From Blastococcus sp. TML/M2B (lineage in GTDB: Bacteria > Actinomycetota > Actinomycetes > Mycobacteriales > Geodermatophilaceae): a DNA stretch of 64,000 bases. Under the pieces are notes generated by a model, which was given only the letters and a program-made list of their open reading frames with translations, was not told the origin of the DNA and searched no databases. The number at the start of each line of letters is the position of its first letter. Within the stretch, counting starts at the first letter, position 1. Shown piece after piece: positions 1 through 64,000 of this stretch. Both the position numbers and the translations under genes were made by a program. The stretch is from positions 310,001 through 374,000 of the forward strand of contig NZ_JAENZZ010000002.1 of NCBI RefSeq assembly GCF_016612865.1, read 5' to 3'.

Positions 1-110
1 GGCCTTGACCCTGCCGAGGGCCGGGAGCCGGCCGCCGGCTTGACGCCGCCCGTCCGCGGCACGGATGGTCGGGCCCGGTGCGCCCACCCGGGCCCCGGCG
101 AGGAGGATCC

Positions 111-1310
111 GTGCCCCCAGTTCCACGGTCGGCCGGCTCCGGTGACCGCGCCTGGCTGGACGCCGTCGGCGCCGCGGCCGCCGCGGCGACCCGCGCGCCG
201 CTGGAGCTGATCGGCGACTACCTGCCGGTGCTGGCCGATGCGGCCATCGGCGGCCGACGGCCCGAGCCCTGGGAGCTCGCGGCCGTCCGGGAGCTCGGCC
301 GGCGCGCGGCCGCTTCCGGTGTCGGCGCCCGCCGGGCGGTCGACCTCTACCTGTCGGCGGCGTGGCGGCTGTGGCGGGCGCTCCCGGTGACCGAGCGGTC
401 CGCGGACCCCGAGCACGTGCGCCGCTCCGCCGAGGCCGTGCTGCGCAGCCTGGACGACGCGGTCGGCGCGCTGGTCGCCGGCCACCAGGCCGAGCGGCGC
501 GAGCAGGTCCGGCACGAGGAGGCGCTGCGGCGTGAGTTCGTCGACGACCTGCTCCGCGGCGACGCCGACGTCGCCCTCGTCGTGCAGCGCGCCGAGCCGT
601 TCGGCCTGGACCTCGGCAAGGCCCACCGCGTCGCCCTCGCCGCCCGCCGGGACGACGCCGACCCCGGGCGCGCGCCGATCCTGCTCGAGCGGGCCGTCGT
701 CGACCGGTTCGGCGACCGGGACGTGCTCGTCGCGACGAAGGACGGCCGCGTGGTCGTCGTCGTCCCGGACCGGGCCGGCGGGACCGGACCTGCCGAGCCC
801 ACGCTGGCTGCCGTCCTGCGCCAGGAGCTCGCGCGGCTGGAGCCCGGCCGCGGCTGGCGGGTCGCGGCCGGGCGCCCGTTCCCCGGCGCCTACGGCGTGG
901 CCCGCTCCTACGAGGAGGCCCGGGAGGCGCTGACCTTCGCCGAGCGGCTGGACCCCGGCAGCGACGTCGTCGACTCGGGGGACCTGCTCGTCTACCGCGT
1001 CCTCGGGCGCGACCAGGCGGCGATCACCGACCTGGTGCGCGACGTGCTCGGCCCGCTGGCAGGCGTCCGGGGCGGACCCGAGCTGTTGCTCGACACGCTG
1101 CAGGCCTACGTCGCCGCCGGGGACGTGGCGACCGAGGCCGCCCGCCGCCTCCACGTGTCGGTCCGCACCGTGACCTACCGGCTGGCCCGGGTGCGGGCGC
1201 TGACCGGTTACGACGCCGGGGTGCCCGCGGAGCGGTTCGCCCTGCACGCCGCCGTGCTGGGCGCGCGGCTGCTGGACTGGCCGGCCCGGCCGCTACCCGC
1301 CGACCACTGA
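111..1310 (+). CDS. PucR-family transcriptional regulator
   Basis: A cytoplasmic DNA-binding regulator of about 399 residues. The C-terminus (roughly residues 323-375) matches the PucR/CdaR helix-turn-helix: an elongated leucine-rich segment (LLLDTLQAYV), then ATEAARRLHVSVRTVTYRLARV. The middle resembles the GGDEF-like regulatory domain of this family and the N-terminus an RsbRD-like sensor region. The GTG at 111 is preferred over the in-frame GTG at 78 because AGGAGG lies at 101-106, an ideal distance upstream. The 3' end overlaps the end of the convergent CBS-domain gene by 18 bases. The ligand and targets cannot be told from sequence; neighbours give no clear pathway. Confidence 0.88.
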   Translation: MPPVPRSAGSGDRAWLDAVGAAAAAATRAPLELIGDYLPVLADAAIGGRRPEPWELAAVRELGRRAAASGVGARRAVDLYLSAAWRLWRALPVTERSADPEHVRRSAEAVLRSLDDAVGALVAGHQAERREQVRHEEALRREFVDDLLRGDADVALVVQRAEPFGLDLGKAHRVALAARRDDADPGRAPILLERAVVDRFGDRDVLVATKDGRVVVVVPDRAGGTGPAEPTLAAVLRQELARLEPGRGWRVAAGRPFPGAYGVARSYEEAREALTFAERLDPGSDVVDSGDLLVYRVLGRDQAAITDLVRDVLGPLAGVRGGPELLLDTLQAYVAAGDVATEAARRLHVSVRTVTYRLARVRALTGYDAGVPAERFALHAAVLGARLLDWPARPLPADH

Positions 1311-1806
1311 GCCCGCGCGGTCGACCCCGGCGGCCAGCTCGGCGAGGTGCCAGAGGGTGACCAGTCCGCGGAGCCGCCCGGCCCGGTCGACGACGGGCAC
1401 CGCGTCGGCGCGCGAGCCGGCCATCACCCGGAGGACTGCGGGCAGCTCGTCGGTGCCGCGCACCCGCGGCCCCCGTCCGGCCCCTCAGCAGCGTGCGCAC
1501 CGGGGTGCGCCGGGCGGCGAACGGCCCGGGCGGCCACTCCAGGGCCAGCGCCCGGTCGTCCAGCACGCCCACCGGCCGGCCGGTGCCGTCGATGACGACG
1601 ACGCGCTGGTCGCGGGCGCTCGCGAGCCGGCTCCACGCCTCCCACATCGACTCGTCCTGGTCCACCGTCGTCGGAGAACGGGTCATGACATCCGCCGCCG
1701 TGCGCGGCATCCGGGAGATCTCCGGCTCCGGCGTCCCGCGGCGCCACGGCCGCAGGGCGAGCGGCGCGCCGGCAGACCTCGGGGCGCGGTCGAGCACGGG
1801 GTTCAT
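1293..1806 (-). pseudogene. CBS-domain protein, single-base frameshift
   Basis: Reads as a small two-CBS-domain protein, a class that binds adenosyl ligands. From ATG at 1804-1806 the first frame gives a classical first CBS unit (AADVMTRSPTTVDQDESMWE... VVVIDGTGRPVGVLDDRA). Around 1463-1490 the frame is lost, and the second CBS unit (RGTDELPAVLRVMAGSRADA... VPVVDRAGRLRGLVTLWHLAE) continues one base out of phase to a TAG at 1293-1295. The shift lies near runs of C at 1470-1474 and 1481-1484, so a sequencing or assembly indel is plausible; a true pseudogene cannot be excluded. The start lies 44 bases from a strong palindrome (1850-1885). Confidence 0.8.
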
Positions 1807-1849
1807 GGCTGGCCTCCTCCTCCGGCGCCCGCGGTCCGGGCGCTCCTCG

Positions 1850-1885
1850 CCCCTGGGGCGGAAATGGCCATTTCTGCCCCAGGGG
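1850..1885. repeat. Near-perfect 36-bp palindrome upstream of CBS gene
   Basis: Arms of 18 bases with one mismatch meet at the centre GGCC. The core reads CTGGGGCGGAAATGG followed by CCATTTCTGCCCCAG. It lies 44 bases upstream of the CBS gene start, inside the 360-base divergent intergenic region (1807-2166), so it is more likely an operator or a 5' leader hairpin than a terminator. It is conspicuously A/T-rich at its centre for this genome. Confidence 0.65.
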
Positions 1886-1970
1886 GCCTCGTCGTCGAAC
1901 TGATCGGAGTCTGCGTCGAGCGGGGTGGCCGGGTCACCGGCTCCGGACGGACGATCCGCCGGGTCGGAAC

Positions 1971-1987
1971 TTGCCGGGGCCCGGCAA
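1971..1987. promoter_or_regulatory. 17-bp palindromic operator-like site 1
   Basis: TTGCCGGGGCCCGGCAA, two 8-base arms around a single central G. A nearly identical site (15 of 17 bases) lies 84 bases downstream at 2055-2071, still between the divergent CBS gene and the 65-residue protein gene. The regulator is unknown. Confidence 0.5.
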
Positions 1988-2054
1988 CGGGACGCCGTGG
2001 CCCTCGGCTCGATGCGCGCAGCTGAATGTGCGCAGGCGGCCGAGCGGCGCGGGT

Positions 2055-2071
2055 TTGCCGGGGACGGGCAA
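2055..2071. promoter_or_regulatory. 17-bp palindromic operator-like site 2
   Basis: TTGCCGGGGACGGGCAA, the second copy of the site at 1971-1987, with TTGCC/GGCAA arms kept and two central changes. The spacing of 84 bases is close to eight helical turns, which would put the two sites on the same face of the DNA. Confidence 0.5.
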
Positions 2072-2166
2072 CGACGGGGCGATCGAGTTGACCGGTGGCG
2101 CCCCTCGATCCACGGCACCCGGGAGGCCACGCTGGAGTCGACGTCCCCGCAACCGAAGGAGGCACC

Positions 2167-2364
2167 GTGTCCCTCGCCCTGACGCCCGCTCCCGCCCTGC
2201 TGCTCGCCCCCGTGCGGCAGCCTGCTGCCCGGACCGCGGCCCCCGAGCTCCGTGCGTTCACGGCTCCCATCGCGCCCGCCGGCCGGGAGGACCGCGGCTC
2301 CGACGTCGTCGAGGAGTGGGGGCTGCAGTCCTTCCCGGCCAGCGATCCGCCGGCCAACTGGTGA
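2167..2364 (+). CDS. Small protein with SFPASDPPANW tail
   Basis: A 65-residue protein from GTG at 2167, with AAGGAGG at 2156-2162. The N-terminal half is Ala/Pro-rich. The C-terminus, VVEEWGLQSFPASDPPANW, resembles the ESFPASDPP(A)W tail found on many short bacterial proteins of unknown function. No signal peptide or membrane segment is obvious. It is probably co-transcribed with the 53-residue Cys-rich protein starting 27 bases downstream. The strong ribosome binding site and the motif support a real gene; function is unknown. Confidence 0.7.
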   Translation: MSLALTPAPALLLAPVRQPAARTAAPELRAFTAPIAPAGREDRGSDVVEEWGLQSFPASDPPANW

Positions 2365-2391
2365 CCTGCCCGATCGACGAGGAGGACGACC

Positions 2392-2553
2392 GTGACCGCC
2401 CCGGCATCGACAGCCCCACGCCCGACCGCTCCCGCGCCCGGCTGCGCCGCCTGCCCCCACCCGGTGGGGAACCACGACCCGGTCGCGCTGCGCTGGTGCC
2501 GGGCCACGACCGGATCCGCGCTCGACCGCACCTGCGTCTGCCCGACCGGGTGA
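2392..2553 (+). CDS. 53-residue cysteine-rich small protein
   Basis: A short frame from GTG at 2392 with AGGAGG at 2380-2385. After a Pro/Ala-rich start it contains GCAACPHPVGNHD, then RWCRATTG and a RTCVCPTG end, giving five cysteines and two histidines in about 35 residues. This spacing looks like a small zinc-binding or redox-active knuckle. I do not recognise a named family. It follows the 65-residue gene closely and precedes the LLM oxidoreductase, and may share their transcript. Confidence 0.6.
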   Translation: MTAPASTAPRPTAPAPGCAACPHPVGNHDPVALRWCRATTGSALDRTCVCPTG

Positions 2554-2607
2554 CCGGCCTCGCGGGCCTGGCGGAACAGGACCCGGCCCGCCGGCGCTGG
2601 AGCGCAC

Positions 2608-3627
2608 GTGACCTCCCCGGAGCCCCGGCTCTCCCTGCTGGACCGCTCCCGCACCCGGGTCGGTGAGCCCGACGCCGCCGCGCTGCACGGCACCCGCGCC
2701 CGCGCGGCGGCTGCCGAGCGGTCGGGGTACGAGCGGTTCTGGGTCGCCGAGCACCACGGGGTCCCCGGCGTCGCCGGCGCCGCCCCGGCCGTGCTGCTGG
2801 CGGCGCTGGCCGGGGTGACGTCGACCATCCGGCTGGGCTCGGCCGGCGTGATGCTGCCGCACCACCAGCCGCTCGTCGTCGCCGAGCAGTTCGCGACCCT
2901 CACCGCGTTCGCACCGGGCCGGATCGACCTTGGGCTGGGTCGCTCCCCCGGCTTCACCCCGCCGGTGCGGCGCGCGCTGCGGGAGACCGAGCGCGACTTC
3001 GCCGCCGACCTCGCCGAGCTCCGCGGCTACCTCACCGGCTCGGCCGAGATCACGGTGCGCCCGCAGCCGGCCGGCCCCCTGCCCCTGCACGTGCTCGCCA
3101 CCGGAGCGGGCCTGCAGGTGGCGGCCGCGCTGGGCCTGCCGGTGGTCGTGGGCGGGCCGGTCCTGGGGGTCGCCGGCGATCCGGAGCCCGGGCTGGCCGC
3201 GCTGGCCGCCTACCGCCGCGACTTCCGGCCCTCCGAGCAGCAGCCCGCACCGCGGGTGTCGATCAGCCTCGACGTGCTGGTCGCGGACACCGCCGCCGAG
3301 GCCGCGGACCTGCTGCTGCCCGAGGCCTGGGCGATGGCGCGCTCGCGGACCGAGGGCGCCTTCCCGCCGCTGCAGCCGGTCGCCGCCGTCGTGGCGGCGC
3401 CCCGCACGCCGCGCCAGCAGGAGCACGTGGACCGGACCGCGGCCATGGCCGTGGCGGGCACCGCCGCGCACGTCGGGAGCCGGCTGGCCGAGCTGCTCGA
3501 GCGCACCGGCGCCGCCGAACTCGTGGCCAGCAGCAGCACGTTCGACCGCGACGCCCTGGCCGCCTCCGACGCGGCGCTCGCCGGGATCCTGGGCCTGCGG
3601 CCCCGGACCAGCGCCCCCGCCGGCTGA
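2608..3627 (+). CDS. LLM-class flavin-dependent oxidoreductase (MsnO8-like)
   Basis: A 339-residue bacterial-luciferase-like TIM-barrel protein expected to use FMNH2 or F420. Family hallmarks are SGYERFWVAEHHGVPGVAG near the N-terminus, TSTIRLGSAGVMLPHHQPL, and the phosphate-side motif FAPGRIDLGLGRSPG. The start is GTG at 2608; upstream ribosome-binding sequence is weak. It ends 17 bases from the convergent MFS gene. The substrate cannot be assigned; members of this group are often annotated as alkanal monooxygenase-like. Confidence 0.85.
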   Translation: MTSPEPRLSLLDRSRTRVGEPDAAALHGTRARAAAAERSGYERFWVAEHHGVPGVAGAAPAVLLAALAGVTSTIRLGSAGVMLPHHQPLVVAEQFATLTAFAPGRIDLGLGRSPGFTPPVRRALRETERDFAADLAELRGYLTGSAEITVRPQPAGPLPLHVLATGAGLQVAAALGLPVVVGGPVLGVAGDPEPGLAALAAYRRDFRPSEQQPAPRVSISLDVLVADTAAEAADLLLPEAWAMARSRTEGAFPPLQPVAAVVAAPRTPRQQEHVDRTAAMAVAGTAAHVGSRLAELLERTGAAELVASSSTFDRDALAASDAALAGILGLRPRTSAPAG

Positions 3628-3643
3628 GCGGGTCCCGCCGGAG

Positions 3644-4900
3644 CTAGGGCTGCGGGATCTCCGCCCGCTCCTCGAGCCGCCGCCGGTGGTGCTCGCGCAC
3701 CATGGCCCGCGTCGCGTAGGTCGAGTACCGCGGCACCCAGCGGGCCAGCCCGGCCGCGCCCAGCAGCCCGACGCCGCCCATCACCGCGATGCCGACGCCG
3801 AGAGGGGCGACCGTGGCGATCGCCGCCGGCACCACCGGGCCCAGCGACGTCCCGACGTCGTTGATCAGCCGGAAGATCGCCAGGAACGACCGTCGGTCGA
3901 GCTCGGGCGAGGTGTCCGCGCCCAGGGTCATCACGATGCCCGAGCCGATCCCGTTGCCGAAGGCCATGACCATGGCGACCGCGGTCAGCCCGACCACGCC
4001 GTCCGTCAGCGGCAGGGCCAGCGTGCCGAGGCCCAGGACGACCATGCACGGGACGGCGATCCACAGCCGGCCGAGCCTGTCCATGACGTGGCCCGACGGG
4101 TAGAAGAGCGCCATGTCGACGAAGTTGGCGATGCCGAAGACCAGGCTGGTGGTGGCCGCGTCCAGACCGATGTGATCGGCCCACAGCGGGATGACCGCCA
4201 CCCGGGCCGCGCGGATCGCCCCGATGGACGCCACCGCGATCCCGAGGGTGAGGAACAGCCGCCGGTGCCGGCGGAACATCTCGCGGACCCCGACCGGCCC
4301 GTGCCCCGCGCCCGCGGGCCGGGCGGCCGAGCCGGGCGTGACCGGCGCCAGGGCCAGGATCGCGGCCGCGACCAGCGAGGCGACCACCGCGACGGCGAAC
4401 GCCGAGCGGGTCCCCCAGATCGAGATGACGCCGGCGCCCACGAAGGGGCCGATGAACAGCCCGATGCGGAAGACACCGCCGAGCGTGGACATCGCGCGGG
4501 CCCGGTGGTGCACGGCGACGACGTCGGCGACGTAGGACTGCCGCGCGAGGTGCATGGTCGCGCCGCAGGCACCCAGCACCAGCAGCGCCACGGCCAGCGC
4601 GGCGACCGACCCGGTGACCAGGCAGGAGGCCATCGCGACTGCCGAGGCGAGCATCGCCGCGAGCATCGCGCCCTTCTCGCCGACCCGGTTGGCCAGCCAC
4701 GCGGCCGGGACGTCGCCGAGGATCGTGCCGATGCCGATCGCGGCGAGCATCAGCCCGGCGACCGTCGTCGAGGCGCCCGCGTCCAGGGCCACCAGGGCGA
4801 TGACCGGCATCACCGCGCCGTGGCCGATCTCGTAGACCAGCATCGGCAGCATCACCGACGGTCCGATCTGCCGCAGCACCGTGCTCAAGGTCGAACTCAT
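3644..4900 (-). CDS. MFS transporter
   Basis: A 418-residue major facilitator with about 12 hydrophobic segments and Ala/Gly-rich helices. It starts at ATG 4898-4900 (MSSTLSTVLRQIGPSVMLPM) and ends with TAG at 3644-3646. Loop motifs include GDVPAAWLANRVGEKGAM between TM2 and TM3 (the MFS motif A position) and MSTLGGVFRIG. The C-terminus is a short charged tail (REHHRRRLEERAEI). It is divergent from the TRIC-type gene. Substrate is unknown; a drug or metabolite efflux role is usual for such 12-TM proteins. Confidence 0.85.
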   Translation of the reverse strand: MSSTLSTVLRQIGPSVMLPMLVYEIGHGAVMPVIALVALDAGASTTVAGLMLAAIGIGTILGDVPAAWLANRVGEKGAMLAAMLASAVAMASCLVTGSVAALAVALLVLGACGATMHLARQSYVADVVAVHHRARAMSTLGGVFRIGLFIGPFVGAGVISIWGTRSAFAVAVVASLVAAAILALAPVTPGSAARPAGAGHGPVGVREMFRRHRRLFLTLGIAVASIGAIRAARVAVIPLWADHIGLDAATTSLVFGIANFVDMALFYPSGHVMDRLGRLWIAVPCMVVLGLGTLALPLTDGVVGLTAVAMVMAFGNGIGSGIVMTLGADTSPELDRRSFLAIFRLINDVGTSLGPVVPAAIATVAPLGVGIAVMGGVGLLGAAGLARWVPRYSTYATRAMVREHHRRRLEERAEIPQP

Positions 4901-4924
4901 CGCCGTGGTCCCTCGTCCCGCTCG

Positions 4925-5623
4925 GTGCCGCCGACCCCATTCGACACCACCGCGCCTCGCCGTCCCGCAGGGGGAACTAGGTTCCGGGCATGGCCACGAC
5001 CGCGTTGGCTGGTGCTCGACCTGATCGGCACCTTCGCCTTCGCGCTGAACGGGGCCCTCACCGCGCTGCGGGCGACCCGGCTGGACATCGTCGGCGTCAT
5101 CACCCTCGGCATGATCACGGCGCTGGGCGGGGGCACCATCCGCGACGTCTTCCTGGACGCGCTCCCGCCGGCCACGTTCCTCGACTGGCGGTACCTGGCC
5201 GTGGCCGCCGGCGGCGGGCTCATCGCCTTCCTCACCGGGCACCACCTCGAACGGATCAACGGGACCATCAACGTGCTGGACGCCGCCGGGCTCAGCCTGT
5301 TCGCCGTCACCGGCGCCCTCAAGGCGGTGGACCTCGGGTTCGGGCCCGCGCAGGCGGTCATCGTCGGCGCGATCACCGGCGTCGGGGGCGGCACGCTGCG
5401 CGACGTGCTGATCCGCCAGGTGCCCTCGGTGCTCAGCAGCGGCCTGTACGCGGTGCCGGCGCTGGTCGGGGCCACGGTGGTCGTGCTCGCCGACGTCCTC
5501 GACGCCCGGGGTCCGGTGGCCGCGATCGGCGCGGCCGCGGTCTGCTTCGCGATCCGGATGCTCGGCGTGCACTTCGACGTGAACGCGCCCTTCCCCCCGG
5601 GCGAGCGCCGCCGGGAGCGCTGA
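4925..5623 (+). CDS. Trimeric intracellular cation (TRIC) family channel, UPF0126
   Basis: A membrane protein with two repeated three-helix units, each with a Gly-rich kinked helix: GMITALGGGTIRDV and GAITGVGGGTLRDVL. This duplication is the hallmark of the bacterial YicG/UPF0126 family, homologous to TRIC cation channels. The start is unresolved. GTG 4925 gives 232 residues, while GTG 5012 gives 203 and begins directly at LDLIGTFAFALNG; neither has a good ribosome binding site. An ATG at 4990 lies in another frame with a GGGGGA upstream, so a small indel near 5000 is possible. The C-terminal frame is firm. Confidence 0.85.
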   Translation: MPPTPFDTTAPRRPAGGTRFRAWPRPRWLVLDLIGTFAFALNGALTALRATRLDIVGVITLGMITALGGGTIRDVFLDALPPATFLDWRYLAVAAGGGLIAFLTGHHLERINGTINVLDAAGLSLFAVTGALKAVDLGFGPAQAVIVGAITGVGGGTLRDVLIRQVPSVLSSGLYAVPALVGATVVVLADVLDARGPVAAIGAAAVCFAIRMLGVHFDVNAPFPPGERRRER

Positions 5624-5877
5624 GCCGCCCCGGGGGCGAGCGCGGCGGACTGGTCGACCGGGCCGTCCTCGGCGACCCGGCCGGCGCGCTCGGCCGTGGC
5701 GTGGCGGTCCGCGAGGCGGCACCCGACCACTCGCGGAGAAACGTGCCGGAGTGCATGGTGGTCGACGTCACGACGCGCATGCGGCTGCCGGGCAGCGGGG
5801 AGCCCGGACGCAGGTCACAGTCGAGTGCGACACAGACTCGTCGGGTTCTGCACCCACCACCCCCGGAGCCACCACAC

Positions 5878-6924
5878 GTGAGATTGACCCGCTCGTCCGC
5901 AGTCCTCGCCGTGATCGGCGTGCTGCTGGTCGTCGCCGCAGCGATCGTCCGCTTCGTCGTCGTCCCCTCGGCCACCCAGCTGCCGGAGGACCTCGACGTC
6001 ACCCTCGAGTTCGAGGGCACCTACAACGGGATCAACCCGGCCGTCCTCTCGGGCGGAGCGACCGAGGTGCTGGCCCGGGACGTCCCCATCGAGGCGACCC
6101 GCAACGTCTCCGCCGGCGACGTCGACGGCGGCAGCGAGATCGTGACGCGCACCGACGAGCGCACCGTCGGCACCGCTGAGCCGGCGATCACCGAGGTCAG
6201 CTTCAACGTGGACCGCGAGACCGCCGAGGCCGGCCCGGCCCCCGCCGGTGCCGACGACGTGCAGGACGCCGAGGGTCTGGTCTTCACCCTGCCCGTCGAC
6301 CCGTCCACCGAGGAGGGCACGTACGAGTACTGGGACCAGTACACGCTGCAGGCCGCCCCGGTGACCTTCGAGGGCGAGGAGACCTTCGGCGGTCGTGACG
6401 TCTACCGCTACGAGTCGCTCTCCGAGGGCGAGCTGGCCGACCCGGCCGCGCTGAACCTGCCGACGTCGCTGCCCAAGGAGACCCTCGCCGCGCTCGCCCC
6501 CGGCCTCGACGGCCTGGTGTCGCCGGAGCTCCTGGCCGCGCTGCCCGCGGTGCTGCCCTCGCTCCCGGCCGAGATCCCGATCGCCTGGACCTCGCGCACC
6601 ACGACCTTCGTCGACGCCGACCAGCAGCTGGGCGCCACCATCGCCGGCGGCAGCATCCAGGAGATCACCGGCTCGCTGGACCTCGGCGTGACGACGGTCG
6701 ACGTCCCGTTCGCGACGATCGACATCTACTCGACCGACGACTCCATCGAGGACCGCGGCGACGAGGTCGCCGACCAGGCGCAGCTGCTGACCCTGGTCGG
6801 CACGGTGCTGCCGATCGCGCTCCTGGTCATCGGCCTCCTGCTGGTCGTCGCCGCCCTGCTGCTGGCCCGCCGGGCCGCCGGCCGCACCGCTGCGGCGGAC
6901 CGGACGGGCGTGCACACCGCCTGA
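5878..6924 (+). CDS. DUF3068 (PorA-family) membrane protein
   Basis: A 348-residue protein with an N-terminal signal anchor (about residues 7-26), a long extracytoplasmic domain, and a C-terminal membrane helix (TVLPIALLVIGLLLVVAALL) followed by a basic tail. This two-helix design with a large acidic outer domain is that of DUF3068/PorA-type proteins of actinobacteria. The outer domain has regular Thr/Glu-rich beta-like stretches and YEYWDQYTLQ typical of the family. The start is GTG 5878. The 254 bases upstream (5624-5877) show no gene. A strong terminator follows immediately. Confidence 0.85.
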   Translation: MRLTRSSAVLAVIGVLLVVAAAIVRFVVVPSATQLPEDLDVTLEFEGTYNGINPAVLSGGATEVLARDVPIEATRNVSAGDVDGGSEIVTRTDERTVGTAEPAITEVSFNVDRETAEAGPAPAGADDVQDAEGLVFTLPVDPSTEEGTYEYWDQYTLQAAPVTFEGEETFGGRDVYRYESLSEGELADPAALNLPTSLPKETLAALAPGLDGLVSPELLAALPAVLPSLPAEIPIAWTSRTTTFVDADQQLGATIAGGSIQEITGSLDLGVTTVDVPFATIDIYSTDDSIEDRGDEVADQAQLLTLVGTVLPIALLVIGLLLVVAALLLARRAAGRTAAADRTGVHTA

Positions 6925-6937
6925 CCTCCCGCACGCG

Positions 6938-6981
6938 GACGGGCCCGGCCCCCAGGAGATCTCCTGGGGACCGGGCCCGTC
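6938..6981. terminator. Bidirectional terminator hairpin
   Basis: A 44-base inverted repeat with 22-base arms and one mismatch. The arms begin with GACGGGCCCGG and meet at GGAGATCTCC. It lies between the convergent DUF3068 gene and the acyl-CoA dehydrogenase gene, so it can serve both. There is no T tract, as is usual at this GC content. Confidence 0.85.
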
Positions 6982-6999
6982 GTGGTGTCGGAGCGCCGG

Positions 7000-8123
7000 T
7001 CAGGCCACTCGGCGCCGGCAGGTCGACCAGCTCCGCGAGGCGGGCCCGGTGCGCAGCCGGCGTGCCGAAGGCGATCTGGTCGGCCTTGGCGCGCTTCAGG
7101 TAGAGGTGCGCCGGGTGCTCCCAGGTCATGCCGATGCCGCCGTGCAGCTGGACGGCCTCCTCCGCGGCCTTCACCGCGACGTCGGAGACGAACGACTGCG
7201 CCACCGCGGTGGCCACCTCGCTGTCCGGGTCGCCCTGGGCCGTGGTGGCCGCGGCGTACCGGGCCGCGGCACCGGCGGACTCGACCGCCGCGTACAGGTC
7301 GGCCAGCCGGTGCTTGATCGCCTGGTAGCCGCCGACGACCCGGCCGAACTGACGGCGGTCCTTGAGGTAGGTGATCGTCGTCGTCAGGCACCACTGCGCG
7401 ACGCCGTACTGCTCGGAGGCGAGCAGCGCGGCGCCGACCTCCAGGGCGCGGCGCACGGCGTCGGCACCGGCGGAAGCGCCGAGCAGCTCCTGCCCGGCCA
7501 CCCCGTCGAGGGGTGACGTCGGCGAGCTGGCGGGTCATGTCCAGCGAGACGACGGCGTCAACCTGCGCGTCGGCAGCCGGGACCGCGTACACGGCCGTGC
7601 CGCTGCCGGTGCCGACCGGGACCAGCAGGACGTCGGCCTCGACCGCGCCGGCGACGCTGCGCGCGGTGCCGCTGAGCCGGCCCTCGCCGTCCACGGTGAA
7701 CGCGGTGCGCTCCTCCCCCGGCCCGGCCGAGAGCGGCAGCACGAGGGCGGCGGTGCGCTCGCCGGCGGCGAGACCCGCGAGCAGCTCGTCGGCCGCGCCG
7801 CCGGCCTCGGCGGCGAGCAGCACGGTCGTGGCGACGACGCTGCTGGTCAGGAACGGCACCGGGGCCACCGCGCGGCCGAGCTCCTCGAGGACCACAGCGG
7901 CCTCGCGGGCCGAGGCGCCGGCACCGCCGCGCTCCTCCGGGATGAGCAACGCGGCGAGGCCCAGGTCGGCGGCGACGGCGCGCCACAGCGGGTCGACGAG
8001 CGAGCGGTCGCCGTCGTAGGTGCCGGCGACGGCGTGCGGCTCGCTGCGCGCGGCGACCAGGTCGCGGACGCTGCTGCGCAGGTCGTCCTCGACGTCGGTG
8101 TAGAGCAGGTTCAGGTCGCTCAT
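7000..8123 (-). pseudogene. Acyl-CoA dehydrogenase, single-base frameshift
   Basis: The smaller partner of a two-subunit acyl-CoA dehydrogenase pair, FAD-dependent. From ATG 8121-8123 (MSDLNLLYTDVEDDLRSSV) the N-terminal and middle domains are intact to LDMTRQLADVT. At the G run 7510-7513 one extra base shifts the frame. The rest (DGVAGQELLGASAGADAVRR... EQYGVAQWCLTTTITYLKDR... HGGIGMTWEHPAHLYLKRAK) continues in the next frame. That frame has no stop at the expected place and runs on to 6827 through the terminator. The likely stop TGA (7000-7002) is in the third frame, so a second indel is possible. It is translationally coupled to the gene upstream (ATGA overlap at 8120-8123). Confidence 0.82.
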
Positions 8124-9319
8124 CGGGGCAGGTCCTTCCAGGCGATGCCGGTGTCGACGCGCGGCTCGGAGGGCAGTCCGAGCACCCGCTCGGAGATGAC
8201 GTTGCGCAGGATCTCCGAGGTGCCGCCCTCGATGGAGTTGCCCTTGGCGCGCAGGTAGCGGTAGGTGGCGTCGCGGCCGGTGAAGTCGACGTGCTCCGGG
8301 CGCTTCATCGTCCAGTCCGATGCCCGCAGGCCGTCCTCGCCGAGCAGCTCGAGCTCCATGCCGCTGGCCTCCTGGGCGATGCGGGCGAAGGTCAGCTTCA
8401 TCGCCGAGCCCTCGGGACCGGGCTCGCCCGCGGCCAGCTTCTGCCGCAGCCGCTGGCCGGTCACCCGGGCGACCTCGTTGTCCACCCAGAGCCGCAGCAG
8501 CTTGTCGTGCTGGCCGACGCCGCGCCTCTCGGGGTGCTCGCGCCAGCTCTTGGCCAGGACGCCGACCATCCCGCTCTCCCGGCCGCCGCCGCCACCGCCG
8601 ATGGCGACGCGCTCGTTGTTCAGCGTCGCGGTCGCGACCTTCCAGCCCTGGCCCTCGTCGCCGAGCCGCTGGCTGTCGGGGATGTGCACGTCGGTCAGGA
8701 AGACCTCGTTGAACTCGGCCTCGCCGGTGATCTGGCGCAGCGGCCGGACGTCGACGCCGGGGGCGTCCATGTTGCACAGGAAGTAGCTCAGCCCCGCGTG
8801 CTTGGACACCTCGGGGTTGGTGCGCGCGACCAGGATCGCCATCTGCGCCTTGTGCGCGCTCGACGTCCACACCTTCTGGCCGTTGACCACCCAGTCGGCC
8901 CCCTCACGGACCGCGCGGGTGCTGACGGCGGCGAGGTCGGAGCCGGCGCCGGGCTCGCTGAACAGCTGGCACCAGATCTGCTCGCCGGTCCACAGCGGGC
9001 GGAGGAACTTCTTCTTCTGCTCCTCGGTGCCGAACGCGAGGATCGTCGGCGCGGCCATGCCCAGGCCGATGCCGTTCCCGCGCGGGTTGTTGTCCGGCGC
9101 GCCGGCCTTGGCCAGCTGCACCTCGACCTGGGTCTGGAAGGAGCGCGGCAGGCCCAGCCCGCCGTGGCCCACCGGGAAGTTCACCCAGGCCAGGCCGGCG
9201 TCGTACCGGGCGCGGAGGAACTCCAGCCGGTCCATCGTGGTGTGGTCGTTGGCCGCGAGGAAGTCGCTGACCCGCTGGCGCAGGTCCTCCTCCACGGCTC
9301 GTGGATCGGTCGTGGTCAT
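8120..9319 (-). CDS. Acyl-CoA dehydrogenase (FadE-type)
   Basis: A complete 399-residue acyl-CoA dehydrogenase catalysing alpha,beta-dehydrogenation of an acyl-CoA with FAD. Recognisable blocks are QLFSEPGAGSDLAAVSTRAV (FAD/substrate signature), WVVNGQKVWTSSAH, and the C-terminal GNSIEGGTSEILRNVISERVLGLP (second signature). It is followed by a second, shorter homologue with a 4-base overlap. This pairing resembles the actinobacterial heteromeric FadE enzymes of sterol side-chain and cholate degradation, though the substrate here is not proven. An acyl-CoA ligase gene lies just upstream, 49 bases away. Confidence 0.93.
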   Translation of the reverse strand: MTTTDPRAVEEDLRQRVSDFLAANDHTTMDRLEFLRARYDAGLAWVNFPVGHGGLGLPRSFQTQVEVQLAKAGAPDNNPRGNGIGLGMAAPTILAFGTEEQKKKFLRPLWTGEQIWCQLFSEPGAGSDLAAVSTRAVREGADWVVNGQKVWTSSAHKAQMAILVARTNPEVSKHAGLSYFLCNMDAPGVDVRPLRQITGEAEFNEVFLTDVHIPDSQRLGDEGQGWKVATATLNNERVAIGGGGGGRESGMVGVLAKSWREHPERRGVGQHDKLLRLWVDNEVARVTGQRLRQKLAAGEPGPEGSAMKLTFARIAQEASGMELELLGEDGLRASDWTMKRPEHVDFTGRDATYRYLRAKGNSIEGGTSEILRNVISERVLGLPSEPRVDTGIAWKDLPR

Positions 9320-9368
9320 GGTGGTGCTCCCGTTCGGGGTCGGTGGTACGGGTCGGGGTCGGGCGCCG

Positions 9369-10874
9369 CTACTGCTGCGCGGCCACCCGGTCGGCCAGGA
9401 GCTGGGAGCGCCGGATCTTGCCGGCGTCGTCGCGCAGCGGTTCGGACACGAACTCGAACGTGCGCGGCTGCTTGTAGCGGACCAGCCGGTCGGCGAGGTA
9501 CCGGCGCAGGTCGTCCAGGTCGACGGCGTCGACGCCGGGCGCCGGCTGGACGATGGCGTGCACGACCTGGCCGAGGTCGTCGTCCGGCAGGCCGATGACC
9601 GCGCTGGAGGCGACCTGCGGGTGCTCGTCGAGCGCGGCCTCGACCTCGGCGGGGTACACGTTGGAGCCGCCGACCAGCACCATGTCGGTCCGCCGGTCGG
9701 CGAGGTAGAGGTAGCCGTCCTCGTCCATCCAGCCGACGTCGCCGAGGGACTCCCAGTCGCCGCGGGTGCGGGCCTCGGCGCCGATGTAGCGGTACGAGGG
9801 CGGCTGCCCCTCGCCGCGGCGCATGAACACCTCGCCGACGGTGCCGGCGGGCAGCTGCTCGCCGTCCGGGCCGAGGATGGTGATCTCGCCGTAGAGCGTC
9901 TTCCCGACCGAGCCGCGGTGCGCCAGCCACTCGGTGCCGCTGATGACCGTGCCGGCCTGCGCCTCGGTGCCGGCGTAGAGCTCCATGAGCACCTCGCCGC
10001 CGACCCAGTCGATCCATGCCTCCTTGAGCCACGGCGGGCACGGCGCGGCCAGGTGCCAGACGGTCTCCAGCGAGGAGAGGTCGTAGCGGCCGCGCACGTC
10101 CTCGGGCAGCCGCCAGATCCGGCTCATCATGGCCGGGACGAGGTAGAGCCAGGTGGCGCGGTGCTGCTCCACGAGCCGCAGGACGGCCTCGGCGTCGAAC
10201 CGCGGCATGAGCACCAGCGTGGAGCCGCCGAGCAGCCCGCCCATGGCGCTGGTGAACGGCCCGTTGTGGTACAGCGGGCCGGGCATGAGCAGCGTGCCGC
10301 CGGGCCGGTGCCGCCACACCGCTCCCCCGCCCAGCGGGTCGACGACGCCGGTCTGCCCGGAGACGATGAGCTTGGGCCGGCCCGTGCTGCCGCCGGAGGT
10401 GGGCGCCTTGTAGGCCGGGGCGATCGCGGGCGGCAGGGGGCTGTCGTCGTCGGAACCGGCGATCAGCTCGTCGACGTCGGCGATCGGCCGGTCCAGCGGG
10501 ATGTCCCCGCGGGCGACGACCAGCGGCGGGTTCGCCAGCTCGACGACGCCCTGCAGCTCCAGGGGCGGCAGGGCTGCGGAGACCGGCTGCGGAACCGCGC
10601 CGATCTTCCACGCGGCCACGCACGCCTCGACGAACTCGACGCTGTTGGGCAGGCCGATGGTGACCAGGTCGCCGAGGACGACGCCGCGGGCGAGCAGGGC
10701 GCGGGCGAGCCGGTTGGTGCGGCGGTCGAGCTCGATCCAGCTGCGGGTGGTGCCCTCGCAGGCCACCGCGGGGGCGTCGCCGTACCGCTCCGCCAGCACG
10801 CCGATCTGCACCCCGATCGGCACCGGCTCCGGCAGGTCCTCCACACCGTCGACGGGCTGTGCGGACTCGGTCAT
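9369..10874 (-). CDS. AMP-binding acyl-CoA ligase (FadD-type)
   Basis: A 501-residue adenylate-forming ligase that activates a carboxylic acid to its CoA thioester. The ATP-binding P-loop reads PTSGGSTGRPKLIVSG (about residue 158). The hinge motif is YLADRRTDMVLVGGSNVYPA (about 395-415) and the C-terminal catalytic lysine lies in RDDAGKIRRSQ (about 485). The start is ATG 10872-10874, with GGGAGG just upstream. It heads the operon with the two acyl-CoA dehydrogenases, so the substrate is probably a fatty acid, bile-acid-like or sterol side-chain acid. Confidence 0.9.
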   Translation of the reverse strand: MTESAQPVDGVEDLPEPVPIGVQIGVLAERYGDAPAVACEGTTRSWIELDRRTNRLARALLARGVVLGDLVTIGLPNSVEFVEACVAAWKIGAVPQPVSAALPPLELQGVVELANPPLVVARGDIPLDRPIADVDELIAGSDDDSPLPPAIAPAYKAPTSGGSTGRPKLIVSGQTGVVDPLGGGAVWRHRPGGTLLMPGPLYHNGPFTSAMGGLLGGSTLVLMPRFDAEAVLRLVEQHRATWLYLVPAMMSRIWRLPEDVRGRYDLSSLETVWHLAAPCPPWLKEAWIDWVGGEVLMELYAGTEAQAGTVISGTEWLAHRGSVGKTLYGEITILGPDGEQLPAGTVGEVFMRRGEGQPPSYRYIGAEARTRGDWESLGDVGWMDEDGYLYLADRRTDMVLVGGSNVYPAEVEAALDEHPQVASSAVIGLPDDDLGQVVHAIVQPAPGVDAVDLDDLRRYLADRLVRYKQPRTFEFVSEPLRDDAGKIRRSQLLADRVAAQQ

Positions 10875-10971
10875 CGGCTGCCTCCCGGGGGACGGACGGC
10901 CGCTGCAGCACCGCCGCGGACCGTGAGCGGGCTCACGACGCCCGGGCTCGTTTCGGACTGTAACGCAGGCC

Positions 10972-11259
10972 TCACCCGGCTCCGGCCGGGCCGACGCGCG
11001 ACCCCTCCCCGCCGTCCTCCCGTCCCGCCGGCGACCTGAGCGGAAGCGGTCCGGCGGTGGGCGTGCGGGGCCGCGAGCGGGCGTCGAGCTCGGCCTGCCA
11101 CTCCGGCGACGAGCGCCGGAAGGCCGTGGCCAGCACGCCCAGCGCGAGCAAGGCGAGGGCGACGACGAGGACGGCCAGCAGCGCGACGGCGAGGTCCTGC
11201 CAGCCGGCGAACGGCGGCACCGACGGGCTGCCGGGAACGGGCGCGGGATCGGGGAGCAC
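10972..11259 (-). CDS. Small single-pass membrane protein
   Basis: A 95-residue frame from GTG 11257-11259. A Pro-rich N-terminus precedes one strong membrane helix (DLAVALLAVLVVALALLALG), then a basic, Pro/Arg-rich tail. No family is recognised. It sits alone between the acyl-CoA ligase start and the divergent coiled-coil gene. It is a plausible real gene but the evidence is only length, membrane helix and position. Confidence 0.5.
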   Translation of the reverse strand: MLPDPAPVPGSPSVPPFAGWQDLAVALLAVLVVALALLALGVLATAFRRSSPEWQAELDARSRPRTPTAGPLPLRSPAGREDGGEGSRVGPAGAG

Positions 11260-11456
11260 GGGACGAGCGTGCGACCCGTCGGGGCCTCGTGCGGCCGTTC
11301 GCGCGCCGGCTCACCCGGGCGGGCGAACCGGCCGGCGTCGACCGGATCCCGCGTGCCGCCCCCGTCCGGGTGAACCACCCAGGGTCACCGGGCGAGCACG
11401 CTCCGCTGGTCCTAGCGTCGGAAGGGATCGACCGGACGCCGGGGGAAGCGGATCGC

Positions 11457-12236
11457 ATGAGCATCGAACTGGACGTCGAGGGAACGGTGGGCGCCGGCGC
11501 CGGGCGGGCTCGCCCTAACGTCTCCGGGGACCTGCCGACCGTGCTGCGGGCAGCGCCCATGTTCGCGCGGGCGCTGTCCGGCTACGACCGCTTCCAGGTC
11601 GAGTCCTACGTCCAGTGGGCGGAGGACGAGCTGGCCGCCGCCGATCGCGAGCGCGAGCACCTGGTGGGCCGCCAGCTGGAGACCGCCGCCGCCCTGGCGG
11701 AGGCCCGCGAGCTGCTCGCGCACTCCCCCGGCGGCGGGGAGTACCTCGGGGCGTCCCGGCGGATCGGCGCGCTGCTGGCCGCGGCGGCCGACGAGGCCAC
11801 GGCGCTGCGCGCGGAGGCGGCCGAGCAGGCCGCCGCCGAGCGCGCCGCCGCGGCGGAGGACCGGCAGGCGGCCGCGGCCGAGGCGCAGCGGCTGCTCGCC
11901 GAGGCCCGGCGCCGGGCCGCCGCGACCGAGGTCCTGGCCGACCGCTCGCTCGCCGCGGCGCGCACCGAGGCGGCCGCGATGGTCGAGCAGGCGACCGCCA
12001 TCGTCGCCACCGCGCAGCAGGACGCCGCCCGCCTCCGAACCGCGGCCGAGGAACAGCTGGCCCGGGCGACCGCCGAGGCCGACCGGATCCGCACGCAGGC
12101 GGCCGGCGACGCGGTCGGAGCCCGCGCCTCGGCGCGCGCCGAGGCGCTCCGCGTGCTGGCCGCCGGCCACGCGGAGCGCCGGCGGGCCGACGCGGAGGCC
12201 GCGCGGCTCAGGCAGGGGCCTCCCCCGCCGCGGTGA
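11457..12236 (+). CDS. DivIVA-like coiled-coil protein
   Basis: A 259-residue protein. After a short N-terminal tail comes FARALSGYDRFQVESYVQWAEDEL, which resembles the DivIVA N-terminal GYdr.eV..yv membrane-targeting motif. From about residue 60 to the end the protein is an almost continuous Ala/Glu/Arg-rich coiled coil. Proteins of this type in actinobacteria organise polar growth or septation, or act as scaffold-like cytoskeletal elements. The start is ATG 11457 with GGGGGAA upstream. The 3' end overlaps the convergent UGSC gene by 29 bases. Confidence 0.7.
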   Translation: MSIELDVEGTVGAGAGRARPNVSGDLPTVLRAAPMFARALSGYDRFQVESYVQWAEDELAAADREREHLVGRQLETAAALAEARELLAHSPGGGEYLGASRRIGALLAAAADEATALRAEAAEQAAAERAAAAEDRQAAAAEAQRLLAEARRRAAATEVLADRSLAAARTEAAAMVEQATAIVATAQQDAARLRTAAEEQLARATAEADRIRTQAAGDAVGARASARAEALRVLAAGHAERRRADAEAARLRQGPPPPR

Positions 12237-12738
12237 CCGCGGCGACCACCGCGGCGTACGCGCCGTCGGCCGCCGCGCGCATCTCCTCGTCCGTCCGGTC
12301 CTGGACCGGGTGCGGCACCAGGACGTACGGGGCGGGGAAGCCGAGGGTCGCGCTCTGCAGCCGGGCTGCCTCGTCGAACACCTCGCTGGCGAGGAAGACC
12401 CCCACCACTCCGCGGCGCTCCAGGTCTGCGATGTCATGCACACTGCACGACGTGCAGGAGCCCTAATCAGCGAGCGCCTCGATGACCACCTCGCACTGCT
12501 CGGCGATCTCGTGCCGCAGGTCGACCGGCGCCGTCCGGGTGAAGGTGGGCTTCTGGTACCGCCGCACCACCACGCCGTCGGCGGTGAGCAGCTCCTCGAG
12601 GCGGTCGAGGAAGACGTCCCCGCGGGGCTTGCTGATGTCGAGCAGCCCCACGGTGCGGCCGCGCAGCGACGCCGGGCGCGGCAGCAGCTCGCGCTCCGCC
12701 GTCCGCCGCTCGCCGGTCGGGTCGAGGACAGTTCTCAT
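12208..12738 (-). CDS. UGSC-family selenoprotein, Sec encoded by UAG
   Basis: A 176-residue protein if codon 92, TAG at 12463-12465, is read as selenocysteine. The two halves are in the same frame (12738 and 12441 differ by 99 codons). They join into a continuous family sequence, ...CEVVIEALAD-U-GSCTSCSVHDIADLERRG..., which reproduces the UGSC motif that names the family. Bacterial selenocysteine normally uses UGA; UAG decoding by a tRNA-Sec with a matching anticodon is established for Geodermatophilus and Blastococcus. A SECIS-like hairpin lies 11-30 bases after the UAG. The start ATG (12736-12738) overlaps the stop of the thioredoxin-like gene (ATGA), so the two are coupled. The nearby Cys residues (CTSC) suggest a redox centre. 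The alternative is an amber-mutated or truncated 91-residue protein, which is much less likely given motif position and hairpin. Confidence 0.88.
12433..12451 (-). promoter_or_regulatory. Bacterial SECIS-like hairpin
   Basis: In the mRNA, nucleotides 12-30 after the UAG can fold as GUCGUGC-AGUGU-GCAUGAC: seven pairs (one G-U) with a five-base apical loop that has G in the second position. The loop starts 19 bases past the UAG, inside the usual 16-37 base window for bacterial SECIS elements bound by SelB. An outer stem is also possible between 12457-12461 and 12417-12421 (GCUCC with GGAGC). Confidence 0.7.
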
Positions 12739-14132
12739 GTGCGCACCTCTCTGGTCACCGGGGCGCTCCCGGTGCTCCCGGACACCCAGCCGCCGACGAT
12801 GGCGCTGAACAGCCCCGCGTCACCGCCGGCGTGCACCACCAGCAGCCCGCCCGGTCGGAACTTGGGCAGCTCGACCCCGGCCAGCCGCTCCTGGATCCCC
12901 TCCTCGATGCCGCCGGCGCCGCGGATGAGCTCGTCGGAGGGCAGGGTCAGCAGCGCGCCGATCTCGGCGACCAGCCGGTCGCGGTCCCAGCCGGCCTCGC
13001 GGAAGAGCCGGCCGTGCTCCGGGGAGACGATCAGCACCGCGTCGAAGGCCAGCGGCAGCTTCGGGTGACCGTTGACGCGGAGGCACGCCGCGAAGCTCCG
13101 GGCCAGCGACTCCGGCGTCCGGCTCAGCTGGTCGACGACGGGCTGCACGCCCGAGCCGGCGAAGACGGTGACCGCGTTGCCGGGGACGCCGCGGTCGGCC
13201 GCCAGCGGGGTGAACGGGCTGTCCTCCTCGCGCTCGGCGAAGCAGAAGCTGTACTTGCCCGGATTGCCGAGAGTGGCGCGGTCGATCTCGCCGGGCCGGC
13301 CGCCGCCCACGTTGCGGACGACGAGCTGCAGCGCCCGGCCGATGGTGGCGTTGGCGCGGTTGCCCTGACCGAGCGCGTTGACGCCGCTGTTCATGCCGAT
13401 CCGCCGCGTGATCGGGCCGTTGACCACGATCATCGGCCCGGAGAAGTACGTCGTCGCCAGGAGGCCGTGCAGGCCGAACTCGTCCGCGGAGGCGGCCTCG
13501 AGGGCGGCCAGCACGACCGGGAGGTGCTCGGGCAGGCAGCCGGCCATGACTGCGTTGACCGCGACCTTCTCGACGGTGCACTCGACGAGGTCCGGCGGGA
13601 CGACGGCGACGACCTCCTGCGGGTCGCGGGGCGTGCCGCGGAGCATGCGCAGCACCCGCTCCGGGGTGGGCGGGACGACGGGCAGGCCGTCGGTCCAGCC
13701 GCGGTCGTACATGGCCTCGTGCTCGTCCTCGAGGTCGGCGAGCTCGACCCGCCGGCTGCCCAGACCGGTACCGCCGTAGCGGGCCTCCAGGGCGTCGATC
13801 CGGTCCGGGTCCACCGACAGCGAGCCGCACCCGGGCCGGTGCTCGGGCAGGCCGGTGCCGAGGCCGGTGACGCCGGTCAGGCCCTCCCACTGCTCGCGGC
13901 TCCAACCGACGACGCGGGCGGCCTCCTCGCCGTCCTCGATCCGCAGGAGCGTCGGGACGGTCTCGATGTTCCACCGGTACGAGAGCTCGAGCTCGAGGTC
14001 CTCGTGCTCGAACCAGCCGGCGTCGTCCTGGCACCAGACGGTGGCGCCGAGTTCCCGCAGCACCGGCTCGACGAGGACGCAGGTGGGGCACTCGCGCTTC
14101 ACCACGGCCACGAGACCGTCGGGGAGCTGCAT
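12735..14132 (-). CDS. Thioredoxin-like/UGSC-partner fusion protein
   Basis: About 465 residues. The N-terminal ~90 residues form a thioredoxin-like domain with redox motif KRECPTCVLVEP (Cys 15 and 18) and the cis-proline region WNIETVPTLLRIEDG. A long C-terminal domain follows (from about residue 140) that I do not recognise by name; it contains DRGWTDGLPVVPPTPERV and FGLHGLLATTYFSGPMIVVN. The ATG at 14130-14132 is preferred to the in-frame GTG at 14154-14156 because the redox motif is then near the N-terminus as usual; no clear ribosome binding site separates them. The stop overlaps the ATG of the UGSC selenoprotein gene, so the two proteins probably work together, with the CxxC domain as electron donor to the selenoprotein (inference). 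Confidence 0.75.
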   Translation of the reverse strand: MQLPDGLVAVVKRECPTCVLVEPVLRELGATVWCQDDAGWFEHEDLELELSYRWNIETVPTLLRIEDGEEAARVVGWSREQWEGLTGVTGLGTGLPEHRPGCGSLSVDPDRIDALEARYGGTGLGSRRVELADLEDEHEAMYDRGWTDGLPVVPPTPERVLRMLRGTPRDPQEVVAVVPPDLVECTVEKVAVNAVMAGCLPEHLPVVLAALEAASADEFGLHGLLATTYFSGPMIVVNGPITRRIGMNSGVNALGQGNRANATIGRALQLVVRNVGGGRPGEIDRATLGNPGKYSFCFAEREEDSPFTPLAADRGVPGNAVTVFAGSGVQPVVDQLSRTPESLARSFAACLRVNGHPKLPLAFDAVLIVSPEHGRLFREAGWDRDRLVAEIGALLTLPSDELIRGAGGIEEGIQERLAGVELPKFRPGGLLVVHAGGDAGLFSAIVGGWVSGSTGSAPVTREVRT

Positions 14133-14272
14133 GCGCCGGACCGTAGCGCACGTCACAGCGCGGGCGGTCCGATCCGGTGCTCGGCGAGCCCTGTCAAGGG
14201 CCGTCGCCGATCTGTGGACAGGCGTCTGACCTGGGGATTCATCTGGTCTCGTACTGCCGTTGGCGATACTAT

Positions 14273-14288
14273 TCGCACATGTGTTCGA
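14273..14288. promoter_or_regulatory. LexA (SOS) box overlapping a start codon
   Basis: TCGCAC-ATGT-GTTCGA matches the actinobacterial SOS box (TCGAAC-N4-GTTCGA) at 11 of 12 specified bases. The ATG of the DUF222-HNH gene is inside the four-base spacer, so LexA binding would cover the translation start and probably the transcription start. A GATACTAT sequence just upstream could serve as the -10 region. Confidence 0.75.
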
Positions 14289-15529
14289 CTGACTGTGAGA
14301 CGCCGGTGGAGTGCCTGACCGGCGCCCTCACGGCTCTGGGCGGTCAGGACCTGAAGTCCTCGTTCGGGCCGGCGGTGATCGAGCGGACCGGGGTGCTGGT
14401 GCAGGCCCGCAACCGGCTGGACGCCGAGGTGTCGCGGACGGTGCGCGAGGGTGAGCTGACCCAGGCCTCCGAGCACGACGGCAAGGCGACGATGGCCTCC
14501 TGGCTGCGCGGGCACCACCGGCTGCCGCAGGGCGCGGCGGGCCAGCTGGTGCGCAACGGGCGCGCGCTGGAGCAGCTGCCGGCGCTCGCGGCAGCGGCGG
14601 CCTCGGGTCTCGTGCCGGCGGAGGCGGTGTCGGTGATCGCGCCGGTCGTGGCCGAGGTGAACCTGGCCCGCGCCGAGGCCCAGGGCGTGGACCTCGCCGA
14701 GATCGACCGGCTGCTCACCGAGGTCGCGGTGAGCGCCTCGCACGCGGATCTGCGGCAGGCCGTGGGGCACTACCTGGCGCGGCTGGACCCCGACGGCGCC
14801 GAACCGGATTCCACCGAGCAGCGGTCGCTGTCGTTCGCCAAGCACACCGACGGGACCCTGTCCTTCTCCGGCACCCTGGATGCGGTGGGTGGGGAGAAGT
14901 TCCAGGCCGCGATCGAGTCGATCCTGCAGGCCTCCCGCCCCGCCGGGGACACCCGCACCCGCGCCCAGCAGGCCGGCGACGCCCTCGTGCAGCTGTGCGA
15001 CAACGCCCTGGCCTCAGGCAACCTGCCGGTACTGCGCGGCCACAAGCCGCACATCGGGGTGCTCATCGACCACGAGGACCTCATGGACACCTCGTCCGCC
15101 GCGGGCGTCGGCACGGGTGCCGGGCGCACCACCTTCGGTGGGCTGATCTCCGCGGCCAAGGCCCGCTGGCTGGCCTGCGACGGCGCCATCACCCGCATCG
15201 TCATCGGCCCCGAAGGCCAGCCCCTGGACCTGGGCCGCACCCACCGGGTGGTGCCGCCGCACCTGCGCCGCGCGGTCGAGGCGCGCGACGGGCACTGCGT
15301 CTTCGCCGGCTGCGACGCACCCAGCTACTGGTGCGACGTCCACCACCTCGTGCACTGGATCGACGGCGGCGAGACCTCGCTGCACAACTCCGGGCTGCTC
15401 TGCGAACGCCACCACACCAAGGTCCACCACGGCTTCCGGATAGAACGCCAACCCGACGGCCGATGGCGCACCTACCGCCCCGACGGCACCGAGATCCTCA
15501 TCGGCGAACCGTTCCTCCTCTCCGCCTGA
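14279..15529 (+). CDS. DUF222 / HNH endonuclease-like protein
   Basis: A 416-residue protein of the DUF222-HNH class common in actinobacteria and multi-copy in Geodermatophilaceae. The N-terminal two thirds form the helical DUF222 region. The C-terminus holds an HNH nuclease fold with zinc-type cysteines: ARDGHCVFAGCDAPSYWCDV, then HHLVHWIDGGETSLHNSGLL and CERHHTKVHHG. The ATG at 14279 lies within a LexA box, which points to DNA-damage induction. The 122 bases upstream hold the probable promoter. Function in this family is not established; a mobile or damage-linked nuclease is assumed. Confidence 0.9.
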   Translation: MCSTDCETPVECLTGALTALGGQDLKSSFGPAVIERTGVLVQARNRLDAEVSRTVREGELTQASEHDGKATMASWLRGHHRLPQGAAGQLVRNGRALEQLPALAAAAASGLVPAEAVSVIAPVVAEVNLARAEAQGVDLAEIDRLLTEVAVSASHADLRQAVGHYLARLDPDGAEPDSTEQRSLSFAKHTDGTLSFSGTLDAVGGEKFQAAIESILQASRPAGDTRTRAQQAGDALVQLCDNALASGNLPVLRGHKPHIGVLIDHEDLMDTSSAAGVGTGAGRTTFGGLISAAKARWLACDGAITRIVIGPEGQPLDLGRTHRVVPPHLRRAVEARDGHCVFAGCDAPSYWCDVHHLVHWIDGGETSLHNSGLLCERHHTKVHHGFRIERQPDGRWRTYRPDGTEILIGEPFLLSA

Positions 15530-15669
15530 CCTCCCGCCGGGACGTGACCCGGCTACCCGAGTTCGACAGCGAGCCGACCCTGCCCTGGCACCGGTATGCC
15601 GCCCGGCAGGGCCGGCTCGGCGGCGCGCCCGCACGCACGCAGCGGTCGTCTCCCGGGGAGGATGACCGC

Positions 15670-16098
15670 ATGGCACTGGTCGGGGCGTACGAGCCAAGCA
15701 CCGTGCCGTGGGTCCGGGAAGAGGTCGAGCACCTCGAGCGCACCGGCCGCGGGTTGCGCGGGCGCGACGTCGTCCTGCTCACCACCGTCGGCGCCCGCAC
15801 CGGCCTGCTGCGGAAGACGCCGCTGATGCGGGTCGCCCACGCCGGCGTCTACGCCGCGGTGGCCTCCACGCGGGGCGGCGACGCGCACCCGCACTGGTAC
15901 GTCAACGCGCTCGCCCACCCCGAGGTCGAGCTGCGCGACGGCGACCTCCACCTCTCCCTCGTCGCCCGCGAGGTGACCGGCACGGAGCGGGCGCAGTGGT
16001 GGTCGCGGGCGTGCACCACGTTCCCGTCCTTCGTCGAGTACCAGCGGCGGACCGGCCGACGGATCCCCGTCCTCCTGCTGGAACCGCCCGCCGCCTGA
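15670..16098 (+). CDS. Deazaflavin-dependent nitroreductase-family protein
   Basis: A 142-residue member of the F420H2-dependent reductase family related to mycobacterial Ddn. Supporting motifs are LTTVGARTGLLRKTPLMRV, then GVYAAVASTRGGDAHPHWYV and NALAHPEVELRDG, the usual order in this split-barrel family. The start is ATG 15670 with GGGGAGG at 15656-15662. It ends 121 bases before the convergent secreted-protein gene. The physiological substrate is unknown. Confidence 0.85.
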   Translation: MALVGAYEPSTVPWVREEVEHLERTGRGLRGRDVVLLTTVGARTGLLRKTPLMRVAHAGVYAAVASTRGGDAHPHWYVNALAHPEVELRDGDLHLSLVAREVTGTERAQWWSRACTTFPSFVEYQRRTGRRIPVLLLEPPAA

Positions 16099-16218
16099 CC
16101 CGCCGCGCCCACCGCCGAGCGGCGCCCGTCGGAGCAGCGGCGCTCGAGCAGCGGCGAGGGGCGCACCCGCGGTACCGGGCACGCCCCCCGCTCCCCCTCC
16201 GGCCGCAGCCGGCCCGAC

Positions 16219-16860
16219 TCAGTCGGCCGGAGTCGGCTCCGCCCCGCCGTCCGCCCCGTCGTCCGGAGCGCCGCCCCACCGGTCGTGCGGGCCGCCGTCG
16301 GACCGCTCGTGCGCACCTCCCCGACCCGGCCCGCCCGGGCCGCGATCACCCGGCGCCGGCAGCGGGTCGTCCACCCGGTCGGTGATCCGCTGCTCGAGGT
16401 CGGCCAGCCGCTCGTCGGCCTGGTCCTGGGTGATCCGGCCGTCCTCGACCGCGGCGGCGATGCGCTCCTGCGCCGCGCTCACCAGCGCGTCGACGAGCGT
16501 CCCCACCGGCACGCCCTGCTCCTCGGCGACGTCGGCCAGCGTGGTGCCCTCGGTCTCCAGTGCGGCGCGCAGCTCGTCCTGCGTCATGCCCAGCGCCGTC
16601 GCGGCGGCGTCCAGGTCCGGGCCTCCGCCGCGGTGCCCGCCCCGGTCGCCGATGCCGGCATCGCTCAGGGTGCTCGCGACCTCGTCGGCCTGCTCCTGGG
16701 TGATCGACCCGTCGGACACCAGCCCCGACAAGGCGTCGGCGATCCGCCCGACCGCCGACCCGGCGGTGCTCCCCTCGTCGGCGACCGCCGGGACGGCGAC
16801 CGCCAGTCCCCCCAGGCCCAGCGTCCCGGCGGCGGCGGCGATGATCAGCTTCTTGCGCAT
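16219..16860 (-). CDS. Secreted protein with repeated EQADE segments
   Basis: A 213-residue protein with a clear signal peptide (MRKKLIIAAAAGTLGLGGLA... VPAVADE), so it is exported. The mature part has two similar segments, DGSITQEQADEVASTLSDAG and DGRITQDQADERLADLEQRI, with an intervening LGMTQDELRAALETEGTTLA unit. This resembles YckD-like and related helix-loop-helix repeats in exported actinobacterial proteins. The C-terminus is low-complexity Gly/Asp/Pro/His-rich. Function is unknown. Confidence 0.8.
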   Translation of the reverse strand: MRKKLIIAAAAGTLGLGGLAVAVPAVADEGSTAGSAVGRIADALSGLVSDGSITQEQADEVASTLSDAGIGDRGGHRGGGPDLDAAATALGMTQDELRAALETEGTTLADVAEEQGVPVGTLVDALVSAAQERIAAAVEDGRITQDQADERLADLEQRITDRVDDPLPAPGDRGPGGPGRGGAHERSDGGPHDRWGGAPDDGADGGAEPTPAD

Positions 16861-16976
16861 GGCGGCTCCTCGTCGTCAGCCGGCGTCCCCGGCTCCCGGG
16901 AGGAGCCTGCGGGCGCTTCCTGGCGCGGACCTGGCCCGCTCCCGTGCGCTCCCTGGGAAACGACTGCCGTGCGGGC

Positions 16977-18206
16977 TCAGCCAGGCGTCACCTCGTAGGT
17001 GTGCCCGGCGGCGCGCAGCCGCTCGACCAGGACGTCGCCCAGCGCCGTCGCCGGGGTGAGCGAGCCGGCGCGGTCGGGGAGCCGGTCGCCGTCCAACGCC
17101 AGGGCGAGCGCGGACTCCCCGAGCATCACCGCGGTCGCGGCGTAGCCGGGGTCGCCCTGCCCGGAGGCGACGGCGGTGTACCGGCGTCCGGACTCGGTGG
17201 TGGCGCTGACGTCCATCCGGAACCAGCCGGTGCGCCGCACCTCCTCGCTGGGGCCGTCGCCCGGCGCGGGCAGCACCCGGTCGAGCAGTCCGCGGGTCGG
17301 CCCGAACGACATCGCCGCGAGGGCCCCCGCCAACCCGGCGGTCACACCGGCGGCGGACACCGCACCCGCCGGACCCGAGCCCACGCCCATGACCTCGCCG
17401 TAGCTGAACTCGCGGCCGTACGCCCAGTCCTGCAGCGCGTTGCTGCGCCGCACGATCCGGGTGTTGAACGACGCCATCACGAACGGCGCCGCCCAGCGCC
17501 CGTCCGGCAGCCGCTGGGGCAGGCCGGCGTCGCGCGGCTGCTGCGTCTTCGGCTCGGCCGCACGGTCGTGGCTCAGGGCGAACGGGTGCCCGGCGACCTT
17601 GCGCAGCGACGGGTCCTTGCCGATCGCCTCGACCTGCGCACGCATGGAGTCGATCGTGCCGCCGCTGAACCCGCCCTTGAGCGTGGCGACGAGCTGCACG
17701 TCGCGCAGGCCACCCGCGCCGTCGGCGGCCGCGCGGGCCCCGAGCAGCATCGCGCTGAGGTCCGAGGGGATCGAGTCGTAGCCGCAGGCGTGCACGATGC
17801 GCGCGCCGGTGCCGCGGGCGACCGCGTCGGTCCGGTCGATCGCGTCGCGGACGAAGAGCACCTCACCGGTCAGGTCGGCGTAGTGCGTGCCGGCAGCGGC
17901 GCAGGCCTCGACCAGCGGCATGCCGTACCGGGCGTAGGGCCCCACCGTGGTGACGACGACGCGGGTGCCGGCGGCCAGCGCGGCCATCGACGCGGGGTCG
18001 GCGGCGTCGGCCTCGATCAGCGGCCAGTCGGCCGCTGCTCCCGGCAGCGCGGCCCGGGCCTCCTCCAGCCGCGCGCGGGAGCGCCCGGCCAGGCTGATCC
18101 GGACCCCGGCGGGAGCGTGCTCGGCCAGGTAGGCGGCGAGCAGCTTCCCGACGAAGCCGGTCGCCCCGAAGACGACGAGGTCGGAGTCGCGTGCGCTGGC
18201 GGTCAT
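16977..18206 (-). CDS. Saccharopine dehydrogenase-like / trans-acting enoyl reductase family protein
   Basis: A 409-residue NAD(P)-dependent oxidoreductase with an N-terminal Rossmann fold: DLVVFGATGFVGKLLAAYLA, then AGRSRARLEEARAAL. GPYARYGMPLVEACAAAGTH and HACGYDSIPSDLSAMLL are typical of the actinobacterial family that includes mycobacterial trans-acting enoyl reductases of lipid synthesis. The start is ATG 18204-18206. It is divergent from the DNA ligase gene, 83 bases away. The lipid role is inferred from the family only. Confidence 0.85.
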   Translation of the reverse strand: MTASARDSDLVVFGATGFVGKLLAAYLAEHAPAGVRISLAGRSRARLEEARAALPGAAADWPLIEADAADPASMAALAAGTRVVVTTVGPYARYGMPLVEACAAAGTHYADLTGEVLFVRDAIDRTDAVARGTGARIVHACGYDSIPSDLSAMLLGARAAADGAGGLRDVQLVATLKGGFSGGTIDSMRAQVEAIGKDPSLRKVAGHPFALSHDRAAEPKTQQPRDAGLPQRLPDGRWAAPFVMASFNTRIVRRSNALQDWAYGREFSYGEVMGVGSGPAGAVSAAGVTAGLAGALAAMSFGPTRGLLDRVLPAPGDGPSEEVRRTGWFRMDVSATTESGRRYTAVASGQGDPGYAATAVMLGESALALALDGDRLPDRAGSLTPATALGDVLVERLRAAGHTYEVTPG

Positions 18207-18289
18207 GGACGCAATGCATACCGGTCCGGCCGGACGTCGCGCACCCCGGAGGTCGCCGGACCGTCGGTGGGGGCTGCCACCATGGCCCC

Positions 18290-19819
18290 GTGCTGCTCGC
18301 CGAGGTCGTCGCCGCGTCCGCCCAGGTCGCGGCCACGCGCTCGCGCACGGCCAAGGCCGCCGCCATCGCGGCGCTGCTCCGCACCGCCGAGCCGACGGAG
18401 GTCGAGCCGGTCACCGCCTGGCTCTCCGGCGACACCGGGCAGGGCCGGCTCGGGGTCGGCTGGCGCACCCTCGCCCCGCGCACGGGCACCCCCGCCACCG
18501 AGCCCTCGCTGACCGTCGCGGCCGTCGTCGCCGCGCTCGGCGAGCTCGCGACGACGTCGGGCGCGGGATCGGCCGCCCGCCGGGACGCCGTCCTCACCGG
18601 GCTGTTCGCCGCCGCGACCGAGGAGGAGCAGCGGTTCCTGGTCCGGCTGCTCACCGGCGAGCTGCGGCAGGGTGCGCTTGAGGGCGTCGTGCTCGACGCA
18701 GTCGCGGCGGCCACCGACGTCCCGGCCGCGGCGGTGCGCCGGGCGTTCATGCTCTCGGGCCGGCTGCCCGCGACGGCGGCGACCGCGCTCACCGGGGGCA
18801 CCGCAGCGCTGGAGGCGGTGCGGCTGGAGGTGGGCCGGCCGGTGCGGCCGATGCTGGCCAGCCCGGGCTCGTCGCTGGACGCCGCCCTGGGGGACCTCGG
18901 TGACGATGTCACGGTGGAGTTCAAGCTCGACGGTGCCCGCATCCAGGTGCACCGCGACGGCGACGACGTCCGCGTCTGGACCCGCACGCTGCGCGAGATC
19001 ACCGACGGCGTGCCCGAGCTGGTCGCGCTGGTCCGGTCGCTGCCCTGCCGCACCGCGGTGCTGGACGGCGAGACGCTCGCGCTGGACGACGACGGCCGGC
19101 CGCGCGCGTTCCAGGACACGATGAGCCGCTTCGGCAGCGAGACGGCGGACGAAGGCGTGCTGCTCAGCCCGTTCTTCTTCGACCTGCTGCACCTCGACGG
19201 GCGCGACCTGCTCGACGAACCGCTGGCCGAGCGGTTGGACGCGCTGGCCGGGCTGCTCGCCGACGACGCGCACGCCGCGCTGCGCATGCCCGGCACCCGC
19301 CGCCCCGACGCGGACCGGGCGGCGCAGGTGCTGGACGACGCGCTGACCGGCGGGCACGAGGGCGTCGTCGTGAAGGCGCTCGACGCGCCGTACGCGGCGG
19401 GCCGGCGCGGCAAGGCGTGGCAGAAGGTCAAGCCGGTGCACACCCTCGACCTCGTCGTCCTGGGCGCGGAGTGGGGCTACGGACGGCGCACCGGGACGCT
19501 CTCGAACATCCACCTCGGCGCCCGCGACCCCGACGGCGGCGAGCCGGTGATGGTCGGCAAGACGTTCAAGGGCATGACCGACGAGCTGCTGGCCTGGCAG
19601 ACCGCCACCTTCCCCAGCCACGCCCGCGAGCGACCCGACTGGGGTGTGCTGCTGCGGCCGGAACTGGTCGTGGAGATAGCCGTCGACGGCGCCCAGCGCA
19701 GCACCCGCTACCCCGGCGGCGTCGCGCTGCGGTTCGCCCGCGTGCTGCGCTACCGCCCGGACAAGACCCCCGCCGACGCCGACACGATCGACGCCGTCCG
19801 CGCGCTGCTCGCGCCCTGA
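18290..19819 (+). CDS. ligB: ATP-dependent DNA ligase (LigB-like)
   Basis: A 509-residue ATP-dependent DNA ligase that seals nicks through a lysyl-AMP intermediate. The N-terminal DNA-binding domain is followed by the nucleotidyltransferase domain with the active lysine in VEFKLDGARIQVHRDG (about residue 212). Other blocks include AVLDGETLALDDDGRP, HEGVVVKALDAPYAAGRRG and KAWQKVKPVHTLDLVVLGAE (motif V), then an OB fold. The start is GTG 18290; an ATG at 18282 is in another frame. The gene resembles actinobacterial LigB, which is accessory to the NAD-dependent LigA. It ends one base before the convergent PIG-L gene. Confidence 0.93.
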   Translation: MLLAEVVAASAQVAATRSRTAKAAAIAALLRTAEPTEVEPVTAWLSGDTGQGRLGVGWRTLAPRTGTPATEPSLTVAAVVAALGELATTSGAGSAARRDAVLTGLFAAATEEEQRFLVRLLTGELRQGALEGVVLDAVAAATDVPAAAVRRAFMLSGRLPATAATALTGGTAALEAVRLEVGRPVRPMLASPGSSLDAALGDLGDDVTVEFKLDGARIQVHRDGDDVRVWTRTLREITDGVPELVALVRSLPCRTAVLDGETLALDDDGRPRAFQDTMSRFGSETADEGVLLSPFFFDLLHLDGRDLLDEPLAERLDALAGLLADDAHAALRMPGTRRPDADRAAQVLDDALTGGHEGVVVKALDAPYAAGRRGKAWQKVKPVHTLDLVVLGAEWGYGRRTGTLSNIHLGARDPDGGEPVMVGKTFKGMTDELLAWQTATFPSHARERPDWGVLLRPELVVEIAVDGAQRSTRYPGGVALRFARVLRYRPDKTPADADTIDAVRALLAP

Positions 19820-19820
19820 G

Positions 19821-20567
19821 CTAGCGCGCGGGCACCGCCGGGAACGGCTCCCAGCGGGTGAACCACTCGGTGGAGAGGAGCGCCGCGCGCGCCTCGGGCG
19901 GGGCCGCCGCGACCAGGCCGGGCACCGCCCCGCGCTCCACCTCGGTCCGGTGCGCCAGGATCGCGGCGATCTTCGCGTCCAGCCACGGCGTGACGTCGAG
20001 GTGGTCGGTGATCTGCTCCTCGGGGACGCCGTGCACCGCCCGCTGGGCGCCGACGACCTGCCGCAGCCCGGCGACGACGGGCTCCGGGTGGGTGGCCAGG
20101 AACAGCGCCTGCGGCCGCCAGGGCTCCCCGGCATCCGGGTACATCTGCTCGAGGCCGGCGGCCTGGGTCGCCAGCAGCGTGATCCGGTAGGTGTGCACGT
20201 GGTCGGCGTGCCCGGTCAGCCCGCCGTAGGCGTCGTGGGTGACCACCACGTCGGGCCGCACCTCCCGGATGTGCACGGCCAGGGCCCGGACCGCCTCGTC
20301 GAGGGGCGCGTCCACCAGGCGGGGCCGCCCGGGCGCGGACTCGGGCACCTGCCCGTCGGCGTAGCCGAGCAGCCGCGGCGGCTCCTGGACCCCGAGCAGC
20401 CGGACCGCCTCGGCCAGCTCGCCGGCCCGCGCCGTCCCCTCGGCCCAGGTCGCCGAGACCACGGTCGTCCGCGCGCCGGCGGCGGCCGAGCGGGCCAGCA
20501 GCCCGCCGGCGGAGATCGACTCGTCGTCGGGGTGGGCGAAGACGGCGAGCAGGCTCGGCTCAGCCAC
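19821..20567 (-). CDS. PIG-L family deacetylase
   Basis: A 248-residue zinc-dependent N-acetyl hydrolase. The metal motif AHPDDESISAGG is at residues 11-22, and the second signature HDAYGGLTGHADHVHTY is near the middle. The family includes MshB and Mca, which act on mycothiol precursors and mycothiol conjugates; the sequence alone does not decide the substrate. The start (20567) overlaps the end of the alpha/beta hydrolase gene by 8 bases, so it belongs to an operon with that gene and an LLM oxidoreductase. Confidence 0.92.
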   Translation of the reverse strand: MAEPSLLAVFAHPDDESISAGGLLARSAAAGARTTVVSATWAEGTARAGELAEAVRLLGVQEPPRLLGYADGQVPESAPGRPRLVDAPLDEAVRALAVHIREVRPDVVVTHDAYGGLTGHADHVHTYRITLLATQAAGLEQMYPDAGEPWRPQALFLATHPEPVVAGLRQVVGAQRAVHGVPEEQITDHLDVTPWLDAKIAAILAHRTEVERGAVPGLVAAAPPEARAALLSTEWFTRWEPFPAVPAR

Positions 20568-21366
20568 GCAGCGCCTCCCGCACGAAGGCCACGACGTCGG
20601 CGAGGACCTCGTCGCGGTTGGTCTCGTTGAAGATCTCGTGCTGCGCCCCGGGGTAGATGCGCTCGGCGTAGGTCTCGCCGCGCAGGTGCTCGACGCCCAC
20701 GCGGGAGCCCTCGAGCGGGACCAGCCGGTCCCCCTCGCCGTGCGCCCACAGCAGCGGCAGCGCCCCGAGCGACGGCCCGTCCTGGATCGCCACCAGCGCC
20801 CGGACGATCGCCTCGAGGGTGGGCCGCCGGAACGGGCCGTGCCAGACCAGCGGGTCGGCCTCGTAGGCCGCGCCGACGGCCGGGTCGCGGGACAGCGTGC
20901 TGCTGTCCAGCGGGGTGTCCGGCAGCTCGGGCAGGTCGAGCAGCGCCGCTCCGCCCCACTCCCCGACCAGCGGGCCGGACAGCACGACCGCGGCCAGCGA
21001 GCCGCCGTACCGCTGCGCGTAGCGGGCCGCGATCAGCCCGCCCATCGAGTGCCCGATCAGCACGACCGGCAGCCCGGGGTGCTGCGCCCGCGCCTGCTCG
21101 TCGACGACGTGCAGGTCGTCGACGACCCGCTCGAAGTCGGTGATCACCACCCGGTCGCCGTCGCTCTTCCCGTGCCCGACGTGGTCGACGGCGAACACGG
21201 CCGCTCCGGCGTCCACCAGGGCGGCGGCGACGTGGTCGTACCGCCCGGTGTGCTCGCCGTAGCCGTGCGCCAGCAGCACCACGTGCGTGGGCGAGGCGCC
21301 CTCCCACGTCCGCCCGGCCAGCCGGCCGGCGTGCCCGTCGAGGCTCCACTCCCGCGCCGCGGTCAT
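20560..21366 (-). CDS. Alpha/beta hydrolase, monoacylglycerol-lipase-like
   Basis: A 268-residue serine hydrolase with the oxyanion-side motif HVVLLAHGYGEHTGRYDHVA, the nucleophile elbow LIGHSMGGLIAARYA, and C-terminal acid and histidine in AHGEGDRLVPLEGS and YPGAQHEIFNETNRDEV. This set is typical of the monoglyceride lipase/lysophospholipase (Hydrolase_4) group. The ATG at 21364-21366 overlaps the stop of the upstream LLM gene (ATGA), and its own stop overlaps the PIG-L start. Confidence 0.88.
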   Translation of the reverse strand: MTAAREWSLDGHAGRLAGRTWEGASPTHVVLLAHGYGEHTGRYDHVAAALVDAGAAVFAVDHVGHGKSDGDRVVITDFERVVDDLHVVDEQARAQHPGLPVVLIGHSMGGLIAARYAQRYGGSLAAVVLSGPLVGEWGGAALLDLPELPDTPLDSSTLSRDPAVGAAYEADPLVWHGPFRRPTLEAIVRALVAIQDGPSLGALPLLWAHGEGDRLVPLEGSRVGVEHLRGETYAERIYPGAQHEIFNETNRDEVLADVVAFVREALRG

Positions 21367-22394
21367 GCCGACGCCGCCACGCGGGGCGCGACCTCGGTGC
21401 CGAGCAGCTCGATGCCGCGCATCAGGTCGGCGTGCGCCAGCCGGGGGTTGGTCATCTGCAGCGAGATCCGGTCCACCCCGCCGAGCTGCGCCGAGATCCG
21501 CACCAGCTTCTCGGCGACGGTCTCGGGATCGCCCATGAAGAAGGCGCCGTTCGGGCCGCTGGTGGCGTCGAACTGGGCCCGGCTGGGCGGGGAGAAGCCG
21601 CGTTCGCGCGACACCTTCTCGAACATCTCGTGCCACCCCGGGTAGATGGTGTCCGCCGCCGCCTGCGTGCTCCCGGCGACGAAGCCGAACACGTGCAGCC
21701 CCACCTGGAGCCGCTCCGGCGGATGCCCGGCCTGGGCGCCGGCCCGGCGGTACAGGTCGATGAGCGGGGCGAACTGGCGCGGCTCGCCGCCGATGATCGC
21801 CACCATCAGCGGCAGGCCGAGCAGCCCGGCCCGCACGAACGACTCCGGCGTCCCGCCGACGCCCACCCAGATCGGCAGCGGGTCCTGCAGCGGACGCGGG
21901 TAGACGCCCTGCCCGTTCAGCGGCGGGCGGTGCCGGCCCGACCAGGTGACGCGCTCGGAATCGCGGATCTGCAGCAGCAGGTCCAGCTTCTCGGCGAACA
22001 GCTCGTCGTAGTCGGCCAGGCTCAGCCCGAACAGCGGGAACGCCTCGGTGAACGAGCCGCGGCCGACGACGAGGTCGATCCGGCCCTTGGCGATCAGGTC
22101 CAGCGTGGCGAACTGCTGGAACACCCGGACCGGGTCCGCGGCGCTGAGGACGGCGACCGCGCTGCCCAGCCGGATGCGGGAGGTGCGGGCGGCCGCGGCG
22201 GCCAGGATCACCGGCGGCGCGGAGTCGTAGTACTCCGGGCGGTGGTGCTCACCGATGCCGAACGAGTACAGCCCGACCCGGTCGGCGAGCTCGATCTCCT
22301 CGAGCAGGTGCTCCATCCGCTCCTCCGGCCCGACCAGGTGGCCGGTCGAGGGGTCGGTCACCGCCGCAACGAAGCTGTCGACGCCGAGGTGCAT
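21363..22394 (-). CDS. LLM-class flavin-dependent oxidoreductase
   Basis: A 343-residue luciferase-like monooxygenase. It starts MHLGVDSFVAAVTDPSTG at ATG 22392-22394. Family motifs are GLYSFGIGEHHRPEYYDSAP, TSRIRLGSAVAVLSAADPVR, and AKGRIDLVVGRGSF followed by LFGLSLADYDELFAEKL. It is the first gene of an operon with the hydrolase and PIG-L deacetylase. Its upstream region is shared with the divergent YihY gene and contains a large inverted repeat (22503-22559). Substrate and flavin donor are unknown. Confidence 0.88.
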   Translation of the reverse strand: MHLGVDSFVAAVTDPSTGHLVGPEERMEHLLEEIELADRVGLYSFGIGEHHRPEYYDSAPPVILAAAAARTSRIRLGSAVAVLSAADPVRVFQQFATLDLIAKGRIDLVVGRGSFTEAFPLFGLSLADYDELFAEKLDLLLQIRDSERVTWSGRHRPPLNGQGVYPRPLQDPLPIWVGVGGTPESFVRAGLLGLPLMVAIIGGEPRQFAPLIDLYRRAGAQAGHPPERLQVGLHVFGFVAGSTQAAADTIYPGWHEMFEKVSRERGFSPPSRAQFDATSGPNGAFFMGDPETVAEKLVRISAQLGGVDRISLQMTNPRLAHADLMRGIELLGTEVAPRVAASA

Positions 22395-22502
22395 GGACCG
22401 TCCTTCCCGAGCCGGTGCCCGCGGGTGCGCCACGCGGACCGGCCCAGTCAAGCAGCACCGGCCGACGACGGCTGGACCACCGAGCGGCAGGCCCGAGGGC
22501 AC

Positions 22503-22559
22503 CGTTCGTGCACGAACCGTCGTCCCGCGCGCCCGGAGACGACGGTTCGTGCACGAAAC
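22503..22559. repeat. Inverted repeat built of two TTCGTGCACGAA palindromes
   Basis: Two copies of GTTCGTGCACGAA (22504-22516 and 22545-22557), each itself palindromic, are part of longer inverted arms of about 20 bases that include CCGTCGTC/GACGACGG, with a 17-base spacer. It lies between divergent promoters of the LLM gene and the YihY gene. It may be a paired operator or a cruciform element. Confidence 0.6.
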
Positions 22560-22585
22560 GCCGGATCGGGGGCACTACAGCCACC

Positions 22586-23548
22586 ATGGCGACCGCGCGG
22601 CACGGCCACGACGCGCACGCCCCGCACCGGATCCCCGTGCGGGGCTGGCGTCAGGTGCTCGCCCGGGCCGCCCGGCACGTCCTCGACGACCGGCTGATGG
22701 CGCTGGCCGCGGCGGTCTCCTTCTTCGCGATCCTCTCCATCGCCCCGCTGCTGGTGACGGCGCTGTCGATCTACGGCGCGGTCAACACCCCGGAGCAGGC
22801 GCTGGACCAGCTCTCCTCGGTCGCCGAGGTGCTGCCGCCCGAGCTCGAGCCGCTGGTCGCCGAGCAGCTGACCACCATCACCACCGCCTCGACGCAGGTG
22901 CTCACCTGGCGCGGGCTCAGCGGGCTGGCCGCGGCGCTGGTCACCGCCACGACCGCCGCCACCTACCTGATCGACGCGCTGACCCTCGCCTACTCCGAGA
23001 CCGAGACCCGCAGCTTCTGGCGGCGGACCGGCCTCGCGGTCACCTTCGTGCTCGGCGGCGCGCTCACCATCGGCGCGGTGCTCACCGGCACCGGCGCCCT
23101 GTCGCGGCGGCTGGACCGGATGCCCGATCCGCTGCGCCCGTTCGCGCCGGCCCTGCTCTGGCTGGCGCTGTCGGTCGTGCTCGCGCTCGTCCTCGCCGTC
23201 CTCTACCGGTTCGCGCCCGACCGGAAGCGGGCCCGCTGGCGGTGGATCAGCGTGGGCGCGGGGGTGGCGACCCTCCTGTGGCTGGTCACCTCGGTCGCGC
23301 TGTTCGCCTACGTGCAGAGCCTGGGTTCCTACGAGACGACGTACGGCTCACTCGGCGGCGTGGCGATCAGCATGTTCTGGCTGTGGCTCAGCGTCTTCCT
23401 GGTCATCGTCGGCGCGACGGTGAACGCGGAGAGCGAGCGGCAGACCGCGCGGGACTCCACGGTCGGGCCCGAGCGACCCCCGGGCGAGCGCGGCGCCGTC
23501 GTCGCCGACAGCGTCCCGCCGCACCCGGACGACGACGCCGGCAGCTGA
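22586..23548 (+). CDS. YihY/BrkB family membrane protein
   Basis: A 320-residue integral membrane protein with about six helices. The signature start of the family, RLMALAAAVSFFAILSIAPL, lies around residues 36-55, and the final GSYETTYGSLGGVAISMFWL block is also diagnostic. The C-terminal tail is hydrophilic. The family was once called ribonuclease BN in error; its true function is unsettled. The start is ATG 22586. It ends 4 bases before the convergent dienelactone hydrolase gene. Confidence 0.92.
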   Translation: MATARHGHDAHAPHRIPVRGWRQVLARAARHVLDDRLMALAAAVSFFAILSIAPLLVTALSIYGAVNTPEQALDQLSSVAEVLPPELEPLVAEQLTTITTASTQVLTWRGLSGLAAALVTATTAATYLIDALTLAYSETETRSFWRRTGLAVTFVLGGALTIGAVLTGTGALSRRLDRMPDPLRPFAPALLWLALSVVLALVLAVLYRFAPDRKRARWRWISVGAGVATLLWLVTSVALFAYVQSLGSYETTYGSLGGVAISMFWLWLSVFLVIVGATVNAESERQTARDSTVGPERPPGERGAVVADSVPPHPDDDAGS

Positions 23549-23552
23549 TCGC

Positions 23553-24273
23553 TCAGCGCGCGGCGGGCCGCAGGTGCTCGCCGAAGAACCGCAGGATCCG
23601 CGCCCAGGCGTCCTCGGCCGAGGGCTGGTGGTAGCTGAAGCCGGCCACCCGCTCGAGCACGCTGAACGGGCCGGCGTTGTGCCGGTTGAGGAAGGAGTGC
23701 CCGGCGTCGGGGTACTCCTTCACGTCGTGCTCGACGCCGAGGTTCGTCAGCGCGGTCTCGAGCTTCGCGGCGGCGCCCCGGAACATGACGTCGCGCCGGC
23801 CGTAGCTGGCGACCACCGGGCAGGCGCCGCCGAGCAGCTCCTCGGCGTTCGCCGGGACGGCGCCGTAGTTGGGCGCGGAGACGTCGAAGCCCTTGTTCGC
23901 GGCCATGAGCGCGAAGCCGCCGCCCATGCAGAAGCCCAGGATGCCGATCCGTCCGGTGCTGTCCGGGCGGTCGCGCAGCCACAGCCGGGTGGCCTCCAGG
24001 TCACCGAAGGACCGCGCCCTCGCCGCGCAGCAGCGCGCGGAACGTCGTCCGCAGGCAGCGCAGCGCGCCCCCGGCGGTGAACAGGTCCGGCGCGACCGCC
24101 AGGTAGCCGGCCGCGGCCATCCGGTCGGCCTGCTGCCGGGTGTCGTCGTTCAGCCCGAACGCCTCGTGGACGACGACGACCGCCGGCCACGGCCCCTCCC
24201 CCGTCGGCGGCACCGCGAGGTAGGCCCGCAGCTCCGGGGCGCTGGCGGCGCCGGGGATCGAGATGTCGGGCAC
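23553..24273 (-). pseudogene. Dienelactone hydrolase family protein, single-base frameshift
   Basis: An alpha/beta hydrolase of the dienelactone hydrolase type. GTG 24271-24273 opens PDISIPGAASAPELRAYLAV and WPAVVVVHEAFGLNDDTRQQ in one frame. At about 24009 (GG run) the frame shifts by one base and continues as DLEATRLWLRDRPDSTGRIG, then ILGFCMGGGFALMAANKGF with the catalytic Cys elbow, and YPDAGHSFLNRH with the catalytic His. Without correction the first frame stops at 24001-24003. An assembly indel is the simplest explanation. The gene follows the acyl-CoA thioesterase gene by 28 bases. Confidence 0.8.
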
Positions 24274-24301
24274 GGGGTCTCCAGCGGGTCGGGGCGGGTG
24301 G

Positions 24302-25126
24302 TCAGCTGCCGGGGCGGAACGGGTTCTTGCCCGCCCGGAACAGCGTCTCCTGCGTGAAGCTGGCCGCGAGCGTGCCGCCGGCGGTGAAGATCGCACCGGT
24401 GTACCAGCCGCGTCCACCCGAGACCGTGCCCGGCTGCATGTCCATGAGCACCCAGTCGTCCAGCGGCGCGTGCCGGTGGAACCAGAGGGCGTGGTCCAGC
24501 GTCGGCCCCGGGCTCGCCTCGTCCTGCGGCATGTTGGCCAGCCCCGTGCCGATGTCGGACAGGTAGGTCAGCACGCAGGCGTGCACCAGCTGGTCGTCGG
24601 GCAGCGGCACCGTCGTCCGCGCCCAGAAGCGGGTCGGCAGCCGCCAGGACTCGTCGGCCTGCCCGGGCCGCCGGCTCTCCATCGTGAACAGCCGCGGCAT
24701 CCCGTGGCTCGTCAGCGTCTCCGGCGCCTCGACGTCGGGCATCTCCTGCACGGGGATGTCGGGGCCCGCACCGCCGGCGTGGAAGGACGCCGCCATGCTG
24801 AAGATGACCTCGCCGCCCTGCACCGCGACGACGCGGCGGGCGGAGAAGGAGCCACCGTCCCGGTCCCGCTCGACGCGGAAGATCGTCGGCCGGGCGGCGT
24901 CGCCGCTGCGCAGGAAGTACCCGTGCAGCGAGTGCGGCAGCCGGCCCTCGCCGACGGTCAGCCCGGCGGCGAGCAGCGCCTGCGCGGCGACCTGCCCGCC
25001 GTACAGCGGGAAGGGGTCGGCGAAGACCAGCGTGCTGCGGTAGAGGTCGCGGTCGATCTCCTCGAGGTCGAGGACGTCGTGCACCGTCGGCTCGGACTCT
25101 GCGGGTGCCCCCGGCTCGCTGCGCAC
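24302..25126 (-). CDS. tesB: Acyl-CoA thioesterase II (TesB)
   Basis: A 274-residue double-hotdog thioesterase that hydrolyses acyl-CoA to free acid and CoA. Evidence includes PFPLYGGQVAAQALLAAGLT, LPHSLHGYFLRSGDAARPTI, FSARRVVAVQGGEVIFSMAA and, in the C-terminal half, DHALWFHRHAPLDDWVLMDM followed by SGGRGWYTGAIFTAGGTLAA. The start is GTG 25124-25126 with GAGGAG upstream; a longer in-frame ORF to 25270 runs into the divergent promoter region and is not used. The neighbour downstream is the dienelactone hydrolase-like gene. Confidence 0.92.
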   Translation of the reverse strand: MRSEPGAPAESEPTVHDVLDLEEIDRDLYRSTLVFADPFPLYGGQVAAQALLAAGLTVGEGRLPHSLHGYFLRSGDAARPTIFRVERDRDGGSFSARRVVAVQGGEVIFSMAASFHAGGAGPDIPVQEMPDVEAPETLTSHGMPRLFTMESRRPGQADESWRLPTRFWARTTVPLPDDQLVHACVLTYLSDIGTGLANMPQDEASPGPTLDHALWFHRHAPLDDWVLMDMQPGTVSGGRGWYTGAIFTAGGTLAASFTQETLFRAGKNPFRPGS

Positions 25127-25268
25127 TGCGTTCTCCTCGGTCGATTCGGATCGCCGCCGCGACGATACGGAGGTGGGGTTGCGACGCACGTCACCGCCCG
25201 GCCAGCACACTGTCGCCCGACCCGTCCCAGAGACCCGGCGGTCGCCGCCGGCGAGAGGCAGTTGCTCC

Positions 25269-26312
25269 ATGACAGGAACGATGCGTGCCCAGCGGTTCTA
25301 CAAGGCCACCGGCGAGTGGGCGGTGGAGGACGTCCCGATCCCCTCACCCGGCCCCGGCCAGGTGCTGATCAAGGTCGCCTACTGCGGCATCTGCCACTCC
25401 GACCTCAGCCTGATCGACGGCGTGTTCGGCGGCCTGGGCACCCCCGACGTCATCACCCAGGGCCACGAGGCCTCCGGCACGATCGCCGAGCTCGGCGAGG
25501 GCGTCACCGGCTGGTCGGTCGGCGACCGGGTGATCCCCGCCGCCGGGCGCCCGTGCGGCACCTGCGCCAACTGCGTGCGCGGCCGGCAGTGCCTGAGCAT
25601 CCAGCTCATGGCCTTCGCCTACGACGGCGCGTGGGCCGAGTACACGCTGGCCAGCGCGTTCGGCCTCACCGAGGTGCCCGACGGGGTGCCGATGGACCAG
25701 GCCGCGATCCTGGCCGACGCGGTCTCCACGCCCTTCGGCGCGGTCGTGCACACCGGGCAGGTCCGCATCGGCGAGGCCGTCGGGGTCTGGGGAGTCGGCG
25801 GCGTGGGCACGCACGTCGTGCAGCTCGCCCGGCTGGTCGGGGCCAACCCGATCATCGCCGTCGACCTCGAGGAGGAGGTCCGCCGGCGGGCGCTGGAACT
25901 GGGCGCCGACTTCGCCTTCGACTCCCGCGACCCCGACCTCGCGGCGAAGATCTCCGAGGCCACCAAGGGCCGGATGCTGGACGTCGCCTTCGACGCCGTC
26001 GGCCTCGCCGTCACCTTCGACCAGGGCCTGGCGTCGCTGGCCAACGGCGGGCGCGTGGTCGTCGTCGGGCTGAGCGGCGAGGAGGCCTCCCTCGGCAGCA
26101 CCCTGGGCTTCGGGCTCTCCACGAAGCAGGCGCGGGGGCACCTCGGCTACCAGGGCACCGACATCGGGACGCTGGCCGAGCTGGTCGCCAGCGGCCGGCT
26201 GGACCTGTCCCGGTCGATCAGCGGCGTGGTCTCCCTCGAGGACGTCGGCGAGGGCATCCGCCGCCTCCAGGAGCGCGACGGCAACCCGATCCGGATCCTC
26301 GTGCAGCCCTGA
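25269..26312 (+). CDS. Zinc-dependent alcohol dehydrogenase
   Basis: A 347-residue medium-chain zinc alcohol dehydrogenase. The catalytic zinc site is in VAYCGICHSDLSLIDG and TQGHEASGTIAELGE. The structural zinc cysteines are in GRPCGTCANCVRGRQCLS. The NAD(P) Rossmann motif is GVWGVGGVGTHVVQLARLVG. The start is ATG 25269 with GAGAGG upstream; a second ATG four codons on is possible. It is divergent from tesB. A hairpin terminator follows the stop codon. Substrate is unknown. Confidence 0.92.
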   Translation: MTGTMRAQRFYKATGEWAVEDVPIPSPGPGQVLIKVAYCGICHSDLSLIDGVFGGLGTPDVITQGHEASGTIAELGEGVTGWSVGDRVIPAAGRPCGTCANCVRGRQCLSIQLMAFAYDGAWAEYTLASAFGLTEVPDGVPMDQAAILADAVSTPFGAVVHTGQVRIGEAVGVWGVGGVGTHVVQLARLVGANPIIAVDLEEEVRRRALELGADFAFDSRDPDLAAKISEATKGRMLDVAFDAVGLAVTFDQGLASLANGGRVVVVGLSGEEASLGSTLGFGLSTKQARGHLGYQGTDIGTLAELVASGRLDLSRSISGVVSLEDVGEGIRRLQERDGNPIRILVQP

Positions 26313-26326
26313 CGGACGGGGTCGAT

Positions 26327-26354
26327 CGGCGGTGCGACGCAGGTCGCACCGCCG
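26327..26354 (+). terminator. Hairpin terminator after alcohol dehydrogenase
   Basis: Perfect 12-base arms, CGGCGGTGCGAC and GTCGCACCGCCG, around a GCAG loop, 15 bases after the alcohol dehydrogenase stop codon. Confidence 0.8.
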
Positions 26355-26502
26355 GTCGGTGCGACCATGGGGTGCCCGTGCGGGCCCGGTGAGCAGACGG
26401 CCCCGGGCATGAACCCGCCGCCCCCGCTGTTGATCGGAGCGATGGTCCGCCTGCGACGGCGTCGACCCCGCCCCTGCTCCGAACCCGTTCGAAGGACACT
26501 GC

Positions 26503-28299
26503 TTGCCCGAGATCCAGTCCACCCCCCTGCCGCAGACGGCCCGCCGTCGCGAGCGCTCCGCCGGCCGCCAGACCGCCGCCCGCGAGGCCGACCGCGCCGC
26601 CGCCCGCCAGGAGAAGCTGGCGCAGCAGAGCTGGGTCGAGGGTGCCGAGCCCGCGCTGCCGACCCGCAGCACCCGGCCCGAGGACGTCGTCTTCCACCTC
26701 GGCCCCACCAACTCCGGCAAGACCTACGAGTCGTTGCAGGCGCTGGCCGCCTCCGGCTCGGGCGTCTACGCCGCGCCGCTGCGCCAGCTGGCGCACGAGG
26801 CCTACGCCAAGCTCTCCGCCCTGCTGCCCGAGGGCACCGTCGGCCTGTCGACCGGCGAGGAGGAGATCGACCCGTTCGCGCCGATCGTCTGCTGCACCGT
26901 CGAGAAGGCGCCGCCGCGCGGCGAGATGCTCGTCCTCGACGAGGCGCACTGGGTCACCGACCCCGACCGCGGCCACCACTGGGCGCGGCTGCTGCTCACC
27001 GGCGAGTACCGCACGATGCACCTGATCAGCGCCGCCGAGGCCTACCTGGTGCTCAAGCCGCTGGTCTCCGACGCCGAGCACGTCGAGGTCGTCAACCACA
27101 AGCGGCTGTCCCGGCTCGACGTGCTGCGCGCCCCGGTGCGCCCCGAGGGCGTGCGCCCGCAGACGCTGGTCGTCGCGTTCTCCCGCAAGGCGGTCTACGC
27201 CGCGGCCTCCGAGCTCGACCAGCACCGCCCCGGCAAGGTCGGCGTGCTCTACGGCGCGCTGCCCCCGGCCACCCGCCGTGAGGTCATCGACCGGTTCACC
27301 GAGGGTGAGCTCGACGTCCTGGTCACCACCGACGTCATCGGGCACGGCATCAACGTGCCGGCCACCACCGTGCTGTTCGCCGAGACGACGAAGTTCGACG
27401 GCCAGGAGGTGCGGCCGCTGCGCACCTGGGAGGCCGCGCAGATCGCCGGCCGCGCGGGCCGCTACGGCCTCACCGGGCACGGCGCCGTCGGCATCCTCAT
27501 CGGCGTCAGCGGCCTCAAGCCCCTGGCCGGGCTGGTCGCCAACGGTGCCGCCGTGGCCCGCGGCGACGAGATGAGCGACCTGCCCAAGCGCGCCCCGCGG
27601 CTGCGCCCCGAGCTCGAGGACCTCGGCGCCATGGAGGCCGTCGATCTCCCCGAGGCGCTCACCCGCTGGATGGCGTGGGCCCGGGCCGCGACCCGCGACC
27701 AGGCCATGACCGCCGACGACGTCACCAGCCTGGTGCTGCGGGTGCACGCCCTGCTGCCGCTGCTGCGCGGCCCGCTCGGCGCGGCCGGCGACCTGGAGAC
27801 CGTGTGGCGGCTGGTCAACCTGGCCATCGACTACAACCCGCCGCGGCGCACCCGCTGGCTGACGCTGGCCAAGGCCGCGCTCCAGCACGCGGTCGGCATC
27901 CCGGTCCCGCCGGAGACGGTGCTGCCCGACGTCCCCCGCGGCGGCACCGTCGAGGAGTACGAGCAGGCCGCCGCGGCCGCCCGCGACGCCCAGACGCTGC
28001 TGCGCCAGTTCCCCGGCGTCGGCGGCCTGGACGGCGACGACGCCGCCTGGGTCGAGGAGGAGTGCGCGGAGATGATCACCGAGCTGCTCCCCGACGCGAT
28101 CGCGCTGGGCCGGTCGGGCAAGTGCACGAGCTGCGGCTCGGCGATCGCCCCCTGGTTCACCACCTGCCGCCCGTGCAGCGGTGGTCCCGCCGGCCGCTCG
28201 GGCGGCAACCGCGACCGCCGTCCCGGTGGTCAGCGTTCCGCGGGCCGCGCGCTCGGCGGCCGCCAGGGCGGACCGCGCGGGCGCTCCCGCCGGGGCTGA
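26503..28299 (+). CDS. Suv3-like ATP-dependent RNA helicase
   Basis: A 598-residue superfamily 2 helicase resembling mitochondrial SUV3/SUPV3L1 rather than standard bacterial DEAD-box proteins. Motif I is HLGPTNSGKTYESLQAL (about residues 65-80). The GVYAAPLRQLAHEAY block, motif II VLDEAHW (about 146), TTDVIGHGINVP and motif VI AAQIAGRAGRYGLTGHG follow. The C-terminus carries a CxxC...CxxC zinc knuckle (CTSCGSAIAPWFTTCRPC) and an RG-rich tail, typical of RNA binding. The start is a TTG at 26503 with GAAGGA eight bases upstream. It is probably involved in RNA turnover (inference from SUV3). Confidence 0.85.
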   Translation: MPEIQSTPLPQTARRRERSAGRQTAAREADRAAARQEKLAQQSWVEGAEPALPTRSTRPEDVVFHLGPTNSGKTYESLQALAASGSGVYAAPLRQLAHEAYAKLSALLPEGTVGLSTGEEEIDPFAPIVCCTVEKAPPRGEMLVLDEAHWVTDPDRGHHWARLLLTGEYRTMHLISAAEAYLVLKPLVSDAEHVEVVNHKRLSRLDVLRAPVRPEGVRPQTLVVAFSRKAVYAAASELDQHRPGKVGVLYGALPPATRREVIDRFTEGELDVLVTTDVIGHGINVPATTVLFAETTKFDGQEVRPLRTWEAAQIAGRAGRYGLTGHGAVGILIGVSGLKPLAGLVANGAAVARGDEMSDLPKRAPRLRPELEDLGAMEAVDLPEALTRWMAWARAATRDQAMTADDVTSLVLRVHALLPLLRGPLGAAGDLETVWRLVNLAIDYNPPRRTRWLTLAKAALQHAVGIPVPPETVLPDVPRGGTVEEYEQAAAAARDAQTLLRQFPGVGGLDGDDAAWVEEECAEMITELLPDAIALGRSGKCTSCGSAIAPWFTTCRPCSGGPAGRSGGNRDRRPGGQRSAGRALGGRQGGPRGRSRRG

Positions 28300-28321
28300 C
28301 CCCGCCGTCCGAGGCCGACCG

Positions 28322-28370
28322 GGCGCGCGGATGCAGCGTTCCCGACCTCGGGATGCCGCATCCGCGCGCC
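28322..28370. terminator. Bidirectional hairpin terminator
   Basis: Perfect 13-base arms GGCGCGCGGATGC and GCATCCGCGCGCC with a 23-base loop that has its own small hairpin. It lies between the convergent helicase and TauE/SafE genes. Confidence 0.75.
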
Positions 28371-28383
28371 AGGTCGGTGCACG

Positions 28384-29205
28384 TCAGAGGTGCGGGCGGA
28401 CGTTCTCCTGCCAGACGTCCCAGCCGACCCGGAGCACCAGCGCCCCGACGACGACGAGGAACGCGACGCGGATGAAGCCGCTGCCGCGCGCGGTCGCCGT
28501 CCGCGCGCCGAGGTAGCCGCCGACCATGTTGGCCGCACCCAGCAGCAGGCCCAGGCCCCAGTAGACCGAGCCGTGCGGCACGAAGAACAGCAGCGCGCCC
28601 AGGTTGGTGGCGCAGTTGACGATCTTCGCCTTGGCGCTCGCCTCCAGGAACGCATAGCCCAGCAGCGACACCATGGCGAACACGAGGAACGAGCCGGTGC
28701 CGGGCCCGAGGATGCCGTCGTAGAAGCCGATGGCGGCGCCGATGACCGCTGCCGTCCCGTGGTGGCGGCGGCTGCTGTGCCGCAGCGCGGTGACGTCGCC
28801 CAGGGCGGGCCGGAGCACGGTGAACGCCCCGATGCCGATCAGCGCCACCACGATCACCGGCTTGAAGACGCTCGCGGGCAACAGCGCGGCCACCGAGGCG
28901 CCGCAGAAGCTGCCCACGAGCGCGATGCCCGCCATCGGCAGCGCGGTCCGCAGGTCGGGGCGGACGCGCCGGTAGTAGGTGACGGCGCTGGTGGTCGTGC
29001 CGAACACCGATCCGAGCTTGTTCGTGGCCAGCGCCTGCACCGGGCTGATGCCGGGGACCAGCAGCAGCGCCGGAAGCTGCACCAGCCCGCCCCCGCCGAC
29101 GACGGCGTCGATGAACCCGGCGGTGAGCCCGGCGAGCAGGACGAGCAGGAGGGTCGCGGTGCCGAGCCCGTCGGGCAGGACGTCCCCCGCGAGCAGCTCG
29201 CCCAT
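28384..29205 (-). CDS. TauE/SafE family sulfite/anion exporter-like protein
   Basis: A 273-residue membrane protein with about eight helices. Two related units are visible: GFIDAVVGGGGLVQLPALLL and IGFYDGILGPGTGSFLVFAM, the repeated signature of the TauE/SafE (DUF81) family. QALATNKLGSVFGTTTSAVT and KIVNCATNLGALLFF are also diagnostic. Known members export sulfite, sulfoacetate or other organic anions; the substrate here is not known. Confidence 0.92.
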   Translation of the reverse strand: MGELLAGDVLPDGLGTATLLLVLLAGLTAGFIDAVVGGGGLVQLPALLLVPGISPVQALATNKLGSVFGTTTSAVTYYRRVRPDLRTALPMAGIALVGSFCGASVAALLPASVFKPVIVVALIGIGAFTVLRPALGDVTALRHSSRRHHGTAAVIGAAIGFYDGILGPGTGSFLVFAMVSLLGYAFLEASAKAKIVNCATNLGALLFFVPHGSVYWGLGLLLGAANMVGGYLGARTATARGSGFIRVAFLVVVGALVLRVGWDVWQENVRPHL

Positions 29206-29305
29206 CCCTCTCCCCCCGGAGCCCCGATCCGTCCGGCGGCGCCGGAGGCGGCGACCACTCCACCACGGCGGCCGCCTCCCCCGCGCACCGACCTAGGCTG
29301 CCGGC

Positions 29306-29656
29306 GTGGAGGTCTGGTTCAACCCGTCGTGCTCCAAGAGCCGCGCCGCCCGCGAGCGGCTGGCCGACGCCGGCGTCGAGGTCGCGCTGCGCCGCTACCT
29401 GGACGACCCGCCGACGGAGGCCGAGCTCCGGGAGGTGCTCGCCGCGCTCCGGCTCGACCCGTGGGACATCACCCGCACCGGCGACCCGCTGGCCCGCGAG
29501 CTCGGGGTGCGCGACCTGCCCCGCGACCCCGACGTCTGGCTCCGGTTGCTCGCCGGGCACCCGGCGCTGATCCAGCGGCCGATCGTGCTGGCCGGCGACG
29601 GGCGGGCGTGGGTGGCCCGCGACGACGAGACGCTCCGCGAGATCACCGGCGGCTGA
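29306..29656 (+). CDS. ArsC/Spx-family thioredoxin-fold protein
   Basis: A 116-residue ArsC-like protein. The N-terminal NPSCSKSRAARERLADAG holds the single active cysteine (Cys 9) with CxxS in place of CxxC. ITRTGDPLARELGVRDLP and HPALIQRPIVLAGDG fit the arsenate-reductase (glutaredoxin-type) fold. With no ars genes nearby, arsenate reduction is unproven; it could be a YffB-like thiol protein. The start is GTG 29306. Confidence 0.85.
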   Translation: MEVWFNPSCSKSRAARERLADAGVEVALRRYLDDPPTEAELREVLAALRLDPWDITRTGDPLARELGVRDLPRDPDVWLRLLAGHPALIQRPIVLAGDGRAWVARDDETLREITGG

Positions 29657-29674
29657 CCGCGGGACCGGGCGCCG

Positions 29675-31315
29675 TCAGCCGGCGTCCGCCCAGGAGCCGA
29701 CGACGGAGACGTCGAGCGGGAAGTCGACCGGGAACTCCCCGAACAGCAGCCGGCCGGCCGCGGCAGCGGCCTCCCGCACCGCCTCGCCGACCGCGTCGGC
29801 CAGGTGCTCGGGGGTGTGCACGACCACCTCGTCGTGCAGGAAGAACACCAGGTGCGGCCGGGCGGTGAGCTCGCCCTCCCCCAGCTGCCAGAGCCGGTTG
29901 CGCAGGTCGGCCAGCCAGCACAGCGCCCACTCCGCCGCCGTGCCCTGGACGACGAAGTTGCGGGTGAACCGGCCCCACGCGCGACGCTGGCGGTCGCGGT
30001 CCTCGCGGGAACCGCCGTCGTCGGGCGCCTCGCCGAGGTCGGCGCCGTCGGCCCACCCGGCCGCCGGCAGCGGTGAGCCGCGGCCGAGCAGGGTGCGCAC
30101 CACCTCGCCGCGCTCGCCCGCCCGCGCCGCCTCCTCGACCAGGCCGATGGCGCGCGGGTAGCGCCGGGTCAGCCGCGGCATCATCCGGCCGCTCTCGCCG
30201 CGGGTGGCGCCGTACAGGGCGCCGAGCATCCCGACCTTGGCCTCCGCCCGGCTGCCGACGACGCCCGCCGCGACGATGCCCTGGTAGAGGTCGGCGCCGC
30301 GGGCCGCGTCGGCCATCGCGGAGTCCCCGCTCATCCCGGCCAGCACCCGCGGCTCGAGCTGGGCGACGTCGGCGACGACGAACCGCCACCCCTCGTCGGC
30401 GATCGCGGCCGGGCGCACCTGCACCGGCATCGACAGCGCCCCGCCCCCATTGGACGCCCACCGCCCGGTGACGACACCGCCGGGCACGAACCAGGAGCGG
30501 AACCGGCCCTCGCGCACCCAGGCGTCCAGCCACGCCCAGCCGTTGGCGGTGAGCAGCCGGGAGAGCTTGCGGTACTCGAGCAGCGGCGGCATCGCCGGGT
30601 GCTCGACCTGCTCGAGGGTCCAGGAGCGGGTGTCGGGGACCGGCAGCCCCGCCGCCCGGAGCGCCCGCAGCAGATCGGCCGGCGAGTCGGGATTGAGCCC
30701 GGGGGCGCCCAGCGCGTCCCGGATCCGGGCGGCCAGGCGCTCCAGCGCGGCCGGGCGCTGCCCCGCCGGCGGCCGCGGCCCGAGCAGCTCGGAGAGCAGC
30801 CGGTCGTGGACGTCGGCCCGCCACGGCAGGCCCGCGTACGTCATCTCGGCTGCCACCAGCGCGCCGGATGACTCCGCGGCGAGCAGCAGGGCCAGCCGCC
30901 CGCGCTCGGCGGAGGCGGCCAGCACCGCCTGCTGGCGCTCGTGCTCGGCGACCGGGTCCAGCCGGTCCGCGGGGTCGTCGAGCGGGAACAGCCCGGCGTC
31001 GACGGCGGTCACCGGCTGCAGCGCGTCCCAGCCCGGCGCGTCGTCGGCGGCGAGCAGCCCCCGGTCGGCGAACGGCGAGCGCCGCAGCAGCGCGTGGCAC
31101 AGCCGCAGGTCGGTGCAGCGCGCGACCCGCACCCCCGCGGCCAGCAGCGCCGGGTACCAGCGCGTGGTGTCGTCCCAGACCCAGCGCACCGGCTCCGGCC
31201 CCGCCTCCCGGGCGGCCACGGCCTCCGGCAGCGCGTCGGCCGGCACCCGGAGGACGCCGTCGTCCGCCCGGAGCTCGACCTCCTCGCCGCGGCGCACGAG
31301 GACGATCCGGTTCAC
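29675..31315 (-). CDS. Bifunctional 3'-5' exonuclease/DNA polymerase (Pol I-like)
   Basis: A 546-residue family A polymerase-like protein without a 5' nuclease domain. The N-terminal ~190 residues form a degenerate 3'-5' exonuclease region. The polymerase part shows the palm and fingers: FVVADVAQLEPRVLAGMSGD (motif A), KVGMLGALYGATRGESGRMM (motif B region), RFTRNFVVQGTAAEWALCWL and FLHDEVVVHTPEHLADAV (motif C with HDE). The start is GTG 31313-31315. Such proteins occur across actinobacteria beside PolA; their role in repair is uncertain. Confidence 0.9.
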   Translation of the reverse strand: MNRIVLVRRGEEVELRADDGVLRVPADALPEAVAAREAGPEPVRWVWDDTTRWYPALLAAGVRVARCTDLRLCHALLRRSPFADRGLLAADDAPGWDALQPVTAVDAGLFPLDDPADRLDPVAEHERQQAVLAASAERGRLALLLAAESSGALVAAEMTYAGLPWRADVHDRLLSELLGPRPPAGQRPAALERLAARIRDALGAPGLNPDSPADLLRALRAAGLPVPDTRSWTLEQVEHPAMPPLLEYRKLSRLLTANGWAWLDAWVREGRFRSWFVPGGVVTGRWASNGGGALSMPVQVRPAAIADEGWRFVVADVAQLEPRVLAGMSGDSAMADAARGADLYQGIVAAGVVGSRAEAKVGMLGALYGATRGESGRMMPRLTRRYPRAIGLVEEAARAGERGEVVRTLLGRGSPLPAAGWADGADLGEAPDDGGSREDRDRQRRAWGRFTRNFVVQGTAAEWALCWLADLRNRLWQLGEGELTARPHLVFFLHDEVVVHTPEHLADAVGEAVREAAAAAGRLLFGEFPVDFPLDVSVVGSWADAG

Positions 31316-31390
31316 CCCCGCAGTCTCCTCGACGGGTACGACTGCGGGGCTCCGCGGCTGACCGAGCCCGCCCGGGGGTAGGGCGTCCCC

Positions 31391-31597
31391 ATGGATGCCG
31401 TCTCGATGGGCAAGGCCGGTCTGCAGGGCTGGCGCGCGAGGGTCGCCGACACGGTGGCGACCCCGGTGGCACGACGGTCCCCGCTCACCGACGACCAGGT
31501 GCGGGCCGCGGTGGGGGCCGCGTTCTTCGTGCTGTCGGTCGTCTACGTCGTCCAGACGCTGCGGCAGCTGGGGCGTGGGAGGGCCGCCGCCGGTTAA
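31391..31597 (+). CDS. Small single-pass membrane protein
   Basis: A 68-residue protein from ATG 31391. A basic, amphipathic N-terminal half precedes one membrane helix (AAVGAAFFVLSVVYVVQTLR). It ends with a basic tail. It is followed 8 bases later by the DUF1330 gene. No family name is known to me; the compositional pattern and position favour a real gene. Confidence 0.55.
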   Translation: MDAVSMGKAGLQGWRARVADTVATPVARRSPLTDDQVRAAVGAAFFVLSVVYVVQTLRQLGRGRAAAG

Positions 31598-31605
31598 CGT
31601 TCGGC

Positions 31606-31968
31606 ATGGCTGTCGATCCCCGCGGTGCCGATCTCAAGCGCTACCTGCAGGAGGACCCGGGCGGGCCCGTGGTCATGCTCAACCTGCTCCGCTACGCCGA
31701 GGGCGGCCGCGACTCCTACGCGCAGTACGCCGAGGCGCTGCGGACGACGTTCCTGCCCCGCTACGGCGGCGAGATCCTCTACGCCGGCGACGGCTCCACC
31801 GCGCTGGTCGCCGAGGCCGGGCAGGACTGGGATGCCGTGCTGCTGATCCGCTACCCGTCCCGCCAGGCGTTCAGCGCGATGGTGGCCGATCCGGAGTACC
31901 AGCAGGTCACCGCCCTGCGCACCCGCGCGCTCACCGAGGCGGTGCTGCAGGCCACGACCCCCTGGTGA
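31606..31968 (+). CDS. DUF1330 domain protein
   Basis: A 120-residue ferredoxin-like alpha/beta barrel protein of the DUF1330 (dimeric alpha-beta) type. The start ATG 31606 gives MAVDPRGADLKRYLQEDPG, then PVVMLNLLRYAEGGRDSYAQ, and the terminal IRYPSRQAFSAMVADPEYQQ typical of the family. Function is not established. It precedes the siderophore-interacting protein gene by 35 bases. Confidence 0.85.
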   Translation: MAVDPRGADLKRYLQEDPGGPVVMLNLLRYAEGGRDSYAQYAEALRTTFLPRYGGEILYAGDGSTALVAEAGQDWDAVLLIRYPSRQAFSAMVADPEYQQVTALRTRALTEAVLQATTPW

Positions 31969-31984
31969 GGGCACCCTAACCAGC
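31966..31984. promoter_or_regulatory. Weak IdeR/DtxR iron-box candidate
   Basis: TGAGGGCACCCTAACCAGC resembles the actinobacterial iron box (TTAGGTTAGGCTAACCTAA) well only in its right half, with about 11 of 17 matches. It lies just upstream of the siderophore-interacting protein gene, where such a box is expected, but the left half is poor. Confidence 0.25.
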
Positions 31985-32003
31985 CCCGGACTACCGTTCA
32001 GGC

Positions 32004-32864
32004 ATGACCGAGGCACGACAGGCCACCCGCCAGCCCCGCAAGCGCACCCCGCGGGTGGCCGAGGTGCTGCGCACGACGCGCCTCACCCCGCACATGATCC
32101 GCGTCGTCCTCGGCGGCGAGGGGCTGGGCGACCTCCCCGCCGGCGAGTTCACCGACCACTACGTGAAGCTCCAGCTGCCCCCGGCCGGCGCCGGCTACAC
32201 GGCGCCCTACGACGTCGACGAGCTGCGCGCCACCCTGCCGCCGGAGCAGTGGCCGGTCACCCGCACCTACACGGTGCGGGCGTGGGACGCCGAGGCCGGC
32301 GAGCTCACCATCGACTTCGTGCACCACGGCGACGTGGGCGTGGCCGGCCCGTGGGCCGCCGCCGCGCAGCCCGGTGACCGCATCCAGTTCATGGGGCCCG
32401 GCGGCGCCTACCGCCCGCACCCGGGCGCCGACTGGCACCTGCTCGCCGGGGACGAGGCCGCGCTGCCGGCCATCGCCGCGGCGCTCGAAGGACTGCCCGC
32501 CGGCGCGCGGGCCCTGGCCTTCGTCGAGGTCGCCGGCCCCGAGGAGGAGCAGCCCGACCTGACCGTGCCCGCCGGCACCGAGCTGCGCTGGCTGCACCGC
32601 GGGGACGGCGAACCGGGCGAGACGCTGGTCGCCGCCGTCCGGGCCGCGGAACTGCCGCCCGGCCGCGGGCACCTGTTCGTGCACGGCGAGGCCCACGCCG
32701 TCCGCGAGCTGCGCCGGCACCTGCGCGCCGTGTGCGGCCTCGACGCGGAGTGGACGTCGATCTCCGGCTACTGGCGGCGCGGCGACACCGAGGACGGCTG
32801 GCAGTCGACCAAGCAGGAGTGGAACGCGCAGATCGCGGCCGAGGAGGCCCCGGCGCCGGCCTGA
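32004..32864 (+). CDS. Siderophore-interacting protein (FAD-dependent ferric reductase)
   Basis: A 286-residue member of the ViuB/SIP family that reduces ferric siderophores in the cytoplasm. The FAD-binding motif is [20 protein letters not shown], followed by [40 protein letters not shown] and [15 protein letters not shown]. The C-terminal [19 protein letters not shown] is diagnostic. The start is ATG 32004. A weak iron-box-like sequence sits upstream. Confidence 0.92.
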
Positions 32865-32934
32865 GCCGCCCGCCCGGCCGCGGCGGCCGTCTGACAAGCT
32901 CGGAGCCCCACCGACCCCCACCGCAGGAGGACCC

Positions 32935-33906
32935 GTGCGCGCCGCCCAGATCTCCACCCTCGACGGCCCCCGGGCGATCCAGGTCGTCGACGTCCCCGAG
33001 CCCGAGGCCGGCGACAAGGTGCTCATCGACGTCCACGTCGCCGGCGTCACCTACCCCGAGGTGCTGCAGAGCCGCGGCGAGTACCAGATGAAGCCCCCGC
33101 TGCCCTTCACCCCGGGCAGCGAGGTGGCCGGCGTCGTGCGCTCCGCCCCCGAGGGCAGCGGCTTCACCGCCGGCCAGCGCGTCGCGGCCTTCCCGTCGCT
33201 CGGCGGCTTCGCCGAGGTCGTCGCCGCGGCGCCGTCGCTGACCTTCCCGCTCCCGGACGGCGTCAGCTTCGAGCAGGGCGCCGCCCTGCCCATGAACTAC
33301 CTGACCATGCACTTCGCGCTGCGCCGACGCGGCCAGCTGCGCGAGGGCGAGTCGGTGCTGGTGCACGGCGCCGCCGGCGGGCTCGGCACGGCCGCCGTCC
33401 AGCTGGCCAAGGCCTACGGCGCCCGCGTGCTCGCCGTCGTGTCCAGCGACGCCAAGGGCGAGGTCGCCCGCGCCGCCGGCGCCGACGAGGTCGTGCCGGC
33501 CGACGGCTTCCGCGACGCGGTCAAGGAGCTGACCGGCGGCAAGGGCGTCGACGTGGTCGTCGACCCGGTCGGCGGCGACCGCTTCACCGACTCGCTGCGC
33601 AGCCTGGGCCGCGAGGGCCGGATCCTGGTCCTCGGCTTCACCGGCGGGGAGATCCCCACGGTCAAGGTCAACCGGCTGCTGCTCAACAACGTCTCCGTCG
33701 TCGGCGTCGGCTGGGGCGCGTTCTGGTCCGTCGGGGCGCCCGGCTTCCCCAAGGAGCAGTGGGAGGACCTCTACCCGCTGCTCGAGGCCGGGAAGCTCGA
33801 CCCCGTGCTGGGCAGCGTGCACCCGCTGGAGGACGTCGTCGCCGCCGTCACCGAGCTCGACGAGCGCCGGGCCGCCGGCAAGGTCCTCCTCCGCGTCCGC
33901 GGCTGA
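32935..33906 (+). CDS. NADPH:quinone oxidoreductase (MDR family)
   Basis: A 323-residue zinc-free medium-chain reductase of the quinone oxidoreductase type. VHVAGVTYPEVLQSRGEYQM and FTPGSEVAGVVRSAPEG mark the N-terminal GroES-like domain. SVLVHGAAGGLGTAAVQLAK is the nucleotide-binding motif. No zinc-ligand cysteines are present. The start is GTG 32935 with AGGAGG seven bases upstream. Substrate is unknown. Confidence 0.92.
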   Translation: MRAAQISTLDGPRAIQVVDVPEPEAGDKVLIDVHVAGVTYPEVLQSRGEYQMKPPLPFTPGSEVAGVVRSAPEGSGFTAGQRVAAFPSLGGFAEVVAAAPSLTFPLPDGVSFEQGAALPMNYLTMHFALRRRGQLREGESVLVHGAAGGLGTAAVQLAKAYGARVLAVVSSDAKGEVARAAGADEVVPADGFRDAVKELTGGKGVDVVVDPVGGDRFTDSLRSLGREGRILVLGFTGGEIPTVKVNRLLLNNVSVVGVGWGAFWSVGAPGFPKEQWEDLYPLLEAGKLDPVLGSVHPLEDVVAAVTELDERRAAGKVLLRVRG

Positions 33907-33923
33907 CCGCACCGGCTGCGGCG

Positions 33924-34229
33924 CTACTCCCCCAGGAGGCGCCGCAGCCGGCGCGCCGGCTCGCGCACCAGCAGGCCGGGCAGGCGCAGTGCGGCGGTCG
34001 CGGCGCGCACCCCGAACCGGAGCAGGTCGGGCCACTCGGCGGGCCTGGGCGCGGCCGCCACGGGCCGCTCCCGCACCGGCGGGGGCACCGGCGGCAGCGC
34101 GGGCGGCAGCAGCACGTCCATCGCGGCATGGGTGCGGCGCGGGGCGCGCAGCGAGGCGAAGGACGGGATCGGCGGAGCCGCGGGCGACTCCTCGTCGTCG
34201 GGGCCCCGTCCACGACCGGTCGTCGTCAC
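33924..34229 (-). CDS. Hypothetical 101-residue protein
   Basis: A short Pro/Arg/Ala-rich protein starting at GTG 34227-34229, with GGAGGAG upstream. A disordered N-terminal half is followed by WPDLLRFGVRAATAALRLPG, a possible amphipathic helix. No domain is recognised. The good ribosome binding site supports translation; it may be lineage-specific. Confidence 0.5.
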   Translation of the reverse strand: MTTTGRGRGPDDEESPAAPPIPSFASLRAPRRTHAAMDVLLPPALPPVPPPVRERPVAAAPRPAEWPDLLRFGVRAATAALRLPGLLVREPARRLRRLLGE

Positions 34230-34329
34230 GGTGCGCTCCTCCAGCTCGGTCTCCGGGAACGGGCCGCGTGCTCGGAGGAGCCGCCGCCCGGGGCCGTCGA
34301 CACTAGCGCCGGCCCGCTGGGCGCCGCGC

Positions 34330-35217
34330 TCAGCGGTAGTTCACGTGCACGTGGTCCATGTGGTTGGCCGTCGCGCCGCCGCGGTTCTCCATGGGCTTCC
34401 ACGCACCGCCCGGCGTGCTCATCATCCGCTGCTCCCAGATGAGGTACTCCACGCCGAGCTCGCTCCAGTGCGCCACGTGGTAGGCCACGATCGCGTCGCC
34501 GAGGGCGCCGTTCGCCATGACCATGTAGTCCACCGCGAGGCCCGAGGGGTGGCCGCCGGGGTCGGTGGCGCTGGGCCGGGTGCCGCCGAGGGTGATCGAG
34601 CCCGCCCCCGGGACGTTGCTGACGACGGCGTCCGCGGCGGCCTGCGCCCGCGGCTTGATCGCACCGGCGCTGTTGCTGATCGTCGCGCGGGTGGTGGCGG
34701 CGACCGAGCCCGCGGCCCGCGCGACCGCCGCGGCCGGGGCCTGTGCGGCCGGCGCGGGCTTCGCGGCAGCGGCCTGCGCCGCGGCCAGCTCGGCGAGCTC
34801 GGCGGCCTGCCGTGCGGCGGCCTCCTCCGCGGCCCGCCGGGCGGCGGCCTCCGCGTCGGCCCGCTGCTGGTCGAGCACCGCCTGGTCGGCGGCGGCCTGG
34901 GTGGCCAGCGCGGCGAACTCGGCGTCCTCACGGCTGCTGCGGCTGGCGGCCAGGTCGGCCAGCGGCCCCAGGTCCCGCGCGACGTCGACCGCGCCGGAGC
35001 TGCCCTCGATGCCGAGCTGGCGGGCGACGCTGACCGACTCGGTCTGCGCCGCCTCGGCCTGCGCGTCCGGGCCGGGCCCGACGACGAGGTTCACGATGAC
35101 GGCGCCTGCGGCGGCGACGCCGATGTAGACGGCCGGCCGGCGGGTCGCCGACGGGGGGCGCCGGTGGGCGGCGGGGCGGGTGGACCGGGGTCGTGCGGTG
35201 GTGCTGGGGCGCGCCAT
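34330..35217 (-). CDS. Exported coiled-coil protein with M15-like C-terminal domain
   Basis: A 295-residue protein from ATG 35215-35217. A basic N-terminus precedes a membrane anchor or signal (AVYIGVAAAGAVIVNLVVG), an Ala/Glu/Gln-rich coiled coil (about residues 95-175), and a C-terminal domain with GGHPSGLAVDYMVMANGALG and NRGGATANHMDHVHVNYR. These conserved His/Asp residues resemble the ARB-07466-like or peptidase M15 fold acting on peptidoglycan. The leader contains a c-di-AMP riboswitch, which in actinobacteria precedes cell-wall hydrolase genes, in agreement with that role. Confidence 0.85.
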   Translation of the reverse strand: MARPSTTARPRSTRPAAHRRPPSATRRPAVYIGVAAAGAVIVNLVVGPGPDAQAEAAQTESVSVARQLGIEGSSGAVDVARDLGPLADLAASRSSREDAEFAALATQAAADQAVLDQQRADAEAAARRAAEEAAARQAAELAELAAAQAAAAKPAPAAQAPAAAVARAAGSVAATTRATISNSAGAIKPRAQAAADAVVSNVPGAGSITLGGTRPSATDPGGHPSGLAVDYMVMANGALGDAIVAYHVAHWSELGVEYLIWEQRMMSTPGGAWKPMENRGGATANHMDHVHVNYR

Positions 35218-35239
35218 CCGGCGGCTCTCCGTTCTTCCG

Positions 35240-35395
35240 ATACCGCCTACCGGGTTAGCTGACGGATTCGGGCTCAGAAGTGCCCTACCCGCGGCGGACG
35301 GCGGTCCGGCGCGCGATTCACCCCAGTGCTGCGGTGGGTCCCCGGCTCCCCGCGCCCCGGAGGACGACGGCGACTCAGCGGCGCCCGGCGGCTTC
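35240..35395 (-). ncRNA. c-di-AMP (ydaO/yuaA) riboswitch
   Basis: The 5' leader of the M15-like gene carries the conserved blocks of the ydaO/yuaA aptamer in order: GGAGCCGGGGACCCACC, GGGGTGAATCGC, then GAATCCGTCAGCTAACC followed by CGGTAGGCGG. This RNA senses cyclic di-AMP and usually turns expression off when ligand binds. In actinobacteria it typically controls resuscitation-factor, NlpC/P60 and related wall-hydrolase genes. The match is made on remembered consensus and not on a covariance search. Confidence 0.9.
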
Positions 35396-35430
35396 CCCGG
35401 GTGGGGACGGTGCGACCGACGGACCGCGCC

Positions 35431-35460
35431 ACGGTAGGCAGCGTTACGGTTCCGTGACAA
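35431..35460 (-). promoter_or_regulatory. Probable sigma-70-type promoter for riboswitch transcript
   Basis: On the minus strand TTGTCA, an 18-base spacer and TACCGT fit -35 and -10 elements, upstream of the riboswitch. An imperfect palindrome GTCACGGAACCGTAAC overlaps the -35 region and may be a regulator site. Confidence 0.45.
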
Positions 35461-35535
35461 TCGGCGACCGGGCCACGCGGGGCCGGGACGGGCCCCCTAC
35501 CTGGGGCGATGCGCCGGGTGTGAGGTGCGCCGCAG

Positions 35536-36144
35536 CTATGCGGGGCCCGGGCGTGTCGAGCGCCTCGGCAGCAGCAGTCGCCGCCCGCTCTCGATGAGGT
35601 GCTCGCGGAGCTCGGCGTCCTCCAGCGCGGCGGAGCCGGGATCGGCGGCCGGGCCGGGAAGCCCGACGAGGAACAGCGTGGCCGCGACCCGGAGGGCGGG
35701 GTCGGGACCGGCGAGCTGGTCGACGATCCGCTGCAGCACGCCCATGAGCGCCGGGTTCTGTTCGAGCAGGTGCCGGACGGCGACGTCGCCCATGAGCACC
35801 GACAACCCGCCGCGGTTGCCGATCAGCAGGTCGACGAGGCCGGCGACCAGCAGCTCCACCCGGCCGCGCCGGCTGCGCTCCGCCTCGGCGGCGACGGCCA
35901 GCCGCTCCAGCTCGTCGAGCGCGGGCCGCAGGGCGGCCAGGATGATCTCGTCCTTGGAGCGGTAGTGCCAGTAGACGGCCGCCTTGGTGACGCCGAGGGC
36001 GTCGGCGATCTTCTGCAGCGAGGTCTCGCTGACGCCGTCCTCGGCGAACAGCCGCAACGCGGCCTGCAGCAGGCGGGCGCGGCCGGCCCCCGCGGTGCGG
36101 TCGGTGCCACCCTCCGGAGCCGTGCTGCCCGGTGCTGCGCTCAT
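35536..36144 (-). CDS. TetR/AcrR family regulator
   Basis: A 202-residue repressor-type protein. The N-terminal helix-turn-helix is in LFAEDGVSETSLQKIADALG and VTKAAVYWHYRSKDEIILAA. The rest is the helical ligand-binding domain. The start ATG 36142-36144 has GGGAGGGGGAG upstream. It is divergent from the MMPL transporter gene and two palindromic sites lie in between, so it most likely represses itself and the transporter. Confidence 0.9.
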   Translation of the reverse strand: MSAAPGSTAPEGGTDRTAGAGRARLLQAALRLFAEDGVSETSLQKIADALGVTKAAVYWHYRSKDEIILAALRPALDELERLAVAAEAERSRRGRVELLVAGLVDLLIGNRGGLSVLMGDVAVRHLLEQNPALMGVLQRIVDQLAGPDPALRVAATLFLVGLPGPAADPGSAALEDAELREHLIESGRRLLLPRRSTRPGPA

Positions 36145-36174
36145 CGCTCCCCCTCCCGACGTGTGCCATCTCAC

Positions 36175-36190
36175 CTAGCCGATCGGCTAG
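36175..36190. promoter_or_regulatory. TetR operator candidate 1
   Basis: A perfect 16-base palindrome, CTAGCCGATCGGCTAG, in the divergent TetR/MMPL intergenic region, 31 bases upstream of the tetR start. Confidence 0.65.
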
Positions 36191-36197
36191 GGCCAGC

Positions 36198-36213
36198 CTA
36201 GCTGCGCGGTTAG
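36198..36213. promoter_or_regulatory. TetR operator candidate 2
   Basis: CTAGCTGCGCGGTTAG, matching operator 1 at 12 of 16 bases including both CTAG/TAG ends. The two centres are 23 bases apart, about two helical turns, as in many tandem TetR operators. Confidence 0.5.
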
Positions 36214-36309
36214 TCTCCTCGGAGCCGGCACGTCGCGTTCACCGACGCCGTCCGAGCCTGCGGACCGGCCCTCCGGCGCCGCGCCCGCCACCCCGATCGA
36301 GGAGTTCTC

Positions 36310-38493
36310 GTGGCCACCCTGCTCTACCGGCTCGGCCGGTTCTCCTTCCGCCGCCGCGGCCTGGTCGCCCTCGTCTGGGCGCTGCTGCTGGCGGTGTTCG
36401 GCGCGGGTGCGGCCACGCTGTCCGGGCCGACCTCGGACTCCTTCACCATCCCCGGCGTCGAGTCCATCACGGCCTTCGACACCCTCGAGCAGAAGATGGG
36501 CACGGCGGCGGACAACGCCTCGGCCCGCGTCGTCTTCCGCGCCGAGGGCACCGTGGCCGACGACGGGACGCGCAGCGCGATCGAGCAGGCGCTGGCCGAG
36601 GTCGCCGAGGCGCCGCACGTGGCATCGGTGACCGACCCGTTCCTGGAGAACGGCGTCTCCGCCGACGGGCGGACCGCGTACGCGCAGGTCGCCTACGACA
36701 TCCAGACCATCGACGTCTCCGAGACCGACCGCGAGGCGCTGTTCGACGCCGGCCGCAGCGCCGAGAGCGCCGGCCTGCAGGTCGAGTTCGGCGGCGACGC
36801 CACCCAGGGCGTGCCCGAGCAGAGCGCCGCCGAGGTGATCGGCCTGCTGGTGGCGGCGCTCGTGCTGGCCCTCACCTTCGGCTCGCTGGTGGCCGCCGGC
36901 CTGCCGCTGCTCACCGCGATCATCGGCGTGGCCCTCGGCGTCTCCGGCGTCACGATCGCCACCGGCTTCGTCGAGCTGAGCTCCAGCACCCCGACGCTGG
37001 CGCTGATGCTCGGCCTCGCCGTCGCCATCGACTACGCGCTGTTCATCGTGTCGCGCTACCGCCACGAGCTGTTCCTCGGCCGGGAGCCGGAGGAGGCCGC
37101 CGGCCGCGCCGTGGGCACCGCGGGCTCCGCCGTGGTCTTCGCCGGCCTCACGGTGGTCATCGCGCTCGCCGCGCTCTCCGTCGTCGGCGTCCCGTTCCTC
37201 ACCGCGATGGGCCTGGCCGCCGCCGGCACCGTCGCCGTCGCCGTCGTCATCGCGCTCACCCTGCTGCCGGCCGTGCTGGGCTTCGCCGGCCTGCGGATCC
37301 TCGGCACGCGCGGCCGCGCCCGCCTCGAGCGCGAGGAGCAGGCCGCGCAGCCGTTCGGCGCGCGCTGGGGCGCCGCCCTGGTCCGCCACCGGCTGGTCGC
37401 CCTGCTGGTCACCGCCGGCACGCTGCTCGTCGTCGCCGTCCCGGCGCTGGACCTGGAGCTGGGCCTGCCGGACGAGAGCACCGCCGCGCCGGACAGCACG
37501 CAGCGCAAGGCCTACGACCTGGTGAGCGAGGGCTTCGGCCCGGGCTTCAACGGACCGCTGCTGGTGCTGGTCGAGGGCGCCGGGGAGGGCGGCGCCGTCG
37601 CCGGGACCGAGCAGGCCCAGGCCGCCATCGCGCAGCTCGACGACGTCGCGGTCGTCGCACCGGCGCAGTTCAACCCGGCGCAGGACACCGCGGTCATGAC
37701 CGTGATCCCGGCCAGCGGCCCGGCCACGGACGCCACCGAGGAGCTGGTGAGCACCATCCGCGACCTGGCGCCGCAGCTGCGGGCCGACACCGGGGTCTCC
37801 CTGGCCGTCACGGGAGTCACCGCGGTGACCCTCGACGTCGCCGACAAGCTCAACGCCGCGATGCTGCCCTACCTGCTCGTCGTCGTCGGGCTGGCGTTCC
37901 TGCTCCTCCTGCTGGTGTTCCGCAGCGTCCTGGTGCCGCTCAAGGCCGTGCTGGGCTTCCTGCTGAGCGTCGTCGCCACCTTCGGCGCCGTCGTCGCGAT
38001 CTTCCAGTGGGGGTGGCTCAGCGGCGTGTTCGGCGTGGAGAGCACCGGGCCGATCATCAGCCTGCTGCCGATCTTCCTCATCGGCGTGCTGTTCGGCCTC
38101 GCGATGGACTACGAGGTCTTCCTCGTGACCCGCATGCGGGAGGAGTACGTCCACGGCGCCACGCCGGACGAGGCGGTCGTCGGCGGCATGCGCCACGGCA
38201 CCCGGGTGGTCACCGCGGCCGCGCTGATCATGATCAGCGTCTTCGCCGGCTTCATCCTGGCCAGCGACACGATCATCAAGACGATGGGTTTCGCCCTGGC
38301 CTTCGGGGTCGCGGTCGACGCCTTCCTCGTCCGCATGACGATCGTGCCCGCGGTGCTCTCGCTGCTGGGCCGCTCGGCCTGGCGGCTGCCCCGCTGGCTG
38401 GACCGGGTGCTGCCCGACGTCGACGTCGAGGGCGAGAAGCTCACCCGCGCGCTCGAGGACAGCCCCGCGGCGAAGGAGCCGGTCGCCGTCTGA
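36310..38493 (+). CDS. MMPL family (RND) transporter
   Basis: A 727-residue transporter of the MmpL-like RND superfamily. Two repeats of one membrane helix plus outer domain plus five helices can be seen. Diagnostic blocks are LALMLGLAVAIDYALFIVSR in the first repeat and IFLIGVLFGLAMDYEVFLVT in the second, carrying the Asp-Tyr pairs of the proton relay. The start is GTG 36310 with GAGGAG upstream. It is divergent from, and probably controlled by, the TetR gene. Lipid or drug export is usual for the family. Confidence 0.93.
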   Translation: MATLLYRLGRFSFRRRGLVALVWALLLAVFGAGAATLSGPTSDSFTIPGVESITAFDTLEQKMGTAADNASARVVFRAEGTVADDGTRSAIEQALAEVAEAPHVASVTDPFLENGVSADGRTAYAQVAYDIQTIDVSETDREALFDAGRSAESAGLQVEFGGDATQGVPEQSAAEVIGLLVAALVLALTFGSLVAAGLPLLTAIIGVALGVSGVTIATGFVELSSSTPTLALMLGLAVAIDYALFIVSRYRHELFLGREPEEAAGRAVGTAGSAVVFAGLTVVIALAALSVVGVPFLTAMGLAAAGTVAVAVVIALTLLPAVLGFAGLRILGTRGRARLEREEQAAQPFGARWGAALVRHRLVALLVTAGTLLVVAVPALDLELGLPDESTAAPDSTQRKAYDLVSEGFGPGFNGPLLVLVEGAGEGGAVAGTEQAQAAIAQLDDVAVVAPAQFNPAQDTAVMTVIPASGPATDATEELVSTIRDLAPQLRADTGVSLAVTGVTAVTLDVADKLNAAMLPYLLVVVGLAFLLLLLVFRSVLVPLKAVLGFLLSVVATFGAVVAIFQWGWLSGVFGVESTGPIISLLPIFLIGVLFGLAMDYEVFLVTRMREEYVHGATPDEAVVGGMRHGTRVVTAAALIMISVFAGFILASDTIIKTMGFALAFGVAVDAFLVRMTIVPAVLSLLGRSAWRLPRWLDRVLPDVDVEGEKLTRALEDSPAAKEPVAV

Positions 38494-38496
38494 GCC

Positions 38497-38524
38497 CGGC
38501 GACCGGCCGCCGGCGGGGTCGCCG
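38497..38524. terminator. Weak hairpin between convergent genes
   Basis: Eight-base arms CGGCGACC and GGTCGCCG around a 12-base GC-rich loop, between the stops of the MMPL transporter and SGNH hydrolase genes. Confidence 0.5.
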
Positions 38525-38525
38525 A

Positions 38526-39374
38526 TCAGAGCCGGCGGAGGGCCTTCAGCGCCTCCGCGGCCATCCCGGCCTCGCCACGCGCGTTGGGGTGCACGATCAC
38601 CGGGTTGGTGCCCTGGAGCACCGGCTCGACCCAGCGGACGCCGAGCGGCTGGCAGGCGTCGTGCCCGTCCGAGGCCCGGCTCATGTCGACGTAGGTCACG
38701 CCGGTCGCCTTCGCCGCCCGGCGGACGGCGTCGTTGAGGGTGGCCTGCACACCGCGCAGGTAGGGGATGTCACCGGTCGCGATCGGCATCTTGTCGAAGC
38801 AGCCGCCGGCCGCCGGGACGATCCACGGGTAGCCCAGGATCGCGACCTCGGCCCGCGGCGCCTTCGCCCGCACCGCCTGGAGCACCTGCACCAGGGCCGG
38901 GTAGGTCGTCGTCCGGATGGTGTCCTCGTAGGACGTGCCGTACGTGTCGCGGCACGGGCTGCCCTGGCCGAGGGTCGAGAGCCCGGCAGCGCCGCACTGC
39001 AGGATCGCGTTGAGGAACACGCTGCTGTCGTTGCCGCCGATCGTCATCGTGACCACCTGCGTGTCCGCGGCGACCGCGTCCAGCTGGGGAGCCACGCCCG
39101 GGTACTGCGCGGCCAGGAAGTCACCGGTGTCGGCGGCCCCGCAGGTCACGTCGGTGAGCTGCGCGCCGGTCGCGGCCGCGATGACGTGCGGGTAGTTCGC
39201 CGTCGAGCGCAGGCACTGCGGCGGCGCGGTCAGGTCCGGCGGCAGGACGCCGGAGGCCGCGCTGTAGGAGTCGCCCAGCGCGACGTAGCGGACCGGGCCG
39301 CCGGCCGACGACGGTGGCGCGAGCACCACCAGCGAGACGACGAGGACGAACAGGCACGCGACGAGACGGCGCAC
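38526..39374 (-). CDS. Secreted SGNH/GDSL hydrolase
   Basis: A 282-residue exported esterase/lipase. The signal peptide (MRRLVACLFVLVVSLVVLAP) ends near SSAGG. Block I is VALGDSYSAASG with the catalytic Ser, block III is TMTIGGNDSSVFLNAI, and block V is VIVHPNARGEAGMAA with the catalytic His. Several cysteine pairs suggest disulfides. The nearest known relatives are actinobacterial SGNH lipases such as that of Streptomyces rimosus and SCO1725-like enzymes; substrate is not proven. Confidence 0.92.
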   Translation of the reverse strand: MRRLVACLFVLVVSLVVLAPPSSAGGPVRYVALGDSYSAASGVLPPDLTAPPQCLRSTANYPHVIAAATGAQLTDVTCGAADTGDFLAAQYPGVAPQLDAVAADTQVVTMTIGGNDSSVFLNAILQCGAAGLSTLGQGSPCRDTYGTSYEDTIRTTTYPALVQVLQAVRAKAPRAEVAILGYPWIVPAAGGCFDKMPIATGDIPYLRGVQATLNDAVRRAAKATGVTYVDMSRASDGHDACQPLGVRWVEPVLQGTNPVIVHPNARGEAGMAAEALKALRRL

Positions 39375-39646
39375 GGGAGCACTCCAGCGGGGCGGGGACG
39401 AGGTGCCGGGGACAACGAGCGCCCGCCTGCGGCGTTACGGACGTCACACGTGCGAGCGGTGGAAGCACTCTTCCGGATGCCCGGCGACGGTCCGCGGGAC
39501 TCCCGACGTGCTCCGGCCGTAACAGGCCTGACACCATTCCCGGAGTTTCCCGATCACGGGGCCGCCCCCGCAGGCGCGCGAGCGCCGCGGTGGCTGGAAC
39601 CCGCCTGGGACGAGAAGGTGGGTCGTAGCGGATGGAGAGGATCCTC

Positions 39647-41491
39647 GTGACTGCCATAGACGCGGTTCTGGACGAAGCCGGGCTGACGAACGAAGCGGTT
39701 CGCGCCTACGTGAAGCACTGGGCGCAGCACACCGGCGCCGAGCGGGTCGAGGTCGTCAACGCCTCCGACGACGCGCGGCTGATCGCCGAGGCGCTCGAGG
39801 CGGGTGAGCTCCTCCCCGCAGGCAAGGGGCGCTACTACTCGCGCAGCCACCCCAAGGACACGGCGCGCTCCGAGGAGCGCACGGTCGTCGCGACGAACAA
39901 CCCCGACGACAAGGGCGAGTACAACAACTGGCGCCCGGCGTCGGAGATGCGCCCGATGCTCGAGGAGCGGATGGCCGGCAAGTCCGCGGGCAAGACGATG
40001 TACGTCGTCCCCTACGTGATGGCGCCCCCCGGCTCCCCGCTGCAGCCCTTCGCCACCGGCGTGGAGCTCACCGACACCCGCACCGTCGTCCTGCACATGA
40101 TCCGCATGGCGCGGGTGGGCGTGCAGTACGTCAACGACCTCGCCGACCAGGACTACTTCGTCCGCGGCGTGCACGTCACCGGCGACCTGGACAGCCTGGG
40201 CCAGGGCACCGCCGAGGACCAGCGCTACTTCGTGACCATCGCCGACGAGCGCACGATCCTGCACTACGGCTCGTCCTACGGCGGCAACGCGCTGCTGGGC
40301 AAGATCGCCCACGGGCTGCGCCAGGCCACCTACGACGGCTGGGCCTCCGGCAAGTTCCTCGCCGAGCAGTTCCTGCTCCTGGGGATCACCGACAAGGAGA
40401 CCGGCCGCACGTACCACATCGTGGGCGGCATGCCGAGCGCCTCGGGCAAGACCAACCTGGCCATGATCCTGTCGCCGGACTCCCTGGGCGACCGGTACCA
40501 GGTGCACTTCTACGGCGACGACATCGCCTGGCTGTGGGTCGACGACGAGGACGGTCGCGTCTACGCGATCAACCCGGAGTACGGGGCCTTCGGCGTCGCC
40601 AAGGACACCAACGAGACCACCAACCCCACCGCGGTCGAGGCGATCGCCGAGGGCACCGGGACTATCTTCACCAACGTCGCCTACAACGAGCAGACGCAGG
40701 ACGTCTGGTGGGAGGGCAAGAGCAAGCAGCCCCCGGCCGACGTCACCGGCTGGCGCGACTGGAAGGGCGAGCTGATCTCGGAGCGCTCCGAGGAGGAGAA
40801 GGACGCTCCCTGGGCGCACCCGAACAGCCGGTTCACCACCACGCTGGCCAACATCCCGAACATCGCGCCGGACTACGAGAACCCCAAGGGCGTCCCGGTC
40901 GACGCGATCATCTTCGGTGGGCGCACCCGTGACCGCGAGCCGCTGATCCGCGCGATCACCGACCTCGCCGAGGGCGTCTACGACGGCCTCACCCTGGGCG
41001 CGGAGGCGACCTTCGCGGCCGAGGGCACCGAGGGCGTGCTGCGGTACGACCCGATGTCGATGCGGCCCTTCATGGCCTACTCCGAGGGCCGGTACGCCGA
41101 GCACTGGCTGAAGATCATCGGGGCCGCCAAGGACCAGCCGATCTTCGCCCACGTGAACTGGTTCCAGCGCGGCGAGGACGGCCGCTTCCTGTGGCCGGGC
41201 TACCGGGACAACCTCCGCCCGCTGCTGTGGCTCATGCAGCTGCGCAACGGCGAGGTCACCGGCCGGCAGACCCCCGTCGGCATCGTGCCGACCAAGGAGG
41301 AGCTGTCGCTCGAGGGCATGGACGACCTCCGCGCCGACGACCTCGAGACGCTCCTGACGATCGACACCCACCGCTGGCAGCAGGAGATGGGCCACCGCGA
41401 GCAGCACCTCTCGCTGTTCCGCGACATGCCCCAGGAGATCTGGGCGGCGCACCGCCGCGTCTCCGACGCCCTGGACGCCGAGGCGAAGTGA
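39647..41491 (+). CDS. pckG: Phosphoenolpyruvate carboxykinase (GTP)
   Basis: A 614-residue GTP-dependent PEPCK converting oxaloacetate to phosphoenolpyruvate, the first committed step of gluconeogenesis. The kinase-1a loop is GGMPSASGKTNLAMI (about residue 260) with the active-site cysteine position replaced by the Ser of PSAS. FYGDDIAWLWVDDEDGR is the metal-binding kinase-2 region. FGGRTRDREPLIRAITDLAE and NWFQRGEDGRFLWPGYRDNL are family hallmarks. GTG 39647 is preferred, with AGAGGA five bases upstream; ATG 39632 adds five residues. The 272 bases upstream (39375-39646) show no gene. A terminator follows. Confidence 0.95.
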   Translation: MTAIDAVLDEAGLTNEAVRAYVKHWAQHTGAERVEVVNASDDARLIAEALEAGELLPAGKGRYYSRSHPKDTARSEERTVVATNNPDDKGEYNNWRPASEMRPMLEERMAGKSAGKTMYVVPYVMAPPGSPLQPFATGVELTDTRTVVLHMIRMARVGVQYVNDLADQDYFVRGVHVTGDLDSLGQGTAEDQRYFVTIADERTILHYGSSYGGNALLGKIAHGLRQATYDGWASGKFLAEQFLLLGITDKETGRTYHIVGGMPSASGKTNLAMILSPDSLGDRYQVHFYGDDIAWLWVDDEDGRVYAINPEYGAFGVAKDTNETTNPTAVEAIAEGTGTIFTNVAYNEQTQDVWWEGKSKQPPADVTGWRDWKGELISERSEEEKDAPWAHPNSRFTTTLANIPNIAPDYENPKGVPVDAIIFGGRTRDREPLIRAITDLAEGVYDGLTLGAEATFAAEGTEGVLRYDPMSMRPFMAYSEGRYAEHWLKIIGAAKDQPIFAHVNWFQRGEDGRFLWPGYRDNLRPLLWLMQLRNGEVTGRQTPVGIVPTKEELSLEGMDDLRADDLETLLTIDTHRWQQEMGHREQHLSLFRDMPQEIWAAHRRVSDALDAEAK

Positions 41492-41524
41492 TCACCGGGG
41501 GTCCCCTCCCCCGCTGACCGCCAC

Positions 41525-41557
41525 GAAGGCCCCGACCGCACGCCGGTCGGGGCCTTC
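41525..41557 (+). terminator. Terminator after pckG
   Basis: Perfect 13-base arms GAAGGCCCCGACC and GGTCGGGGCCTTC with a 7-base loop, followed by GTCGTC, 34 bases after the pckG stop. Confidence 0.9.
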
Positions 41558-41635
41558 GTCGTCTCCCGCCCGGCGTGCAGCATCTGGATCCGTTCGATGC
41601 GTCTGATGGGGTGAGGACGGCTGACGGGAGCGGGC

Positions 41636-42127
41636 GTGACGTTCGAGGAGTTCGTGGACGCGCAGGGGGCTGCCCTGCTGCGGCTGGCGTTCGTCCTGAC
41701 CGGCGACCGGCACCTCGCCGAGGACCTGACCCAGACGGCGCTGGCGGACGCCTATCGGCACTGGCGGAAGGTGACCGCGGCGCAGGACCCCGCGGCGTAC
41801 GTCCGCCGGATGCTGGTGAACGCGCACCTGAGCTGGCGACGGCGCCGGTCGAGCACCGAGCGCCCGAGCGAGCTGCCCGACCGGGTCGACCTCGCCGACC
41901 GGCCCGGCGACGCCCTGGCGGAACGCGACCAGCTGCGCACGCTGCTGGCCGGCCTGGCGCCGCGGGCACGCACCGTGCTGGTGCTCCGGTACCACGCCGA
42001 CCTGGACGACGCCGCGATCGCCGACGCGATGGGCGTCAGCCCGAGCGCCGTGCGCGCGACCGCCTCGCGCGCGCTGGCCACCCTGCGCACCACCGCCCTC
42101 ACCGAGACCGTCCAGGAGGCGCCATGA
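41636..42127 (+). CDS. SigE-family RNA polymerase sigma factor
   Basis: A 163-residue ECF-type sigma factor of the actinobacterial SigE family. Region 2 reads LRLAFVLTGDRHLAEDLTQT and ALADAYRHWRKV. Region 4 is LAPRARTVLVLRYHADLDDA and AIADAMGVSPSAVRATASRA. The start is GTG 41636. The stop overlaps the ATG of a membrane-anchored protein (ATGA), which is the usual arrangement for a sigma factor with an anti-sigma or sensor partner. Confidence 0.9.
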   Translation: MTFEEFVDAQGAALLRLAFVLTGDRHLAEDLTQTALADAYRHWRKVTAAQDPAAYVRRMLVNAHLSWRRRRSSTERPSELPDRVDLADRPGDALAERDQLRTLLAGLAPRARTVLVLRYHADLDDAAIADAMGVSPSAVRATASRALATLRTTALTETVQEAP

Positions 42128-43191
42128 GCAGCCCCACCGAGCGGCACCTGCGGGAGCTCTTCGCCGCCGACGCCGCGGCCGCGCCGGACGCCGGCGGCCT
42201 GGCCACCGTGACCCTGCACCGGGTGCGCCGGCGCCGGCGCGTCCGGCGAACGGTGGCGGCCGGGCTCGTCGCGGCTGCCGCCGTCGTCGGCGGGACTGCG
42301 GCCGGTTGGGACCCGCTCGCCTCCGACCCGTCGCCCGTGGCCGCGCCCACCGGCGTCGGCGCGCTCCCCGGCGACGCCACCACGGACTGCCAGGGGTACT
42401 CGGTCGTCGGGCTCGCCGCCCTCCTGACCCGCGACGGGGGCTTCGCCTTCGACGGCACCGTCGCGGCGGTCGAGCCCGGCCCGGACCTCGGGCCGGAGAT
42501 GCCCCGTCAGATGGTGCGCGTGACGTTCCAGGTGCGGACCTGGTACGCCGGCGGCTCGGGCGGGACGGTGGACGTGCTCCTCGACGGGCCGGACACCGAG
42601 GACTCGGAGGTGCGCGCCTATGGGATCGGCACGCGCCTGCTCGTTTCCGGCGTGCTCGCGTCCACCGAGCGTGCGTCGGGGGCCATGCCCGTGGACGACG
42701 ACATGGCCCGGTTCGGCTTCACCTGCGGCTACACCCGCTACTTCGACGGGGCCACCGCCGACGAGTGGACCGCCGTCGCCGCCGGGGAGCTGCCGGCGGG
42801 CCCGCTGCCGGAGGAGGACGCCAGCGGCTGCCCCGGCTACTCCCCTGCCCTCGTGGCCGAGACGGGCTTCGCGCTGGACGGCACCGTCACCGAGATCGGA
42901 CAGCAGCGGTTCCCCCCGCTGCCGGGAGACCCCGCCGACGGCTACTACTCGGTCACCTTCGAGGTGCACGCCTGGTACCGGGGCGGCACCGGCGAGACGG
43001 TGACCGTGCACATGACGGCTCCCTACGTCGAGACGGCACAGGGGTTCGACGAGACCTACGCCCTGGGCTCGCGCCTCCTGGTCGCCGGGGACGTGAGCGA
43101 CGTCGAGGGCCGGGGTCCCATCGCCGAGGGCTGCGGCCTCATCCGCTACTACGACGAGGCCACCGCCGCCGAGTGGGCCGCCGCTGCGTGA
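42124..43191 (+). CDS. Membrane-anchored protein with duplicated beta-rich domain
   Basis: A 355-residue protein coupled to the SigE-family sigma gene. A short cytoplasmic N-terminus (HLRELFAADAAAAPDAGGLA) resembles the start of sigma-partner proteins. One membrane helix follows (TVAAGLVAAAAVVGGTAAG). Outside are two homologous units of about 120 residues: GFAFDGTVAAVEPGPDLGPE... FQVRTWYAGGSGGTVDVLL... CGYTRYFDGATADEWTA and GFALDGTVTEIGQQRFPPLP... FEVHAWYRGGTGETVTVHM... CGLIRYYDEATAAEWAA. Each has paired cysteines. It may be a sensor or anti-sigma-like partner (inference); no zinc anti-sigma motif is present. Confidence 0.8.
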   Translation: MSSPTERHLRELFAADAAAAPDAGGLATVTLHRVRRRRRVRRTVAAGLVAAAAVVGGTAAGWDPLASDPSPVAAPTGVGALPGDATTDCQGYSVVGLAALLTRDGGFAFDGTVAAVEPGPDLGPEMPRQMVRVTFQVRTWYAGGSGGTVDVLLDGPDTEDSEVRAYGIGTRLLVSGVLASTERASGAMPVDDDMARFGFTCGYTRYFDGATADEWTAVAAGELPAGPLPEEDASGCPGYSPALVAETGFALDGTVTEIGQQRFPPLPGDPADGYYSVTFEVHAWYRGGTGETVTVHMTAPYVETAQGFDETYALGSRLLVAGDVSDVEGRGPIAEGCGLIRYYDEATAAEWAAAA

Positions 43192-43202
43192 ACCCCCGCA
43201 AC

Positions 43203-43264
43203 GACGAGATCGGCGATCTCGCACGCTCTGGATGTCCGGAGGGTGCGAGATCGCCGATCTCGTC
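43203..43264. terminator. Bidirectional terminator with perfect 22-base arms
   Basis: Two 22-base arms are perfectly complementary with an 18-base loop (43225-43242). Each arm is also internally palindromic (GAGATC-GGC-GATCTC). It lies between the convergent duplicated-domain gene and the principal sigma factor gene. Confidence 0.85.
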
Positions 43265-43278
43265 AGCTGGCCTGCGGC

Positions 43279-44610
43279 TCAGTCGAGATAGTCGCGCAGG
43301 ACCTGGGAGCGGCTGGGGTGGCGCAGCTTGCTCATCGTCTTGGACTCGATCTGCCGGATCCGCTCCCGGGTGACCCCGTAGACGCGGCCGATCTCGTCCA
43401 GGGTGCGCGGCTGGCCGTCGGTGAGGCCGAAGCGCAGCCGGACCACGCCGGCCTCCCGCTCCGACAGCGTCTGCAGCACGGAGAGCAGCTGGTCCTGCAT
43501 CAGGCCGAAGCTCACCGCGTCGACGGCGACGACGGCCTCGGAGTCCTCGATGAAGTCACCGAGCTGGCTGTCGCCCTCGTCGCCGATGGTCTGGTCGAGG
43601 CTGATCGGCTCCCGGGCGTACTGCTGGATCTCCAGCACCTTCTCCGGGGTGAGGTCGAGCTCCTTGGCCAGCTCCTCCGGGGTGGGCTCGCGGCCGAGGG
43701 ACTGCGACATCTCCCGCTGGATGCGGCCGAGCTTGTTGATGACCTCGACCATGTGCACCGGGATGCGGATCGTGCGCGCCTGGTCGGCCATCGCGCGGGT
43801 GATCGCCTGGCGGATCCACCACGTCGCGTAGGTCGAGAACTTGAAGCCCTTGGTGTAGTCGAACTTCTCCACCGCCCGGATCAGGCCCATGTTGCCCTCC
43901 TGGATGAGGTCCAGGAACGCCATGCCGCGGCCGGTGTAGCGCTTGGCCAGCGACACCACGAGGCGCAGGTTGGCCTCCAGCAGGTGGTCCTTGGCGCGCT
44001 CGCCGTCCCGGGTCACCCAGGTGAGCTCGCGGCGGCGGGCCACCGGCAGCGTCTCACCGGCGGCAGCGGCGTCGGCGAGCTTGTGGCTGGCGTAGAGCCC
44101 GGCCTCGATCCGCTTGGCGAGGTCGACCTCCTCCTCGGCGGTGAGCAGCTTCACCCGGCCGATGAGCTTGAGGTAGGCCCGCACCGCGTCGGTGGAGGCC
44201 GTCATCTCGGCGTCCTTGCGGGCCTTGCGCAGGGCCGCGGACTCCTCCTCGTCGCCCCACTCGAACTCGCCACCGGTGGCGCCGGCCGCGGCGTCGCCCT
44301 CGGCCTCGGGGGCGTCGCTGTCGTCGTCCTCCTCCACCGCGCTGGTGGTGACGGTCACGGTCTCCGCCGGGACGGCGGTCTCGAGGACGTCGTCGTCGAG
44401 GACCTCGTCGGTCTCGGCCGGCGCGGCCTTCGACTTCGGTGCGGCCTTCGCCTTGGCGGGCGCCTTCGGCTTGGCGGCGGCCTTGGGCTTGGCGGCGGCC
44501 TTGGGCTTGGCGGCGGCCTTGGGCTTCGCCGCGGTCTTGGGCTTGGTGGGAGTGGTGATGGTTTCGTCCGTAGCGTTCGGGGCCGGCTGGGCGATGTCGG
44601 TCGCAGTCAT
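43279..44610 (-). CDS. sigA: Principal RNA polymerase sigma factor
   Basis: A 443-residue housekeeping sigma-70 (SigA/RpoD/HrdB). After a Lys/Ala-rich, then acidic N-terminal region (to about residue 110) come region 1.2 ([20 protein letters not shown]), region 2 ([40 protein letters not shown]), region 3, and region 4.2 ([40 protein letters not shown]). The start ATG 44608-44610 is preferred over an upstream in-frame start at 44700. The KPKAAA repeats are encoded by three perfect 18-base copies. A candidate -10 (TAAAAT, 44770-44775) implies a 5' leader of about 150 bases. Confidence 0.97.
44473..44526. repeat. Three tandem 18-bp repeats within sigA
   Basis: GGCGGCGGCCTTGGGCTT occurs three times in perfect tandem (44473-44490, 44491-44508, 44509-44526). 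On the coding strand it encodes KPKAAA units in the N-terminal basic region of the principal sigma factor. Copy number could vary between strains. Confidence 0.9.
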
Positions 44611-44769
44611 CGTCGCCTCTCGTGACGGGATCGGACGGCGTCGCGGGGACGTGGCGGTCCTGGCGGAGAGGCCGGCGCGTGCGCGACGAGGAGCCGGCAC
44701 GTGCTGAGGGTGGGGAGCGGATGTCCTGCGGTTCCGGCCGTTTCGGCGCGTTCCCGGGGACGACGAGCC

Positions 44770-44775
44770 ATTTTA
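44770..44775 (-). promoter_or_regulatory. Candidate -10 element for sigA
   Basis: TAAAAT on the minus strand in the 333-base intergenic region between sigA and the FUSC gene (44611-44943), preceded by GGGC. No clear TTGACA-like -35 was found. The rest of this gap shows no gene. Confidence 0.45.
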
Positions 44776-44943
44776 GCCCGTCCTCGGGACCGGTGCCGCC
44801 GCCCACCGTTCCGGGCCGCCCCCACGGGGTGGAATCGCCCCACCGGCGGCGGGACGCACGCCGCACCCGGGCACCCCGCACGTTCGGCCCGCCCCCGCCG
44901 CGGGCAGGCTCGGGGTGCAGCCGCTGACGGGAGGAGGTCCCCG

Positions 44944-46038
44944 GTGCCCGCCACCGACACCGACGCACGACGGGGGCCCCGAGCCCTCCACGGCCGGGCC
45001 CGGCGGACCTGGGCCCGGCACCCGCGGGTGGGGATGGCGCTCAAGGCGGCGCTGGCCGCCTCGCTGGCCTGGGCGCTGGTGCGGCTGGTCCCCGGCCCGG
45101 CCGCCGACTACCCGTACTACGCGCCCCTGGGCGCGGTCATCGCCAGCTCGACGACGCTGACCGGCTCGGTCCGGGAGTCGGCGCAGACGGTCACCGCCAT
45201 CTCGCTGGGCGCCGCGGTCGCGCTCGTCGTCGACGCCGTGACCGGCCCCGACCTCCTGGCGATCGCGCTCGTCGTCGCGGTCGGGGTGCTGCTGGCCGGC
45301 TGGCCGCTGCTGGGCAGCTCGCGCAGCTGGGTGCCGACATCCGGGCTGTTCGTGCTCATCATCGGCAACGCCAACCCGACGGCCTACGTGCTCGGCTACG
45401 CCGGGCTGACCCTGTTCGGTGCGCTCGTGGGGCTCGCCGTCACCGCCGCCTTCCCGCCGCTCCCGCTGGCGCCGGCGCAGGCCCAGCTCCAGCTGCTGCG
45501 CGACGCGCTGGCCGACCAGCTGGACGACCTCGCCGACGGGCTGCGCCAGCAGACCCCGCCCACCGCGGAGGGCTGGCAGGAGCGGACCCGCACGATCGAC
45601 CCTGTGCTGGCCGAGATGCGGGCCGCCGTCGAGCAGGCGCTGGAGGCGCAGCGCGGCAACCGCAAGGCCCGCCGCTACGCCGAGGACGCGCGGCAGCAGG
45701 TGCTGCAGGCCCGCGCCCTGGAGCGGCTGACGCTGCTGGTCGAGGAGCTCACCGACGCGCTGACCGCCACCGAGCGGGCCGAGCTCGAGCGGGTGGCACT
45801 GGGCCCGGCGCTGCGGCCGGCCGCGGCCCGGACCCTCGGCGCCCTGGGCGACGCGCTCCGGACGGTGCGGGACCGGACGGCGGACCCGGAGGCGCTCCGC
45901 GTGGCGGACGACGCGGTCCAGGCCCTCGCCGACGAGGTCCGGCGCACCCGCAGCGCAACGCGCGAGGACCTGTTCGTGGCCGGCAGCGTCATCGACGCCG
46001 TCCGCCGCGGGCTGGTCGCGCTCGGCGCGCCGTCGTGA
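44944..46038 (+). CDS. FUSC/aromatic acid exporter family membrane protein
   Basis: A 364-residue protein. The N-terminal half has about five or six membrane helices (VGMALKAALAASLAWALVRL, then YYAPLGAVIASSTTLTGSVR, typical of FUSC-like proteins). The C-terminal half is a long cytoplasmic helical domain rich in Glu/Arg/Ala. The start is GTG 44944 with GGAGGAGG at 44930-44937. Family members export aromatic acids or unknown small molecules. It is convergent with the tryptophan dioxygenase gene, 18 bases away. Confidence 0.85.
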   Translation: MPATDTDARRGPRALHGRARRTWARHPRVGMALKAALAASLAWALVRLVPGPAADYPYYAPLGAVIASSTTLTGSVRESAQTVTAISLGAAVALVVDAVTGPDLLAIALVVAVGVLLAGWPLLGSSRSWVPTSGLFVLIIGNANPTAYVLGYAGLTLFGALVGLAVTAAFPPLPLAPAQAQLQLLRDALADQLDDLADGLRQQTPPTAEGWQERTRTIDPVLAEMRAAVEQALEAQRGNRKARRYAEDARQQVLQARALERLTLLVEELTDALTATERAELERVALGPALRPAAARTLGALGDALRTVRDRTADPEALRVADDAVQALADEVRRTRSATREDLFVAGSVIDAVRRGLVALGAPS

Positions 46039-46056
46039 GCCGCGTGGGGCGGCGGC

Positions 46057-46926
46057 TCAGCTGCCGATCTCGGTGCGGACGGCGTACAGCTCGGGGAAGA
46101 AGGTGAGGTCCAGGGCCCGCTTGAGGAACCCGACGCCCGAGGAGCCCCCGGTGCCGGTCTTGGCGCCGATCGTGCGCTGCACGGTCAGCAGGTGGCGGAA
46201 CCGCCACATCTGGAAGTTGTCCTCGATGTCGACGAGGCTCTCGCAGGCCTCGTAGACCCCCCACGGCGTCTCGGTCGACTCGTAGATCCGCCGGAACACC
46301 GGCACGAGCCCCTCCGCGAACCGCCACGGCTCCCGGACGTCGCGGTCCAGCACGGCCCGCGGGACGTCGAACCCGGCCCGGGCCAGCAGCCGCAGGAACT
46401 CGTCGTAGAGCGTCGGCGCGTCCAGCAGCTCGGCGAGCAGCTGCCGGGCGGCCGGCTCGGCCTCGAACACCTGCAGCATCGCGGCGTTCTTGTTGCCCAG
46501 GACGAACTCCACCGCGCGGTACTGGTGGGACTGGAACCCCGAGGCGTTGCCGAGGGCGCCGCGGAACTGCGCGTACTCCCGCGGGGTGAGGGTGGCCAGC
46601 ACCGACCACTGCTCGGTGAGCGTGCGCTGGATGTTCTTGACCCGGGCCAGGCACTTCAGCGCCGGGTCCAGCTCGTCGGCGGCGAGGTAGCGGCGGGCGG
46701 CCACCAGCTCGTGCAGCACCAGCTTCAGCCACAGCTCGCTGGTCTGGTGCTGGACGATGAACAGCAGCTCGTCGTGGTGCTCGGGGCTGCTGCGCGGGTG
46801 CTGGGCGGCCAGCAGCTGGTCCAGGCCGAGGTAGCCGCCGTAGCCGGCGTCGGCGGTCAGGTCGGTCCGGATGGACTGCTCGAGCGTGCGCTCCGCGCGT
46901 GCGGCGTCGTCGGGATCGGTGGCCAT
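46057..46926 (-). CDS. kynA: Tryptophan 2,3-dioxygenase
   Basis: A 289-residue heme enzyme converting L-tryptophan to N-formylkynurenine, the first step of the kynurenine pathway. Diagnostic stretches are [36 protein letters not shown], the substrate-contact region [20 protein letters not shown], and the heme-His side [20 protein letters not shown] followed by [12 protein letters not shown]. The start is ATG at 46926. No other kyn gene is seen in the window. Confidence 0.96.
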
Positions 46927-46981
46927 GGGCGCACGCTAGCCCTCGCGGGGGAGGTCGCAGCTCCCTCTGGAAGAGTGAGGA

Positions 46982-47001
46982 CGTCCGGGCATGCCCGGAC
47001 G
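46982..47001. repeat. Perfect 20-bp palindrome between kynA and mqo
   Basis: CGTCCGGGCATGCCCGGACG is a perfect palindrome in the divergent kynA/mqo intergenic region, 56 bases upstream of kynA. It may be an operator for kynA or a transcript hairpin ahead of mqo. Confidence 0.5.
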
Positions 47002-47163
47002 AGATGCGGGGAAACCACGCGTGCAGCGGCCCGGGAGATGACGGAGCTCACGGTGGGCGAGATTCCTCACACCCCGCGGATCGCACGTCGGCAGCGGTTT
47101 CGGCCGACCATCTAGGGTGCGGCGCCCGCGGGTGCCCTCCCCCGGTTGGCCAGAGAGGCAGAA

Positions 47164-48669
47164 GTGACTTCGGATCGCGGCGCAGTACCTGACAGCTCCA
47201 ACCCCGACGTGGTGCTCGTGGGCGGCGGGATCATGAGCGCCACCCTCGCCTCGCTGTTCGGCATCGTCGCCCCCGACTGGTCGGTCACCGTCTTCGAGGC
47301 CGGTCCCGCCCTGGCCGGGGAGAGCTCCGACGCCTGGAACAACGCCGGCACCGGGCACTCCGCGCTCTGCGAGCTCAACTACACCCCGGCCGGTCCCGAC
47401 GGCCGGGTCGACGCCACCAAGGCCGTCTCGATCAATGAGCAGTTCCAGGTCTCGCGGCAGTTCTGGTCGCACCTGGTGCGCGGCGGGATGACCGGGTCCC
47501 CCCGCGACTTCATCTCCCCCGTGCCGCACGTCAGCTTCGTCACCGGCGACGAGGGCCGCCGCTACATGCGCGCCCGCTACGACGCGCTCAAGGCGCAGCC
47601 GCTGTTCGCCGAGCTCGAGCACGCCGAGGACCCCGCCGTCCTCGAGCAGTGGATCCCCCTGGTCATGGCCGGCCGCGACCCGCAGCAGGCCGTCGCCGCC
47701 ACCCGTTCGATCGCCGGCACCGACGTCAACTTCGGGGCGCTGACCAAGCTGCTGCTGGCCGACGCCGAGACCCGCGGCGTCGCGGCGCACACCCACCAGC
47801 GCGTCCGCGACATCGAGCGGGAGACCGACGGCCGCTGGAAGGTGACCGTCGAGGACACCCGCTCCGGCGAGCCGCGCACGGTGCGCGCCAAGTTCGTCTT
47901 CGTCGGCGCCGGCGGCGGGGCCCTGCCGCTGCTGCAGCGCACCGGCATCCCGGAGATCGCCGGCTTCGGCGGCTTCCCGGTCAGCGGCATGTTCCTGCGC
48001 AGCACCGCAGGGCCGAGCTGGTCAGCAAGCACCAGGCCAAGGTCTACGGCCAGGCGGCCGTCGGCGCGCCGCCGATGTCGGTGCCGCACCTGGACCTGCG
48101 GCTCATCGACGGCGAGCACTCGCTGCTGTTCGGGCCCTACGCCGGCTTCTCCCCCAAGTTCCTCAAGGCCGGCTCGATCTTCGACCTGCCGCTGAGCGTG
48201 CGGCCGAACAACCTGGGCTCGATGCTCGGCGTCGCCCGCACGGAGCTGGCGCTCACCAAGTACCTGATCAAGGAGCTGCTCCAGTCGCGGGCGGCCCGGC
48301 ACCGGACGCTGCAGGGCTTCGTCCCGGAGGCCGAGGAGCACGACTGGGACATGATCACCGCCGGTCAGCGGGTCCAGGTGATCAAGCGCGACCCGTCCAC
48401 CGGCAAGGGCATGCTCCAGTTCGGCACCGAGCTCATCGTGGGCGCGGAGGGCAGCATCGCCGGCCTGCTCGGGGCCTCCCCCGGCGCCTCGACGGCGGTG
48501 GCGGCGATGCATGACGCTGCTGGAGCGCTGCTTCCCCGACCGCATGACGTCGTGGCGGCCGCTGATCCAGGAGGCGATCCCCTCGTACGGCCACAAGCTG
48601 TCCGAGGAGCCCGAGCTGCTGGCCCAGGTGCGCAAGGACACGATGGAGACCCTCGAGCTCGACGGCTGA
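47164..48669 (+). pseudogene. mqo: Malate:quinone oxidoreductase, two compensating frameshifts
   Basis: The peripheral-membrane FAD enzyme oxidising malate to oxaloacetate with quinone. The N-terminus from GTG 47164 reads PDVVLVGGGIMSATLASLFG (FAD motif), WNNAGTGHSALCELNYTP and [20 protein letters not shown]. Near 48003-48010 one base appears missing. The next stretch, [20 protein letters not shown]... [20 protein letters not shown], is in a second frame. At about 48505-48511 an extra base returns to the first frame ([20 protein letters not shown]) to the stop at 48667-48669. Such paired indels in a central enzyme favour sequencing error. The start is GTG 47164 with GAGAGG upstream, rather than TTG 47146. 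Confidence 0.88.
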
Positions 48670-48870
48670 CCCCCCTCCTCGGGGGCGGGGCTACCGGCAG
48701 CGGGTCGCGACGGGGTAGGGTTCTCCCCGGTCGCTGTTGTACCTCTGCTCGTTCTCGAACGTCCGCAGTCGTCTCTGCCTGACGTTCCTCTCGGTCCTGC
48801 CGGTCGGTGCGGCGGCCCCGGATCAGCGAAGTGCCGGTCCGGTCACCCCCCAGCACGGAAGAAGAACAAC

Positions 48871-49074
48871 ATGGCTCAGGGCACTGTGAAGTGGTTCAAC
48901 GCGGAGAAGGGCTTCGGGTTCATCGCCCAGGACGGCGGCGGCGCCGACGTCTTCTGCCACTACTCCGCCATCGTCAGCGACGGCTACCGCTCGCTCGACG
49001 AGGGCCAGCAGGTCGAGTTCGACGTCACGCAGGGCCAGAAGGGCCCGCAGGCGGAGAACGTCCGTCCCCTCTGA
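48871..49074 (+). CDS. cspA: Cold-shock protein (CspA family)
   Basis: A 67-residue single-domain RNA chaperone. The RNP1 motif is [20 protein letters not shown], and RNP2 is [10 protein letters not shown]. The start is ATG 48871 with GGAAGAAG upstream. About 200 bases without a gene lie between the mqo stop and the start (48670-48870), pyrimidine-rich near 48730-48800, consistent with the long structured 5' leader of cold-shock transcripts. A strong hairpin terminator follows. Confidence 0.95.
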
Positions 49075-49093
49075 TCTGAACTGATCCCCGGAC

Positions 49094-49125
49094 GGGGGTC
49101 ACGGCGCTCCGGCGCCGTGGCCCCC
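49094..49125 (+). terminator. Hairpin terminator after cspA
   Basis: A 14-base stem, GGGGGTCACGGCGC with GCGCCGTGGCCCCC (one T-G pair), around a TCCG loop, 20 bases after the cspA stop. Confidence 0.85.
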
Positions 49126-49219
49126 GTTCGGCGTTTCCGGGGGCAGAGGACGGAGCCCCCGTTCGGCGTTTCCGGGGGCAGGGGACGGAGCCCTTGTTCG
49201 GCGTTCCCAGGGGCAGCGG
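49121..49219. repeat. Tandem 35-bp repeat, about 2.8 copies
   Basis: Copies at 49121-49155 and 49156-49190 differ by one base. A partial, diverged third copy spans 49191-49219. Each begins CCCCCGTTCGGCGTTTCC and can form a small CCCCCG/CGGGGG hairpin. The array fills the space between cspA and the convergent flavodoxin-like gene, and may act in termination. Confidence 0.85.
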
Positions 49220-49663
49220 TCAGTCCAGCGAGACGGCCACGGTGGCGGCGAGTTCGCGGACGGCGTCGAGGTCGGCGGGCGACGCCGCACCGGTCAGGCC
49301 CAGCGGCGCGGCCACCTGCTTCCAGCGCAGCGCCCCGGTGATGCGGGCGATGCTGGTGAGCGCCCCGGCGGTGTCGTCGTTGCCGTGCACGTAGACGCCG
49401 TAGGGCAGGCCGGGGGTGGCGTCCAGGCACGGGTAGTAGACGGTGTCGAAGAAGTGCTTGAGCGCCCCCGACATGTAGCCGATGTTGGCCGGCGTGCCGA
49501 GGAGGACCCCGTCTGCGGCCAGCACGTCGGCCGCTCCGGCCGAGAGGGCGGGGCGGAGCACCAGTTCCGTGCCCTCGGCGAGGGCCACGCCCTCCTTCAC
49601 CGCCTCGAGGACCGCCTGCAGTGCGGGCGAGGGGGTGTGGTGGACGACGAGCAGACGGGCCAT
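49220..49663 (-). CDS. Flavodoxin-family / NAD(P)H-dependent oxidoreductase
   Basis: A 147-residue flavodoxin-fold protein. It opens MARLLVVHHTPSPALQAVLE, with the FMN-phosphate loop at HHTPSPAL. ADGVLLGTPANIGYMSGALK and HFFDTVYYPCLDATPGLPYG follow, as in small WrbA/NADPH-FMN-reductase relatives. The start ATG is 49661-49663. The mug-type gene ends 8 bases upstream. Confidence 0.88.
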   Translation of the reverse strand: MARLLVVHHTPSPALQAVLEAVKEGVALAEGTELVLRPALSAGAADVLAADGVLLGTPANIGYMSGALKHFFDTVYYPCLDATPGLPYGVYVHGNDDTAGALTSIARITGALRWKQVAAPLGLTGAASPADLDAVRELAATVAVSLD

Positions 49664-49670
49664 GCCCGGA

Positions 49671-50225
49671 TCATCCCGCGTCCGGGTCGCCGTCCCGCGC
49701 CCGGCCGGCCGCCGTCCGCAGCTCGCCGTAGAGCCGCGCGAGGTCGGGCAGCTGGACGTGCGCGTTGAGCCCGCTGGGGTTGGGGGCCACCCAGGTCCGG
49801 ACGCCGCCGATCCGCTCGGGCTGCTCGCCCAGCACCCCGCCGCGCCGCTCGAAGCCCAGCCGGTAGGCGCTGATCCCGAGGACGGCGAGCAGCCGCGGCC
49901 GGTACCGCGCCACCAGCTCCTCCAGCGCCGCGGCTCCGGCGCGCAGCTCGTCGCGGCCCAGCTCGGCGGCCGTGCGGGTGGGCCGGTCGACCAGGTTGGT
50001 CACCCCGAGGCCCCAGCGCGGCAGCTCGGCGTCCTCCTCGGGGCGCAGCTGCCGCGGCGTGAGGCCGGCCCGGTGCAGGGCCGGCCAGAACCGGTTGCCC
50101 GGCCGGGCGAAGTGGTGCCGCCGCTCGGCCGACATCAGCGAGGGGTTGATCCCGCAGAACAGCACGTCCAGGCCGGGTGCGAGCACGTCGGGCACCGGCT
50201 TGCCGCCCGCCTGCGGACCGTCCAC
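49671..50225 (-). CDS. mug: Mug-type mismatch-specific uracil/thymine-DNA glycosylase
   Basis: A 184-residue DNA glycosylase removing uracil (or thymine) from G mismatches in base-excision repair. The catalytic motif is VLFCGINPSLMSAERRHHFA and the substrate-intercalation motif is VAPNPSGLNAHVQLPDL. RPGNRFWPALHRAGLTPRQL is also family-typical. The start is GTG 50223-50225. It follows the anti-sigma gene by 11 bases on the same strand. Confidence 0.92.
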   Translation of the reverse strand: MDGPQAGGKPVPDVLAPGLDVLFCGINPSLMSAERRHHFARPGNRFWPALHRAGLTPRQLRPEEDAELPRWGLGVTNLVDRPTRTAAELGRDELRAGAAALEELVARYRPRLLAVLGISAYRLGFERRGGVLGEQPERIGGVRTWVAPNPSGLNAHVQLPDLARLYGELRTAAGRARDGDPDAG

Positions 50226-50236
50226 GGGACCGCGGG

Positions 50237-51064
50237 TCAGCCGGGCAGCGAGCCGCGGGCGACGACGTCGGTGGGCGCCTCGGGCGCGCGGCGCCCCGGC
50301 TCGATGCTGATGCCGTAGCCGGGGAAGCCGTCGGCGTCCTCGACCGCCAGGGTGCGCAGCTGCCGGCCGGAGCCGGTGACGTCGAACGCGCCCAGCGCCT
50401 TCGGGGTGCCCTGGTCCAGGCCCCACAGGACGTAGGTCTCGGTCTCCCGGTCGTTGGCCGGCAGCGCCCGGTTGACCACCTGGACGCCGTCGTCGCGGGC
50501 CAGCAGGGTGGCCACCGTGCGGCCGTCGGGGTCGGCCACCGGGACGACGGTCGCCGGGCCCGGGCGGAGCAGCTCGTCCACCACCGACGCCTCGGCGGCC
50601 GCGGTGCGCCGGGCCTCGTCGCGATCGCCGACGAGCACGGCCGCCCAGCCGCCGAGGCCCACGACCGCGGCGACGGCGGCGGCGAGCAGCACCGCCGTCC
50701 GGCGGCGGCGCGGCACGGGCAGCGCCACGGGGGCGGCGGGTGCGGCGGAGGGCAGGTCGGGAGCGGGCACGTCGGGAGCCGGCACGTCCGTAGCCGGCGC
50801 GGCCGGTGCGTCCTGCGGCGTGCGCGCCACCTCGACGCGCAGCCGCTCGGCGAGGGCGGGAGGGGGCTCGGCCGCGGGGACGGCGGCGGCGAGGTCGCCC
50901 ATGACGTCGGTGGTCTCGGCGACGACCTGGCGGCAGCGCGCACACCCGGCCAGGTGCGCGCCGAAGGTCTCCGCGTCCCCCGGCTCGAGCGCGTGCAGCG
51001 CCCAGCCGACCGCGAGCTCCTCGGAGTGCTCGCCGTGCCCGGGGCCGGTCGCGGCGGCGCTCAC
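50237..51064 (-). CDS. Anti-sigma-K-type factor (RskA-like)
   Basis: A 275-residue membrane anti-sigma factor. The N-terminal zinc-associated domain shows FGAHLAGCARCRQVVAETTD with the His-x3-Cys-x2-Cys pattern. A Pro/Ala-rich linker precedes a membrane helix (TAVLLAAAVAAVVGLGGWAAVLV region, about residues 125-147). The outer domain is RskA-like (ETETYVLWGLDQGTPKALGA). The GTG start (51062-51064) overlaps the stop of the sigma gene, so the pair is translationally coupled. Confidence 0.9.
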   Translation of the reverse strand: MSAAATGPGHGEHSEELAVGWALHALEPGDAETFGAHLAGCARCRQVVAETTDVMGDLAAAVPAAEPPPALAERLRVEVARTPQDAPAAPATDVPAPDVPAPDLPSAAPAAPVALPVPRRRRTAVLLAAAVAAVVGLGGWAAVLVGDRDEARRTAAAEASVVDELLRPGPATVVPVADPDGRTVATLLARDDGVQVVNRALPANDRETETYVLWGLDQGTPKALGAFDVTGSGRQLRTLAVEDADGFPGYGISIEPGRRAPEAPTDVVARGSLPG

Positions 51065-51780
51065 CGGGCGCTCCCGTCCGTCGGCGTGGCGGCCGCGCGG
51101 CCCTCGGTCGCCGGGCCGGCGCTGCGGCCGAGGTCGGTGCGCAGCTTGCGCATCCCGGCCAGCATGCGGGTCTTCACGGTGCCCAGCGGGACGCCGGTCA
51201 GGGCCGCGACCTCCCGCTGGGTGTAGCCGCCGTAGTAGGCCAGCCCCAGCGCCTCGCGCTGCGCGGCGGGCAGCTCGCCCAGCGCCGCGCGAACCTGCTG
51301 GGAGACCACCCGGTCGACGGCCTGCTCCTCGGCGTCGCGGGTGGCCGTCGGCGCGTCCAGTGCCATGTCGTCCTCCGCCCGGCGGCCGCGCCGCCGGTGC
51401 CCCTCCTCGCGGCGCACCGCGTCGACCGCCTTGTGGTGGACCATCGCCAGCAGCCAGGACGAGACGGCGGCCCGCTGCTCGTCGAAGGCGCCGGGGCTCC
51501 GCCACACCGACAGGAACACCTCCTGGACGACGTCCTCGGCGAGCCCGTCGTCGACCAGGATCCGGCGGGCCAGCGCGAACGCCTGCCGGCCGAACATCGC
51601 GTACAGCTCGTCGACGGCGTTCCGGTCGCCGGCCCGGATCCGGGCGAGCAGGGCGACGGCGGCGGCGTTCTCCGGCCTGCATGCCGGTTCGTCCACGCCC
51701 GCAACGGTAACCGGCCGCGGGGCGCGCACGGCGGCAGCACCGCGGTCGGCGGCCGGCCGCGTTCCGGTCAGCGGTCGCAC
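51061..51780 (-). CDS. ECF RNA polymerase sigma factor (SigK-like)
   Basis: A 239-residue extracytoplasmic-function sigma factor. Region 2 is ELYAMFGRQAFALARRILVD, DGLAEDVVQEVFLSVWRSPG. Region 4 is LGELPAAQREALGLAYYGGY, TQREVAALTGVPLGTVKTRM. GTG 51778-51780 is preferred because GGAGGAGGAG stands just upstream; GTG 51696 is an alternative without a ribosome binding site. It is co-encoded with the RskA-like anti-sigma. It is divergent from the antiporter gene. Confidence 0.9.
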   Translation of the reverse strand: MRPLTGTRPAADRGAAAVRAPRPVTVAGVDEPACRPENAAAVALLARIRAGDRNAVDELYAMFGRQAFALARRILVDDGLAEDVVQEVFLSVWRSPGAFDEQRAAVSSWLLAMVHHKAVDAVRREEGHRRRGRRAEDDMALDAPTATRDAEEQAVDRVVSQQVRAALGELPAAQREALGLAYYGGYTQREVAALTGVPLGTVKTRMLAGMRKLRTDLGRSAGPATEGRAAATPTDGSAR

Positions 51781-51936
51781 GCGCTCCTCCTCCGGTCGGT
51801 GGCACGTCGTCGGGCAGCGTTCGTGCCCTGCGCCGGATCGGTTCACCCCCGGCCGTCTCTTCCCGCGCGGCGGCGCCGACGCACCGCGCAGGAGCCGGAC
51901 CGGGCCCGGGGACCGGACGTCCGGAAGACTGGGCGG

Positions 51937-53586
51937 GTGCATGCCGAGAACCTGTTGCTGCTGGTCCTCGGCGCGGTCGCCGTCATCGTCGCGGTCCACT
52001 GGGTGGCCGCGCGCACCGGGCTCCCCGAGGCGGCGCTGCTCACCCTGTGCGGGATCGGCTACGCGGTGCTGCCCGGGCCGAACATCGTGCTCGACCCCGA
52101 CCTCGTGCTGCTGCTGGTGCTGCCGCCGCTGCTCTACAGCGCCGCGCTGGACGCCTCGCTCACCGCGATCCGGCGCAACCTGCGCACGGTCGTCAGCCTC
52201 TCGGTGCTGCTCGTGCTGGCCACGGCGCTGCTGATCGGCGTCGGGTTCGCCCTGTTCGTCGCCGGCGCCACGCTCGCGGCGGGCATCGCGCTGGGCGCCG
52301 CGGTCGCCCCGCCCGACCCGGTGGCCGCGCTGGCCGTCGGGCGCAAGGTCGGCCTGCCGCCCCGCCTGGTGACCCTCATCCAGGGCGAGGGTCTGCTCAA
52401 CGACGCGACCGCGCTGACCATCCTGGGCGTCGCGATCGCCGCCGCCCAGGGCGACGGCTTCTCCGCGCCGGGCGCCGTCGGGCAGTTCCTCGTCGCGGCG
52501 GTCGGCGGTGTCGCGATGGGCCTGGCGGTCGCCGTCGCCATCCGGCCGCTGCGCCGGCTGCGCACCGATCCGCTGTCGTCGAACGCGATCTCGCTGGCCA
52601 CCCCGTTCGTCGCCTACCTGCTCGGCGAGGCGGTAGACGTCTCCGGCGTGCTGGCGGTCGTCATCGCCGGGCTGGTCATCGGGCACAACAACCCGAGCTG
52701 GGCCTCGGGCGCCAGCCGGCTGCAGACCAACGCGGTCTGGCGGCTGGTCGACTTCCTGCTCGAGGGCATCGTCTTCCTGCTCATCGGCCAGCAGCTGCCC
52801 AGCATCATCGACGGGCTGGGCGCCTACGAGGCCTCCACCATCTGGACCGCCTCGCTGATCACCGTCGGGGTGGTGCTGCTGCTGCGCCCGCTGTGGCTGT
52901 GGCTCACCGAGCACATGCCCCAGTCGCTGCACATGCGGCTCAGCGAGGACGTCGACGACGACCCCGGTGCGCACGCGCACGGCCGGCTCACCGGGCGGGA
53001 GATCGTCGCGCTGAGCTGGGCCGGCACCCGCGGCGTCATCAGCCTGGCCGCGATCTTCTCGCTGCCCCGGTTCACCGAGTCCGGCGCGCCGTTCCCCGAC
53101 CGAGACCTGCTGCTGTTCTGCGCGCTGCTGGCGGTCCTCGTGACCCTGGTGGGCCAGGGGCTCACCTTCGCGCCGATGGTGCGGCTGCTGGGGATCCGGG
53201 CCGACCAGGCCGACGAGGCGCGGCTGCGCAACGAGGCGCGCGCAGCGTCGGTGGAGGCGGGCCTGGCCCGGCTCACCGAGCTGGAGGTGGCCCGCCACGA
53301 CCACGTCGACGACGAGGCGATCGCCGCCATCCGCGTGCAGCTGTCCACCCGTCTGGCGCGCTACCGGCAGCGGCTGGACCTGCTGCAGACGGCCGAGGCC
53401 GGCGCGATCCCGATGTCGCCGCAGTACGAGGCGGCGCTGCGGGTGCGCCGCTCGGTGCTCGACGCGCAGCGCGCCGCGCTGCTGGACTGGCGGGACACCG
53501 GCCGGCTGCCCGACGAGAGCCTGCGCATCCTCGAGCGCGAGCTGGACCACGAGGAGCGGCTGCTCCCGGCCCGCCCGGAGCGCTGA
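51937..53586 (+). CDS. Na+/H+ antiporter (CPA1 family)
   Basis: A 549-residue cation/proton antiporter with about 12 membrane helices and a cytoplasmic C-terminal region of about 130 residues. Family motifs include GAAVAPPDPVAALAVGRKVG, IQGEGLLNDATALTILGVAI (with the conserved Asp) and VALSWAGTRGVISLAAIFSL. The start is GTG 51937; the overlapping ATG at 51940 is in another frame. The long hydrophilic tail is helical (LARLTELEVARHDHVDDEAI). Confidence 0.93.
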   Translation: MHAENLLLLVLGAVAVIVAVHWVAARTGLPEAALLTLCGIGYAVLPGPNIVLDPDLVLLLVLPPLLYSAALDASLTAIRRNLRTVVSLSVLLVLATALLIGVGFALFVAGATLAAGIALGAAVAPPDPVAALAVGRKVGLPPRLVTLIQGEGLLNDATALTILGVAIAAAQGDGFSAPGAVGQFLVAAVGGVAMGLAVAVAIRPLRRLRTDPLSSNAISLATPFVAYLLGEAVDVSGVLAVVIAGLVIGHNNPSWASGASRLQTNAVWRLVDFLLEGIVFLLIGQQLPSIIDGLGAYEASTIWTASLITVGVVLLLRPLWLWLTEHMPQSLHMRLSEDVDDDPGAHAHGRLTGREIVALSWAGTRGVISLAAIFSLPRFTESGAPFPDRDLLLFCALLAVLVTLVGQGLTFAPMVRLLGIRADQADEARLRNEARAASVEAGLARLTELEVARHDHVDDEAIAAIRVQLSTRLARYRQRLDLLQTAEAGAIPMSPQYEAALRVRRSVLDAQRAALLDWRDTGRLPDESLRILERELDHEERLLPARPER

Positions 53587-53595
53587 GTCCGGTCC

Positions 53596-54084
53596 TCAGC
53601 CCGCGGCGACGTGGGTGCCGAAGGTCCGCGCGTGGTAGGTCAGCGGCGCGCCGGTCCCGGGATCGGCGCGCCGCACCTGCCCCAGCACGATGACGTGGTC
53701 GCCGCCGGGCACCAGGCTGGTCACGGTGCACCCCAGCCAGCCGCCGGCGCTGCGCAGCCGCGGAGCGCCGGCGTCGAGCTCCCACGGCACGCCGGCGAAC
53801 TTGTCCTCGCCCTTGCGCGCGAACGCGTGCGCCAGGGCCGACTCCCCGACCGCCAGCACCGACAGGCCCAAGGGGCTGCCGACGGCGAGCCGCCGCAGCA
53901 GGTCCGAGCGCTCGTCGAGCGCCACCATGACCATGGGCGGGGCCAGCGAGAGCGAGGCGAAGGCGCTCACGGTCGTGCCGTGCGGCACTCCCCCGGTCAG
54001 CGTGGAGACGACGGCGACCGGGGTGGCCACGCCGGCCATGACCGCGCGGAAGTCGTCGGCCAGGGCGACCGCAGGGGCGCTCAC
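53596..54084 (-). CDS. Flavin reductase domain protein
   Basis: A 162-residue FMN/FAD reductase of the split-barrel type that supplies reduced flavin to a two-component monooxygenase. DDFRAVMAGVATPVAVVSTL, GGVPHGTTVSAFASLSLAPP and MVMVALDERSDLLRRLAVG are the usual N-terminal signature. The GTG start (54082-54084) overlaps the stop of the FAD/NAD(P)-binding gene. The NtaA-type monooxygenase at the window end may be its partner. Confidence 0.92.
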   Translation of the reverse strand: MSAPAVALADDFRAVMAGVATPVAVVSTLTGGVPHGTTVSAFASLSLAPPMVMVALDERSDLLRRLAVGSPLGLSVLAVGESALAHAFARKGEDKFAGVPWELDAGAPRLRSAGGWLGCTVTSLVPGGDHVIVLGQVRRADPGTGAPLTYHARTFGTHVAAG

Positions 54085-56016
54085 GCCGCACCCGCGACCG
54101 GGAGGGCGGCGGCCGGCTCGGTGACCGCGGACCACAGGGTGCGGGCGAGCGCGTCGTTCTGCCGGAAGAAGGGCGCGTTGGTGCGCGGCCGGGCGAAGGC
54201 GGCGACCTGCGCCCCCGCCGTCCAGAAGCCGACGGCGAACAGCCGAGGCCGCACCCCGCCGGTCGCCGTCCGGACGCGCAGCGACGGGTCGACGTCCAGC
54301 CGGCCGGTGCGCCGGTGCCCCGCCGGCGCGGCCGGGTCGGCCAGCACGCGCTCGGCGGCCGCACCGCGGGCCAGCAGGGCGGTGACCAGCGCGTCGGGGG
54401 TGGCGCTCACGTCGGGTTCGGGGATGCGGGCCTCCACCAGGGCGCGGGCCTCGACCGCACCGGGCGCGCTGGGCGAGACGGCCCGGAAGACGCCGGCCCG
54501 CTCGTCGAGCCACCACCTCGACGTCGGCGCCGAGGAACCGGAGCACGCCGGCCTCGGACAGCGCCAGCAGCTCCTCGAGCCGGGGACCCGGCGGGCCGCT
54601 GGCCAGGTAGCTGAACAGGTTCATCCACCACCCGGAGAGGTCCTCGCACTCCGAGCGGGGGGTGAGCCGGCGCCCGGTGACCAGCGCGGCGAGGGTGCCG
54701 TGGCACTGCAGCAGCGCGAGGAAGACCGCCGAGTCGGCGCTGTGCCGGGGGTCGGCGGCGCGGTCCAGGCTCTGCCGCACGTGCCCGCGGACCCACTCCT
54801 GGAGCTCGTGGGAGTCGTCGAAGCGCACCCCCGCCAGCGGCCGGTCCAGCGCGGCGAGGTCGAACCGGTCGGCCGGATCGGGCACCGCCTCGGCGGCCAG
54901 CCGGGCCAGCTCCGCAGGGCCGGCCGCGACGTACCGTTCGGCGAACTCCGCCCAGGGCAGCGCGGTGCGTTCGGGGAAGGCGCGGAACAGCTCGGTGTAG
55001 TGCGCCCAGCCCAGCTCGCGGGTGATCAGCGGGGCGAGGTCGGCCCGCAGGTCCAGCTGCCGCGCCGGCCCGAAGGCGGCGTCCACGGCGGCCGGGGTGA
55101 AGAAGCGCAGCGGCACCGGCGGGCCGGCCCACGGGTAGCCGAGCTTCGGCCGGTAGGGCACCCCGCGGCGCGAGCCGACGTGCAGCACCGGCTCGCGACC
55201 GCTGGGCAGGTAGCGCAGCCGCCCCTCGCCGGTGCGCTCGAAGGCGCCCCCGCGGCCGCTGGTGAGCAGCACCACGAGGTCGACGAACGCCAGCCCCGCG
55301 CCGCGCACGAGCACGTCCTCCCCCGGCGCCAGCACCGACAGGTCGACGTCGGCGGTGTAGGCGGTGGGCAGGTAGGTGAGGCCGGCGGCCGCCGCCCGCG
55401 CGGCGGTGCGCCGCTCGGCGGGGGTCGGTGCGGCGTCCAGGTGGCCCTGCGCGAGCAGGACGGCGTCCACGTCGAGCACGACCCCGTCGGCGAGGTGCAC
55501 CGTCGCGCCGTCGGGGCGGTCGTCGACGTCCACCGCGCGGGTGCGGTGCACCAGGACGTCGGCCCACGGCGCGGCGTCGGCGACCACCCGGTCCAGCGCC
55601 CAGGCGAGGTAGGCGCTGACCAGCGGCCGGGACGGGAAGGACGCCGGCCCCAGCCGCCGCGCCTCGCGACCGACGGCGGAGTCGGCGGGCAGCCCTCGGC
55701 CGACGTCCTGCACCCACTGCCAGAGGGTGCTGCCGTCGGTCACCGGTCCCTCGACGACGACGGACCGGTCGGGCAGCACGGTGACGTCGCCGACCAGCGA
55801 GTTCGCCCACAGCAGGTCGGGCTGCGCGGCGCGCCAGACCCGGCCACCACCGGCGGGGTGCGGATCGACGAGGTGCACGGTCAGCCGGGCGCCGCCGGAG
55901 AGGGCGGGGGCGTTGGCGACCAGGCGCTCGAGCACGCCGATCGCCGTCGGGCCGGCGCCGACGACGCACAAGGACGGGCCGGGCAGGAAGCGGGAGTGCG
56001 GGGCGGGTGCGGACAT
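54081..56016 (-). pseudogene. FAD/NAD(P)-binding protein, single-base frameshift
   Basis: A large FAD/NAD(P)-binding protein (NAD_binding_9-like) of about 644 residues if repaired. From ATG 56014-56016 the FAD motif is PSLCVVGAGPTAIGVLERLV. AGGGRVWRAAQPDLLWANSL and VLLAQGHLDAAPTPAERRTA follow. The frame holds to RFLGADVEVV, then an extra base at about 54510 shifts it. The C-terminal DERAGVFRAVSPSAPGAVEA... RPRLFAVGFWTAGAQVAAFA is in the next frame and ends at 54081 with TGA overlapping the flavin reductase start. An indel error is the likely cause. A cysteine-type leader peptide lies upstream on this strand. Confidence 0.83.
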
Positions 56017-56062
56017 GCGGGGTCGTCTCCAGTACCGGTGCGGACGCGCGAGGACGGGGTGG

Positions 56063-56140
56063 TCAGCGCGTCGGACAGAGGGCACTGCAGGTGCGCAGGA
56101 GGTCGACGTGCCGGCGGGAGCGCAGCGGGGTCGCGACCAC
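56063..56140 (-). CDS. Cysteine-type leader peptide (minus strand)
   Basis: A 25-codon ORF from GTG 56138-56140 to TGA 56063-56065, with GGGAGGAGG upstream. It contains RRHVDLLRTCSALC, matching the actinobacterial R(R)HVDLLR.xxAlC leader peptides that precede sulfur-metabolism genes. It ends 46 bases before the FAD/NAD(P)-binding protein gene. Ribosome stalling at Cys codons is the presumed mechanism. Confidence 0.75.
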   Translation of the reverse strand: MVATPLRSRRHVDLLRTCSALCPTR

Positions 56141-56204
56141 GGGCCGGCCTCCTCCCTGGCGCACGGACGTCTGCTCCCGGGCGGGGCGACTGGACTATGT
56201 CTAC

Positions 56205-56221
56205 CAAACCGATCGGGTTTG
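56205..56221. promoter_or_regulatory. Operator-like palindrome between divergent promoters
   Basis: CAAACC-GATCG-GGTTTG, six-base arms around a five-base centre, overlapping the TTGACG -35 of the rightward promoter. A leftward transcript for the FAD/NAD(P) gene probably also starts close by. It is a candidate site for a sulfur regulator. Confidence 0.5.
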
Positions 56222-56248
56222 ACGGTCATCCGTTCCGTGCCCTACAGT
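56219..56248 (+). promoter_or_regulatory. Promoter for the SAM-IV/ABC transporter transcript
   Basis: TTGACG (56219-56224), an 18-base spacer and TACAGT (56243-56248) form a good sigma-70-type promoter. Transcription would begin at about 56255, right at the riboswitch. Confidence 0.65.
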
Positions 56249-56257
56249 CCCGGCTCA

Positions 56258-56375
56258 GGTCCTGAGCGCCAGCACCAAGCCCCGGCTCGCTGGCCGGCAA
56301 CCCTCCGCTGTGACGGGGTGCCCCGGGTGACGACCAGGCGGGCACGTCCGTGCCCGCAAGCCAGCCGGCCCCTGC
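56258..56375 (+). ncRNA. SAM-IV riboswitch
   Basis: The sequence follows the actinobacterial SAM-IV consensus almost base for base: GGTCCTGAGCGCCAGCACC, AAGCCCCGGCTCGCTGGC, CGGCAACCCTCC, GGGGTGCCCCGGGTGACGAC, then a further GGGCACG/CGTGCCC hairpin-type element and CCAGCCGGCCCC. It senses S-adenosylmethionine and normally represses downstream sulfur or methionine genes. Here it precedes a second leader peptide and the acetyltransferase/ABC transporter operon. Confidence 0.93.
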
Positions 56376-56402
56376 ACGGGGTCGAGAGCGAGGAGCCACG
56401 AC

Positions 56403-56504
56403 GTGGGACAGGTGAGCGCGCGCACCCGGCGCATCCCGTCGCTCGACCTCGTCGGCCGCCCTGCGGTCGACCTGCTGCGCACCAGCAGCGCGCTCTGTCG
56501 CTGA
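56403..56504 (+). CDS. Cysteine-type leader peptide (plus strand)
   Basis: A 33-residue ORF from GTG 56403 (AGGAG at 56391-56395) to TGA 56502-56504. It ends VDLLRTSSALCR, matching the conserved actinobacterial leader-peptide tail with the key Cys. It sits directly after the SAM-IV riboswitch, giving two layers of control. The segment 56505-56630 that follows is GC-rich and may hold an attenuator; no clean hairpin was resolved by eye. Confidence 0.8.
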   Translation: MGQVSARTRRIPSLDLVGRPAVDLLRTSSALCR

Positions 56505-56668
56505 CCCGTTCCTGACCGGTCCACCGGTCCCCGCGGCCCGGCCGCTCCCCCTCCCCTGCGCTGCTCCACCGCGCCGTCGTCCCGGCGGCACCGGTGGCCT
56601 GCCCGCGCGTCCCCGCCCAGGAGTTCCCGCATGCCCAGCTCCCCTCCCCCGCGTCCCCGGACCGCCCG

Positions 56669-57204
56669 GTGACCGCCGCTCCGCGGCTCGAGGCAGTTCG
56701 CGTCCACCCGGACGACGCGCTGGCCCGCCCGCTGTTCGCCGAGCTCGCCGTCGAGTACGACACCCGCTACCGCGGGCTGTTCGGCGACACCAGCGCCGAG
56801 TTCGCCCGCCACCCCGCCGAGGAGTTCCTGCCGCCGCACGGCGAGCTGGTGCTGCTCCTCGAGGACGGCGTCCCCGTCGCCGGCGGTGCGTTCCGCCGCC
56901 ACCGCGACCCCGGGACGGCGGAGGTCAAGCGGATGTGGACGGCGTCGGCCCACCGCCGGCGCGGCCTGGCCCGCCGGATCCTCGCCGAGCTCGAGCAGCG
57001 GGCCGCCGCGGGCGCGGCTACACCCGCCTATACCTCACCACCGGCCCGCTGCAGCCCGAGGCGAGGGCGCTCTACCTCGCCGCCGGCTGGACCCCGCTGT
57101 TCGACCCGGCCGCCCCGCGCCCGACCGAGCTCGAGGCGATGCGCGGGCTGCCGCCGGCCGACCTCCTCTACGCCTTCGAGACCTCCCTGGGAGGGACCCC
57201 GTGA
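56669..57204 (+). pseudogene. GNAT-family N-acetyltransferase, single-base frameshift
   Basis: An acetyl-CoA-dependent N-acetyltransferase of about 178 residues. From GTG 56669: [60 protein letters not shown] (acetyl-CoA pyrophosphate loop). At 57008-57017 one base seems lost and [20 protein letters not shown] plus [11 protein letters not shown] continue in the next frame to TGA 57202-57204, which overlaps the permease GTG. A 13-codon ORF from ATG 56631 with AGGAG upstream ends across the GTG start; it may be a coupled mini-ORF or the true N-terminus. The enzyme could acetylate the amino group of an imported S-substituted cysteine (inference). Confidence 0.8.
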
Positions 57205-58178
57205 CCACACTCGACGAGCGCCCGCCCGCGGCGACCGCCGTCCCGCCGCCGACCGGCACGCCCTACGACGAGCTGCGCGTCGTCCCCGCCCGCCACCCCG
57301 GCCGCTGGGTCGCCACCGCCGGCGTCGCCGTCCTGCTCGCCATGGCGGTCAACAGCCTGGTGACCAACCCGCGGTGGGAGTGGGACGTCGTCGGCGCCTA
57401 CCTCACCGAGGAGTCGATCGTCCGCGGCGTCTGGACCACCGTCCAGCTCACCCTGATCACCGCGGTGCTGGGCTTCGCGCTCGGCACGGTGCTGGCGCTC
57501 ATGCGGCTGAGCAGGTCGCCGCTGCTGCAGGCGGTGAGCTGGGGCTACACGTGGGTGTTCCGCTCCGTGCCGCTGATCCTGCAGTTGCTGCTCTGGTACA
57601 ACCTCGCCTACCTGTACCAGCGGCTGGAGTTCGGCATCCCGTTCGGGCCGGCGTTCGCCGGGGTCGAGACGCTCTCGCTGATCGACAAGTTCGGCGCCGC
57701 GGTGCTGGGCCTCGGCCTGCACCAGGCCGCCTACTCGGCGGAGATCGTCCGGGCCGGGATCCTCTCGGTCGACCAGGGCCAGCTCGAGGCCGCCGCGTCG
57801 CTGGGCATCCCGCGGCGGCGGCAGAGCACCCGCATCGTGCTGCCCCAGGCGATGCGCTCGATCGTGCCGACGGCGGTGAACGAGATCATCGGCCTGTTCA
57901 AGGGCACCTCGATCGTCTACGTGCTGGCGCTGGGCGAGCTCTTCTACACCGTCAGCGTCATCTACGGCCGGACCCAGCGGGTGCTGCCGATGCTCCTGGT
58001 CGCGGCGGTCTGGTACGTCGTGCTGACCACGGTCATCACGGTGGTCCAGTACTACGTCGAGCGGTACTACGCCCGCGGCGCCGTGCGCACGCTGCCACCG
58101 ACACCCCTGCAACGGCTGCGCGGCAACCTCACCGCCGGCCTGGCCCGCGTGCGCACCGCCCGCGAGGTGGCCCGGTGA
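57201..58178 (+). CDS. Polar amino-acid ABC transporter permease
   Basis: A 325-residue HisM/GlnP-type permease with about six membrane helices. The N-terminal ~40 residues are cytoplasmic. [20 protein letters not shown] and [20 protein letters not shown] are usual for the family. The cytoplasmic EAA loop that contacts the ATPase is [20 protein letters not shown]. The GTG start overlaps the GNAT stop and its stop overlaps the ATPase start, so all three are coupled. Confidence 0.93.
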
Positions 58179-58972
58179 CCGCCGTGGCGGACCCCCGTCC
58201 GGGGCGGGTGGAGGTGCACGGCGTGCACAAGTCCTTCGGTGCCCTCGAGGTGCTGCACGGCGTCGACCTCGTCGTGGAGCCCGGCAGCGTCACCGTCGTC
58301 CTCGGCCCGTCGGGCTCGGGCAAGTCGACGCTGCTGCGCAGCATCAACCACCTGGAGAAGGTCGACCGCGGCTTCGTCGCGCTCGACGGCGAGCTGGTCG
58401 GGTACCGGCGCAAGGCGCACCGCGGCGGCACCGACCGGCTGCACGAGCTGCCCGAGCGGGACCTGCTCCGGCAGCGCACCCGGTTCGGCTTCGTCTTCCA
58501 GTCGTTCAACCTCTTCCCGCACCTGACCGCGCTGGAGAACGTCGTCGAGGCACCGGTGTCGGCCCAGGGCCGGCCCCGGGCCGAGGTGGAGGGCGAGGCG
58601 CGCGAGCTGCTGGACCGCGTCGGGTTGGCCGACAAGGCCGACGCCTACCCCCGGCAGCTCTCCGGCGGGCAGCAGCAACGCGTCGCGATCGCCCGCGCCC
58701 TGGCCATGCGGCCCGCGGTGCTGCTCTTCGACGAGCCGACGTCCGCGCTCGACCCGGAGCTGGTCGGCGAGGTGCTCGGCGTCATCGAGGACCTCGCCCG
58801 CACCGGCACCACGATGATCGTCGTCACCCACGAGATCGGCTTCGCCCGCAAGGCCGCCGACCGGGTCGTCTTCATGGACGCCGGCCGGATCGTCGAGCAG
58901 GGCCCGCCCGAGCAGGTGCTCGACGACCCGCAGCACGAACGGACCCGCGCCTTCCTCGCCCGCGTCCTCTGA
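58175..58972 (+). CDS. Polar amino-acid ABC transporter ATP-binding protein
   Basis: A 265-residue ABC ATPase of the GlnQ/HisP class. Walker A is [20 protein letters not shown], the Q loop is [20 protein letters not shown], the signature is [20 protein letters not shown], and Walker B is [20 protein letters not shown], with H loop [15 protein letters not shown]. An insert ([20 protein letters not shown]) before the Q loop is a known variation of transporters of this type. The start is GTG 58175. Confidence 0.95.
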
Positions 58973-59062
58973 CCAGCCCCTCCCGTCCCACCCCACGGAC
59001 GGCGCACCCCGCGCCGCCCGCCGACGGCACGCGCCCGCGTGCCCCGCCCGAGGAGAGACCCC

Positions 59063-60037
59063 GTGACCGCCCGTACCCGACGAGCCCGCCTCGTCCCCCT
59101 CCTGGCCGCCGTGACCGCCCTGGCCCTCGGGGCGTGCACCAGCGCGGACGACATCGAGGAGCAGGCCGCCACCGGCGAGGACCGCACCGCGCTGACCGTG
59201 GACACCAGCCCCGACCAGGAGCCGGTCCGCAGCACCCCCAGCGACGAGGCCATCGCCCTGCTCCCCCCGGGGCTCCTGGACGACGGCACGCTCACCGTCG
59301 CCGTGGGGGCGTTCACCCCGCCGCTGAGCTTCCTGGCCGACGACAACACGACGGTGATCGGCAACGAGCCGGGCATCGCGCAGCTGGTCGCCGACGGGCT
59401 GGGCCTGGACCTGGAACTGGTGACCACCGACTGGTCGAACTGGCCGCTGGCCACGCAGTCCGGCGCGGTGGACGTGACGATCGCCAACGTCACGGTCACC
59501 GAGGAGCGCAAGGACCTCTTCGACTTCTCCTCCTACCGCGTGGACACCCTCGGCTTCCTCGCCCGGGCCGGCTCCGGGCTGTCGGTCGACGCGGCCGAGG
59601 ACGTCGCGGGACGCACCGTCGCGGTGGGCTCGGGCACCAACCAGGAGAAGATCCTGCTGGCCTGGGACGCGGAGAACCGCGCGGCCGGTCTCGACCCGGT
59701 GGACGTCCAGTACTACGAGAACGACGGCGACTCGATCCTCGCGCTCCAGTCCGGCCGGCTCGACCTGTACTTCGGCCCCAACCCCACCGGCGCGTACAAA
59801 GCCGGGGTGGCCCCGCAGGACTTCGAGGTCGTCGGCACGGTGAGCGGCGGGTGGCCGGAGACCGCGCAGATCGCCGTCGCCACCGCGAAGGGCAACGGCC
59901 TGGCCGCCGCGATCACCGCCGCGCTGGACCACGCCATCGCCAACGGCAGCTACGCCGAGCTGCTCGAGCGCTGGGGCCTGACCAGCGAGGCGATCGATTC
60001 CTCCGAGACCAACCCGCCCGGGTTGCCCCGGCCGTGA
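59063..60037 (+). CDS. Solute-binding lipoprotein 1 of ABC transporter
   Basis: A 324-residue extracytoplasmic substrate-binding lipoprotein. The lipobox is LALGACTSADD. The mature protein is a type II binding fold: LTVAVGAFTPPLSFLADDNT, then TDWSNWPLATQSGAVDVTIA, GRTVAVGSGTNQEKILLAWD and LALQSGRLDLYFGPNPTGAY. The start is GTG 59063 with AGGAGAGA upstream. It is a paralogue of the next gene, which suggests two related ligands for one permease. Confidence 0.92.
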   Translation: MTARTRRARLVPLLAAVTALALGACTSADDIEEQAATGEDRTALTVDTSPDQEPVRSTPSDEAIALLPPGLLDDGTLTVAVGAFTPPLSFLADDNTTVIGNEPGIAQLVADGLGLDLELVTTDWSNWPLATQSGAVDVTIANVTVTEERKDLFDFSSYRVDTLGFLARAGSGLSVDAAEDVAGRTVAVGSGTNQEKILLAWDAENRAAGLDPVDVQYYENDGDSILALQSGRLDLYFGPNPTGAYKAGVAPQDFEVVGTVSGGWPETAQIAVATAKGNGLAAAITAALDHAIANGSYAELLERWGLTSEAIDSSETNPPGLPRP

Positions 60038-60089
60038 CCGCCGACCCGTTCCCGCCCGCACGCGTCCCCGGACCCCCAGGAGCCCCCGC

Positions 60090-61118
60090 ATGACCCGCCC
60101 CTTGCTGTCGCGCCGACCCCTGCTGCCCCGCCGCCGGCGACCGATCCCGGCGGCCGCCGCGGTCGGCCTCCGCACCGGCCTGGTGCTCGGCACCGTCGTC
60201 CTCCTCGGCGCCTGCACCAGCTCCGCCGACATCGAGGCCGAGCAGCGCGCCGAGACCGCCGGCACCGCCACCGAGGCGTTCGCCGTCGACACCAGCCCCG
60301 AGCAGGCCGACCGCGTCCCGACCGACGAGGACCCGGCGGCCGCGCGCCTCGTGCCGGCGTCCGTCGCCGCGGACGGGAAGCTCACCGTCGGCGTGGCCGG
60401 CGCCGGGGAGCCCCCGCTGGCCTTCCTCGCCGACGACAACGCCACCGTCGTCGGCAGCGAGGTCGACATCGCCGCGCTCGTCGCCGACTCCCTCGGCCTC
60501 GAGCTCGAAGTGGTCAACGTCGCCTGGGAGCAGTGGCCGCTGGGGCTGCAGAGCGGCGACCTCGAGGCGGTGTTCAGCAACGTCGGCGTCAACGCCGCAC
60601 GGCTGGAGCTGTTCGACTTCGCCACCTACCGCGAGGGCGTCATGGCGTTCACCACCGCGCCGGACAGCGGGCTGTCGATCGACGGCGCCGAGGACATCTC
60701 CGGGCTCACCGTCGCCGTCGCGTCCGGCACCAACCAGGAGCGCATCCTGCTGGACTGGAACGCGCAGAACGAGGCGGCGGGGCGCGCCCCGGCCGGCCTC
60801 GAGTACTTCGCCAACACCGGCGACGTCCTGCTGGCGATCCAGTCCGGCCGGATCGACACCTACCTGGGCCCCAACCCGAACGCGGTCTACCAGGAGTCGG
60901 TCGGTCAGGTGGAGATCGTCGGCACCGTGAACGCGGGCTGGCCCAACACCACCTACGTCGCGGCCACCACGCTGAAGGGCACCGGGCTGGTCGACGCCGT
61001 CCGGGCGGCGCTGCAGCACGCCTTCGACGACGGCAGCTACGCCCGGACCCTGGAGCGCTGGGGGCTGACCGACGAGGCCGTCGAGGCGCCCGAGATCAAC
61101 CCCGCGGTGGCCTCGTGA
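60090..61118 (+). CDS. Solute-binding lipoprotein 2 of ABC transporter
   Basis: A 342-residue paralogue of solute-binding lipoprotein 1, with lipobox VLLGACTSSADIE. Matching stretches are LTVGVAGAGEPPLAFLADDN, WEQWPLGLQSGDLEAVFSNV, VAVASGTNQERILLDWNAQN and LAIQSGRIDTYLGPNPNAVY. It arose by tandem duplication. The stop overlaps the GTG of the flavoenzyme gene (GTGA). Confidence 0.92.
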   Translation: MTRPLLSRRPLLPRRRRPIPAAAAVGLRTGLVLGTVVLLGACTSSADIEAEQRAETAGTATEAFAVDTSPEQADRVPTDEDPAAARLVPASVAADGKLTVGVAGAGEPPLAFLADDNATVVGSEVDIAALVADSLGLELEVVNVAWEQWPLGLQSGDLEAVFSNVGVNAARLELFDFATYREGVMAFTTAPDSGLSIDGAEDISGLTVAVASGTNQERILLDWNAQNEAAGRAPAGLEYFANTGDVLLAIQSGRIDTYLGPNPNAVYQESVGQVEIVGTVNAGWPNTTYVAATTLKGTGLVDAVRAALQHAFDDGSYARTLERWGLTDEAVEAPEINPAVAS

Positions 61119-62255
61119 GCGCCCCCGGCACGCCGCGGCGGACCGACGTCGTCGTCGTCGGTGGCGGGGTGATGGGCTCGTCGGCCGCCTGGGCGCTGGC
61201 CCGCCGCGGCGTCGACGTCGTGCTGCTCGAGCGGTTCGCACCGGGGCACGACCTCGGCGCCTCGCACGGCAGCTCGCGCATCTACCGCAGCACCTACGCC
61301 CAGCCGCACCACCAGGCGCTGGTCGCCGAGGCGCGCCGGCTGTGGACCGAACTCGAGGCGGAGACCGGGACCACCCTGCTGCACCCGGCCCCCGGCGTCA
61401 GCACCGCGGGACCCTCCGGGGAGCCGCGGCTGCGCGAGGTCGCCGCCGCCATGGCGAGCGCCGGGGTGCCGCACGAGTGGCTGACCGCGGCGCAGGCGGA
61501 GGAGCGCTGGCCCGGGGATGCGCTTCCCCGGCCCGGTCCTGCACGAACCGCACACCGCCGGCCGGCTGGACGCCGACGCCGCGGTCACCGCCCTGCAGAC
61601 CGCCGCCGAGCGGCACGGCGCCGTCGTCCGGCACCACCGGCGGGTCACCGCCGTCGAGGCCGCGGGCGACGGGGTGGTCGTGCGCTCGGCCGCGGGTGGG
61701 GCGGTGCGCGCGCGCACGGCGATCGTCGCCGCGGGCGCCTGGACGGCCGACGTGCTCGGGGACCTCGTGCCGCTGCCCGCGCTGCGGGTCACCCAGGAGC
61801 AGCCGGCCCACTTCGCGCCGGTGACCGACGGCCTGGAGTGGCCGGCGTTCACCGCGGACCCGGAGCCGGCCGGGGGCCGGCCGAGCGGCGTCTACGGGCT
61901 GCTCAGCCCGGACGGCGTCAAGGTCGGCTTCCACGGCACCGGGCCGGAAGTGCACCCGGACCGGCGCAGCCGCACCGCCGAGCCGGGGCAGCTGGCCCAG
62001 CTGCAGGAGTACGTGCGCCGGTGGCTGCCCGGCCTGGACGCCGGCAGCCCCGAGCCGATCTCGTGCACCTACACGAGCACCGCCACCGGGGAGTTCGTGC
62101 TCGACCGCGTCGGGCCGGTCGTGGTGGCCGCGGGCTTCAGCGGGCACGGGTTCAAGGGGGCGACGGCGATCGGCCGGGTGCTGGCCGACCTCGCCACCGG
62201 CACCGAACCGGGCGCCGACCGCTTCCGCCTGGCGGCGCACGCCGTCGCCGGCTGA
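61115..62255 (+). pseudogene. Sarcosine-oxidase-like FAD oxidoreductase, single-base frameshift
   Basis: A DAO-family flavoenzyme like monomeric sarcosine oxidase or N-methyltryptophan oxidase. GTG 61115 opens TDVVVVGGGVMGSSAAWALA, then LLERFAPGHDLGASHGSSRI. A G run at 61514-61517 carries one extra base, after AQAEERWPG. The rest continues in the next frame: MRFPGPVLHEPHTAGRLDAD, TYTSTATGEFVLDRVGPVVV and AAGFSGHGFKGATAIGRVLA. The cysteine in ISCTYTSTATGEF sits where sarcosine oxidases bind FAD covalently. A likely role is oxidation of a secondary or substituted amino acid imported by the transporter (inference). Confidence 0.83.
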
Positions 62256-62272
62256 CACCTCCGGCACGCACT

Positions 62273-62303
62273 CCGGCCGGGCCACCGCACGGGGCCCGGC
62301 CGG
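62273..62303. terminator. Bidirectional hairpin terminator
   Basis: Perfect 11-base arms CCGGCCGGGCC and GGCCCGGCCGG with a 9-base loop, between the convergent flavoenzyme and LysE genes. Confidence 0.8.
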
Positions 62304-62310
62304 ATCCGGT

Positions 62311-62958
62311 TCAGCGGCCGGCGGCCGCGACGCGCAGCCCGAGGGCGACCAGCACCGAACCGCTGACCGCCTCCAGGCCGACCCTGACGCGCGGCCGGCG
62401 GAACCAGGCGCCCGCCCGTGCCACGCCCGCCGCCAGGGCCAGGTACAGCCCGGTCTCCACCGTGACCTGCAGCAGGCCGAGCACCGCCGTCGTCGCGAAG
62501 ACCGGCCCGTCGGCAGGCACGAACTGCGGGTAGAACGCCAGCATGAAGACGGCGGCCTTCGGGTTCGCCAGCTGCACGAGCGCGCCCTCGCCGAACGCCG
62601 TCCACCAGTGCCGGGAGCCGGCCGGGAGCACCGCCTCGGGCTGGGGTGCCGCCCGGCCGCCCCTGCCCCGCCACGCGGCGCGGAGCGCCCGGACCCCGAG
62701 CCCGATCAGCACGGCCGCGCCGACGACCCGGAGCACCAGGTAGGCGACCTCGGAGGCGGCCACCAGCGCGGCGAACCCGACACCCGCGGCCAGCGCCCAG
62801 ACGAAGAGCCCGAGCTCGAGGCCGAGCACCGTGGGCACCGCGCCGCGGAAGCCGCGGAGCGCGGCCCGCCGGAGGATCAGCGCCATCGCCGGGCCGGGCG
62901 TGGCGGAGATCAGGAGCACCGCGAGCACGAAGGCGGGCAGCGAGGCCAGGACGTCCAC
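62311..62958 (-). CDS. LysE/RhtB-family amino-acid exporter
   Basis: A 215-residue membrane protein with about six helices. FVLAVLLISATPGPAMALIL is the N-terminal LysE signature, and EGALVQLANPKAAVFMLAFY and PQFVPADGPVFATTAVLGLL are also typical. It probably exports an amino acid or derivative. The start is GTG 62956-62958. The NtaA-type monooxygenase gene ends 36 bases upstream on the same strand, so they may be co-transcribed. Confidence 0.92.
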   Translation of the reverse strand: MDVLASLPAFVLAVLLISATPGPAMALILRRAALRGFRGAVPTVLGLELGLFVWALAAGVGFAALVAASEVAYLVLRVVGAAVLIGLGVRALRAAWRGRGGRAAPQPEAVLPAGSRHWWTAFGEGALVQLANPKAAVFMLAFYPQFVPADGPVFATTAVLGLLQVTVETGLYLALAAGVARAGAWFRRPRVRVGLEAVSGSVLVALGLRVAAAGR

Positions 62959-62993
62959 GAGCAGATCGTGGCACGCGGCCCGCTCCCCCCTGT

Positions 62994-64000
62994 TCAGCTG
63001 CGGCGCGCCGGCTCGGCCAGCCCGAGGTGGTCGCGCAGCGTCGTCCCCGCGTAGTCGGCGCGGAAGACGCCGCGCTCCTGGAGCAGCGGCACGACCCGGT
63101 CGACGAACGGGTCCAGCCCGCCGGGGGTGATGTGCGGGACGAGCACGAACCCGTCGGCGGCATCGGACTGCACGTGGTCGTCGATCGTGGCGGCCACCGT
63201 CTCCGGGCTGCCCACGAACGCCTGCCGCGCGGTCACCTCCACCATCAGCTCGCGGATGGACAGGTTCTTGGCCTCGGCGATGGAGCGCCACTTCGCGGCC
63301 ACGGCCAGCGGGTCCTTGTTCATGCGGACGCTGGCCCGGCCCTGGGCGACGGTGTTCTCCCCGGCCACCGGGTCGAACTCCGGCAGCGGGCCGTCCGGGT
63401 CGAGGTCGGAGAGGTCGCGGTTCCAGACCTGCTCCAGCGAGCGGATCGCCGTCTGCCCCGACACCTGCTGCCGCCGGACCTCGTGGGCCAGCTCGGCGGC
63501 CTCGGCGTCGGTGTCACCGATGACGAAGGTGGCCGCCGGCATGATCAGCAGTTGCTCGGGCGTGCGGCCGTACTTCGGCAGCCGGCCCTTGACGTCGGCG
63601 AAGAACGCCTGGCCGGCCTCGCGGGTGCTGTGCCGGCTGAAGATGACGTCGGCGGCGGAGGCGGCGAACTCGCGACCCTCGTCGGAGTCGCCGGCCTGGA
63701 AGATCACCGGCCGCCCCTGCGGGCTGCGGGGCACGGCGAACCGGCCCTCGACGTCGAAGTGCTCGTCGACGTGCCGGAAGGAGCCCGCCGCCGGATCGGT
63801 GAGGAACCGGCCGCCGTCCTTGTCGGCCACGATCTCGTCGCCCCGCCAGGAGTCGAACAGCTCGAACGTCGTCTGCAGGAAGGTGCGGGCGCGCTCGTAC
63901 CGCTGCTCCTGGGCCAGGAAGCCGCCGCGGCGGAAGTTCTCGCCGGTGAACGCGTCCCACGAGGTGACGACGTTCCACGCCGCCCGCCCCGCGGTGAGGT
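62994..64000 (-). CDS. NtaA/SnaA/DszA-family FMN-dependent monooxygenase (5' end beyond window)
   Basis: A C-terminal ~335-residue part of a class C flavin monooxygenase; the gene runs off the window end. LTAGRAAWNVVTSWDAFTGE, YERARTFLQTTFELFDSWRG and DVEGRFAVPRSPQGRPVIFQ followed by AGDSDEGREFAASAADVIF are hallmarks of the NtaA/SnaA/DszA group, including enzymes that cleave C-N or C-S bonds. It needs reduced FMN from a partner such as the flavin reductase at 53596-54084. Its place in a SAM- and Cys-regulated cluster supports a sulfur substrate (inference). Confidence 0.93.
   Translation of the reverse strand, partial: LTAGRAAWNVVTSWDAFTGENFRRGGFLAQEQRYERARTFLQTTFELFDSWRGDEIVADKDGGRFLTDPAAGSFRHVDEHFDVEGRFAVPRSPQGRPVIFQAGDSDEGREFAASAADVIFSRHSTREAGQAFFADVKGRLPKYGRTPEQLLIMPAATFVIGDTDAEAAELAHEVRRQQVSGQTAIRSLEQVWNRDLSDLDPDGPLPEFDPVAGENTVAQGRASVRMNKDPLAVAAKWRSIAEAKNLSIRELMVEVTARQAFVGSPETVAATIDDHVQSDAADGFVLVPHITPGGLDPFVDRVVPLLQERGVFRADYAGTTLRDHLGLAEPARRS

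Follow-up and report, generated by a model that had tools for sequence, protein, structure and literature searches.

A predicted UAG-encoded selenoprotein of the UGSC family in Blastococcus sp. TML/M2B and the distribution of UAG selenocysteine codons in Geodermatophilaceae

The stretch of 64,000 nucleotides from the genome of the soil actinobacterium Blastococcus sp. TML/M2B analyzed here (hereafter, the window) carries on its minus strand a reading frame (12738..12208) that starts with ATG, reaches TAG at codon 92 (12465-12463), continues for 84 further codons and ends in TGA. The context of this codon, EALAD-TAG-GSCTSC, puts it at the U of the UGSC motif, as described in a sequence-only reading of the same DNA, which also placed both sides of the TAG in one frame of 176 codons; the frame is indeed continuous, and each half matches the family model PF24696 by itself. 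The 91-aa open reading frame (ORF) upstream of the TAG covers positions 1-92 of the model (65.7 bits; cut-off 25) and the 77-aa ORF downstream covers positions 101-171 (45.5 bits; cut-off 25). The read-through product scores 151.8 bits against PF24696 (cut-off 25 bits) and 146.6 bits against NCBIfam NF041046 (cut-off 125), exceeding the curated cut-offs of both models, so that the proposed assignment to the UGSC family holds for the joined protein. The standard-code ORF list splits the gene into two ORFs, the outcome that the sequence-only reading expected of normal annotation. Immediately upstream and on the same strand, a second gene (12735..14156), denoted the partner gene below, overlaps the start of the UGSC gene by 4 nt.

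Among 84 aligned UGSC sequences, D91, the C or U at position 92 and C95 are invariant, that is, the U/C-x-x-C motif is present, and the homologues have TAG, TGA, TGC or TGT in the U column; the TAG at the UGSC codon is therefore more than a chance occurrence. In a comparison with 30 distinct TAG relatives (identity of at least 75%) that covered the 65 codons before and the 65 codons after the UAG, the differences at codon positions 1, 2 and 3 numbered 166, 125 and 510 upstream and 130, 141 and 557 downstream, and no stops were encountered. The dominance of third-position differences and the lack of stops after the UAG indicate that this part of the gene is constrained at the level of the protein. 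Judged from the sequence, this is a selenoprotein gene (12208..12738, minus strand) with UAG as the selenocysteine (Sec) codon, its predicted product being a protein of 176 aa with Sec92 as the U of a UxxC motif, and the original observation is thereby confirmed.

A hairpin with the properties expected of a bacterial SECIS element (12433..12451, minus strand; stem of 7-8 bp, apical AGUGU) begins 14 nt downstream of the first UAG base. The loop motif AGTNT is found at offsets 21-25 from the codon in 90/90 UGSC rows with TAG (a count in which some rows are one gene present in two collections) and in 59/59 rows with TGA, compared to 0/21 rows with Cys. Across 30 distinct TAG sequences (45 nt each), 91.7% of the stem cells are paired and three pairs show two-sided changes. 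The covariation score is 0.346, slid registers giving 0.143 at the most, and it lies above all 500 shuffles; the count of two-sided pairs is reached by 432 of these shuffles and does not stand out from them. The Cys rows yield 53.0% paired cells, where slid registers yield up to 63.7%, and they score 0.165, where slid registers score up to 0.147, so that the Cys copies show no clear hairpin register. Folding of single sequences does give the hairpin, with a stability that is not exceptional for the composition (z from -0.3 to -1.4), hence the case for a SECIS rests on conservation and covariation. An Rfam search of the hairpin region returned three weak matches, with no SECIS among them.

The same arrangement recurs in a formate dehydrogenase (FDH)-like gene of the Blastococcus genome that contains the window. 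This gene matches TIGR01591 (formate dehydrogenase alpha) in pieces that fall below the curated cut-off, the first with 186 bits, and has TAG at codon 190 in the context QARI-U-HSSTVPG, which we take to be the Sec position of formate dehydrogenases. Thus, the UGSC gene and the FDH-like gene both have TAG, not TGA, as the predicted Sec codon. The FDH-like hairpin, with 7 bp and a GGTCT loop, occupies the same register as in UGSC at 12/12 loci from 12 genomes, and a segment of 200 aa spanning the codon was detected in 98 of the 112 Geodermatophilaceae genomes (E 1e-60), with one TAG in every match listed. When UGSC and FDH-like rows were analyzed jointly (12 of the 30 UGSC rows and 7 of the 12 FDH-like rows, hand-picked for diversity), six of the seven pairs changed on both sides and the covariation score rose to 0.769, against at most 0.194 in slid registers; none of 500 shuffles reached this score, and 104 reached the two-sided pair count. 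The six AhpC-TSA family matches of the same genome contain no internal stops.

The hairpin sets the UGSC codon apart from all other TAG triplets of the window: of the 299 counted on both strands, this codon alone is followed in the SECIS register by an RGTNT loop on a stem of 5 bp or more. Where TAG terminates a called gene of the window, as it does in six cases, the stem at this register amounts to 0-1 bp. The dependence of UAG decoding on context, which the sequence-only reading deduced from the use of UAG as an ordinary stop, agrees with these observations, the conserved SECIS supplying the context. A UAG-SECIS covariance model, built on two gene families only and so liable to miss others, was run over the Blastococcus genome, where 150 of 15,552 first-look candidates were scored and yielded 38 matches. 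The FDH-like gene (50.9 bits) and the UGSC gene (50.0 bits), both in the training set, came out on top, followed by ten matches of at most 22.6 bits, six of which begin with TAG; among the top 12 matches inspected, none of these six has the RGTNT loop in register. One of the four among the ten that do not begin with TAG (L284, G000:C2:690932-690963, minus strand) does show an AGTGT hairpin, with neither TAG nor TGA at the codon position.

The machinery for Sec incorporation can be traced in the same genome, where selA, selB, selD and a tRNA-Sec are all present, selA being frameshifted in this assembly. A search with the tRNA-Sec model gave nine matches, two of them above the Rfam cut-off. The best (69.5 bits; cut-off 47) is aligned by Rfam end to end, has the anticodon CTA (that is, CUA) and lies between selD and the selA-selB reading frame; this is the tRNA whose existence had been predicted, and ARAGORN labels it tRNA-Pyl, anticodon CTA. 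The other match above the cut-off (48.2 bits) is a tRNA-Ser, and six further matches were typed as Arg, Ser, Tyr, Leu, Met and Arg tRNAs. No UCA anticodon, which would have spoken against UAG decoding had it been the only one, occurs among the eight matches typed, the ninth and weakest scoring 30.6 bits. Release factor RF1 is also present (474.6 bits, above the cut-off), so that the SECIS context should decide whether a UAG is read as stop or as Sec. UAG is in fact an ordinary stop in the window, ending 6 of the 43 genes called by a simple, heuristic GC3-based caller, and TGA ends the remaining 37. Five TAG-ended genes had been listed earlier, of which the caller recovered those at 3644, 9369 and 19821, and did not recover those at 1293 and 33924.

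The frameshift in selA requires separate consideration. The selA model match ends at residue 332 (position 333 of 455), and the frame continues into selB (L009, 9938-13006 on contig C1), leaving the C-terminal quarter out of frame; the spacing from selA to selB is off by one base (modulo 3) compared to six relatives with the CUA tRNA-Sec (L223-L227, L229), in which the selA and selB matches lie in different frames. Intact selA frames exist in relatives. Within the window, an acyl-CoA dehydrogenase gene (fadE) is likewise split on the minus strand (6726-8870 and 6827-7501), with the N-terminal and C-terminal domains in different frames, and there is another frame oddity near 21 kb; together these suggest assembly indels. 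Of the 11 and 14 ORFs of relatives that had matches in the same comparison, none is split in the Blastococcus assembly, which lends no support to a high rate of assembly errors. One of the six TAG-ended gene calls (8258) is probably a miscall antisense to a split gene. The selA frame break is probably an assembly indel, which is the preferred reading; if real, it would leave the strain unable to make Sec-tRNA.

The CUA tRNA-Sec is widespread in the family. A tRNA-Sec was found in 108 of the 112 Geodermatophilaceae genomes, and a CUA anticodon arm in 101 of the 112, spanning 9 of 12 genera; the 11 genomes that lack this arm comprise nine of three genera (g5, g6 and g7) and two incomplete genomes of genus g9. 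All seven tRNA-Sec found in the three former genera have the UCA anticodon. In the 22 tRNAs compared, the last pair of the anticodon stem is C-G in CUA tRNA-Sec as opposed to T-A in UCA tRNA-Sec. One genome (G058) has a second, UCA tRNA-Sec beside the CUA one (L235, 1169-1263, contig C17); it lies at the lower-GC, transposase-rich end of a 69-kb contig on which no selA or selB match was found, and was perhaps brought in by a mobile element.

The UGSC family itself is represented in 54 of the 112 Geodermatophilaceae genomes by 95 matches, with TAG in the codon column of 72, TGC in 20, TGT in two, TCG in one (a weak match without the motif) and TGA in none. Several genomes with a CUA tRNA-Sec harbor Cys (TGC) paralogues of UGSC without the SECIS loop (L039-L046, L149-L155, L158), some of which share a genome with TAG copies. 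In a scan of GTDB, the best 80 of at least 541 stretches that encode relatives included 21 with TAG and 59 with TGA; all 21 TAG loci, some of which are the same genes as in the Geodermatophilaceae set, belong to organisms named Blastococcus or Geodermatophilus. A survey of the order Mycobacteriales (397 genomes, Geodermatophilaceae members included) yielded 33 UGSC matches outside the family, 14 with TGA and 19 without a stop, and TAG was found in none of these 33 in the genomes sampled; the TGA occupies the U column in all six of the 14 TGA loci that were inspected. In a tree of 101 proteins with the ALAD-U-GSC motif (of 155), the distribution of TAG takes two changes on the best topology and well-supported branches require only one, so that the tree does not establish independent switches to TAG.

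The UGSC gene and its partner form a conserved pair, the partner gene being present at 106 of 110 UGSC loci. The N-terminal region of the partner protein gives a weak thioredoxin-like match with a CPTC motif, both cysteines of which are kept at all 85 partner loci that cover them; the C-terminal part is conserved and has no assigned function. At one locus with a TGA copy of UGSC (L138), the partner gene was not found in the approximately 2.2 kb of upstream sequence. The structure model of the UGSC protein (pLDDT 93.6) is a five-stranded alpha/beta, flavodoxin-like fold in which the Sec immediately precedes the helix after strand 3. Thioredoxin is not among the structural matches listed for this model, which still leaves room for a thioredoxin-like fold. 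The UGSC product would act in redox chemistry through its UxxC motif, and the CPTC domain of the partner protein probably returns it to the reduced state.

Several other explanations of the internal UAG have to be weighed against Sec insertion. The gene might be a pseudogene or an ordinary truncation, in which translation ends at the UAG and what lies beyond it is a relic or an independent ORF, as could be suspected from the two ORFs obtained under the standard code and from the frameshifted selA. This is very improbable, considering that in 30 relatives the pattern of change after the UAG resembles that before it, with third-position differences dominant and no stops, and that the hairpin loop is kept in every one of the 90 TAG rows. 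A sequencing error or a private mutation at the UGSC codon, to which the frame breaks elsewhere in the assembly could be taken to point, has a practically negligible chance of being correct: TAG stands in the same column in 72 of the 95 Geodermatophilaceae matches, and the FDH-like genes have TAG as well. Pyrrolysine, suggested by the ARAGORN label tRNA-Pyl and the CTA anticodon, is less credible than truncation, given that Rfam scores the tRNA as tRNA-Sec from end to end (69.5 bits against a cut-off of 47), that the best match to the PylS C-terminal model reaches 22.2 bits against a cut-off of 178.15 (exceeded in one of 14 control genomes), that homologues have Cys or TGA at the site, and that the tRNA is located with selD and selA-selB. 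Pyrrolysine decoding was accordingly rejected for this genome, with its tRNA-Sec identified by Rfam and no PylS match at the cut-off.

A different kind of alternative accepts the design as described and holds that a genuine selA frameshift has abolished Sec synthesis in this strain, leaving the gene silent here. This possibility, which qualifies the main explanation and does not replace it, draws on selA being one base out of step with six relatives; it seems unlikely, although less so than those above, since the two UAG genes are intact, as are their hairpins and the tRNA, and a second split gene in the window is what indel errors would give.

The explanation that we regard, taken as a whole, as very highly probable is that of a UAG-encoded UGSC selenoprotein, directed by the hairpin and SelB and probably re-reduced by the partner. 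SelB-GTP with Sec-tRNA-Sec(CUA) would bind the hairpin, whose start lies 14 nt beyond the first codon base, and deliver Sec at the UAG in competition with RF1, and UAG codons without a hairpin would act as stops. The resulting UxxC redox protein would then be re-reduced, probably by the CPTC domain encoded in the overlapping upstream gene. The interpretation put forward in the sequence-only reading is supported in this respect by the comparative sequence data.

For the family as a whole, a broader scenario can be proposed, to which we give roughly even chances. In most Geodermatophilaceae, UAG would have replaced UGA as the Sec codon and become fixed through one anticodon switch, accompanied by the change of the stem pair from T-A to C-G, with all selenoprotein lineages then following; the FDH-like lineage and several UGSC lineages, some of them perhaps later acquisitions with UGA, would have been converted with the SECIS unchanged, and the UGSC-partner pair would constitute a flavodoxin-fold Sec enzyme with its own thioredoxin-like reductant. 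This is a natural case of a changed Sec codon common to most of one bacterial family, in which the adjustment of selenoprotein genes, tRNA and release factors to the new codon can be read from many genomes. The minor role of UAG as a stop beside UGA in the window (6 versus 37 called genes) suggests a testable reason for the codon change. With the gene split in the ORF list and the tRNA labeled tRNA-Pyl by ARAGORN, such genes are easily missed.

Pyrrolysine decoding likewise uses UAG as a sense codon in selected genes; the present system differs by a tRNA that belongs to the Sec family and by the lack of any PylS match at the cut-off. The work of Mukai and colleagues of 2016 on this bacterial family reportedly included labeling experiments. 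UAG-directed Sec in Geodermatophilaceae, UGSC included, is already published: a passage of PMC5330540 credits the UAG-encoded UGSC and FDH selenoproteins to Mukai et al. (2016; doi 10.1002/anie.201511657), in agreement with the statement of the sequence-only reading that such decoding is established in Geodermatophilus and Blastococcus. The system described there has the same CUA tRNA-Sec and UAG in UGSC and FDH genes, and the present analysis differs in dealing with another genome and a wider survey of the family. The UAG-encoded AhpC of Blastococcus saxobsidens DD2, mentioned in the same source, shares the bacterial family, the codon and a bacterial SECIS, unlike the six AhpC-TSA matches of the present genome, which have no internal stop. 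UAG, UAA and sense-codon Sec are summarized in part of PMC10778597, and genomes of Geodermatophilaceae are the subject of PMC9686282; UGSC proteins are listed in sections of PMC13188914 and PMC9312934, in which Geodermatophilus is not named. Among the titles listed in searches of open-licence literature, none concerns the distribution of UAG-directed Sec across Geodermatophilaceae. New here are the survey of the family, the covariation, the predicted flavodoxin-like fold and the conserved partner gene, whose product has a weakly matching thioredoxin-like CPTC domain. With the UGSC-containing selenoproteins as described, in the relevant part of PMC2398784, with a thioredoxin-like fold as a guess, the present protein shares the family models (PF24696 and NF041046) and the UxxC motif, and it differs from them in the use of UAG and in the five-stranded flavodoxin-like fold predicted for it.
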